DNA of 43,403 nt, taken from NCBI GenBank assembly GCA_030645455.1, contig JAUSNA010000062.1:1-43403 (forward strand), in the 5' to 3' direction. This DNA comes from Candidatus Levyibacteriota bacterium (GTDB taxonomy: Bacteria; Patescibacteriota; Microgenomatia; Levybacterales; GWA1-39-11). Made by a program: the position numbers and the translations under genes. Each line of letters begins with the position of its first letter. Within the stretch, counting starts at the first letter, position 1. The notes under the pieces are model-generated. The model searched no databases. It was not told where the DNA came from and saw nothing but the letters and a program-made list of their open reading frames with translations. This document shows, piece by piece, positions 1 to 43,403 of the stretch.

Positions 1-1269
1 ATCGTTAAGGGACGCTTTTTTTTCCGCCAACTCTCTTTCACTCTCTCTGATTTGTCGTCTCAGTGAATCAATCCTATCAAAAGACGTTGTGTCTCCTAGT
101 TGTGGCTGACTAGCCTCGAGGGATCGCAGCTTAGCCTCTGCGCTATCTCTTCTTGTGGTAGCCGACCTAAGCTGGGATTGCCATGTTTCAATTAATCGTT
201 CGTTGGGGCCAACTTTTCTGGTTTCCTCCCTGAGAAGTTCCTTATAATGTTCAAGTTCCTCGGCATTGCCCGCTTCCTGCGCTGCGGCAATTCTTGAGTT
301 ATAGTCATTAATAAAATCTTGATTTGGAGGAGTTTTTTCACGTTCATCTCGGATTTTTTTAGTATAGTCGTTTACCGTGTCTTGTTCTGTGTTTAGGGTC
401 GCATGTGCAGCAGCCAGAGCGACGGGTGTTTCGCTTGTCGGCATGGTAATTGTCTGATTAGTTTGTCTTTCGAGTTTATCAACTTGCACTCTTAGTTCAT
501 CTATGTGTCCTTGAATATTAATAATATCTTCCTGTGGAGCAGTTCCTTGGGTTTTAAGGTCTTCCATTTTTCGGTAAAGAGTTCCCTCAAACCCATTTTC
601 ACCTTTTTCGTATGAGCGTAATTCAATCTTTACTCTATTAAGTCTATCTTGGGCGTGGGTTGCTTTCGTTTCTTCCTCGTTAAGCTCGGCTTCTGCATCT
701 TTCCATGCCTGGTATGCATCCAAGAATGAGGAGTCGAGCTCTCCGTCGCGGGCGTGATCGTTTACAATTGATTTTAGCTTTGGAAGAAATGCAGGGCTTT
801 GTATGAGCTCAGTAATAAATGTATTGAGGTTGCCTTTTTCTGATAAATCTTTTGATATAGCGGCATTTGATTGTAGGCGTTCTTTTACAATATCCCGAAT
901 CCGGTCTTGCTTGCCTGCATCCAAGGCACCAAAGCCTTTGTCAGACAATTCTTCCAGAAGAGTTATCTCTTCCTTTAACTCATCTACAAGATTTTGTTCT
1001 GATCTGCCTGATGCATCAGTTACAGAATCTACTTTAACTTCTCCCGTTGTATCGTCTATCTTTGTGCCAAAATTGTTAAGAACTTGTCTTAATTTATCAT
1101 TTTGAAGAGGGGATTCGGCTTCAAGCTTCGTAAGGCTTTCCTGATAAAAGCCTTTTGCGGTTTTTTTCCTTACTTCGTTGTAGAGTGCCCCCTTGAGGTC
1201 TGTAATGTCGGTGAGCTTGTCTCCGGCGACTGCATGACCAACAAGTTCTTGGGGTGTTGCTATAGACAT
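1..1269 (-). CDS. Coiled-coil-rich hypothetical protein (partial, runs off the left edge)
   Basis: Reverse-strand frame opens at ATG 1269-1267 (MSIATPQELVGHAVAGDKLTDITDLKGALYNEVRKKTAKGFYQESL...) and stays open to position 1; Glu/Lys/Arg/Gln-rich coiled-coil composition. Absent from the ORF track because it is truncated. Confidence 0.75.
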   Translation of the reverse strand, partial: MSIATPQELVGHAVAGDKLTDITDLKGALYNEVRKKTAKGFYQESLTKLEAESPLQNDKLRQVLNNFGTKIDDTTGEVKVDSVTDASGRSEQNLVDELKEEITLLEELSDKGFGALDAGKQDRIRDIVKERLQSNAAISKDLSEKGNLNTFITELIQSPAFLPKLKSIVNDHARDGELDSSFLDAYQAWKDAEAELNEEETKATHAQDRLNRVKIELRSYEKGENGFEGTLYRKMEDLKTQGTAPQEDIINIQGHIDELRVQVDKLERQTNQTITMPTSETPVALAAAHATLNTEQDTVNDYTKKIRDEREKTPPNQDFINDYNSRIAAAQEAGNAEELEHYKELLREETRKVGPNERLIETWQSQLRSATTRRDSAEAKLRSLEASQPQLGDTTSFDRIDSLRRQIRESERELAEKKASLND

Positions 1270-1270
1270 A

Positions 1271-1669
1271 TTATTGAATCCCTCCCTGTTGTTGTTCTTG
1301 AGGTGTATTTTGTCTTATTGCGTTAAGTGCCTCTTCAACCTTATTCAATTGAGCTATGTCTTCAGTTCTTTGGGTTTCTTCCTGTTCGGAACTCTTAGCA
1401 TCGGCATCGGCAACTCCTAGCTCTGGGGTGTTGGCGTCTGACTGGGAAATAAATAGTTGCTCAAAAATCTTCCATTTCTCTGCGACCTCAGTTAGTAGGA
1501 GTGTGGCCTCCTCATCTGTGACAATTTGGTTTAACCGATCCTGAAGGTAGCCCGCTATTTGTGCCGCGTCGGATTCTGCTATCTGGCCGTTTTGCAGTGC
1601 TTCAGTGAGACGGTTTGTGAGAGATATTGCAACTTTATCACGATAGGTTAAGAAGGCATTTTGATCCAT
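1271..1669 (-). CDS. Hypothetical protein, 132 aa
   Basis: ORF abutting the downstream coiled-coil gene on the same strand; no recognisable domain. Confidence 0.7.
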   Translation of the reverse strand: MDQNAFLTYRDKVAISLTNRLTEALQNGQIAESDAAQIAGYLQDRLNQIVTDEEATLLLTEVAEKWKIFEQLFISQSDANTPELGVADADAKSSEQEETQRTEDIAQLNKVEEALNAIRQNTPQEQQQGGIQ

Positions 1670-1711
1670 ATTCTCATTGAAGCATACTGGCTATTTAAAT
1701 TCAAGGAAAGC

Positions 1712-2008
1712 TTAGATCGTGGGGTTTTTGATTTGGTCAACGCCTGTAAGTGCTGATATCAAGCTTACAATAAAAAAGGAAAGAAAGATAATGATAAGGC
1801 CTATTATGGCATATGTCACCGTCTTTTTGGCTCCATCAATCTTTTGTTGATCTCCTTTGGAGGTAATATACATGATTCCTGCATAAATAATCAAAAAGAG
1901 TGCAACGATACCTGCAAATACAAGAGCTGCATTGACAACGTTCTTTATGATGATAGGAATGCATGCAAGGGTTGCGACATCGCCATTTTCAAGACAGGCT
2001 GTCCACAT
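1712..2008 (-). CDS. VirB2/TrbC-like two-TM pilin-type protein
   Basis: Two hydrophobic helices around the motif YAGIMYITSKGDQQKIDGAKKTVTYAIIGLIIIFLSFFIV, shared with the neighbours. Confidence 0.75.
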   Translation of the reverse strand: MWTACLENGDVATLACIPIIIKNVVNAALVFAGIVALFLIIYAGIMYITSKGDQQKIDGAKKTVTYAIIGLIIIFLSFFIVSLISALTGVDQIKNPTI

Positions 2009-2011
2009 AGA

Positions 2012-2419
2012 TTATTTGAAGTCTGCAATGTTTGGTAATTTTAGACTGAAGAGGCTCAAACCGAAGAGTCCAAGCACCAAGTTGAGTATGAAGAATGCAA
2101 GAAAGACAATTATAAGTCCAATAACTGCAGCGATAATCTGATTGCGGGCAGCTTCAACGCCTCCCTTATCTCCACCGGAGGTGATCCATTTAATGCCTCC
2201 CCAGATAAGGAAGAACAGGGCGATAAGAACCGCTATGATAAAAGCGATAGTTATGACAAATCCCAAAACGGCGCCAAGGTCATTAAATCCGCAAAGAACG
2301 CTAAATTGTCCTGCTTTAGGACATGGGTTGAGATTGTCGTTTGTCGCTTGTGCAAATACTTGGGGGGCACTCATGAGAAGTGCCGGAAAAGCTGAGGCAA
2401 AACCTAGTATTTTTTTCAT
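2012..2419 (-). CDS. VirB2/TrbC-like two-TM pilin-type protein with signal peptide
   Basis: N-terminal signal sequence; LIWGGIKWITSGGDKGGVEAARNQIIAAVIGLIIVFLAFFIL. Confidence 0.75.
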   Translation of the reverse strand: MKKILGFASAFPALLMSAPQVFAQATNDNLNPCPKAGQFSVLCGFNDLGAVLGFVITIAFIIAVLIALFFLIWGGIKWITSGGDKGGVEAARNQIIAAVIGLIIVFLAFFILNLVLGLFGLSLFSLKLPNIADFK

Positions 2420-2480
2420 TACTTCTTATTGTTATCAGGTTTAAAAATGAATGTCAAGAGGCGGGCGGTGTATGGCAATA

Positions 2481-2825
2481 TTAAAGTGACACATTAAAGA
2501 TATCTATTTTGAAGAATGAACCCATGAGGGAGACGAGAAAAAATGATAAGAATGCGATGAGTAGGCCAACGATAGCGTAAATAATTGTCTTTCTTGCACT
2601 TTCGACTTTTGTTTTATCGCCCTCGGAGGTGATCCAATTGAGCCCTCCGTATACTAGAAAAGCAAGAGCTAGAAGGACGCAGACTACCAATAAAATCGTT
2701 ACGCCAAATCCGATTATTTTGCCGCCGTCTCCCGAAAGTCCTCCCGTGGGAACACCCGAAGGTGCCTGGATTTCTTGGCTTGTTCCGTCAGGACCGGGAA
2801 TTTTAATGGATAAAAGTTTATTCAT
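2481..2825 (-). CDS. VirB2/TrbC-like two-TM pilin-type protein
   Basis: LVYGGLNWITSEGDKTKVESARKTIIYAIVGLLIAFLSFFLV. Confidence 0.75.
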   Translation of the reverse strand: MNKLLSIKIPGPDGTSQEIQAPSGVPTGGLSGDGGKIIGFGVTILLVVCVLLALAFLVYGGLNWITSEGDKTKVESARKTIIYAIVGLLIAFLSFFLVSLMGSFFKIDIFNVSL

Positions 2826-2831
2826 AGAAAA

Positions 2832-4223
2832 TTAACTAAAACCGGGAATTTTCAAAATATCCCCAGCTATTACTGATAGTATCACAAGAGAGAAAATAAT
2901 GAAAAACAATCCAACAATTGCAGAGGTTAGTGTTTCTCGAGCGCCTTTAATTATTTCGGGATTGCCTCGGGAGATCATAAGTCTATAACCGGAGAATATT
3001 ATTAGGAGAAGGGCACCGAGCCCGGCAATTGCAAGCACTATTGAAAAGAGGCGGGTAATAAACCCAACGGGAGTTAGTTGGATGGGGCCAATCGCCGTAT
3101 CGATTGATTTGCAGTCGAGAGGATTAGTAACGTAGGGCATTTCTTTATTGCAGGGAAGTGGTACGGGGTTTTCTCCAGACCCATTGATAAGATTTAAAAG
3201 GTTGAATAATTTTTTTCCATCAACCCCCCTGGGGTCTAATAATGGTTTTTCGCAAAGATTTTTTTTAGGATCGGTGCCGATTGTACAGGTAATATGCATA
3301 TAGGTAAAACCTCCCTGGCAATCATCGCTTCTGATGTCATTTTCGCTATTTTGCTCGTTTATCTTAAAGATATATTTTCCGGGAACGGTAAATCCTTTTT
3401 GAACAAGATCTTTGCTGTCGGCCCCAGAGTAATGCATCGTATCTTGTTGCGGGAGGGGGAATTGGAATGTGCGGGGGTTGATGGATTTATCTAGCCAGTC
3501 GCATTCCTCCTTTTTGTATCCCGGCCCTTCAAGAACTACCTGATAATTGTTTCTATTTTTTCCATCAGGTTTAATAACACTTTGTTTTATTGCAACTTCA
3601 AATTTTGTCCCGGGGACAAGGCCGGTGTTGGGAGTAATGGTAACCTCCGGCGCTCCATGATTAACATAAAATCCGGCGCGTGCAATCGCCACATAGTTAT
3701 CAGCTTTATCGTAAATAGTTATGATGTGAAAGCTGCCCGCATGGAAATAGTGCTCATTTTTCGGATTACAATCACCCTTTTTATAGAGGTCGCTTTTTCC
3801 CTTGCCACAGACGGTGATAGTGTCGCCTTCGAATACATCACCAACATCGTTTAGTCTTTTCTTGACCATATCCTCGTCCTTAATTCCATTTGCCGTGAGT
3901 AGTTGTGTGAGTTTTTCTTGTGGAAGGGATGCTATTATGGGGTTGCCGATACAATAATCGTTTCTCAAACAAACTTTGTAGTCACCCGTCGAAAGATCAA
4001 GACCGGGAAATGCCACTTTTACGCTTGGGGTAAGATCAGAAATATAATTTTCTGGTTGTTCATTTGTGGGGAATTGCGGCGGGTCGGTAGTAAACGTATT
4101 GACATCCTCGACAACAGTTGTTGCGGGAGTGGCGGAGTTGGGAGTTGGTGTTTGTGCATAGAGTGGAGTACCAAACCTAAAGAAAAATGCAGTAAAAAGA
4201 AGTAGTGTGAGCAGTTTTTTCAT
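2832..4223 (-). CDS. Secreted/membrane protein with C-terminal VirB2-like two-TM module
   Basis: Signal peptide, large extracellular-type region with Cys residues, then C-terminal IFSGYRLMISRGNPEIIKGARETLTSAIVGLFFIIFSLVIL matching the neighbouring small proteins. Confidence 0.75.
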   Translation of the reverse strand: MKKLLTLLLFTAFFFRFGTPLYAQTPTPNSATPATTVVEDVNTFTTDPPQFPTNEQPENYISDLTPSVKVAFPGLDLSTGDYKVCLRNDYCIGNPIIASLPQEKLTQLLTANGIKDEDMVKKRLNDVGDVFEGDTITVCGKGKSDLYKKGDCNPKNEHYFHAGSFHIITIYDKADNYVAIARAGFYVNHGAPEVTITPNTGLVPGTKFEVAIKQSVIKPDGKNRNNYQVVLEGPGYKKEECDWLDKSINPRTFQFPLPQQDTMHYSGADSKDLVQKGFTVPGKYIFKINEQNSENDIRSDDCQGGFTYMHITCTIGTDPKKNLCEKPLLDPRGVDGKKLFNLLNLINGSGENPVPLPCNKEMPYVTNPLDCKSIDTAIGPIQLTPVGFITRLFSIVLAIAGLGALLLIIFSGYRLMISRGNPEIIKGARETLTSAIVGLFFIIFSLVILSVIAGDILKIPGFS

Positions 4224-4309
4224 GTGATTCTATGATACCCTAAATTTGTTGGATTGTTAAATTGTTTCATTGTTAATTTTAGCAATCATGCAATGGATAA
4301 GTGTACCAA

Positions 4310-5644
4310 TTAGTCCGACAGCTTGTACCCTTTTCCCTTTATTGTGTGGATATATCGGGGGTTTGCCGGGTCTTGCTCAATTTTTTTTCTGAGGCGGTAA
4401 AATATTTGGTCAAGCGCCTGGTCGGTTACTCCTTCTTGTGATTTTTGATCTCCCCAAATGGACTGAATAATTTCATCTTTTGAGGTAAGGCGCTCTTTAT
4501 TTTGAATAAGGAACCGTAACAGCCTAAATTCTGAAGGGGAAAGCCTGTCCGTTATCGGACTTCCTCCGACAAGCACCTCATTTCTTTCTTCGTCGTAGGT
4601 TATTTTCTCAATGCTTTCAACAGGAACAGTCGTAATATAATTGGCAAAAAGCGGGATGGTAATGCCATCCTTCCCAAACAATCCTGAGGCCGTAAGGTAC
4701 GGGTGAAGGTCTGAGATATCATCATATGAAATATTTTTTTTGAGAGCTATCTGCTCTGATGGTAAAAGAGCATTCCATATTTCATATAATGCTCCCTGTA
4801 TGGTTGGCCTTTTGAGAAGATATTCTTCAATATTTTCAATTCTATTTTCCTCGCTAATTATTGCCTCATATGATAGTTTTGCGATTTTTGCGTGACCTCC
4901 TGAAAGCTTTATGATTTCTTGTTTAACTTTTTCATCAAGAGATTTTCTCGCCGCTTTTTCTATATAAGAAAGCCGAAAATTCATACCCACCTCGTCAAAA
5001 AGGGTAGTGTAGATGACGTTTTCTGCAACAAGATCATGATAATCCGCAAGAAGTAGGGGATCTATCGTTTCTTCCAGGGGTCTTGTGAGTGAAAAAATAC
5101 TCCCAAATCGGTATTTGGCGTGGTTTCGAAGAACCCGAAGATTTGTAAAAAATTGAGAGGTGATGGTGGGAATGAGTATGTCAAATTTATCGAATAACAA
5201 GTGAATGGTAAGTTTTTTTTCAATAGAGAGATAATCAAGGCTCTTTTTGAGAGACTGAAAAAGGATCATCTCATCGGGTACTTCAAGTCCCTCCTTTAAG
5301 TACTGGTTTATTTCTTTTGATTCTTCGGCAAATCTTCTTTCCCCCAAGGAAAATGCGAGGGAGATCAGGATAAATTTAGTAATGTCGGCAAGAGGACGTC
5401 CTTTTATTTCCGAGCAATCGATGTAGACAAAATGTAGATATTTTTCGTATTCCCCAAAATTTTCAAAGCGTGCGTCTTTATTGTAGGAAAGAAGGCGAAA
5501 TATATTGCTTTTTCCGCTTCCCGGAAGACCAACCAATTGTGAAGAAAGTCCTTTTTCAAGATATGGAATAAATTGCTGAATTTCCTTTTTTCGTGTCGCA
5601 GCAGGATAAAGCGAATCGAAATATTTAAGTGGTGTAAGTTGCAT
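4310..5644 (-). CDS. P-loop ATPase fused to a C-terminal OmpR/PhoB-type winged-helix domain (transcriptional regulator)
   Basis: Walker A LVGLPGSGKSNIF, Walker B-like LLFDKFD; C-terminus SPSEFRLLRFLIQNKERLTSKDEIIQSIWG...QIFYRLRKKIEQDPANPRYIHTIKGKGYKL is Trans_reg_C-like. Confidence 0.8.
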   Translation of the reverse strand: MQLTPLKYFDSLYPAATRKKEIQQFIPYLEKGLSSQLVGLPGSGKSNIFRLLSYNKDARFENFGEYEKYLHFVYIDCSEIKGRPLADITKFILISLAFSLGERRFAEESKEINQYLKEGLEVPDEMILFQSLKKSLDYLSIEKKLTIHLLFDKFDILIPTITSQFFTNLRVLRNHAKYRFGSIFSLTRPLEETIDPLLLADYHDLVAENVIYTTLFDEVGMNFRLSYIEKAARKSLDEKVKQEIIKLSGGHAKIAKLSYEAIISEENRIENIEEYLLKRPTIQGALYEIWNALLPSEQIALKKNISYDDISDLHPYLTASGLFGKDGITIPLFANYITTVPVESIEKITYDEERNEVLVGGSPITDRLSPSEFRLLRFLIQNKERLTSKDEIIQSIWGDQKSQEGVTDQALDQIFYRLRKKIEQDPANPRYIHTIKGKGYKLSD

Positions 5645-5735
5645 ACTCTTAATAATACACCAATATAAGATGTTTGTGAGAGGCCTGTGAGCTTGTTATC
5701 AAGTAGAACTGGTGTCAATTTCCTAGAATTGGCAT

Positions 5736-8700
5736 ATGGAAAATGAATTGACACCAAGGACAAATGTCCCGTATCCTGTAAGAAGGAATACTATGGATGA
5801 TAATGTCGAGAAAAACGAGGAGTCTTTGGATGAGGCGGTAGGAACGCCAGTTGAAAAGAGTGAGGAAGAAAAAAAGGCACAGCAGGAGAAGGAAAAGAAA
5901 GCCAAATATGTGGCGGTATCAAAAGAGCAGCAGGATAAGACCCGTAAGGCCTGGGAGGAATGGAATAAAAAAATCCAAGAGATGGGCCAACAAGTTCCGG
6001 AGCGCCACAAAGAACAAGTAGAGGGTTTTATTGAAAAGGGAATTGAGCCAAGGCATATTATGGCCGGAGGTGCATCTGACGGTGGGCCATTTGCAGCTTT
6101 TAATGCTGAAAAATATAAAGGCACAAGGCTTGAGGAGGTTGCGAATGATCTTAAGGAAGCGGGAAGAAAAGAGGAAATAACAGAGGAGAGGCTCGGGGAA
6201 ATTAAAAAAAGGGTAGACACGATGACCCAATTGGGGCAGATATCGGAGGATGAAAACCAGCGGTTCAATAGCGATATCAACGAGATTATTATAAAAAATC
6301 AAAATCAGTCACCAGAATCGGGTAGTCAAGGATCGGGACCGGAAAGCACTAATGCAGTAGGCGCAGACAATTCAGTGGAGGGTCAAAAAGCACGCGACGA
6401 TGTTGCTTTTAAGCTGTCTAACGAAAGGCAACTGATAAAGGACCTGGGGACCCCAGGAGTAAATGACAATGAAATACTCCAAAATATTTTCCAGCAACAA
6501 GATCATATATTGGCGGGTTTTGATAAAAAACAGTTTAACGATAAGCAGAAGGAGTTTTTGGAAATATTTGGTGATAAGGTGCCAACAATTGAGGAGAAAA
6601 AAAAGAAACTCAACGACTTTTTGGATAACGTTGTTGCTATAAGAAAGAAAAATTATCTTGAGGGAAAAGTTGAAGTGCCAAGAGAAATTGAATCCATCCA
6701 GGACCTTGCACGCTTTATCATGCAGCGTCAGGAGAGTGATCTGTATGGTCTTGGAGGAAAGTACGCACTTATTGAGCGGATAGAAAACGATAAGGGGGAG
6801 TTGGAGGAGAGATTTAGGGCCGACAATTTCTTAATTTGGGTAAGAGATCAAATTATACAACTTCATGATGATAATAGAACCGGGGAGATGCAGCCTTTGT
6901 CTCAGGTGGCTATCGAAACACAGATAAGAACAGTTTCGATATATATGATGAACCGGTTTCGCGGTCAGTATTTTAAAGACGAGCAAACGCAAGAGATCAT
7001 GAATGATTTGGCGGATACGGCTGTTAATATGTGTTATCTTTTTGGTTTTTTCAGAAATATGGATCTTGCATACCAGCAGGTGATGAATAGCGATGAAGAC
7101 TTGCCAAAAACAATTGTTGGGATCCATGCAAAAAATGACGTCACACATGCTGATAATTGGGCAACCTTTTTATCAATGCCGGACCGCTTCGGACAAGCAA
7201 AAAGGGACGAAAAGGGTGGCGTTATTCGCGACGAAAAGGGGAACGTTGTTTATGATAGAGATTCTCGCGTGGGGGATGCAGAGCTTGTAGCAAATGATAT
7301 TTATTACAATCTTTCTGATATTAAAGAGCTAAGGGATATAGCCGGGTCAAAAGGTGCATTGGTGACTAAAGACGGGTTCAAAAGGACTTTGCTTTTACAG
7401 CAAATGGCTGCCGGAAAGAAGCATGAGTGGGACGGCGGCCCTGACACGCAGGAGGGATTTTATGATAAGGAGAAGGATAATTTTTACGTATTCAATCCGG
7501 ATACTAGGAAAAAGGATTATATTTTTAACAACGACGGGTCAATTAATGAAAAGAACTATATGACATTTGTGAATTTTCACAATGCTCCCACTCCGGATAA
7601 GACTACTATGGATTTTGTAAGAGATCTAATTCGTCTTACTATTGCCGAAAAAGTAGGAATAGAGTCGGGGTTTGCCAAGGACGGGGTAGAGCTTGCTGAA
7701 AGAAAAGCAAAATATGAGAAAATAAAGTCGGAGAAAAGCCCTGATGATGCAGAAAAAGACTATAAAAGACGAGTAAATGCTGCCCGCATTAACGCCAAAT
7801 TTGCGGAGTATTCATCATTCATCCAGCAGAGGCCATTAATGGTTGCTGCGAGAAATGATGTAAATAGGCGTGGGTATGACGCGTCGACCAAGCTTGATAT
7901 TAATTATATTATTCGCCAGTCAGGGTCCGGAACGGCAGGTCCGATTGGAAATACAGAATTTCTTAAGCACCAAATTTTGAAAAATTTTGGGGTTGATTTT
8001 GTTGCAGGGCTAAAGACTGAGAGTAAGAGATCCCCATACGAGATATTTAGAGATATACGCCATGTCATGAATGACTCTTCACTGAGTCAGGATCAGCGGG
8101 AGGATAAAAAGACAGCACTGCTTTCCGAGCTTAGGTTCCAGGCCAATGCCGCTCTTGACTATTCCTCAAATGCTATTAAGCGTTCGTATGATATTTTCCA
8201 TCAGGTCATTGATGCGCAAAGTTTGGATTTGAATAAAATTGTTACAAGAAATTTTTTGGAAGGCATTAAATATAACACAGCAGAATTTGAAAAACAGATA
8301 AAGGATGAATTTATAAAGCCGATGAGGTACGCATTTGCTTCAAATTCAGCACTTAAATACGGGCAGTTGTATAGGGGTTTTGAAAGACTGGACAAGAAGA
8401 CTAATATGCCAATTTACAGAGAGAAGACTCTTGCCGATCACATGTTTGGAGATGAGGTAATGGATGACATTCGGCAAGATGCGAAAAAAAATAAATTAGA
8501 CGTTGTTAAATATGATGAAAATGGCAACAAGATAGATCCCTCAACAATGACAGAGTACCAAAGATACCAGGAATTTTTGAACAGCAATGATGCAAGGGGA
8601 AGAATTGTGAAAAATATTGCCAGGGCCCGGCTTGCGGCAGAGCTTCGAAAGCACCGCAACCGGTGGGGTCCCTCAGAAAGATGGAATGCCGACATGATCA

Positions 8701-8939
8701 ATAAATTTCTTCTCGCTCTTGAAACCATTAAGGAATATGAAAAAGATGGGAATGGGGAGATTGTGCAAACGAATAAGGGGTTTTTCTCAAAGAAGGATAT
8801 TGCTTGGATAAGACAAAATAGTGGGACAGGATATAAATCAATGATATTGAAAGAAAGTATAACCAGCACTGCATCGGGGGTAGGAAAAGGGTTATTCGAA
8901 AGTTTTAAAGATTTTCTCGACAATACCTTTAAAAGTTAA
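5736..8939 (+). CDS. Giant hydrophilic protein, 1067 aa, function unknown
   Basis: Single long ORF, charged coiled-coil N-terminal part, no signal peptide; lies between T4SS-like genes. Confidence 0.85.
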   Translation: MENELTPRTNVPYPVRRNTMDDNVEKNEESLDEAVGTPVEKSEEEKKAQQEKEKKAKYVAVSKEQQDKTRKAWEEWNKKIQEMGQQVPERHKEQVEGFIEKGIEPRHIMAGGASDGGPFAAFNAEKYKGTRLEEVANDLKEAGRKEEITEERLGEIKKRVDTMTQLGQISEDENQRFNSDINEIIIKNQNQSPESGSQGSGPESTNAVGADNSVEGQKARDDVAFKLSNERQLIKDLGTPGVNDNEILQNIFQQQDHILAGFDKKQFNDKQKEFLEIFGDKVPTIEEKKKKLNDFLDNVVAIRKKNYLEGKVEVPREIESIQDLARFIMQRQESDLYGLGGKYALIERIENDKGELEERFRADNFLIWVRDQIIQLHDDNRTGEMQPLSQVAIETQIRTVSIYMMNRFRGQYFKDEQTQEIMNDLADTAVNMCYLFGFFRNMDLAYQQVMNSDEDLPKTIVGIHAKNDVTHADNWATFLSMPDRFGQAKRDEKGGVIRDEKGNVVYDRDSRVGDAELVANDIYYNLSDIKELRDIAGSKGALVTKDGFKRTLLLQQMAAGKKHEWDGGPDTQEGFYDKEKDNFYVFNPDTRKKDYIFNNDGSINEKNYMTFVNFHNAPTPDKTTMDFVRDLIRLTIAEKVGIESGFAKDGVELAERKAKYEKIKSEKSPDDAEKDYKRRVNAARINAKFAEYSSFIQQRPLMVAARNDVNRRGYDASTKLDINYIIRQSGSGTAGPIGNTEFLKHQILKNFGVDFVAGLKTESKRSPYEIFRDIRHVMNDSSLSQDQREDKKTALLSELRFQANAALDYSSNAIKRSYDIFHQVIDAQSLDLNKIVTRNFLEGIKYNTAEFEKQIKDEFIKPMRYAFASNSALKYGQLYRGFERLDKKTNMPIYREKTLADHMFGDEVMDDIRQDAKKNKLDVVKYDENGNKIDPSTMTEYQRYQEFLNSNDARGRIVKNIARARLAAELRKHRNRWGPSERWNADMINKFLLALETIKEYEKDGNGEIVQTNKGFFSKKDIAWIRQNSGTGYKSMILKESITSTASGVGKGLFESFKDFLDNTFKS

Positions 8940-11213
8940 TTAACCGGAGTTTTGTGGGGGACTTCCACCACCGCCTTCACGTCTTCTTTTTTCATCCTCA
9001 TCTGCACGGGCAAGCCCTGCATCAATAGATCTGTCAGATGCGCCACCGCCACCGCTTGAAGGTCCTTCTCCTCTTGCATCTCCTAGCGCTTCATTTACTC
9101 CCTCGGCAGCTCCTTCGCGTGCTGCTGCCTCCACACTCTCTGCGGATGGTCCTCCAAGTGTGATATTAATTCCACTTCTTCCCCCGCTGCCTCCACCATT
9201 TCCAGTCGCGCCGCTTGATGGTAGGGGTTCTGTTGATCCCTCAGTTGCTATGATCCCACTCTGAGAACCAAGGGTAGTGCGCGCTTGGTTTCGGAAGCTC
9301 TCCATTGCTTGTTTTACCTCCGGGGTGTCGTGGTCCGGAACGATTCCCTGCCTCATTGCCATTCTTCTTGCTTCAGCCTCAACTTGTGCATCTGACACAG
9401 GAGTTAGTGAAGGAGAGTGCGTAGTAGGTTGGGATGATTTGCTTCTAAATAGTCCAAACCTTTTTTTTGCTTGACTTGGCCCAGTTGCAATTGGAGAAGC
9501 TTCCGATTCGGGTTCTCCCCGCATCCTTCTTTCGTGTGCCCTTCTGGCATTCACTTTTTGTTCAATCCTTTTCCCTATGGGAGTTTTATTGAGCTTGAAT
9601 GCCCTTGCAACTTTTCCTCCCACCTTCATTGTCTGGTCATCAATTGTGCTGCGCAAAATCCCTTTGCTTCCATCTCTTTTTTCACCCATTAATTCTTTCC
9701 ATGCTCCTCCGATAGGTTTTGACACGTATCCTTGACCCTGTCCAATGGCTTTGCCAATGGCCGCTGTGTATTTCAACTCCGGAGCTTTCAGGGTGCTTTT
9801 AGTAATGGTTACCGCCTCCGGCATGATGAGGATGATGCCAAGTCCTAAAATGGAGGCAATAGCGTCACCGCTACTAGTGCCCGGGTTTCCAATGAGGGGC
9901 GGAACGAAGGTTCCGCTGGTGTTAAATGCCTGATCCTGCATGGTTTTTCCTATCATAAAAAGTACGACTACTGCTGGAAACGCTGCAAGGTTAGCAATAA
10001 GACTTCTTATCCAGGGGCCGACTCCTCCGGGGGCGCCGGGGAGTAATCCCCCAATTATCCAAAAAGGTGCAAAAATAACATCCAGGAAGATAAAAATGTA
10101 GGCTTTAATAAGCATGAACCATACTCTAAAAAGTGAGGTAAACACAGCAACCGAGATAATTAAGTAAGCAATTGCCATGGCAATAAGGCCTAGTATTTTT
10201 GTTCCCCCAACAAGCCCTACGATTGCTCCTATCGCCCCACCAATCAGTCCCCCAAATCCACCAAAGAGAGAGCCCCCAATAAAAGATCCGATTATTCCCG
10301 TAACAACCATTCCAATCCAGCTTCCAATACTGCCGGAGAAAAGAGAGCTTACCATTCCTCCAACCCCTTGAGCGGCGGGAGCTGCAATTCCATTAATTCC
10401 TCCAAGACTCCCCATAGCACTTACGGGATTCGTATCGATATTTGTCATTGTAGTTAACCCTTGGCTTTCAAATATATGAATAACAAGATAAATACCGACG
10501 TACATCATGTCTATCAAAAAACCAGCTATGGCATACGAGAGAGTAATAAGTACAAGTCCGATTATTATTTTTGGAATTTGGTTTTGTATTGTCATAATTG
10601 ACCTTGCGTCAATGTTAACCCTGAACATGATTCCAAGTCCCAATAAAATGAAGATAAATACAAACAAAAGATACGTTAAGTTTCTAAATGTTTTCCAAAT
10701 ATCAAGAACCGGTGTGAGTCCGACAAAGCCGATTCCTTTCCCAAATCCGGTTACTGTTGTCCCACCGCCTTCTTCAGCCGGAAATGCTGCAAGAGAATTT
10801 TTTGTTATTCCAAAATGTGACGCTAGATACTGACCATAATGAGATGTTGAAACAGGGATATTAAATGTTCCCCCAATCATGCCACCCATAATAGAAGCAA
10901 GGCCTGCACCGTTCTCAACATACCCGATTTTTTTCGTGACAGGGTCTATTCCAAGGCACTTTTCATCAGGGTTAAGCATATCTACTCCCCCAACAAAACA
11001 TGTAGCGGTTGATAGAACTTCAATAAATACATTCTGTGTGTATGTATGAAAATTTTGAGGGACGTCAGGATTGGTATTGAGGGGATATGCAGTAGTTTTT
11101 TCTTGAGGCACATCATTCGCAATAGGGACTGAGGTTTGTGCGTGAGAAGTATTAGCGAAAATGAAGAAGATGGGAAAAAATAATAGAGCAGCGAATAACT
11201 TTTTCATAACCAC
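8940..11213 (-). CDS. VirB6/TrbL-like polytopic membrane protein (T4SS-associated)
   Basis: Signal peptide, many TM helices, Gly-rich hydrophobic segments, long disordered charged C-terminus. Confidence 0.7.
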   Translation of the reverse strand: MVMKKLFAALLFFPIFFIFANTSHAQTSVPIANDVPQEKTTAYPLNTNPDVPQNFHTYTQNVFIEVLSTATCFVGGVDMLNPDEKCLGIDPVTKKIGYVENGAGLASIMGGMIGGTFNIPVSTSHYGQYLASHFGITKNSLAAFPAEEGGGTTVTGFGKGIGFVGLTPVLDIWKTFRNLTYLLFVFIFILLGLGIMFRVNIDARSIMTIQNQIPKIIIGLVLITLSYAIAGFLIDMMYVGIYLVIHIFESQGLTTMTNIDTNPVSAMGSLGGINGIAAPAAQGVGGMVSSLFSGSIGSWIGMVVTGIIGSFIGGSLFGGFGGLIGGAIGAIVGLVGGTKILGLIAMAIAYLIISVAVFTSLFRVWFMLIKAYIFIFLDVIFAPFWIIGGLLPGAPGGVGPWIRSLIANLAAFPAVVVLFMIGKTMQDQAFNTSGTFVPPLIGNPGTSSGDAIASILGLGIILIMPEAVTITKSTLKAPELKYTAAIGKAIGQGQGYVSKPIGGAWKELMGEKRDGSKGILRSTIDDQTMKVGGKVARAFKLNKTPIGKRIEQKVNARRAHERRMRGEPESEASPIATGPSQAKKRFGLFRSKSSQPTTHSPSLTPVSDAQVEAEARRMAMRQGIVPDHDTPEVKQAMESFRNQARTTLGSQSGIIATEGSTEPLPSSGATGNGGGSGGRSGINITLGGPSAESVEAAAREGAAEGVNEALGDARGEGPSSGGGGASDRSIDAGLARADEDEKRRREGGGGSPPQNSG

Positions 11214-11301
11214 GGATAGCAGTCCGCAGATTTAGGCGGGCAGCAATTATCAGTATGGGGAAATCTTGTTGAAAAATCAAGATAATATGGAATTGATTAA
11301 G

Positions 11302-11330
11302 TTGACAATTTGAGGCGCCGAGAGTACCAT
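11302..11330 (+). promoter_or_regulatory. Putative sigma-70-type promoter with very short 5' leader
   Basis: TTGACA (11302-11307), 17-bp spacer, TACCAT (11325-11330), 10 nt before the ATG at 11341. Confidence 0.5.
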
Positions 11331-11340
11331 ATGAAAACTC

Positions 11341-11943
11341 ATGAAGCGAGCAGTTTTCTTTGGCATTTTCTTACTTTTTACTGCATTTTTTGTCCGTTTG
11401 CCTGCCGTTTCACACGCGCAAGAAGCTGTTGTAGAGACGGATACGTTGGTTGGAATAGATATTAATGCAACAGAAAGTGCTGCAACAGGACCCGCAAGAA
11501 TAAATTACGAACTTCCTTACCCCGGCATGCTTCCCGATCACCCCCTATATATATTGAAGGTAGTAAGAGATGGGATTGTTAAAATGTTGATAAATGACCC
11601 GGTAAAGCGCGCGCGCTTTAGCCTGCTTGCAGCCGAAAAGAGGATGAATGCCGGAAAAATGTTGGTAGAAAAGCAAAAGGATGGACTTGCAGTCGAAACT
11701 ATTTCAAAGGCAAATAACTATCTTGACGATGCGCTAAAAGCGATCAATAGTGAGTCTTTGGAAGAAGCAGATAGTATTGGAAAGAAACCTTTCCTGCAGC
11801 AATTTCACTCTGCAACAATGAAACACCTGGAAATATCTTACGACATAGAACCGTTAATAGATAAAGAAGCTATAGACCAATTTAATCGTGAGCAAAAAAG
11901 AATAGAAGTTTTTGTGAAAACTGCGGAACTTTTATTATTGTAG
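11341..11943 (+). CDS. DUF5667-like secreted protein
   Basis: Signal peptide plus LPYPGMLPDHPLYILKVVRDGIVKMLINDPVKRARFSLLAAEKRMNAGKMLVEK, resembling the DUF5667 family. Confidence 0.7.
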   Translation: MKRAVFFGIFLLFTAFFVRLPAVSHAQEAVVETDTLVGIDINATESAATGPARINYELPYPGMLPDHPLYILKVVRDGIVKMLINDPVKRARFSLLAAEKRMNAGKMLVEKQKDGLAVETISKANNYLDDALKAINSESLEEADSIGKKPFLQQFHSATMKHLEISYDIEPLIDKEAIDQFNREQKRIEVFVKTAELLLL

Positions 11944-12072
11944 AACAATAACATACATACGTTTTTGAGACATTTTTTTGTCCATAAAAAGTAAGTTTTT
12001 CCAAAGAAATGTATTTTCACGCGAATTGAACTTAGTAATTTTCTTGCTCTAATTTGATACACTTATTAATAG

Positions 12073-12101
12073 TTGACACAACAAATCTAGTGGTTTACAT
12101 T
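12073..12101 (+). promoter_or_regulatory. Putative nrd promoter
   Basis: TTGACA (12073-12078), 17-bp spacer, TACATT (12096-12101), upstream of nrdR. Confidence 0.55.
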
Positions 12102-12125
12102 AGTTACTGACACTAAATATTGTGT
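12078..12125 (+). promoter_or_regulatory. Tandem NrdR-box-like operator
   Basis: ACACTAAATATTGTGT (12110-12125) closely matches the 16-bp NrdR box; a weaker ACAACAAATCTAGTGG (12078-12093) lies 32 bp upstream (start to start). Confidence 0.6.
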
Positions 12126-12253
12126 TTGCACTTTTCACGGTGCAGTACTTTTACAAAAGCGCTTATAAGTCAAAATGTAAAACTTAAAAGCTTTAATTTT
12201 TACTTAATACTTTAATTTTTGACTTTTGACTTTTAATTTTTGACTTAATTTTT

Positions 12254-12703
12254 ATGCATTGTCCATATTGCAATTCAAACGATACGGAAGTCTCAGAAAC
12301 CAGAGTCGCGGAAGACGGCAGTAATATCCGCAGGAGGAGGCTTTGTGGTGGATGCAAGAAGAGGTTTACAACATACGAGAGGGTTGAAAACATCATGCTT
12401 TTAGTAAAGAAGAAGGACAGTAGAAGCGAGCGGTTTTCAAGAGACAAATTACGGGGTGGGATATTAAAATCGGTCGAAAAGACAACGGTGACGCTTGAGC
12501 AGGTCAACAAAATTGTGGACGAGGTGGAAAAAGAATTGCTAAGCGCTGATAGTGTTGAAGTAGACAGCAAGAAAATCGGAAGGTTGGTTGCTGCCCGACT
12601 TAAAAAAATAGATAAGATAGCATACATAAGGTTTGCAAGCGTTTTTCAGCACTTTGTTGATATAGAAGATTTTGAAAGAGAAGTAAAAAAGCTATTGAAG
12701 TAA
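12254..12703 (+). CDS. nrdR: Transcriptional repressor NrdR (Zn-ribbon + ATP-cone)
   Basis: MHCPYCNSNDTEVSETRVAEDGSNIRRRRLCGGCKKRFTTYERVE followed by an ATP-cone region; canonical NrdR. Confidence 0.95.
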   Translation: MHCPYCNSNDTEVSETRVAEDGSNIRRRRLCGGCKKRFTTYERVENIMLLVKKKDSRSERFSRDKLRGGILKSVEKTTVTLEQVNKIVDEVEKELLSADSVEVDSKKIGRLVAARLKKIDKIAYIRFASVFQHFVDIEDFEREVKKLLK

Positions 12704-12835
12704 GTACTAAATACTAATTTCGAAGCACGAAACAAATTAGAATAACCAAAACATAAAATTAAAAATAATTTGGAAATTGTAATTTAGATATTGTTTCGAA
12801 TTTCGATATTCGGATTTAGAATTTTAATAAATAAT

Positions 12836-15226
12836 ATGGAATTAACAGGAATTAGACAAAAAGTATTTCTAGACCGCTACGCCTTAAAAGATAAAGACGG
12901 AGAGCTCATTGAAAAGACTCCGGAGGAAATGTGGAAAAGAGTTGCGTGGGGAATTTCTCAAAATGAAAAGAAAAAAGATCAAGCCCATTGGGAAAAAGAG
13001 TTTTATAGAGTCATGGATGAATTTAAATTTGTCCCAGCAGGCAGAATTCTTTCAGGAGCAGGGACAAATTACCAGGTAACGTATTTTAATTGTTTTGTTA
13101 TTCCTTCCCCCAAAGATTCCAGAGACGGAATTTTAGAAAGTCTTAAGCAACTGGTTGAAATTCAAAGCAGAGCGGGTGGAGTAGGGCTAAATTTGTCTTC
13201 TCTTCGTCCCCGCGGGGCCAGGGTTAAAAAAGTAAATGGCACTTCATCGGGTCCTGTCACGTGGGCCGGACTTTTCTCATACGCAACACATGACGTTGTA
13301 CAGCAGGGAGGAAGTAGGCGTGGAGCAACAATGCTTATGCTTTGGGATTGGCACCCTGATATTGAGGAATTTATTACCGTTAAAGAGGATCTGTCAAAAA
13401 TTAACGGCGCGAATTTGTCCGTTTGTGTTTCTGACAGTTTTATGGAAGCTGTAAAGGCAGATGCCGATTGGGATTTGGTATACCCTGACATTGATGACCC
13501 TGAATATGATGCGAAATGGAATGGGGAAATTACCGAGTGGAGAGCCATGGGGAAGGCTGTAAAAGTTCACAAAACTGTAAAAGCCAGGTATTTATGGGAT
13601 CTTATTTGCAATGCTGCTTGGAAAAGCGCTGAGCCTGGACTGCATTTTATGGAGCGTTCAAATAAAAGAAGTAACACATGGTATTTTGAGCACTTGATTG
13701 CTACCAACCCTTGTGGAGAACAGCCATTGGGCGCATGGGCTGTATGTAATTTGGGTGCAATGAATTTATCAGCATATGTAAAAGATGCGGACCTTTCAGC
13801 AGAAAAAGCTGGGTGGTTTGATTTTGAGTCTTTTGGTAACGACGCAAAGGTAGCAATGAGGCTTTTAGATAATGTAATTGACCAGACATATTACTTTTTT
13901 AAAGAGAACGAAAAGTGCGCAAAAGAAATCCGCCGCACCGGGCTTGGTATCATGGGGCTTGGGGATGCTCTGATCAAAATGCAGCTTCCTTACGGGTCTG
14001 ATGATTCGATGCCTGTTATCGAAAAGATATTTAAAGTTCTTCGCGATAGTGCATATGAGGCATCCGCCGATTTGGCTGAAGAGAAGGGTTCCTTCCCAAA
14101 ATATGTGAAAGAGAAATACTTGGAAGGGTATCATATAAAGGCTTTACCTAAGAAAATTCGTGAAAAAATTGAAAAGCAGGGAATAAGAAATGCTGTTCTT
14201 CTGACCATTGCCCCGACAGGTACGACATCTCTTGTTTCGGGGGTTTCCTCAGGTGTTGAGCCTGTTTATGAGTTCTCATTTTTGAGGAGATGGAGAGGTG
14301 GAGAAGAGATTATTTACCATCCATTATTTGAAGAATGGAAAAAAGCGCATCAAGAGGCGGAAAAGCCTAGATATTTTGTAAGCGCAAATGACCTGACTCC
14401 ACTTGAACACGTAAGAGTGCAGGCAGTTGCCCAAGAATATATTGACTCTTCAATTTCAAAGACTGTCAATGCGCCAAATTCCCACACGATTGATGACGTA
14501 AAAACGCTTTACATGATGGCATATGACATGGGACTAAAGGGCGTCACATATATGAGGGATGGATCACGACAGGGAGTTTTGGAGAGGGTAGATGAGAAGA
14601 AAAAAGAGGACGTTAAAGAAGCGCAAAGTATGCCAATCCGGAAAAGACCTTTGGCACTCTCGGGAGTCACACACGAAACCCAGACCCCTCTCGGAAATAC
14701 CTTCATTACGATAAATCACGATAGTGAAGGTAAACCTTTTGAGCTTTTTATCAATTCCGGAAAATCAGGAAGTGATGTAATGGCAATGTCTGAGGCGTTG
14801 GGACGCATTATGTCTATGGTATTAAGAATGCAATCTCCCGTTGAGCCCCGCGAAAGAATTCGTGAAATGATAGATCAGTTGACCGGAATTGGCGGGGGAA
14901 GATCTGTCGGATTTGGACCCAATAGGGTCAGATCCCTTCCTGATGCGGTTGCAAAAGTTTTGGCCGAGCATTTTGAATTCCGGGTGAACGGACATGTAGC
15001 AGACAAGCTCCCCATGAAAGCGATCATGGCAGATACCGCAAAAGAGTCAGAAAAAGTAGAAGTAAAAGAAAGTCCAAGCGTTGTGACGCAAGCACCACTT
15101 CCTATTGTTGCAGCATCGCTTCAGGCTCATCCGAATGCGGATCTTTGCCCCGAGTGTGGAGCTGCCGCATTTGTTCACGAAGAAGGATGTGCCAAGTGCT
15201 ACGCGTGTGGACACGCAGAGTGCTAG
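12836..15226 (+). CDS. nrdJ: Adenosylcobalamin-dependent (class II) ribonucleoside-diphosphate reductase
   Basis: NPCGEQPL, LLTIAPTGTTSLVSGVSSGVEPVYEF and C-terminal Cys-rich tail CPECGAAAFVHEEGCAKCYACGHAEC. Start taken at ATG 12836 rather than the track's 12791. Confidence 0.92.
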   Translation: MELTGIRQKVFLDRYALKDKDGELIEKTPEEMWKRVAWGISQNEKKKDQAHWEKEFYRVMDEFKFVPAGRILSGAGTNYQVTYFNCFVIPSPKDSRDGILESLKQLVEIQSRAGGVGLNLSSLRPRGARVKKVNGTSSGPVTWAGLFSYATHDVVQQGGSRRGATMLMLWDWHPDIEEFITVKEDLSKINGANLSVCVSDSFMEAVKADADWDLVYPDIDDPEYDAKWNGEITEWRAMGKAVKVHKTVKARYLWDLICNAAWKSAEPGLHFMERSNKRSNTWYFEHLIATNPCGEQPLGAWAVCNLGAMNLSAYVKDADLSAEKAGWFDFESFGNDAKVAMRLLDNVIDQTYYFFKENEKCAKEIRRTGLGIMGLGDALIKMQLPYGSDDSMPVIEKIFKVLRDSAYEASADLAEEKGSFPKYVKEKYLEGYHIKALPKKIREKIEKQGIRNAVLLTIAPTGTTSLVSGVSSGVEPVYEFSFLRRWRGGEEIIYHPLFEEWKKAHQEAEKPRYFVSANDLTPLEHVRVQAVAQEYIDSSISKTVNAPNSHTIDDVKTLYMMAYDMGLKGVTYMRDGSRQGVLERVDEKKKEDVKEAQSMPIRKRPLALSGVTHETQTPLGNTFITINHDSEGKPFELFINSGKSGSDVMAMSEALGRIMSMVLRMQSPVEPRERIREMIDQLTGIGGGRSVGFGPNRVRSLPDAVAKVLAEHFEFRVNGHVADKLPMKAIMADTAKESEKVEVKESPSVVTQAPLPIVAASLQAHPNADLCPECGAAAFVHEEGCAKCYACGHAEC

Positions 15227-15232
15227 GTTTTT

Positions 15233-15305
15233 ATTTTATACAGGTAATCACGGTGTAAATCCGTGAGTGTGCCGCAACTGTCAAACTCAGAAAACTGTAT
15301 AAAAT
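15233..15305 (+). ncRNA. Compact cobalamin riboswitch upstream of the adenosyltransferase
   Basis: Core GGTAATCACGGTGTAAATCCGTGAGTGTGCCGCAACTGTCA (B12 box CCGCAACTGT) enclosed by a perfect 11-bp closing stem ATTTTATACAG (15233-15243) / CTGTATAAAAT (15295-15305). Confidence 0.85.
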
Positions 15306-15325
15306 CTACCGCCCGAGCAAGGCTT

Positions 15326-15880
15326 ATGACTATTTATACAAAAAAAGGAGACAAAGGAAAAACGTCTTTAGGCAGTGGTGTAAAAGTTTGGAAAAATTCA
15401 GAAAGGGTTGAGGCGTATGGGACGATTGACGAATTGAATTCTATTTTAGGTGTCGTTTCGTCTGAATGTGTGAACATAAAAAAGGGATATTCGAGTTTTC
15501 TTGCTGAGATAATTCATCAAGTGCAAGACGACCTATTTTCTATTGGGTCATACCTTTCCAATCCCGCAAACTCAAATTTAATTGAATTATTATCTCAAAG
15601 AACTTTAGTTTTTGAAAAATATATTGATGAAATGACTGAAAAAATGCCTGAACTCTCAAATTTTATTCTTCCCGGAGGAGGAAAGGTGGGAGCACTTTTT
15701 CAAAACGCCCGGGCTGTGTCAAGGAGATGCGAAAGAAATATTGTTGCGTTGTCCAGAAAAGCAACAATCAACGAAGACGTTTTGCAATATATTAACCGAT
15801 TGTCTGACCTGCTTTTTACCATGAGCAGGTGGGCCAATCACAACGAAAAAAATAAGGAAATTATTTGGAAGAGAAGATAG
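15326..15880 (+). CDS. Cob(I)alamin adenosyltransferase, PduO type
   Basis: MTIYTKKGDKGKTSLGSGVKVWKNSERVEAYGTIDELNSILG and NFILPGGGKVGALFQNARAVSRRCER; start at ATG 15326 immediately after the riboswitch. Confidence 0.93.
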   Translation: MTIYTKKGDKGKTSLGSGVKVWKNSERVEAYGTIDELNSILGVVSSECVNIKKGYSSFLAEIIHQVQDDLFSIGSYLSNPANSNLIELLSQRTLVFEKYIDEMTEKMPELSNFILPGGGKVGALFQNARAVSRRCERNIVALSRKATINEDVLQYINRLSDLLFTMSRWANHNEKNKEIIWKRR

Positions 15881-15884
15881 TTGA

Positions 15885-15990
15885 AAGGGTGAATTCCGTT
15901 TAAATCGGAAACTGTGCCGCAACTGTGAGTTTTGCTTGATGATAATGGAGGTCCGCTACCGTTAAAATCGGCTAAACGAGTCAGAACCCC
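15885..15990 (+). ncRNA. Second cobalamin riboswitch
   Basis: AGGGTGAATTCCGTTTAAATCGGAAACTGTGCCGCAACTGTGAG...GAGTCAGAACCCC: conserved core and B12 box, with an apparent 3' receptor strand. Confidence 0.85.
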
Positions 15991-16016
15991 GTAAAGTCTT
16001 TTCGAGCAAGAAGCTT

Positions 16017-17297
16017 ATGATTACTGAAGCAAGACCATATTTACCAACCCCAAAAGAAGCCAGTTCTTGGCAAGACTTACGGAAAAATGCATCTATTAAT
16101 GGTGCTCATGATGCGCTTATCCCCCAGGAATATGCAGGAGTGACGAAAAGTGCCCCTTTTGCATTTGATTTAGGCCGCGAAAACCAACTGGCTCAAGAGT
16201 ATGGTAAAAATTACCAGCAATATTTTTTGGAGAATGCGCATTACTACGCAAAAGAGTCATATGGGAGAGTTCCGATAAGCGAGTACGAGCACAAGATCAT
16301 GGCAGGAAAAGATGGCAAGCCAGAATTAGTTTTGGGGCCTGAAAATATTTCAGCAAGAGACAGTTATTTGGTACCTGTTCTTGATAAGACAAAGCCCGAG
16401 TGGTATCAGCGGCGCTCTATGGGAGATGTGGTGTGGGTTGAAAATATGGAAAAGATGTTGGAGAACGCTGAGGATGGTGACACCTATGTTGATTTTAGTC
16501 CGACAGAATACAACGTTGACGTAGAAGAGAGAAAAAAATGGGGATACGGATACCATAGTTTTGTCAGACTTCATAAAGTGGTGACTGAGGACGGTCAAAA
16601 AAAGCTTGTGTCTAGAGCAATTAGAAATTATTTAGATGCGCCCGAACAAACAGCCCTTTTTGAGCAATTAACAGGCGAGGTATTAGACGCTTCTCAAATG
16701 CTTGGAAGAGTAGAAAGAGTAAATCCGAATTATTCTCAAGCGTATGTCAAAGCATTGGCTTCTAGATTGTATGATTCAACGCCTATCGAGCGGAAAATTA
16801 TTCCCCCATCTGAATATTTACAAAATATTAAAAGCGAGGAAGAAATGAATATAGCTCTTAAAAAAATTGATGCATGGCTTGAGGTGGTTTATGAAATGAT
16901 GGAGAGAGGGGAGGATACCCACGATATACTAAAAAAATTCCGCGGATGGGAAAATGCATTGAGAGATTACGTAAATGAAAAAAGTTCTTTGGAAAAATTC
17001 AGTAAAATGTCACGACAAGACATGAAAGTTGCACTCTATCAGGAGAGCGATCAAGTCAAGGATCTTTTGGAAAGAGCTTATGAACCAGGGACAAATGGCT
17101 GTGGGGCAGGGTCAGGATTTTCCGAAACAGAGAGGAATATGACATCAATGACATATGAATCTATGACCAAAACAACCGAGGGGGCATGCCCTGAAATTAA
17201 ATGTAAAAAATGCACATGGAAGGCAAATGAGCGAGAGGTTGACGATATAACTAAAGGAAAACTTAATAAATGCCCCCGGTGCGGTTGGAAACCATAG
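16017..17297 (+). CDS. Uncharacterised 426-aa protein with C-terminal CxxC...CxxC zinc ribbon, downstream of a cobalamin riboswitch
   Basis: Long ORF starting 27 nt after the riboswitch core; C-terminus CPEIKCKKCTWKANEREVDDITKGKLNKCPRCGWKP. No family recognised. Confidence 0.85.
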   Translation: MITEARPYLPTPKEASSWQDLRKNASINGAHDALIPQEYAGVTKSAPFAFDLGRENQLAQEYGKNYQQYFLENAHYYAKESYGRVPISEYEHKIMAGKDGKPELVLGPENISARDSYLVPVLDKTKPEWYQRRSMGDVVWVENMEKMLENAEDGDTYVDFSPTEYNVDVEERKKWGYGYHSFVRLHKVVTEDGQKKLVSRAIRNYLDAPEQTALFEQLTGEVLDASQMLGRVERVNPNYSQAYVKALASRLYDSTPIERKIIPPSEYLQNIKSEEEMNIALKKIDAWLEVVYEMMERGEDTHDILKKFRGWENALRDYVNEKSSLEKFSKMSRQDMKVALYQESDQVKDLLERAYEPGTNGCGAGSGFSETERNMTSMTYESMTKTTEGACPEIKCKKCTWKANEREVDDITKGKLNKCPRCGWKP

Positions 17298-17331
17298 ATT
17301 ATTTTGATTAGTTTTTCTGTACAATATTTTT

Positions 17332-18039
17332 GTGTTGGATTTTTTTGTTTCACTTTTGTACCCGAAGAAATGTGTAAGGTGTAAAAAAAATGGGGCGTAC
17401 ATTTGTGATAATTGTTTTGCGGGAATATCCTTTTTGGAATATCAGTTGTGCGCAATTTGCCAGAAGGGGTCAATTGATGGATTAACTCACCCAAAATGCA
17501 GGACAAAATACGGAATAGATGGGATAATTTCATCCATTGCTTATAAAGGTATTGTCAAAAAACTCCTCTATCAATTTAAATACCCTCCATATCTTTCGGA
17601 TCTCAAACAAATTCTAGGTAGACTTTTTTACGAAGGGCTCATTCAGCAAGAATCTTTTATGAAATATATAGAGGAAAAAAGCGCGGTGATTACTTCTGTG
17701 CCGTTGCATATTTCCCGTGAAAAAAAGAGAGGATATAATCAGTCCGAATTGTTGGGTTTGGAATTATCAAAAAGACTTAATCTTCCGTTCTCTTCAGGTC
17801 TGCTTATCCGAAAGGTTAGAACAAAACCCCAATTTGAGCTTACAAAAGAAGAGCGGAAAAGTAATATCTTGGGAGTATTCATAGTTGCTCCAAAATTTGA
17901 AAAACAAATAAAAGGGAAAAGAATTATTCTTGTTGATGATATTTCAACAACGGGAAGTACCTTGAGGGAATGCGCGAAAATATTAAAAAAGAGTGGTGCG
18001 GAAAAAGTTTTGGGAGTAACCCTCGCCCATGAGGGGTAG
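17332..18039 (+). CDS. ComF-family phosphoribosyltransferase-like protein
   Basis: N-terminal CVRCKKNGAYICDNCFAG zinc finger and PRTase motif RIILVDDISTTGSTLRECAKIL; GTG start. Confidence 0.9.
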   Translation: MLDFFVSLLYPKKCVRCKKNGAYICDNCFAGISFLEYQLCAICQKGSIDGLTHPKCRTKYGIDGIISSIAYKGIVKKLLYQFKYPPYLSDLKQILGRLFYEGLIQQESFMKYIEEKSAVITSVPLHISREKKRGYNQSELLGLELSKRLNLPFSSGLLIRKVRTKPQFELTKEERKSNILGVFIVAPKFEKQIKGKRIILVDDISTTGSTLRECAKILKKSGAEKVLGVTLAHEG

Positions 18040-18285
18040 GGCTATCTTGCTATTCATAAGATTTTCAATTCGTCGTTCTCTTTTAATTTGGAAATATGCT
18101 ACATCTGTTGGAGAGTAAAAACGAGTCACTCTATTTTTGTGAACCCTTTTTTCATTGGGTAGTTTGCCGTATGCTGCTGCCTGTTGTATTCCACTCTCCG
18201 TTAGACCTGTTAAAGCTGCTACATCCTTTGTTTTTAGAGTCCTTTCGAAGTCTCCGATTGGAATAAATGAGTATTCAGTTTCCAT
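17983..18285 (-). CDS. MerR-like helix-turn-helix protein
   Basis: LKTKDVAALTGLTESGIQQAAAYGKLPNEKRVHKNRVTRFYSPTDVAYFQIKRE; overlaps the 3' end of the ComF-like gene convergently. Confidence 0.6.
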   Translation of the reverse strand: METEYSFIPIGDFERTLKTKDVAALTGLTESGIQQAAAYGKLPNEKRVHKNRVTRFYSPTDVAYFQIKRERRIENLMNSKIALPLMGEGYSQNFFRTTLF

Positions 18286-18445
18286 TTATTAATAATTAAG
18301 GTGTGGAGATCCCGCTAGAAAGTTGGAACCACATCCAGGAGTATATCATGAGAGGCTACGAGTTTGTATATGCCTAGTGTTGAGGGTGAAAATTGTATTC
18401 ATTAATCACATGAAGGGAGTTGAACCGCTATGCTATAATTCACCT

Positions 18446-18706
18446 ATGGCAGATCAACCAAAAGTAAACATAAAAGTAAAGGTAGCCGACCAGGTACGAC
18501 CACCTCTATTTGCTAACGTTGTCAACATAACTACCACATCAGAGGGAGATGTTTTTCTAGATTTTGTGTCGGTGCATCCAAGTGAGAAGGATCAAGATGG
18601 ATCATCTTTAGGTACTTTGGTTTCAAGAATTGTGCTTCAAAAAAATGTGGCTAAGGATTTACAACTAATCTTGAATGCACATCTTGGACAGCCAAAAAAG
18701 GAGTAA
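18446..18706 (+). CDS. DUF3467-like protein
   Basis: ANVVNITTTSEGDVFLDFVSVHP...GTLVSRIVLQKNVAKDLQLILNAHL; start at ATG 18446, 7 nt after a TATAAT (18434-18439). Confidence 0.65.
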   Translation: MADQPKVNIKVKVADQVRPPLFANVVNITTTSEGDVFLDFVSVHPSEKDQDGSSLGTLVSRIVLQKNVAKDLQLILNAHLGQPKKE

Positions 18707-18708
18707 AT

Positions 18709-18963
18709 ATGCCATTAATTGATTACAACATACAAAAAGAAGAATCGAGTCTTCCTCAGGTGACTTCAAAAAATACCTTCCCGAATTATTATCAGTTGAC
18801 GTTTATTAGTACGGGTAGCCACGACAATAGTATTACCATCAAACAACAAGCCAAATTACTAGTCGAACATATGGATATTATTACTGAATCACGAAATTTA
18901 ATAAAGCAAAAAAAGGTGATAACGTGGGATGAATTACTCGAAAAAGATGCAAAAGAACAATGA
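18709..18963 (+). CDS. Putative antitoxin of the RelE-like module
   Basis: Small ORF directly upstream of and overlapping the RelE-like ORF. Confidence 0.55.
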   Translation: MPLIDYNIQKEESSLPQVTSKNTFPNYYQLTFISTGSHDNSITIKQQAKLLVEHMDIITESRNLIKQKKVITWDELLEKDAKEQ

Positions 18964-19246
18964 AACATCTTACTCTATAATACTTCCATCTCAAGGACGA
19001 GGATCAAAAGAAATAACACTACTATTAAGGGAGAGAAAGCCACAATTGCTAAAAGCCATTAATAAGCTCAAGGTTCATCCAACTGATTTTTCCAAGCAAG
19101 GAATCGAAAAGTTACAAAATAGTAAGCTTGGCGATTATAGTATACGAGTAACTAAAAATCATCGCCTTTTTTATGATGTTGACCTTAAAAATAAAAGGGT
19201 GAATATCTTACGTGTTGGTAAACATGATCTTTACAAATTAGTTTAA
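18947..19246 (+). CDS. RelE/ParE-superfamily toxin-like protein
   Basis: LKVHPTDFSKQGIEKLQNSKLGDYSIRVTKNHRLFYDVDLKNKRVNILRVGKHDLYK is typical of RelE/YoeB folds. Confidence 0.75.
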   Translation: MQKNNETSYSIILPSQGRGSKEITLLLRERKPQLLKAINKLKVHPTDFSKQGIEKLQNSKLGDYSIRVTKNHRLFYDVDLKNKRVNILRVGKHDLYKLV

Positions 19247-19276
19247 AAAAACGTAAATCTACGATTTTTGAAATTT

Positions 19277-19927
19277 ATGACTTTTATCAGGTTGAAGGCC
19301 ATTTTAGATGTAGCGAAAAGAATACACATCTCTTCAATATCAAGAATCGATTTCGACAAGGAAGATAAAAAACACGCAATTTATTTACTCCAGGGTGGTG
19401 TTTTGACGGCGGTAAGCAATGCCTTCCAATTTAATCTAAACGGTTTTTATGTACCTACTACTCAGCAGAAGAGACTAATTGATGAAGCCATTGATCTTAT
19501 ATGGTTTTTCGATGAAAATTTAAAGAAACAAAGACAACTAAGAGCATGGTTTGCAGGTAGAATCGTTGAGCGTGTTCCAGGGAATGAAGGGAACCTAACT
19601 CTTAAACAACGAGCAGAAATAAATCTCTTGGATATAGATCGTATTCAAAAAATGGACGATCTACAAAAAACAATAAATCATATTGTCTCTGAAGTAATGC
19701 ACCCCACGATTAAAGCCATGAGGGCAAATAGTAGTAAAAGGACTCACTTATTTGATTACGACAATTTAACTCCCAAGAAGCCTCAATATAGCCCTGAGAA
19801 TTTTGGCAATATGTTTGTGGTCCCTTCACTTTTTTCATTGTTAATACCCATAAGGCATCTTCAAGTAAATAATGCACAATTTGACATATTGCGTTCTTAC
19901 GTAAGGGATATTGAGAATAATAGATAA
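19277..19927 (+). CDS. Hypothetical protein
   Basis: Open frame within the putative mobile element; ATG 19277 preferred over TTG 19268. Confidence 0.6.
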   Translation: MTFIRLKAILDVAKRIHISSISRIDFDKEDKKHAIYLLQGGVLTAVSNAFQFNLNGFYVPTTQQKRLIDEAIDLIWFFDENLKKQRQLRAWFAGRIVERVPGNEGNLTLKQRAEINLLDIDRIQKMDDLQKTINHIVSEVMHPTIKAMRANSSKRTHLFDYDNLTPKKPQYSPENFGNMFVVPSLFSLLIPIRHLQVNNAQFDILRSYVRDIENNR

Positions 19928-19942
19928 ATTTCACCCCTTGTT

Positions 19943-20176
19943 TCAAGAGAATAATTCACCTACTTTTACTTTTAACACTCTAGCAAGTTTCTCAATAACC
20001 TTAATTGAGGGAGATTTTCTGCCTTGCTCAATATGTCCTATATGAGTCCTGCTCATGTTTGTTTTTTCTGCTAGTTCTTCCTGCGTTATGTCGAGATTTT
20101 TTCTTAGTCTTTGAATTTTCTTACCCAATCTTTCTTTTGTATTGGCCATATCGTAATTATTGATAGCCAATAGCAC
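19943..20176 (-). CDS. XRE-family helix-turn-helix regulator
   Basis: LGKKIQRLRKNLDITQEELAEKTNMSRTHIGHIEQGRKSPSIKVIEKLARVLKVKVGEL. Confidence 0.9.
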   Translation of the reverse strand: MLLAINNYDMANTKERLGKKIQRLRKNLDITQEELAEKTNMSRTHIGHIEQGRKSPSIKVIEKLARVLKVKVGELFS

Positions 20177-20235
20177 TCAATCCACTAGCTTAAAGCGAGC
20201 ATTTAGCTTCAGATAGTGCTTGTGTTCAATTTCTC

Positions 20236-20673
20236 TTGGAAGTATCATTAACATATATGAAAATTCTTCCCTTGAAGAATCAAAAACAGCTAACCCCTAC
20301 CAACGTAATTTTATTTGTTATAGCCTTAATCTTATTTTTTGGTCTTTTTAAAAAAGAGATACCTGAGTGGACAAAATATTATTTACCTTCTATTGTCAAA
20401 CAAATAGATGGAAGTACTCAAATAATGTGCATGGAGAATAAGGAAAATCCCAAATGGAAAGCAGAAATGGAAAAAGTGTATCGAGAAGTCACTGAGAAAT
20501 GTTTTAAGGAGCAAAACAATCACTATTCATACGATTGCATGATGCTAGGATTTGATGCTCAAGAAGAGATTTCAATACCTCAAACTGTAACTAATGAAGC
20601 AATTTGTTATGAGCCAGTCTATAAATGGTGGTTTTATGCGTTTGGTAGATATTGGTTTAAATTAGGTTTTTAA
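20236..20673 (+). CDS. Hypothetical single-TM protein
   Basis: ORF with one N-terminal hydrophobic segment and several Cys residues. Confidence 0.5.
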   Translation: MEVSLTYMKILPLKNQKQLTPTNVILFVIALILFFGLFKKEIPEWTKYYLPSIVKQIDGSTQIMCMENKENPKWKAEMEKVYREVTEKCFKEQNNHYSYDCMMLGFDAQEEISIPQTVTNEAICYEPVYKWWFYAFGRYWFKLGF

Positions 20674-20677
20674 TTAT

Positions 20678-21196
20678 TCATTTAACAGAAATACTTTTAG
20701 CTACATCTAATAGTGTTCGTTTGTTGGAATTATAAAATTCATCTGTAACGTTAACATCAAGAACATATTGTACCTCAGCTTTATTAAATTCATCTGTTTT
20801 ATTAAAAAATACAATATACGATATTTTTCCATTTTTTAGCTCTTTTAAGAAAGAAGCTTTTCTGCCATCATTTAATATTATTTCGCCACGCTCGATGGGG
20901 TCATCTTGTTGAGAAAATGACCATGGTGTATATGAAGCGTAGGTAATAATTTCATTGTAAGGTTTTTCATCTAACAACACTTTACCATCACCATTTGTTG
21001 CAGTATAGCCTTCTTTCCATGATTTTGGGTAAGTAATTGAGAAACCAAATCTTATATTCTTGTATGTTTTCAAGTTTTTGTTGGGAGTAAAAGAAGAGAA
21101 TTGAGAACTTAATATCAAGAAAAATAATCCCAATACACAAGCTATTAGTAATAAAATTATCAACAGGTACTTTTTAATTATTTTGAGGTTAACCAT
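20678..21196 (-). CDS. Hypothetical membrane-anchored protein
   Basis: N-terminal TM helix; NIRFGFSITYPKSWKEGYTATNGD suggests a PsbP-like/lipoprotein-type extracellular domain. Confidence 0.6.
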   Translation of the reverse strand: MVNLKIIKKYLLIILLLIACVLGLFFLILSSQFSSFTPNKNLKTYKNIRFGFSITYPKSWKEGYTATNGDGKVLLDEKPYNEIITYASYTPWSFSQQDDPIERGEIILNDGRKASFLKELKNGKISYIVFFNKTDEFNKAEVQYVLDVNVTDEFYNSNKRTLLDVAKSISVK

Positions 21197-21389
21197 GTAA
21201 TTAGCCTAATTATAAGTGTTCGTACTGACAAATAACAATGTTAGTTTAGGGTAGGCGGAGTGCCTCTTCTAAGGCAAGGAATAGGAAGATCAGACCACAT
21301 CTCATCATAAATATTTTATTAGCCTCAAACTTTTTCAGGATATTTAACTGATTGCAAGATTAAAGTATATAAAATCGACCGCTTCAAAG

Positions 21390-21418
21390 TTGACAAAGTT
21401 AAGTACAAACATTAATAT
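21390..21418 (+). promoter_or_regulatory. Putative promoter for the small ORF/recombinase operon
   Basis: TTGACA (21390-21395), 17-bp spacer, TAATAT (21413-21418). Confidence 0.4.
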
Positions 21419-21505
21419 ACTCACATACAGCAATTGTCCCGTAAAACGGACTAGCCCAACTAGAGGCATTACTTTTCCCTTGACCTGGAGTGGTCAGGAA
21501 AAAGT

Positions 21506-21652
21506 ATGCCAATTACACCCTCAGAAGCCAGAAAAACCCTAGGTAATAAAGCAGAAAAAATGTCAGATAAAGACATTGAAAACCTTCTTATAGCATTGCG
21601 TCAGCTTTGTAGTGGTATTATAGATAGCGTAACTGAAGAAAAAATTACATGA
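21506..21652 (+). CDS. 48-aa small protein translationally coupled to the serine recombinase
   Basis: MPITPSEARKTLGNKAEKMSDKDIENLLIALRQLCSGIIDSVTEEKIT*; stop overlaps recombinase start (ATGA). Below the size cutoff of the ORF track. Confidence 0.7.
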   Translation: MPITPSEARKTLGNKAEKMSDKDIENLLIALRQLCSGIIDSVTEEKIT

Positions 21653-23193
21653 AAGCACTTATTTATTGTAGAGTTTCTAGCCAAAGACAAGTAGATGAGG
21701 GTAACGGTTTAAGTTCTCAGGAGCAAAGATGTAGGGGTTATTGTAAGAATAAAAATTATATTGTCGAAAAAGTCTTCTCTGATGGGGCGGTCTCGGGAAA
21801 GCTTTTTGAAAGACCAGCAATGCGAGAACTTCTAAACTATGTTGATAATCATCCCTCAGAAAAATATGCAGTTGTGTTTGACGATTTATCAAGGTTTTCA
21901 AGAGATATGGAGGCTCAGTTACGATTAAGGACAGAATTTAATGCAAGGGAACTTAAGCGGGAATGTTTAAATTTTACGTTCGATGAGACTCCAGAAAGCG
22001 AATATGCAGAACTTGTGCTTACTGCTGGAAATCAATATCAAAGACAATCCAATAGACGGCAGGTTATACAAAAGCAAAAAGCTAGGCTTGAGAAAGGTTA
22101 CTGGGCATTCTATCCACCCCTAGGACTGTCAGCGGTAGCAGATCCTTTACACGGTAAACTACTTCAATCAATAGAACCGTATGCAACCATCATCAAGAAA
22201 GCACTTGAAAGCTATGCTGACGGGCTCTTAAGCACTCAAGAAGACGTCCAAGCTTATATTCTAGGTAAATATAGAGAACTAGGTATAAATAAGAAACTTT
22301 CGATGAATGGAACTCAACACATATTGAAACAAATTCTCTATGCAGGTTACATAGAATACCCTAAATGGGGTGTGGAAAGAAGAAAAGCTCAACACAATGG
22401 CTTTATATCGATCGAAACATTTGAAAAAGTACAATTAAGAATAAAAGCTAAAGGAAAGAAATGGACACGACATGATTATTCACAAGATTTTCCATTAAGA
22501 ACACACTTAATTTGTACTCACTGTAATAAGCCCTTAACAGCTTCTTGGAATACGGGAAGACACAAACGCAAATACCCTAACTATTTTTGCATTAATAAGG
22601 TATGTATATACAAAAACAAGGTCATAGGTAGAAATAACATGGAATCACAATTCGTGGAACTATTAAATAAGGTGCAGTTGGACAATGAGGTACTTGAAGT
22701 AGCTAGGATTGTTTTGTCAGACATGTGGAACTCCCGTAAAAGTAACTACGAGGAGATGAAAAGACTTAGCCACCGTCGCATTTCAGAAGTTGAGAAAAAA
22801 GTCAGTAGTCTACTCGAGCGGATAACCAAAACTACAAGCGATGAACTGGTTAGTATTTACGAAGGTGAAATTGAAAAGCACACAAAGGAAATTAAGGATA
22901 TAAAAAAGGAATTATTGGTAAATCCCTATGCTGATGAAAGATTTGGAACCGCTATAGACAATTTGTTCGCAACGTTAAAAAACCCTATAGATATGTGGAA
23001 AAACGATAACGTAAATAACAAAAAAGCGGTTCTATTTGCGTACTTCGGTGGCAAAGTGGAATACGATTACATTAAAGGCTTTGGAAACGCTAGTTTAGCC
23101 TATCCTATCAGTCTAATCGGTGGTATAGGAAGCAAAAAAAACTCTGGTGTGGAGATGGGGGGTAATGAACCCCCGTCCAAAAATCATATCTAA
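21649..23193 (+). CDS. Large serine recombinase (resolvase + Recombinase + zinc beta-ribbon)
   Basis: MKALIYCRVSSQRQVDEGNGLSSQEQRC catalytic N-terminus, LICTHCNKPLTASWNTGRHKRKYPNYFC zinc ribbon, coiled coil near the C-terminus. Confidence 0.93.
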   Translation: MKALIYCRVSSQRQVDEGNGLSSQEQRCRGYCKNKNYIVEKVFSDGAVSGKLFERPAMRELLNYVDNHPSEKYAVVFDDLSRFSRDMEAQLRLRTEFNARELKRECLNFTFDETPESEYAELVLTAGNQYQRQSNRRQVIQKQKARLEKGYWAFYPPLGLSAVADPLHGKLLQSIEPYATIIKKALESYADGLLSTQEDVQAYILGKYRELGINKKLSMNGTQHILKQILYAGYIEYPKWGVERRKAQHNGFISIETFEKVQLRIKAKGKKWTRHDYSQDFPLRTHLICTHCNKPLTASWNTGRHKRKYPNYFCINKVCIYKNKVIGRNNMESQFVELLNKVQLDNEVLEVARIVLSDMWNSRKSNYEEMKRLSHRRISEVEKKVSSLLERITKTTSDELVSIYEGEIEKHTKEIKDIKKELLVNPYADERFGTAIDNLFATLKNPIDMWKNDNVNNKKAVLFAYFGGKVEYDYIKGFGNASLAYPISLIGGIGSKKNSGVEMGGNEPPSKNHI

Positions 23194-23556
23194 AAACATC
23201 TACAAGCGTAGTTAATTAATAATTGTCGTTTTGCTATTAACCAATTAACAGGAAGAGCAATTCCAAGATTTTATTTTTTGGACAATAATCAAATCATTTT
23301 TATTGTCCTATCCCAAACTGTGTTTATACTCATGCCTAATCCGTTTAGGAAAAGAAGCGACATGAATACGCCTGCTTACGCAGCTGCAAACGCAGGGACG
23401 AATCCCCTTGAAGGCATAAGGTCAGCAGCGAACTGCTTAACCTTGCGGCTGATGGACGTGCCGTCAGCATGTATTTTTGATCCTTTTTTACGGCTTTGAA
23501 TCATTGCCGGCTTGCAGTTTTTAAAGTACAATTCTTGTCGATACAATTGCATCCCC
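23150..23556 (-). ncRNA. ssrA: tmRNA
   Basis: 5' GGGGATG (23556-23550) pairs with 3' CATCTCC (23157-23151); T-arm GGACGGGGGTTCATTACCCCC; tag-like frame ending AFAAA* at 23376-23378; stem with UUCG loop AAGGTTAAGCAG-TTCG-CTGCTGACCTT; smpB immediately upstream. Confidence 0.88.
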
Positions 23557-23565
23557 AAGGCCATT

Positions 23566-23594
23566 ATTATACCAAAATAGGCCTGTAATATCAA
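23566..23594 (-). promoter_or_regulatory. tmRNA promoter
   Basis: Reverse strand TTGATA (23594-23589), 17-bp spacer, TATAAT (23571-23566), 9 nt before the mature 5' end. Confidence 0.65.
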
Positions 23595-23596
23595 GT

Positions 23597-24037
23597 TCAG
23601 AACTCATTTTTGAGTTCACGTTCTTGGTCGCGATTGATGGCCTGTTGTTTTAAATCCTTTCTTCTTTCGTGTTGTTTTTTTCCTTTGGCTACTCCAATTT
23701 CCAGCTTAAATTTCCCATGTTTTTCATAAAGGGAGAGTGGAGTGACGGTATATTTTCCCGTATCCAGCATATTTTTTATTTTTAGAAGCTCCTTTTTGTG
23801 AAGAAGCAGCTTTCGAGTCCTGTCCTCCATGTATCCCTCAACTCTCGAGTATTGGTAAGGAAAAATTTTGGCATTAATAAGATATGCCTCGCCGCTCATG
23901 AGTTTTACATAAGCGCTTTTGAGGTCAACATGGTCAAGCCGAATGGCTTTAACCTCGGATCCTAAGAGCTGTATTCCTGCCTCGAATTTTTCTTCAACGT
24001 TAAATTTACTTGGTGCAGCTTTGTTGAATATTTTCAT
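23597..24037 (-). CDS. smpB: SsrA-binding protein SmpB
   Basis: FNVEEKFEAGIQLLGSEVKAIRLDHVDLKSAYVKLMSGEAYLINAKIFPY...RTRKLLLHKKEL...VTPLSLYEKHGKFKLEIGVAKGKKQHERR. Confidence 0.96.
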   Translation of the reverse strand: MKIFNKAAPSKFNVEEKFEAGIQLLGSEVKAIRLDHVDLKSAYVKLMSGEAYLINAKIFPYQYSRVEGYMEDRTRKLLLHKKELLKIKNMLDTGKYTVTPLSLYEKHGKFKLEIGVAKGKKQHERRKDLKQQAINRDQERELKNEF

Positions 24038-24147
24038 ATTTTAATTATAGCATCTAGGAATTTTTTTACAGCCTCAAGGATGAGAGAGAAGAGTGTGGCG
24101 AAAAACATTCAAATAGCCTCAAATGATATAGTTATATATAGTTATGT

Positions 24148-24175
24148 GTGAAAAGTAGTGTGGATAACTTTTCAC
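24148..24175. repeat. Perfect 9-bp inverted repeat with a consensus DnaA box at its loop
   Basis: GTGAAAAGT-AGTGTGGATA-ACTTTTCAC; reverse strand contains TTATCCACA (24167-24159). Confidence 0.8.
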
Positions 24176-24294
24176 GGCGAGTTAAAATTATAGGATGTAC
24201 AATTAATGAGGTTTGAGGCTAGAAATACGAAAAATAATCGAAAAGCCTTTGTGACTGCTAATACTACCGGTACACCTTGTGTTTGTGGGTTATG

Positions 24295-26172
24295 TTATAG
24301 GTCAAAACTTGTGATGACGTTATTATTTAGAACATATCCAACGTCATTTTCTTCATCAATTGCAAATGAATTTGCATTTTTTATGAATGAACCCTCGTAT
24401 TGGGTTTGGAATTCCCCTTTATCGGTAAGTTTCACTACCCTCTGATTTTTCACATCCATAACATATATATTTGAAATATCCGGATCTGCATATAAGAGTG
24501 AGCCCGATGAAAATGGTGCCTGAAGACCTGTTACCTCAAAATCATCTTTCACACCTTTTGTGAAACGGGAAAGCGTTCCGTTTTCCTCAACTATCCATAT
24601 TGAGCCTGAAATGCTCATATGAGTAGGTTTGCTTTCAAATTTTGGTTTATCTGTAAAATAAGACGTCGATGTTTCGGATGGAGCTTTATATTTGAGAATA
24701 TCACTACCCTCAAGTACATATAGATTGCTTCCAAAAATATCAAAAGCTTCTCCCTTGTTAACCTCTTTTAGAACTACGGAGACATCTCCATTACCCTTGT
24801 CAATGCGTGTAACTGAGGATCCCATAGTGTATATAAATTTGTCATCAGACGCTACATAAGAGTCTTTTGCCTCAATATCATACGATTTACCTAGTTTTCC
24901 GGAAGTGTTAACGCGTACTACCTTTTCACCATCACCGTCCAAGATGACTAGTTCTCCTGCTCGTGCAGTAATTGATGTGATGCTTTTAATATCATCATTA
25001 GGTTTTAGAAACTCCTTTACATTTTTTGCACTACCCCCTCCACCTAAAGATGAAATTTTTTCATCAATTTGGGATTGTAGATTTGTTAATTTTTTATACT
25101 CACTACTCCCCTCTTTATATTTTGAAAGGGCCTCTTTTGTCATATTTGAAGCAGAAGAAAGATCTTCAAGCGCGAGCGTTTTGTTAAGAGTTGCAAGACT
25201 TGCTCCTTCGTCAAATTTTTTCTTTGCAGGTTCATAAATTTGACCGAATTCTGCCTCACGTTTTTGATCATTTTGGCGCGAGGATTGAATGGAAATGCCG
25301 CCGATAAGAATAGCGATCAGGACGAGCACTGCTCCTGCAATAAGTATTTTTTTATTTCTAAAATTTATGGATGGAAAGGGAAGTTTTGGAAGATGGCGTG
25401 ATTTTTTCTCATCATCTTGGTATTCTTGTTGTTTTTCATCAACGAGTTCTTCAATGTTGCGATTTTCATGTGCGGGCTTTGTCCATAGATTCTCATGCTC
25501 ATAACTTTTTTCATCGTCTTTGCTGACGGGCTCATTTTCTTCAGCTTCGGACAGATCGAATTCTTCCGCCTCGGGCTTTTCAGTACCTGAAAGATCTTTA
25601 TATTGAAGGATAATAGCGCCCTCCGTTCCTTTAGAGTGCTCATGAATAAGAGGAGTAATATTCTCTGCTATCTGGGATACATCGGTTGTTGTTAAATATT
25701 CAGACAAACTGTTGAGGGGAATCTTTTTTGCAAAATCTCCTGTTTGTAGAACAACTATGTCATCATGCTTTAATTTGCCGGAAAATCCATGAAGTTGCCT
25801 TTCAATGCCATGCGCTATCACTCCGGATTTACCACCCCTCCTTATCACTACTTGTCCTTCTGAGGCAATAACGATATAGAGAATATTGCTTACGATCGCG
25901 CCGACAATTATGGAGTATTTATATTCTTCTCCAATTGTTTTTGAAACGTTGCCAACCGCGTTCTTGATGTTGTCCAGAGATTTATCGTCCAGCGCAAAAA
26001 ATTCTCGTTGTAATTTTTCAAGAAGATCTTTTCCGTGTGTCGTAACAGGGGTTTTGCTTTGCTCATTTTCGATACTGAGCGTTATATATACATTGAGCGT
26101 CGTATATGCCTGCGCCCACGTTGTATCCGTGGAGTTGGGAACGATTTTTGAGAGCAAAATATCTTGGTTCAT
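24295..26172 (-). CDS. Membrane protein with N-terminal PP2C-like domain and C-terminal beta-propeller-like region
   Basis: N-terminal region resembles PP2C-like phosphatase folds (GEEYKYSIIVGAIVSNILYIVIASEGQVVIRRGG, DIVVLQTGDFAKKI); central TM; repetitive C-terminal half. Confidence 0.6.
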   Translation of the reverse strand: MNQDILLSKIVPNSTDTTWAQAYTTLNVYITLSIENEQSKTPVTTHGKDLLEKLQREFFALDDKSLDNIKNAVGNVSKTIGEEYKYSIIVGAIVSNILYIVIASEGQVVIRRGGKSGVIAHGIERQLHGFSGKLKHDDIVVLQTGDFAKKIPLNSLSEYLTTTDVSQIAENITPLIHEHSKGTEGAIILQYKDLSGTEKPEAEEFDLSEAEENEPVSKDDEKSYEHENLWTKPAHENRNIEELVDEKQQEYQDDEKKSRHLPKLPFPSINFRNKKILIAGAVLVLIAILIGGISIQSSRQNDQKREAEFGQIYEPAKKKFDEGASLATLNKTLALEDLSSASNMTKEALSKYKEGSSEYKKLTNLQSQIDEKISSLGGGGSAKNVKEFLKPNDDIKSITSITARAGELVILDGDGEKVVRVNTSGKLGKSYDIEAKDSYVASDDKFIYTMGSSVTRIDKGNGDVSVVLKEVNKGEAFDIFGSNLYVLEGSDILKYKAPSETSTSYFTDKPKFESKPTHMSISGSIWIVEENGTLSRFTKGVKDDFEVTGLQAPFSSGSLLYADPDISNIYVMDVKNQRVVKLTDKGEFQTQYEGSFIKNANSFAIDEENDVGYVLNNNVITSFDL

Positions 26173-26173
26173 A

Positions 26174-26410
26174 TTAGAGTGAAAATACAGTTAATAGTAA
26201 TAGTATAAACGATATTGCAGCATGAAGGATAGCGATAATTCGAAATATCGTCGCAAACCCGCTCTGCTCCATCAGTCTATTAAAAGAAAAAATTTGGAAT
26301 GTCAAAACAAGTGCAAAGAAAACGTAAACGATAAGCAATATTAATAGAAAAACTTTAACAAAAGAGTCAACAGAATTAATGTATTGAAAAAAGTTTAATA
26401 AAATATTCAT
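26174..26410 (-). CDS. Small two-TM membrane protein
   Basis: Hydrophobic ORF between same-strand genes, overlapping the next start by a few nt. Confidence 0.65.
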   Translation of the reverse strand: MNILLNFFQYINSVDSFVKVFLLILLIVYVFFALVLTFQIFSFNRLMEQSGFATIFRIIAILHAAISFILLLLTVFSL

Positions 26411-27048
26411 GAGTGTAAATCCCCAATTATATCGGCAACCATTGAAGGTTTTGGCACTTTGTCATATTCGATATTACTCTCTGCTCCTGCGGTTTGCACC
26501 ATTACATCTCCGTAGTTAAAAAGTGATCTCACAAAGCCAATTTGTGTATAAGTTACATCTTCAATATTTTTGTTTTTTGCTTCAGATATTTGTCTGTATA
26601 GTATTCCATGAAGATCAATATCAATGAGACGGTGGGTTGTGATGAGTCCCGCGTGGAAATACCAAAGTGTGAAATTAACTATTACAAACCCAAAAAGTAC
26701 CAGATAATAAAACCCAATGAAAAGCGCAGCTGTATTGGGGGAAGGTAGTGTGAATGGAAGAGTTGTGGCAAGAAAAGGGAAGGTTAAAGGAAGAAGAACA
26801 AAAAAGATTGCTGCAAAAATCCATGGAAAATTTGTTATGAAATGACGTCTCAAAAGCAGCAATATTTCCTCTCCCTCTTCTCTTTCGGCGAAAGTTATGC
26901 CTTTGGGGTTTTTGCAAAACGAAGAATAAAAATGAAGTGATGATTTATGATTACTTTTTACAAAAGAGGATGTGTTGGGGGATGCCTCCTTGGTGTCATT
27001 TGTAGTGCTTTTACTAATTACGAATTCTCCGTTAAGTGACTTGTCCAT
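26407..27048 (-). CDS. Bacterial PH-domain-like (DUF304-type) membrane protein
   Basis: Two TM helices then RLIDIDLHGILYRQISEAKNKNIEDVTYTQIGFVRSLFNYGDVMVQTAG. Confidence 0.65.
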   Translation of the reverse strand: MDKSLNGEFVISKSTTNDTKEASPNTSSFVKSNHKSSLHFYSSFCKNPKGITFAEREEGEEILLLLRRHFITNFPWIFAAIFFVLLPLTFPFLATTLPFTLPSPNTAALFIGFYYLVLFGFVIVNFTLWYFHAGLITTHRLIDIDLHGILYRQISEAKNKNIEDVTYTQIGFVRSLFNYGDVMVQTAGAESNIEYDKVPKPSMVADIIGDLHS

Positions 27049-27133
27049 ATGTTAGCTAATAATACTTTCTGCTATTTGCGCTACATTATACGCCAATTGT
27101 GCTGCCAAGTACAAATAGCCTGAAAATTAATGG

Positions 27134-28846
27134 CTATTTCTTTTCGATATTGAAAAATGCAAACCCACTTTGGGGAATTGACAAGTATCCGGGCGCCCGC
27201 AGATTGAATGCACGTTTAAAATCTTCGCCGCTGAGGCTTACTCCATTTATTGTAACATTTGAAGTCGATCCGTTGCCCTGAGAAACAGAAACGCTATTGG
27301 CGGAAGATATGCCGCCGCTTCCTGCCACCAAATTGCGTAGCTCATCCATACTGTATGGATTGCCTCCCCAGCATGATGTTGTAACTGGAGTAATACGCCC
27401 AGTGTCAATGCCGCTTGTTTTGAGAGCTATTGCCGCATTGACAATATCGGCCATTTCTTCAGGTGAAAGCCAGGGGTTTGATCTGCCGCATTTATTTGAA
27501 GAGGGGCTGTAGGCTTGCGTATACCACGCCTTATAAAGCCAGGGTGAGCCACCAATTTTGTCATACGCATTTTCAGTAAAGTTACTTCCCCCGGAGGAAT
27601 TAGTAGTGTCCCATCCGATAGGAGAGGCAAACCCTCCATGCGTAGAAGCATAGTATGTAACAACATCTTCCAAAATTTGCCCTCGTGTTGATTCAACTGC
27701 CTGTCTCCATTCACTCGGGGGATTATCTGCTTTGCCGCTATTAAAAACCTGACATGCTTCACTTGTACATATCTCTTTTCCTTCCTGTTTGTATCGATAC
27801 GCGTAAGTTCGCGCAGCAACCGCTTGTGCTTTAAGCGCTTCCGGGTGCCAGCTTGATGGCATCTCTGCGATGCCCAAAAGATATCTTCCCTCAAAATCGA
27901 TTTCACCTTGTCCTGCAACTTTAATTGTTCCTCCTGTCTCTTTTCCTACGGGATCTTTTCCGTAGTAAGCTTTTAATATTGTTTTAAAGTCTTGTCCGCT
28001 CTGAGCTCTACCTCGGGCCCCGTATTGGCTCATGCCTTTTCTGTGAGTATGGGCTCCGAATGAAAATGCGGCAAAATAGCCACTGGGTGCGGAAGAACGA
28101 AAACCGGTAATTGAAGCGTTTGGATCATCGGCCAAATTGCTATCTCCAATTGTTGCGGTAAATCCGCCTGAACGGGCGTTGATAATCTCATTCTGTTTTG
28201 CCGTAAGCGTTGCGATTTTGCCTGTTAGATCTGATTGATAAGCTTTTGCGCCGTCAACAACTTTTTGTACTTCACCTCGCTGTGTGTCTAGAGTTATTTT
28301 TGCACTTGCCAGACGATTTTGTTCTTTTTCAAGACGATCTCTTCTTTGCTCAAGATCAACAATTTGAAGAGCAATTGTTGTTATTGTATTTTTATCCCTT
28401 TCGGTATAGCGCTGATGATAAGTGATAAGCTTTGTCATGTCATCGGCACCGTTACCTGAAAGAAAAATGATAAGAGGGTTAAATCCATAGTTTTTTATAT
28501 ACGAGTTTCTGACAGTGTGGTTAAAGATTACTTGTCTGTCGGATAAATTCTCGTATCCTTTTTCTATATCTTTCTTTTTTTTGGCAATGTCGGTTTCAAT
28601 ATTTCCTACCTGTGCGTCAATGTTGGTAAGCTGTTTTTTAAGACCGGTCAGTTGGCTTTCGAGCGGCTTTGTGGCATTTTGGGACATAGAAAGAGCGCTT
28701 TGAAGGTCTGCAATTTGCTTGTTGAGTTCGTCCAATTCATCAGAATGTGCAGTCTTGTGAAAGAGCTGGGCAGATAAAAGCACAAGAGAAATACTCATAA
28801 ATAGAATGAAAAGAGTGTGGAGATATTTGTGTTTTAAAAATTGCAT
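27134..28846 (-). CDS. SpoIID/LytB-domain protein with N-terminal coiled coil
   Basis: GAHTHRKGMSQYGARGRAQSGQDFKTILKAYY...YLLGIAEMPSSWHPEALKAQAVAARTYA typical of SpoIID; N-terminal coiled coil of cell-wall hydrolase-associated type. Confidence 0.88.
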   Translation of the reverse strand: MQFLKHKYLHTLFILFMSISLVLLSAQLFHKTAHSDELDELNKQIADLQSALSMSQNATKPLESQLTGLKKQLTNIDAQVGNIETDIAKKKKDIEKGYENLSDRQVIFNHTVRNSYIKNYGFNPLIIFLSGNGADDMTKLITYHQRYTERDKNTITTIALQIVDLEQRRDRLEKEQNRLASAKITLDTQRGEVQKVVDGAKAYQSDLTGKIATLTAKQNEIINARSGGFTATIGDSNLADDPNASITGFRSSAPSGYFAAFSFGAHTHRKGMSQYGARGRAQSGQDFKTILKAYYGKDPVGKETGGTIKVAGQGEIDFEGRYLLGIAEMPSSWHPEALKAQAVAARTYAYRYKQEGKEICTSEACQVFNSGKADNPPSEWRQAVESTRGQILEDVVTYYASTHGGFASPIGWDTTNSSGGSNFTENAYDKIGGSPWLYKAWYTQAYSPSSNKCGRSNPWLSPEEMADIVNAAIALKTSGIDTGRITPVTTSCWGGNPYSMDELRNLVAGSGGISSANSVSVSQGNGSTSNVTINGVSLSGEDFKRAFNLRAPGYLSIPQSGFAFFNIEKK

Positions 28847-28904
28847 AAGTTAGAAAATAAGTTCAATTCAGCCCTATTTAGTGATATAATAAATTCTTGA
28901 TTTG

Positions 28905-28979
28905 GGGCATGTAGCTCAGGGGTAGAGCGCTACTCTTATAAAGTAGATGTCCTTGGTTCAATTCCAAGCATGCCCACCA
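28905..28979 (+). tRNA. tRNA-Ile(UAU)
   Basis: Full cloverleaf: GGGCATG/CATGCCC acceptor, D-stem GCTC/GAGC, anticodon stem CTACT/AGTAG with loop CTTATAA, T-arm CTTGG-TTCAATT-CCAAG, encoded CCA. Confidence 0.9.
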
Positions 28980-28983
28980 AAAA

Positions 28984-31389
28984 TTATAAATTTCCCCCTA
29001 CCCCACCGTCTTTACTCGGTAATTTATCTTGAGGTGCATCACCCAAAACTTCAAATAATCTCGAACGTTTTGCAATTTCCTGGTCAACTAAATTCCGCGC
29101 TCTCCCGTATTTAAGACGCGATAGCTCCCGGATGAGTTCGGCAACTCTTGGGTTGGCCTTTTTCTTATCAGCCTCAACGTCTCGTGTAAGATCAATTGAA
29201 AAGGGAAGTGTTGGATCTCCATTGACCAATGTTTTAACATACGCATGATAGCGTTCGACATTTATAAGGTCCCCTTCATTAAATGTAGGCTGAAATTCGT
29301 GCTGTAGATATCCGGCGTCAGTAACACCAACCCTGAATGCACATTGTGTTCCAACGTTTCCAAAAATAGCGTTTTTTATATCTTCATCAATTTGGCCTAT
29401 AAATTGATTGGCCACAGTTAGATTTAACCTAAATTTTCTGGCTTCAGACAAAATAACTGCAAAATCCGGAGTTGCAAAATTTTGAAACTCGTCAACATAA
29501 AGAAAAAAGTCTTTCCGGTCTTTTTGAGGAGTATCTTGCCGGCTCATGGCTGCGACAAGAATTTTTGGAATAAGAATTAGACCCAAGAAATTGCAATTTT
29601 CTTCACCAATGCGCCCCTTATTGAGTGAAATAAGAAGGATTTTTTGATTGTCCATGACCTCCCTGAAATTAAAACCACTATCGCTTTGGCCAATAATATT
29701 TCTCATCATTTTATTGGTAACAAACCGCCCGAATTTACTAACTATATAGTCCAATGTCTCTGACTTGTGAAAATCTGAGGTTTGGGCAATCTGATCCGTC
29801 CAATAACGCCGTACCATCGGATCATCAACTTTAGGCAAAAGTTCTTGGACAAATGACATGTCGGTAAGGGCGCGGACTACCTCAACGAAAGTGTTTCCCT
29901 TCTCAGCCATTACAGTTAACATGGCGTTTCTGACTGAGTGTTCAAAGCGAGGACCGATAATACCTGTTTTTTGAGGATCGTAGAGTTTGTACATCATATT
30001 AATAATTGCTGAGGTGACAAAATGTTTTTGATCCTCAGTATCTGCTTCCAGTAAATTAAGTCCGATAGGGCGCTCTAAATCTGAGGGATCAAATAGCACT
30101 ACATCTTCAGCTCTTTGTGGAGGTATTAGCTCGAGTATGTCATCAACAAGATCTCCATGGGGATCAACAACCGCAACACCCTGACCATTTCTTATATCCT
30201 GCATGATCATGTCTTTTAGAAATTCTGATTTTCCGACACCGGTCTTACCAATAATATACATGTGTCTCCTTCTATCATCGGGCCCTATAAATACCGGTTT
30301 TTCCTGACCCCGAAATAGACTTTTCCCAATAAAAAGACCCTCCGTTGGCATGTTGGCCGGTGCAGGAGCGGTTCTTGCGGCAAGCCAATTTATATAAGGG
30401 CTTTCAACACTTTTGTTGGGAAAGTGAAAAACCGTTGCCAACTCTTCGGTAGTCAGAACCGTTCCCTTTGAAAAAAGTGGAATATGACGGTATATAAAAT
30501 CGACCATAAGCATACTTTTGAAAAATTTAGGTTCGTCTTTTTCGAACTCGTTATAGGGAGAAGCAAATTGAGTAAATGCGCCTTCAATATTTGAAAGATG
30601 CGCTTCTGCCGCTTCTTTAGATGATGATGTGACAACAACCCTTATAAATGTAGTAAAACCGGGTTTTGTAATTTTTTGCTCGATTGCATCGAGCTCTTTT
30701 GGATCTGTTGAGTATTTGGCGGTATCAGGGTTTGATTCCTGCTTTTTTTTGTCAGAAATAAAAGTTCTTCCCTCCTTTTTCCATGTATCACCGGCGTTTG
30801 CAATTACAAATTGAAGTGCTGCCGCCTCCCCTTCCTGCATTTTTCCCATGGTTGCAGTAAAAGTTGAGAGAGGGTCGAGTGCAAAATCTTTATAGGTTTT
30901 GATAGGTTTAAAACTTTCTTTTTTGAGGGTAAAACCTGCGAAAGCGACTTTTCCTTGGTTATCAAAAATATCATAGTCCTCAACTTCCTTTATTTGTGCG
31001 TCGGGATACGCTCCATTAATTTGCTTTTCTACCATGTCTTGGAACTTTTTTGGTACACCAACGTAAAACCGGATATCCTGAGGTTTTGCAACGATTTCAA
31101 ACGTAAGACTATCTCCTACTTTTGCGAATGAGAAGATTCCTTTCGGTGCCTTTAGCGAAGCAAAGCTTGAGAAAAGTTGCTCAGCAGCATCAATTTTTAT
31201 TTCATTGTCCCGCGGTAATGAGATTTCAAGAAGTGTTGAGTTGAGTGACTTATTGTGGCGCTCTTTTGCTCTTCTCCAGATACCATAAAAATAAATGCCA
31301 AGAGCAGTACCTCCGGCAACAGCACTTAAGAGAAGAATTACCAGCAAAAAGATAAATGTCGTGTTAAGTATTTCTTGAGTATTAAGCAT
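28984..31389 (-). CDS. VirD4/VirB4-like conjugative ATPase (DUF87/TraG type) with N-terminal TM
   Basis: Walker A MYIIGKTGVGKSEFLKDMIMQD, Walker B-like DFFLYVDEFQNFATPDFAVILSEARKFRLNLTVANQFIGQ. Confidence 0.85.
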   Translation of the reverse strand: MLNTQEILNTTFIFLLVILLLSAVAGGTALGIYFYGIWRRAKERHNKSLNSTLLEISLPRDNEIKIDAAEQLFSSFASLKAPKGIFSFAKVGDSLTFEIVAKPQDIRFYVGVPKKFQDMVEKQINGAYPDAQIKEVEDYDIFDNQGKVAFAGFTLKKESFKPIKTYKDFALDPLSTFTATMGKMQEGEAAALQFVIANAGDTWKKEGRTFISDKKKQESNPDTAKYSTDPKELDAIEQKITKPGFTTFIRVVVTSSSKEAAEAHLSNIEGAFTQFASPYNEFEKDEPKFFKSMLMVDFIYRHIPLFSKGTVLTTEELATVFHFPNKSVESPYINWLAARTAPAPANMPTEGLFIGKSLFRGQEKPVFIGPDDRRRHMYIIGKTGVGKSEFLKDMIMQDIRNGQGVAVVDPHGDLVDDILELIPPQRAEDVVLFDPSDLERPIGLNLLEADTEDQKHFVTSAIINMMYKLYDPQKTGIIGPRFEHSVRNAMLTVMAEKGNTFVEVVRALTDMSFVQELLPKVDDPMVRRYWTDQIAQTSDFHKSETLDYIVSKFGRFVTNKMMRNIIGQSDSGFNFREVMDNQKILLISLNKGRIGEENCNFLGLILIPKILVAAMSRQDTPQKDRKDFFLYVDEFQNFATPDFAVILSEARKFRLNLTVANQFIGQIDEDIKNAIFGNVGTQCAFRVGVTDAGYLQHEFQPTFNEGDLINVERYHAYVKTLVNGDPTLPFSIDLTRDVEADKKKANPRVAELIRELSRLKYGRARNLVDQEIAKRSRLFEVLGDAPQDKLPSKDGGVGGNL

Positions 31390-31393
31390 AGAT

Positions 31394-31597
31394 TTACTTT
31401 ATAAAATTAATAGTACTGCCGTGAACGGATCCGCCAACGAGAGAAACAATTTTTTCCATCGCTTCTGTTGTCAGACTTTCGTGGTGTACTATCAATTCTC
31501 CCCATACTGATATTGGTAAAATTGCATCTGCGGCATAATCAACCACAACACTATTTTGCTCCTCAGAAAGCGCATTCATACTACTTAATAATACCAT
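31394..31597 (-). CDS. Hypothetical protein, 67 aa
   Basis: Small ORF directly upstream of the T4SS ATPase on the same strand. Confidence 0.45.
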   Translation of the reverse strand: MVLLSSMNALSEEQNSVVVDYAADAILPISVWGELIVHHESLTTEAMEKIVSLVGGSVHGSTINFIK

Positions 31598-31686
31598 GAA
31601 TAGGTTCTACTCACAATTTCATCAACCTCACAAGCACGCTTTACCAGGCTTTCATTTGAGCTTAATTTTGATATAATGAGACACTT

Positions 31687-31774
31687 GGAGGAGTCGCATA
31701 GCACGGTCCATTGCGGGGGGTTGCTAACTCCCTGAGCCGTAAGGCTCGCGCAGGTTCGAATCCTGTCTCCTCCG
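31687..31774 (+). tRNA. tRNA-Ser(GCU)
   Basis: GGAGGAG/CTCCTCC acceptor, anticodon loop TTGCTAA, long variable arm TGAGCCGTAAGGCTC, T-arm CAGGTTCGAATCCTG; CCA not encoded. Confidence 0.92.
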
Positions 31775-31854
31775 CAACGTACAAAATCGAAGATTTTTAC
31801 GTTGCTGAAACGTTTAAATTCTGGAGAATTTATTACGTTTCGCCTTATAATACA

Positions 31855-32123
31855 ATGCCCATGTATTATTATGTATACGTGCTTCTAAGTGAAAAAGACA
31901 AGAGTTTTTATATTGGATATAGCGCTAATTTGAAGAAAAGATTTGCCGAGCATAACTCTGGCAAGTCGAAGGCTACAAAATATAATTACCTTATAAGTTG
32001 TTTTTCTATGAAGCATTTACTAACAAAAAGGATGCAAAAAATAGGGAAGAGTATCTAAAAAGCGGGTGGGGTTTTAGGAGTATAAATAAAATGTTAGCGA
32101 ACGCACTTGGAGAGGTCGCATAG
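31855..32123 (+). pseudogene. Frameshifted GIY-YIG (URI-type) endonuclease
   Basis: MPMYYYVYVLLSEKDKSFYIGYSANLKKRFAEHNSGKSKATKYNYLISCF, then continuation YEAFTNKKDAKNREEYLKSGWGFRSINKML in another frame; adding one T to the T5 run near 32001-32005 restores the frame. Confidence 0.75.
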
Positions 32124-32191
32124 TGGTCGAGTGCAGCGGTCTTGAAAACCGCCAACCGAAAGGTTCGAGGGTTCGAATCCCTCCCTCTCCG
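32109..32191 (+). tRNA. tRNA-Ser(UGA)
   Basis: GGAGAGG/CCTCTCC acceptor, anticodon loop CTTGAAA, variable arm AACCGAAAGGTT, T-arm GAGGG-TTCGAAT-CCCTC; CCA not encoded. Confidence 0.92.
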
Positions 32192-32193
32192 CA

Positions 32194-32273
32194 CCTCGAC
32201 AAGCTCAGTGCAAGCTGAGCGGGTTGAAGTGCTGGGTGGGATGAGAAGTTTACCCTGAGCGAAGTCGAACGGG
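32194..32273. repeat. REP-like palindromic element next to tRNA-Ser
   Basis: CCTCGACAAGCTCAGTG (32194-32210) and ACCCTGAGCGAAGTCGAACGGG (32252-32273) are imperfect inverted copies; an internal hairpin GCTCAG...CTGAGC is also present. Confidence 0.6.
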
Positions 32274-32497
32274 AATCCCTCCCTCCCCGCCGTAGTCTCA
32301 AGGTTCTACCCGACCCGTTCACTACCTCTGAATAGGTTGATTTGGCTTGCTAAACTTTCTTTAAAGCAACATTTTATAGTTTTAGAGCCTAGAGAAATGA
32401 AAAATTATTGAAGTTGTTGGTGACACATAGTATTCTTTATCTTTTCTAAAATAGTTTATTTTACGATGGTAAAATATGTTATATATGATTATCGATT

Positions 32498-33130
32498 ATG
32501 ATGCTTGATACATGCTTAACGGTGTCCATTGTTGTTTTAGTGCTTTTTACAGCGATAAATCTAGTCGATTGGGGCCTATTGAAGACTGCTTCTACCTTAG
32601 TAACAACTATTGTTGCAATTCTGGGTTTATTGTATGTGAAAAGAACGTGGGAGTTTGAAAAGCAACCAAGGGTTCATGCCGTAGGTGTTTTTATTATTTC
32701 GACTAAGCAACAAACCAACAAAGCTAGAGATCAGTTAATTAAAGATTACCAAACGTTTCAACTTGTTAACATTGGTCGTGGCCCTGCGGGAAACGTAGTT
32801 CTTTCAGTGAGGAGAGATGAAAGTGGAAAGTTGCTTGAAGATTATTGTCCACATACTTTTGCAATACCAGCTAATTATGGAACATTTAGCATGAAAGAAG
32901 TCCTACATGTGCACGGTCAAAGGTTTGTTTCACGAGATCCATATGTACTAGAAAGTGATAACGGCGACTATATTTTTTACATTTCTTATAGGGATCATGA
33001 AGGTGTAACACGTTATACAAGGGTAAAAGTATCACGGGTAAAAAAAGCCGATGGATTACTTGGCGAGGTCATATCTAAATATAATTCCTCTTTAATGATG
33101 TGGAAGGTAATAGAGAATATTGATATCTAA
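32498..33130 (+). CDS. Hypothetical membrane protein
   Basis: Two N-terminal TM helices and a soluble beta-rich C-terminal domain. Confidence 0.65.
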   Translation: MMLDTCLTVSIVVLVLFTAINLVDWGLLKTASTLVTTIVAILGLLYVKRTWEFEKQPRVHAVGVFIISTKQQTNKARDQLIKDYQTFQLVNIGRGPAGNVVLSVRRDESGKLLEDYCPHTFAIPANYGTFSMKEVLHVHGQRFVSRDPYVLESDNGDYIFYISYRDHEGVTRYTRVKVSRVKKADGLLGEVISKYNSSLMMWKVIENIDI

Positions 33131-33189
33131 ACTCAATACAAAATAGCATCGCAAGATGTTCAGAGAAACATCGACTGATGAATACTTTT

Positions 33190-33966
33190 CTATTGAATAA
33201 ACCGACGGAGCGATATCAAAAAAAATGTGGTAGAAAAGATAGTCATAACACTAATTGTACTCCAAAATAGCGTTAAAGTTACTTTTTTACCATTTTTTAT
33301 TGCTTGAATAACAGAGACGACTATTAATATCAGTCCGAACAATATTGTTCCGACAATAACGATGACAATATTTTTATTTGATAGTATCACTGACATTCCG
33401 TTGGAAAACGTTGGAGCTTTATCATACTTACTTAATGATTCTGCCGATTTAATTCGATAATCAACGACTTTTCCTTCCAATAAAATGAGGTCGTTACGAT
33501 TTGGATTATCTTTTAGATATTCTTCTAAATAATTTAATTCAAAAAGGTTCTGATCCCTTGTCATTTTAAAATTATCTATACCAAGTAACATTCTTTGTTT
33601 AAATAAAGGAAAAAATCCTATAAACACGGACTCATTCATCTTTTCATTATCTTGTACTAGTTTTTCATCACTTTTTACCAATTTGTTTAGAGAATCTAAT
33701 CTTTGTTTAATTGTTTCTTTTGGAACATCCAGATTTGATCTGATTTCAGCAAAAGTGTCCGGCAGAGCGAAATATTCATCTTCTGATTTAATTACTAATC
33801 CATGTGTAATTCTCGCGGCGTCTCTGTTCTCGATGTATTTATTAATATCAAAGCTAATAAAGACTAAGCAAGCGAAATATGCGAAAGCTAATACGGTTAT
33901 TAAACAGAGTTTTATATATCGCCTAATATCGTTACCTTTCATATATTCTATACTTGAATATATCAC
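33190..33966 (-). CDS. Hypothetical membrane protein
   Basis: N-terminal TM, coiled-coil region, two C-terminal TM helices. Confidence 0.6.
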   Translation of the reverse strand: MIYSSIEYMKGNDIRRYIKLCLITVLAFAYFACLVFISFDINKYIENRDAARITHGLVIKSEDEYFALPDTFAEIRSNLDVPKETIKQRLDSLNKLVKSDEKLVQDNEKMNESVFIGFFPLFKQRMLLGIDNFKMTRDQNLFELNYLEEYLKDNPNRNDLILLEGKVVDYRIKSAESLSKYDKAPTFSNGMSVILSNKNIVIVIVGTILFGLILIVVSVIQAIKNGKKVTLTLFWSTISVMTIFSTTFFLISLRRFIQ

Positions 33967-34112
33967 TTTGATGGTAAAATACCAAGGGAGAGCAAAAAGT
34001 TATAGGGATATTTGGGTTCCAGACCCACATGCTCCGCACCAAATGGTATATTTTAAAAAACCAAAAGGTTTTGTATTTTGCAAAAAAGTTCTTTTGGTTT
34101 TACGATATACGT

Positions 34113-34589
34113 ATGTTCAAATTAAAATCGTTAATTTTTATCGCGTGTATTTTACTCCCCCTCACCATCGGTTTTTTGGGTAGTTATTTCACCATTGCTT
34201 CTGTCGAAACTTGGTATAAGACGCTTGAGCAGCCATTTCTTTCCCCTCCAAATTGGGTATTTGGACCGGTTTGGACAACTCTATATATCTTGATGGGGAT
34301 ATCAAGTTTTTTGATAATAAAAAGTGGAATTAATAAAAAGAATAAGAACGCACTTCAGCTTTATAGTCTGCAAATTTTAGTCAATTTGTTGTGGTCGCTT
34401 GTATTTTTTGGAATGCATTCCATTTTGGGCGGGTTTTTAATTATCGTTATTTTGTGGGTGTTGATTTTTTTGACCATCCGAGTATTCTATAAAATTAACA
34501 AAAATGCAGGGATTTTATTAATTCCGTACCTAATATGGGTTTCTTTTGCCACCCTTCTTAATTTCTTTTTTCTCATTCTTAATAGCTAG
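34113..34589 (+). CDS. tspO: TspO/MBR family protein
   Basis: FLGSYFTIASVETWYKTLEQPFLSPPNWVFGPVWTTLYILMGISSFLI...LLWSLVFFGMHS; five TM helices. Start at ATG 34113. Confidence 0.92.
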   Translation: MFKLKSLIFIACILLPLTIGFLGSYFTIASVETWYKTLEQPFLSPPNWVFGPVWTTLYILMGISSFLIIKSGINKKNKNALQLYSLQILVNLLWSLVFFGMHSILGGFLIIVILWVLIFLTIRVFYKINKNAGILLIPYLIWVSFATLLNFFFLILNS

Positions 34590-34629
34590 CTTGAATTTTT
34601 TTCAAAATTAGTCTATTGTATTCTTCCTC

Positions 34630-36051
34630 ATGAATTTTCATAACCTCGCGATTTTGGACGTAGAAACAACAGGGGCTGCAGCGCCCTATGACCGAATAAT
34701 CGAAATAGGAGTATTGCGGATAGAAAATGGCAATGTTGTTAAAAAGTTTGAAACGCTACTTAACCCCGAAGTGCAGATTTCTCCATTCATCGAAAACCTA
34801 ACAGGAATCAGTAATTCAGATCTTACAAATGCTCCGACCTTTTCAGAAATAAAAAGCGACTTGGTAGAATTATTGGAGGGATGTGTATTTGTTGCACATA
34901 ATGCGCGGTTTGATTATTCTTTCATCAAAAATGAATTTAAAAGAATTGGTATTCCTTATTCTGCAAAACAATTATGTACCGTAAAATTATCACGACTTCT
35001 TTTTCCGCATTTCTCACATCACAATTTGGACAGCATTATAGAAAGGTTTGAAATAAATTGTGAAAGACGCCATCGGGCTTACGATGACGCAGCGGTTATA
35101 TGGGAATTCATGCAAAAAATAAAAAATGACGTGCCTTCGGAAAAAATTGAAAAAGCTTTAAAAACAATATTAAAAAAACCCTCATTACCCCCTCTTTTGA
35201 AAAAGGATCAAATCGAAAAGCTACCGCAGAAGGCGGGCGTGTATCTTTTTTTTGGAAGTAACGAGTTACCATTATATATAGGAAAGAGCATAAATATTAA
35301 GGATAGGGTACTTTCGCATTTTATAAACGATACCGATTCATCAACAGAGATGGAGATAAGTCAGCAAGTTGAGAGAATCGAGACTATAGAAACGGGGGGA
35401 GAATTAAGCGCTTTAATTTTAGAATCGGAATTGATCAAAAAAATGCAACCTATATATAATAGGAAGCTTCGTTATACAAAAAGGCTCACATATCTAAAGA
35501 AAAAAATAACAAAAGACGGATATTTTTCGGTGGAGTTATGTAATACCGAAACATTCGATATGGGAGAGATAGATGAGGTGCTCGGAATTTTTAAAAGTAG
35601 AAAGGCAGCTCTTTTGCACATTGCAAACTTAGTCAAGGAATTTTCTCTTTGCGAAAATCTCCTCGGTATTCAAAAAACAATAAAGCCTTGTTTTTCTTAT
35701 AGACTTGGTTGGTGTAAGGGGGCGTGTTCAAAAAAAGAAAATTTACAAGTATTTAACGCCCGTTTTATTTTGGCTTTTTCAAAAACCAAACTAAGGGTGT
35801 GGCCCTTTAGCGGACCAATTGTTATTAAAGAAAAAAAGGACGATGTGGGGGAGGCACTTATTTTTGACAAATGGTGCTATCTTGGAAAATATAGCGAGTA
35901 TGTATATGAAGATCGGCGCGACAACACCACTCTTTCTGATCTTGATGTATATAAAATATTACAAACTTTTTTGAAAGACCCAAGGAATTCCAAGAAAATT
36001 ACAACCCTTAAGAATTTGGAAGAGATAAATCAAATGCAAAATTTATTGTAA
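34630..36051 (+). CDS. DnaQ-like DEDDh exonuclease fused to UvrC-like GIY-YIG nuclease
   Basis: LAILDVETTGAAAPYDRIIEIGVLRI...HNARFDYSFIKNEF...HRAYDDAAVIWEF exonuclease motifs; then KAGVYLFFGSNELPLYIGKSINIKDRVLSHF GIY-YIG. Confidence 0.9.
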   Translation: MNFHNLAILDVETTGAAAPYDRIIEIGVLRIENGNVVKKFETLLNPEVQISPFIENLTGISNSDLTNAPTFSEIKSDLVELLEGCVFVAHNARFDYSFIKNEFKRIGIPYSAKQLCTVKLSRLLFPHFSHHNLDSIIERFEINCERRHRAYDDAAVIWEFMQKIKNDVPSEKIEKALKTILKKPSLPPLLKKDQIEKLPQKAGVYLFFGSNELPLYIGKSINIKDRVLSHFINDTDSSTEMEISQQVERIETIETGGELSALILESELIKKMQPIYNRKLRYTKRLTYLKKKITKDGYFSVELCNTETFDMGEIDEVLGIFKSRKAALLHIANLVKEFSLCENLLGIQKTIKPCFSYRLGWCKGACSKKENLQVFNARFILAFSKTKLRVWPFSGPIVIKEKKDDVGEALIFDKWCYLGKYSEYVYEDRRDNTTLSDLDVYKILQTFLKDPRNSKKITTLKNLEEINQMQNLL

Positions 36052-36597
36052 GACTTTGTATTTCAAAAGCAATGTCCCTTTGTCGTTAAGCTTCTCACAG
36101 GTTTTAAGTTCTAATGAAACATTAATTTCTTCATCTTGTGCTGAGCCTGCCGAAGCATCTCCCACGATTCCATTTCCGGTTCCTAATATTTTTGGTTCCA
36201 ATGTCTGCCAGAATTCCGTCACAAGTTTTTGTTTGAAAAATTCTGTATTTGTATTTGCTCCTCCCACCAAATATCCTTCGTTAAATCCCTGACTTTCCAA
36301 ACGTTTAATTAAATCGGTTGGAGACTCATTTGTAAATTCCAATTGTCCGGAAATTTTCTCGTTATCGTATTTTTCCGGAGTCCTTGTGATGATGACCCGA
36401 AGTCTTCCCTCTCTATGTTTCATGTTTTCTTTTGCCGGCTCATAAGTTCTGTTACCCATAATAATTAATTTTGCATTTTCAATAATATCCATGAAATGCT
36501 TTTGGTCTTCAGGAGAAGTCCACGTGTGGTTATCTGATTCAGTTCCTCTCGTCGTTCTTCCGTCGAGAGAAGTAACCATAACAAGTATTAATTCCAT
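36043..36597 (-). CDS. RibD C-terminal/dihydrofolate reductase-like protein
   Basis: MELILVMVTSLDGRTTRG...KLIIMGNRTYEPAKENMKHREGRLRVIITRTPEKY...GYLVGGANTNTEFF. Start at ATG 36597. Confidence 0.8.
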   Translation of the reverse strand: MELILVMVTSLDGRTTRGTESDNHTWTSPEDQKHFMDIIENAKLIIMGNRTYEPAKENMKHREGRLRVIITRTPEKYDNEKISGQLEFTNESPTDLIKRLESQGFNEGYLVGGANTNTEFFKQKLVTEFWQTLEPKILGTGNGIVGDASAGSAQDEEINVSLELKTCEKLNDKGTLLLKYKVLQ

Positions 36598-36604
36598 AGA
36601 GATA

Positions 36605-37399
36605 TTATAAGTTTTTTTTGTTTTTATTGCTTTTTTTCGACGCCTTCCTAGCAACGATAATATAATTTGATTCTCCAAATAATCTTAAAGTTGAGTCATC
36701 GATAGCTGTTACAATATTTGATAATAAATCAGAGTGATTAATTAAGCGCACAAGTTTGCCAGCTAGTGGATTAACAAAGAGTAAGTTTCTCAATATACCT
36801 TCGGAACCTTTTATTTTAATAAGAGTGAAATTATTAATTAGCAGTAGTTTTTTAAGTTGTTCAATTGAATATCTCCTGAGATGTCCAACTTTTCTGTCAA
36901 ACTCGTTTGTTAGTCCGAGTTTATATAGAGGAGCATGGATAGACGGAGTAGAGAGGATTAGAATTCCCTCTTCTCTTAAAATTTTTGAGATAGTTCTAAT
37001 TGCCAACGCATCGTCATTTATGTGTTCAATTACTTCTGTAAAGATAACCATATCGTAGGCTTTTTTGGGTAAATTAGTTTTTGGGAAATTTTCTTTAATA
37101 AATTTAACGTTCTTGAGATTTAGTTTGCTTGCCCCCTTTTTACAAGCTTGTATTGCATTCCCAGAGATATCAAGTCCAGTAACGGAATACCCTTTGTTAG
37201 CAAGATATAGAGAAATGGAACCAGAACCACATCCGATGTCTAGGATTCTAACTGTGTTTTTGCCTAGATGTTCATTTATGTATCTGAGCAGATGTCTATA
37301 GGTGAAATTACTATTTCTAATAATTTTAAAATTGGGTTTCACTCCCGAATGATATAGTTGATGGACTTTATATGTATTTTGCATATTTCCTATTGACAA
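36605..37399 (-). CDS. Class I SAM-dependent methyltransferase
   Basis: VRILDIGCGSGSISLYLANKGYSVTGLDISGNAIQACKKG...YDMVIFTEVIEHINDDALAIRTISKILREEGILILSTPS. Confidence 0.9.
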   Translation of the reverse strand: MSIGNMQNTYKVHQLYHSGVKPNFKIIRNSNFTYRHLLRYINEHLGKNTVRILDIGCGSGSISLYLANKGYSVTGLDISGNAIQACKKGASKLNLKNVKFIKENFPKTNLPKKAYDMVIFTEVIEHINDDALAIRTISKILREEGILILSTPSIHAPLYKLGLTNEFDRKVGHLRRYSIEQLKKLLLINNFTLIKIKGSEGILRNLLFVNPLAGKLVRLINHSDLLSNIVTAIDDSTLRLFGESNYIIVARKASKKSNKNKKNL

Positions 37400-37425
37400 A
37401 TAATTATGCTTGTTGATTATATAAT

Positions 37426-39240
37426 ATGTATATGAGAAAAATTGCCCTGTTTTTCTTAATCGGATTTATTTATTTGGTATTTCCCAGAACATCGTTCGCA
37501 GCTTTAATTTTTGAAGATAATTTCGATCAATATTCCAATGGTAGTTTCCCTTCGAAATGGAGTGTATATAATAGTACATGCAATCCTATTTGGAAGGTAG
37601 AAACTGGAATTTTAAAAATAAAGAACGCGCCAGGATGTGTTACTCACTTAATTCCCAACACGTCAAACTGGCAAACCCCGTTGGATGATTACGTTGCCGA
37701 GTTTGATGTAAGGTTTATTAGTGGAATTGATAGGCACGTTTCCTACAGAATAAACCCAAACATACCATTTATTCGTGTGCTTCACTTTATTATACCTTCT
37801 GGTTTTGCGCTTGATACTGATAACCAAAACTACTTAACAAACATCGTTAAAGGTTATCAGAATAACGTTACATATCATTTTAAAGTTATAGTGACTAGTG
37901 AAAGAATTACAATTTACGAGTCGAACGGAAATACTGCGGATTTAGTCCTTACTAGAGATATATTCTTTACGAACCCCCTTCCTCCCGGGATGATAGGTTT
38001 GGGAAGTTCTCCTGGTGGTGGGAGTGGTATGACAGAGACTTGGTTTGATAATGTTAAGGTTACAACAATCGACAACTCTCTAGATGTTCCTCTTCTCAAG
38101 CAAACAGATCCATTATGGGCGGATGATATTTATGATTCCGCAGGCCTATGGACGACAGAGTCGCCAACCATAGGTAGGTGGGGGTGCGCAATTACTTCCG
38201 CTGCAATGGTTTTGAATTACCACAAGATCAATAAATTGCCTGATGGGACTTTGCTTAACCCAGGTACACTGAATTCATATCTGAAATCTACACCTGACGG
38301 ATATGTTAGAAACGGTTTGACTAATTGGCAGGCAATTACTGTAATGGCGACAAATGCAAAGCCTCAAAATCCATATTTTAATTTCAACTCTCTAGAATTT
38401 GCTTGGGGGAATGATAATCTTTCTGATCTGCAGGGCGATATAGATAATAATATCCCAAATATTTTAGAAGTAGATATGCCAAATGGTGGATCACATTTTG
38501 TTGTAGCAAGGGGAGTGGATGATGAGGAAGTCATTATAAATGATCCCGCTTTTGATCGTACTGATCTTGCTGAATATAGCAATTCTTATAAATCAACCAG
38601 AAGATTTGTTCCTTCAAATTCGGACTTGTCTTACATGATGTTTGTGGTCGATCCGCAGGTGGATATTTCTTTGAAAGATGGGCTTGGAAATACTATCGGG
38701 AATGTAGCTATGGAAAGCCCAATCGAGGATCCTTTAGGATTGCTTAACAATTCAAGTGGTCCGCTTAAGGTTGTTCATTTCAGCAAACCAGAAACGGACA
38801 ATTTTGTAGTTGAGATATCTTCGACTTCAACAAATGTATATCAACTAGACGGATATGTGTATGATGAAAATGGAGAGGTAAAACTATTTTCGAACAAGGG
38901 ATTTGTAAATTCTGGTAATTCGGATATGTTTGGGATAGATTTTGATAAATCGAATATCAATAACATTTCAATAAATAATCCGCAGAATACCTTGCAATCG
39001 TTAATAAGTGATTTGGATATTCTGATGCAGCTTGGTCATTTTACTAATAACGGTTCATATATTTCTATAAGAAATATACTTAATAATTCCCAGAGAATGC
39101 TTTTGGAAAATCCAAATGTATCAAAGAGACTTCTTGTCAACTTGAAGAAAATATTGATGGATGGGGAAAAAGACGGTATCGATGAGTTCGCAAGTCAGTA
39201 TCTTGTTGAGCAAATTACTCTTCTTCTTTCCGCATTATAA
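37426..39240 (+). CDS. Secreted protein with LamG/concanavalin-like N-terminal domain and C39-like cysteine peptidase domain
   Basis: Signal peptide; DVPLLKQTDPLWADDIYD...GRWGCAITSAAMVLNYHKI and later GGSHFVVARGVDDEEVIINDPA, as in peptidase_C39_2. Confidence 0.78.
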   Translation: MYMRKIALFFLIGFIYLVFPRTSFAALIFEDNFDQYSNGSFPSKWSVYNSTCNPIWKVETGILKIKNAPGCVTHLIPNTSNWQTPLDDYVAEFDVRFISGIDRHVSYRINPNIPFIRVLHFIIPSGFALDTDNQNYLTNIVKGYQNNVTYHFKVIVTSERITIYESNGNTADLVLTRDIFFTNPLPPGMIGLGSSPGGGSGMTETWFDNVKVTTIDNSLDVPLLKQTDPLWADDIYDSAGLWTTESPTIGRWGCAITSAAMVLNYHKINKLPDGTLLNPGTLNSYLKSTPDGYVRNGLTNWQAITVMATNAKPQNPYFNFNSLEFAWGNDNLSDLQGDIDNNIPNILEVDMPNGGSHFVVARGVDDEEVIINDPAFDRTDLAEYSNSYKSTRRFVPSNSDLSYMMFVVDPQVDISLKDGLGNTIGNVAMESPIEDPLGLLNNSSGPLKVVHFSKPETDNFVVEISSTSTNVYQLDGYVYDENGEVKLFSNKGFVNSGNSDMFGIDFDKSNINNISINNPQNTLQSLISDLDILMQLGHFTNNGSYISIRNILNNSQRMLLENPNVSKRLLVNLKKILMDGEKDGIDEFASQYLVEQITLLLSAL

Positions 39241-39243
39241 TTA

Positions 39244-39909
39244 TTATTTATAGTTTTTCAAAACTTCTGCAAGGGGGATGGGGTCGCTTATAAACACTTT
39301 GTATTCGTATTTACATGGGCAACTTATTGGTGATATAAATTCTTTAGATTCAACAAAGGATCGAATACTGTAATCAAAAACTACTATTTGGATGCTGGAA
39401 CCGACAGTTTTCAGTTGTCCATGAATTCCGCCAACCGGTCCATCTGCAGCAACCCCTTTAATAGTCTTAGTTTGATCAATTTTAATGTCATAGCCCCATC
39501 CATTTTTATCAAGTAGCTTCTCATAATAATCTCTGAAGTCTTGAGATTTATCTCGTTCCGCGTCGGAGTTAAACTCTATAGTGCTTATCCACTCTTTACC
39601 TGCTATATTGATATTTTGAATCGGATTCCCAAATCTGGTATACAAGAGGGTGTCTTTGTTTGAGTTCTGAATAGATTCCCGATCATTGCTATCAACTACT
39701 CTCCAGGGAAGATATGGGGCAACCTCCGGTGGAAGGATTGATGTGGAAGGGGTTAGGCTTGGAGTAGGGCTTTGTAACTTTTCATCTTTTTGAGGAGTGT
39801 CAGTTTGTTGTTGGAGGTTTTGTCTAAGCTTTAGCAAAATAACAACCAACTCGAGAATTAAAATTATCAAAAGAACAATGTTTAGAACAATTAAAAACTT
39901 TCTTTTCAT
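39244..39909 (-). CDS. Membrane-anchored hypothetical protein (paralogue A)
   Basis: N-terminal TM; shares KTIKGVAADGP, CPC and C-terminal VFxSxPxPxxxxLxNY with the adjacent ORF. Confidence 0.7.
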   Translation of the reverse strand: MKRKFLIVLNIVLLIILILELVVILLKLRQNLQQQTDTPQKDEKLQSPTPSLTPSTSILPPEVAPYLPWRVVDSNDRESIQNSNKDTLLYTRFGNPIQNINIAGKEWISTIEFNSDAERDKSQDFRDYYEKLLDKNGWGYDIKIDQTKTIKGVAADGPVGGIHGQLKTVGSSIQIVVFDYSIRSFVESKEFISPISCPCKYEYKVFISDPIPLAEVLKNYK

Positions 39910-39915
39910 AATTTA

Positions 39916-40539
39916 TTATATCTCTTTTTCATAGTTTTCCAATATTGTTGATATTGGCAGTGGGTTGCTAACAAAAACACGAACAATCGTAGTGCACGGA
40001 CAAGTATGGGTATCGGTTTGGGCTGTCAATACAAAAACCCGGACACCACCCCCTTCTTGTTTGACAAATGCCAATAGATTTCCGAGCGGGCCGTCAGCAG
40101 CAACCCCCTTAATGGTCTTGCCTTCAGCAATATCACTTGTATAATTCCAGCCATCTTTCGAGAGTGCATCAAGATAATGCGGGATAGGGCTCTTAGCGGA
40201 TTTTAGATCTTCAGTCGTATCGAAAACTTGAATGCTTATCCACTCATTTCCTGAAAGGGAAATTCCAGTGATTAATTCCCCTTTTTTAGTATGAAGAAAT
40301 GAATTTTTCTCTATACTTGCGATCGATTGCGGGTCAGTAATAAGCGCAGTTTTCCAACTCAGCCAGTCAGGTGCATAGGGAGGTTGTGGGTTTGGCGCAG
40401 TTGTAGGATCTGGAAAAAGGGAAGCTGTTGAAATAACGGTTGGTTTTGGGCTCAATAATCCATTTACAATAAACGCGACTTCATTTATAAGAACTATTGA
40501 TAGAATGACAATGAGTGTAATTAGTGATTTTCGTCTCAT
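39916..40539 (-). CDS. Membrane-anchored hypothetical protein (paralogue B)
   Basis: N-terminal TM; tandem paralogue of 39244-39909. Confidence 0.7.
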   Translation of the reverse strand: MRRKSLITLIVILSIVLINEVAFIVNGLLSPKPTVISTASLFPDPTTAPNPQPPYAPDWLSWKTALITDPQSIASIEKNSFLHTKKGELITGISLSGNEWISIQVFDTTEDLKSAKSPIPHYLDALSKDGWNYTSDIAEGKTIKGVAADGPLGNLLAFVKQEGGGVRVFVLTAQTDTHTCPCTTIVRVFVSNPLPISTILENYEKEI

Positions 40540-40607
40540 ATTTATATAATATCATCTACCTTTAGTGCTCTTCCAATCGACTATCAAAATCTGCAATAAT
40601 ATTAACT

Positions 40608-41447
40608 ATGGATAAGTTTTATGTCATCAAAAAGTCTGGCGAGAGGGAGGAGTATGACGAAGAAAAAGTGCGCCGCTCAATGAATAGAGTTGGTGTGCCC
40701 GATAATATTAAGTCTGAGGTTCTATCTCACATAAAGGAGAAATTTGAGAACAACCAGATGACAACTGATGATATTTTTAGGCATATTCTTGAATTTTTGG
40801 AACCTCGGGATAGAAAATCCTCTCTTCGTTTTAATTTAAGACAGGCAATTTTTGATCTAGGTCCTACAGGATTTCCTTTTGAACAATATCTGGCACAGAT
40901 TTTTAAGACTATGGATTATAAGGTTAGTACGAATAACATTATGAATGGCGATTGCGTAAGGCATGAAATAGATTTGTTGATAGAAAAAGAAGGACACCGA
41001 GAAATTGTGGAAGTAAAATTTCACAATCATCACGTTGTCAAGACAGACGTGCAGGTAGCACTTTACACTTACGCCCGGTTTTTGGATGTTAAAGAAAAAA
41101 ACGACATTGATAATGTTTGGCTAGTTACGAACACAAAGCTTACTTCTGATGCAATTTCATATGCCAACTGCAAAGGAATGCCTGTTATTGCTTGGAATTA
41201 TCCGGAAAAAGGTAACCTGCAGGATTTGGTTGAAGATCCCCAGATGTATCCGATAACGTTGCTTTCTTCGTTGTCGGAGTCCGAGAAAAAAAGGTTGATC
41301 GAAAAAAACGTAGTATTTTGTAGGGATCTATTTACAAAATCTGACGCAGAGCTTGCAGATCCTTTGATCAGAAATCAAAGTCTTCAGAAGGCCCGTGAAG
41401 ATGCGCTATTGGTCTGCCCTCTTCCATCTCCCAAAAGATCAGAATAA
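40608..41447 (+). CDS. ATP-cone domain fused to PD-(D/E)XK restriction-endonuclease-like domain
   Basis: YVIKKSGEREEYDEEKVRRSMNRVGVP ATP-cone; EIDLLIEKEGHREIVEVKFHNHHVVKTDVQVALYTYARF nuclease core. Confidence 0.8.
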   Translation: MDKFYVIKKSGEREEYDEEKVRRSMNRVGVPDNIKSEVLSHIKEKFENNQMTTDDIFRHILEFLEPRDRKSSLRFNLRQAIFDLGPTGFPFEQYLAQIFKTMDYKVSTNNIMNGDCVRHEIDLLIEKEGHREIVEVKFHNHHVVKTDVQVALYTYARFLDVKEKNDIDNVWLVTNTKLTSDAISYANCKGMPVIAWNYPEKGNLQDLVEDPQMYPITLLSSLSESEKKRLIEKNVVFCRDLFTKSDAELADPLIRNQSLQKAREDALLVCPLPSPKRSE

Positions 41448-41517
41448 AATCCAAATATTTATTGTTGCGATAACGTATTTTATTTGGTAAAGTTAATTCC
41501 CGAAGGTCCTAAGTTTG

Positions 41518-42486
41518 ATGAAAAATACAAAGTCGACATTATCGGGGAAGTTTTACTCTGCAGACATAATCTCACTTGATCAATTCGATCCTGTAACTCT
41601 CAAAAAATTGTTTTCGCTCGTTCCCAAAATGGCATCAATTGCTAAAAATGCGCAGCCATCTAAATTGTTATCCGGAAAAATCGTGACCCTTCTTTTTTAC
41701 GAACCATCAAGTAGAACTTTTGCATCTTTTGCGGGGGCGATAAAGCAGCTTGGTGGGGAAACAATTGATATTCTAAATCCGTTGCAATTCTCCTCTGTCT
41801 CAAAAGGAGAAAATTTTGAAGATACAATACGTGTCTTTGAGGCGTATTGTGACGCAATTATTATTCGTCATCCGGAGATAGGAACTGCAAAAAAAGCAGC
41901 CTTAATCGCAGCATCGGTGCCAATAATTAATGCCGGAGATGGGAATGGTGAGCATCCTACCCAGGCGCTACTTGATCTTTATACAATTTATGAAAAATAC
42001 AAAAAACTAGATGGTCTTACCGGTGTTATGGCGGGTGACCCGCTTAATAGCCGCACAATCCATTCATTAATAAAGGGATTGTCATTGTATAAAAATAACA
42101 CAATATATTTGCTGTCTCCCAAAGAGTTGAGGCTCAACCGTGATGATTTTAATTCATATACAGAAAAAGGGGTAAAGCTTATAGAAATTTACAGTGAAAA
42201 AGAAATTCCAAAAAACGCTAACTTTTGGTATTGGACGCGTGTTCAAAAAGAAAGATTCAAAGACAAAAAAACATACGAAAAGGTAAAAGACAGTTTTTAT
42301 TTGACGTCAAATCTTATCAAGAATTTTGCAGGGAAAGATACAATACTTATGGATCCGCTTCCAAGAGTAGGCAACATAGATATGTCAGTAGACCAAGATC
42401 CAAGAGCCCTATATTTAAGAAATCAAATTAGGAATGGCATGTATGTGAGAATGGCTCTTCTCTCTCTCATTTTGAATAAAAAATAA
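41518..42486 (+). CDS. pyrB: Aspartate carbamoyltransferase catalytic subunit
   Basis: LLFYEPSSRTFASFAGAIKQLGGE, IIRHPEIGTAKKAA, NAGDGNGEHPTQALLDLYTI, DPLPRVGNID. Confidence 0.93.
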   Translation: MKNTKSTLSGKFYSADIISLDQFDPVTLKKLFSLVPKMASIAKNAQPSKLLSGKIVTLLFYEPSSRTFASFAGAIKQLGGETIDILNPLQFSSVSKGENFEDTIRVFEAYCDAIIIRHPEIGTAKKAALIAASVPIINAGDGNGEHPTQALLDLYTIYEKYKKLDGLTGVMAGDPLNSRTIHSLIKGLSLYKNNTIYLLSPKELRLNRDDFNSYTEKGVKLIEIYSEKEIPKNANFWYWTRVQKERFKDKKTYEKVKDSFYLTSNLIKNFAGKDTILMDPLPRVGNIDMSVDQDPRALYLRNQIRNGMYVRMALLSLILNKK

Positions 42487-42489
42487 ATA

Positions 42490-43403
42490 ATGGTAACCGG
42501 AAAATTAGTACTATTCGATGGAACTACTTTTTCGGGATCTTCATTCGGAAAAGAGATAAGTACCTCAGGAGAAGTTGTTTTTACCACGGGGATGGTTGGA
42601 TACGTTGAGGCATTGACAGACCCTTCGTACGCAGGACAGATATTGGTTTTTACATATCCTCTTATTGGTAACTATGGAGTTCCCGATAGCAAATATTTTG
42701 AGTCAGAAAAAATACATGCTAGAGCAGTTATTGTTTGTAACTATACTGACACTCCTTCACATCATGCCAGTAAGTTAAGCTTTGGAGAGTGGCTAGAGAA
42801 AGAGGGAGTTGCAGGTCTTGAAATATCTGACACAAGATTTATTACACAAAAATTAAGAACTTCTGGTTCAATGCTCGGTAAAATTGAGATAGGTGTGAAT
42901 GGTAGAAATATCAAACTATTCGACCCGAATAAAGTTAATCTTGTCTCCCAGGTTTCAACTAAAGACGTAACTGTTAGGGGTAGTGGAAAGAAAAAAATAG
43001 TACTCATTGATTGCGGTTCAAAGAGGAATATTGAAAGATCCTTATTAAAAAGAGGCGTCCAGGTGACAACCGTTCCTTGGGATTATGACATATTTGATAA
43101 GAACATTTCCTGTGATGGAATTTTGATTTCAAACGGCCCCGGAGATCCCAAAATGGCGACAAAAACGATTGAAATTATAAAAAAAGCTCTTTCAAAAAAA
43201 ATTCCGACATTCGGAATTTGTCTCGGCAATCAGCTACTGGCACTTGCTGCAGGAGGTGATACCTTTAAGTTGAAGTATGGTCACAGGAGTCAAAACCAAC
43301 CCTGTATTTTAGAAGGGGGAAAGCGATGCTATATTACAACACAAAATCATGGATATGCTGTGGGGAAAATCCCTCCCGGTTATAAAGAATGGTTTACAAA
43401 CGC
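42490..43403 (+). CDS. carA: Carbamoyl-phosphate synthase small subunit (partial, runs off the right edge)
   Basis: MVTGKLVLFDGTTFSGSSFGKEISTSGEVVFTTGMVGYVEALTDPSYAGQILVFTYPLIGNYGVPDSKYF...SNGPGDPKMATKTIE...TFGICLGNQLLALAAGGDTFKLKYGHRSQNQPC. Absent from the ORF track because it is truncated. Confidence 0.95.
   Translation, partial: MVTGKLVLFDGTTFSGSSFGKEISTSGEVVFTTGMVGYVEALTDPSYAGQILVFTYPLIGNYGVPDSKYFESEKIHARAVIVCNYTDTPSHHASKLSFGEWLEKEGVAGLEISDTRFITQKLRTSGSMLGKIEIGVNGRNIKLFDPNKVNLVSQVSTKDVTVRGSGKKKIVLIDCGSKRNIERSLLKRGVQVTTVPWDYDIFDKNISCDGILISNGPGDPKMATKTIEIIKKALSKKIPTFGICLGNQLLALAAGGDTFKLKYGHRSQNQPCILEGGKRCYITTQNHGYAVGKIPPGYKEWFTN

Follow-up and report, generated by a model that had tools for sequence, protein, structure and literature searches.

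A reading frame for a 426-aa protein of no recognisable family lies behind a cobalamin riboswitch in the DNA analysed here, which raises the question of what a B12-controlled protein of this kind does for its cell. The stretch, 43,403 nucleotides of a Levybacterales genome and called the window below, had been the subject of an earlier note that proposed a new B12-responsive factor for the class II ribonucleotide reductase (RNR) in a lineage lacking B12 synthesis. The source organism is a small, probably symbiotic bacterium. We refer to the protein as P1 (P0001 for the window copy, encoded at 16017..17297 on the + strand).

An nrdJ operon with two cobalamin riboswitches

The window operon has the order nrdR-nrdJ-[AdoCbl-II switch]-adenosyltransferase-[RF00174 switch]-P1, with all features on the + strand. 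Its sequence identifies the first gene of this conserved neighbourhood as nrdR (12254..12703), which encodes a transcriptional repressor of RNR, and almost every complete related locus has an NrdR-like gene 5' of nrdJ. The nrdJ gene (12791..15226, likely start ATG at 12836) encodes an AdoCbl-dependent class II RNR (TIGR02504, 593.8 bits, above the cut-off of 399.95). Directly behind its stop codon begins an AdoCbl-II riboswitch aptamer (15227..15305; RF01689, 49.3 bits, above the gathering threshold of 36.5), followed by the gene for a PduO-type cob(I)alamin adenosyltransferase (ATR; 15326..15880; TIGR00636, 185.3 bits, above the cut-off of 108.45; PF01923, 180.6 bits). Both this first switch and the ATR gene between the two switches had been overlooked in the earlier note. 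The second cobalamin riboswitch, of the RF00174 type (15838..16007, conserved core 15885-15990), overlaps the 3' end of ATR. As both riboswitches lie 3' of nrdJ, the RNR gene is outside the switched units.

Some relatives also carry two cobalamin switches in one operon (L026, L031, L076, L085, and L111). In three related loci the NrdJ frames are overlong, at about 1,160-1,500 aa against a norm of about 810 aa (L027, 5304-8840; L037, 2-4495; L230, 1691-5182), and the insert in L037 starts in an intein-like manner (GGCFTKDAKI). Elsewhere in the window (21649-23193 and 23147-23556), a recombinase-like ORF with the start MKALIYCRVSSQRQVDEGNG extends into the tmRNA gene, which is on the opposite strand, at its 3' end, an arrangement reminiscent of an element integrated at this gene.

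The riboswitch directly before P1 scores 31.4 bits with RF00174 against a gathering threshold of 31.5, that is, 0.1 bit below the curated cut-off, and Infernal run at 'gathering' accordingly reports no match. Its E-value is 5e-6 in a local search and 1.6e-6 for the whole 1.2-Mb genome. The core strands are GGGTGAATTCCG...AAATCGGAA, CCGCAACTGT at 15917-15926, and GAGTCAGAACCCC, which ends at 15990, 26 nt before the P1 ATG at 16017, exactly where the earlier note had placed a cobalamin element. For an independent comparison we used R1, a covariance model from 14 aligned aptamers that precede relatives of P1, with the window left out. R1 has exactly two matches in the window, at 15867-16001 (65.2 bits, E 1.4e-14) and at the AdoCbl-II aptamer (15222-15307, 45.3 bits, E 2e-9), with E-values that are rough. 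The covariance search thus bears out the element as a member of the cobalamin families.

In the P4 helix of the 14 aptamers, four pairs show compensatory change. Scored over the whole structure, covariation was 0.479, whereas shuffles gave 0.133 and slid structures no more than 0.11; the slid control is biased in favour of our structure because this was drawn by hand from the same sequences. The fairer shuffle control counted 27 cells with both sides changed, a value reached in 0 of 500 shuffles and one that kinship may inflate too. The window aptamer retains the conserved core, namely the B12-box strand, P4 with compensatory changes, and P13. With the RF00174 and AdoCbl-II (RF01689) families of clan CL00101, the P1-linked aptamers share core motifs, a covarying P4, the B12-box strand, and a P13 hairpin that overlaps the Shine-Dalgarno sequence or is then followed by a terminator. 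They are intermediate between the two Rfam models and often fall under one or both cut-offs.

The putative expression platform in the window is a P13-like hairpin, TCTTTTCGAGCAAGAAG (15997..16013, + strand), recognised from sequence and folds, with a Shine-Dalgarno-like AAGAAG in its 3' strand (16008-16013). Three bases separate its end from the ATG, a spacing that suggests translational control. Of 21 related aptamers scanned, most have a similar hairpin (TCTTCCGAGCAGAAG or TCCCGAGCAGGAG) behind them. The Shine-Dalgarno sequence itself forms the 3' strand of this hairpin in several families (TCCCGAGCAGGAG..ATATG), and in much of the Levybacterales family f2 the hairpin is followed by ACTCCTCGGAA..GAGGAGTTTTTTT-ATG. 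In the f2 layout GAGGAG serves as the Shine-Dalgarno sequence and also as the 3' strand of a hairpin resembling a terminator, other parts of which can pair with the 5' strand of P13. Both layouts are known from OFF switches of the P13/kissing-loop type. By their anatomy, the P1-linked platforms look like AdoCbl OFF switches. The targets of other cobalamin switches in these genomes, which are a class I RNR cluster (G125), DUF4430-DUF6580 genes (G086 and G191), and a CobQ-x-P1 operon (G167), fit repression by AdoCbl. The switch of G125 (L229, 5139-5209, + strand) precedes fragments of the class I RNR cluster, and this genome encodes NrdJ and P1 as well.

Riboswitch and P1 across the Microgenomatia

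Searches of relatives identified full-length homologues of P1. A profile of 14 P1 sequences (A1) then identified P1 in 88 of 374 Microgenomatia genomes, and a profile of 76 sequences (A3) extended this to 164 of 374 at E<=1e-3, with mostly one copy per genome. No credible member was found in a phylum-wide sample outside Microgenomatia, which gave four weak matches; of the two inspected, one was a prolyl-tRNA synthetase and the other a short, acidic ORF with a zinc ribbon. With P0001 as the sole query, neither viral contigs nor an initial scan of genome contigs gave a match. Judged from these profile searches, P1 founds a fast-evolving, undescribed family of Microgenomatia. Most of the genomes are metagenome assemblies, in which some loci are truncated by contig ends, and P1 starts were taken as the first in-frame start, which leaves some distances off.

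In order to relate riboswitches to P1, 74 genomes were searched whole with both Rfam models, and the matches were joined to P1 coordinates and pooled with the R1 search, with local coordinates partly converted by hand from genome coordinates. A cobalamin riboswitch is present at P1 or its operon in 66 of the 74 loci, directly before P1 in 48 (usually at a distance of 5-120 nt) and before the operon in 18. Of the remaining eight P1 genes, two (L077 and L093) are at the edge of a contig. The pooled riboswitch matches in P1 loci number 73, all of them on the P1 strand. Whether homologues follow cobalamin riboswitches had been set as a test in advance, and the answer is that they do so in the large majority of loci. 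Starting instead from the riboswitch, we inspected 20 riboswitch loci from genomes that had scored as P1-negative. In 10 of them a divergent P1, assigned to the same family by profile comparison (match 99.5%, E 3.5e-23), came next; the other ten had mainly DUF4430-DUF6580-like genes there, or a different protein, P2, in families f10 and f25.

P1 stands right after ATR in 42 of the 74 loci. With an ATR-P1 gap of 0-22 nt the switch precedes ATR, and with a gap above about 100 nt it is mostly within the gap. Where P1 is beside neither nrdJ nor ATR, it has a switch of its own (G083, 58.5 bits; G392, 53.8; G246, 49.7; G388, 48.0; G310, 44.3), and in L084, in which P1 is convergent to ATR, P1 still has its own switch. 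Two Levybacterales loci without P1 that have kept nrdJ, ATR, the ribbon gene, a 160-aa gene, and the coupling-protein gene (L038 and L041) have no cobalamin riboswitch. It is conceivable that the riboswitch serves ATR or downstream genes with P1 as a passenger ORF, as the switch position at the shortest ATR-P1 gaps would allow. Yet the 48 loci with a switch directly before P1 include stand-alone P1 genes and the convergent L084, the absence of P1 goes with the absence of the switch in L038 and L041, and conservation of P1 as a family spans a class; a passenger role is thus hardly credible. The recurrence of the same switch-P1 pairing throughout the class makes it very likely, as far as genome comparison can indicate, that P1 is a hitherto undescribed factor under B12 control and assists the cell in obtaining or using the vitamin. 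Our literature search found no paper joining cobalamin riboswitches with Microgenomatia, an absence that is weak evidence.

The P1 protein and the B12 genes of its genomes

The earlier note had described a 426-aa ORF with a C-terminal zinc ribbon and no recognisable family. The ORF is present as described, and window P1 has no match in Pfam or NCBIfam; 76 members of the family gave weak, scattered, or zinc-ribbon matches only. A comparison with PDB sequences identified no relative apart from the zinc ribbon. 'Cake' propeller entries of the PDB that matched P0001 (E 3e-7) were rejected, as this value is a sum over repeats, each with an E-value above 5. The most constant features of the family are an early Glu, an Arg, a Ser-Pro motif, a Cys-Gly in a Gly-rich loop, and the C-terminal zinc ribbon. 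Mean column identity in the A3 alignment is only 14%, with the C terminus the most conserved part, and its six invariant columns include five cysteines, located in the loop and the ribbon. In window P1, the conserved G-C-G motif (C362-G363; codons at 17097..17105, + strand) is in a Gly/Ser-rich loop of low confidence, with C362 invariant in both A1 and A3, and the zinc ribbon comprises C391, C396, C399, C419, and C422 by its sequence (17187..17294, + strand). P1 proteins are soluble, without a convincing membrane segment.

The last 36 residues of window P1 resemble a separate zinc-ribbon protein of about 57 aa, the gene of which is located just downstream of P1 in most Levybacterales; the window protein thus looks like a fusion or a ribbon swap. 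This small gene (for example L031, 6699-6836: CYxIxCKxCGWxASDxEVxxIQKGxLTxCPxCGWKP) is kept even in L038 and L041, which are without P1.

A single-sequence AlphaFold2 model of window P1 has a pLDDT of 36.9 and is uninformative except for the ribbon, the only part modelled with confidence. A model of the relative in L202 (361 aa, 11 sequences) reached a pLDDT of 74.7 and a pTM of 0.65, and predicts an alpha-beta N-terminal domain, a helical middle, a low-confidence stretch at the Cys-Gly motif (pLDDT < 50), and the ribbon. Foldseek with this model found nothing in the PDB at E < 0.001 (best E 0.19, TM-score by query length at most 0.18 among the matches listed) and no significant match among viral models. 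Pfam, NCBIfam, PDB, and Foldseek searches gave no fold or family match suggesting B12 binding by P1. As a speculation, the invariant loop cysteine (C362) might be a cobalt ligand or a thiol.

Cobalamin riboswitches often control B12-independent substitutes, for example metE or nrdAB, and in G125 one precedes a class I RNR cluster. P1 might in principle be such a substitute enzyme. This is very unlikely given that P1 has no enzyme family or fold match, that five of its six invariant A3 columns are loop or ribbon cysteines, and that P1 sits with ATR and not as an alternative to it.

Among the approximately 118 genomes with P1 at E<1e-10, all but three (G015, G213, and G220) have NrdJ, which is present in 303 of the 374 genomes overall; this co-occurrence was counted by reading two lists of matches. 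The expected linkage of homologues to nrdJ is thus observed at the level of genomes. The corrin-synthesis marker CbiC is present in 0 of 49 P1 genomes, in agreement with the proposed lack of B12 synthesis in the lineage. DUF6580 occurs in only 14 of 49 P1 genomes, and the PduO-type ATR in 0 of 8 P1 genomes tested in family f5, which rules out that P1 is tied to either as a rule. With DUF6580 patchy and ATR absent in f5, there is no single constant B12 partner except NrdJ. The neighbours of P1 include ATR, DUF4430-DUF6580 (L089 and L118), and CobQ (L024, L118, and L128).

In L228 (3117-4053), L231 (401-2914), and L244, genes for DUF4430 (transcobalamin-like) and DUF6580 (ECF S-like) proteins have their own cobalamin riboswitch; these assignments were made by eye or by a PF20221 match, whereas those in other loci were confirmed with Pfam. 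From its gene context, the pair behind its own switch is a candidate for B12 uptake.

P1 might instead be a partner of NrdJ (activator, inhibitor, reactivating factor, or thiol donor) and in this way keep the class II RNR working under AdoCbl shortage. P1 genomes are a near-subset of NrdJ genomes, P1 is in an operon with nrdJ in Levybacterales, both proteins end in Cys-rich ribbons (59 of 74 P1 proteins have a Cys among their six C-terminal residues), and one P1 member matches NF006417 weakly (E 0.022). Zinc ribbons, however, match one another generically, P1 and nrdJ are far apart in families f5 and f9, and the position of both switches 3' of nrdJ leaves the RNR outside the switched unit. We consider an NrdJ partner unlikely. 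The earlier proposal of a B12-responsive factor is only partly upheld: the gene is B12-responsive by its anatomy and linked to class II RNR, but P1 is far from nrdJ in several families and f5 genomes have no PduO-type ATR, so that a physical tie of P1 to nrdJ is only a possibility.

Type IV secretion genes and the role of P1

In 28 of the 74 loci P1 has a gene for a VirD4-like coupling protein (TrwB_AAD_bind/DUF87) behind it, on its own strand, and in other families P1 is beside PrgI and TraG/VirB4 genes. The window has a type IV secretion system (T4SS)- or pilus-like cluster directly upstream of the nrd operon (1271-11213), with a T4SS_pilin (PF18895, 1715-2008), a large helical protein (5736-8939), and a VirB6-like protein (8940-11213); similar genes are found around P1 in other families. 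P2, the longer protein of families f10 and f25 (560-880 aa; L250, L253, L254, L256, L258, and L259), is near a cobalamin riboswitch in all of these loci except L259, and in L258 the order riboswitch-P2-[125-170 aa]-coupling protein gives it a position similar to that of P1. The one P2 scanned had no match in Pfam. Homology of P1 and P2 was rejected as collinear but not significant (E 0.043).

On this basis P1 could be a T4SS or pilus substrate or accessory induced by B12 starvation, handed to the VirD4-like coupling protein, and taking B12 from a host or neighbour cell. Besides the genes near P1, the similar place of P2, and the pilin cluster in the window, a soluble, fast-evolving protein without an obvious membrane segment and with its C terminus most conserved would suit such a role. 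By contrast, P1 is usually on the strand opposite to its neighbours in T4SS clusters, many loci have P1 by ATR, CobQ, or DUF6580 with no T4SS genes near, the coupling-protein and 160-aa genes persist without P1 and riboswitch in L038 and L041, and the P1-P2 comparison is not significant. We regard this role as rather unlikely. A wider proposal sees P1, and in other lineages the apparently unrelated P2, as the main gene under AdoCbl repression in a whole class of Patescibacteria and as a B12-starvation-induced T4SS or pilus component or cargo; judged from the gene neighbourhoods, this appears decidedly unlikely.

The best explanation of the window region is an AdoCbl-supply operon, in which P1 would be made at low AdoCbl and would restore supply, most likely as a cytosolic cobalamin-handling factor; on the comparative data we give this reading somewhat better than an even chance. 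The predicted AdoCbl repression of P1, together with its switching along with ATR in an auxotroph, makes a role in raising AdoCbl supply by capture, processing, or escort the most plausible one. When AdoCbl is plentiful, it would bind the aptamer and the P13 hairpin would form, which would stop translation of P1 (or transcription, in relatives with a terminator-like hairpin). At low AdoCbl, P1 would be made, and it may take up, process, or pass scavenged cobalamin towards ATR and NrdJ, perhaps via its invariant cysteine. Against this explanation, an identity of 14% would be unusual for a core metabolic factor, and P1 is repeatedly found close to type IV secretion genes, which allows a different reading.

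Compared with PduO-type ATR operons, the window has the same ATR, immediately before P1 and with its own AdoCbl switch; the difference is P1 itself, an extra gene of no known family that also occurs without a PduO-type ATR (f5). MMACHC/CblC and BtuM act in B12 processing, and BtuM is a membrane protein. The likeness of P1 to these proteins is in the proposed role only, namely to process or escort cobalamin that enters the cell, ahead of its adenosylation; P1 has no sequence match to them in Pfam, NCBIfam, or the PDB and, unlike BtuM, no obvious membrane segment. The accessory B12 proteins of the BtuH/BtuG type were found through B12 transport loci of Bacteroidetes and, like P1, were proteins of unknown function first recognised by their B12-locus context (PMC8941943, PMC6143338). 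As portrayed there, they belong to surface transport systems, whereas P1 has no obvious membrane segment and, the ribbon apart, no detected sequence relation to solved structures.

Microgenomatia with NrdJ need AdoCbl for DNA precursors, the P1 genomes tested are without the corrin-synthesis marker, and most of those tested are without a recognised uptake gene of the DUF6580 kind. If P1 is a T4SS component or cargo, B12 would be scavenged via cell-to-cell contact under riboswitch control. As a near-always single-copy gene behind cobalamin riboswitches, P1 provides a direct and testable handle on B12 acquisition in Microgenomatia, and work on P1 would allow a large set of hypothetical proteins to be named by function.
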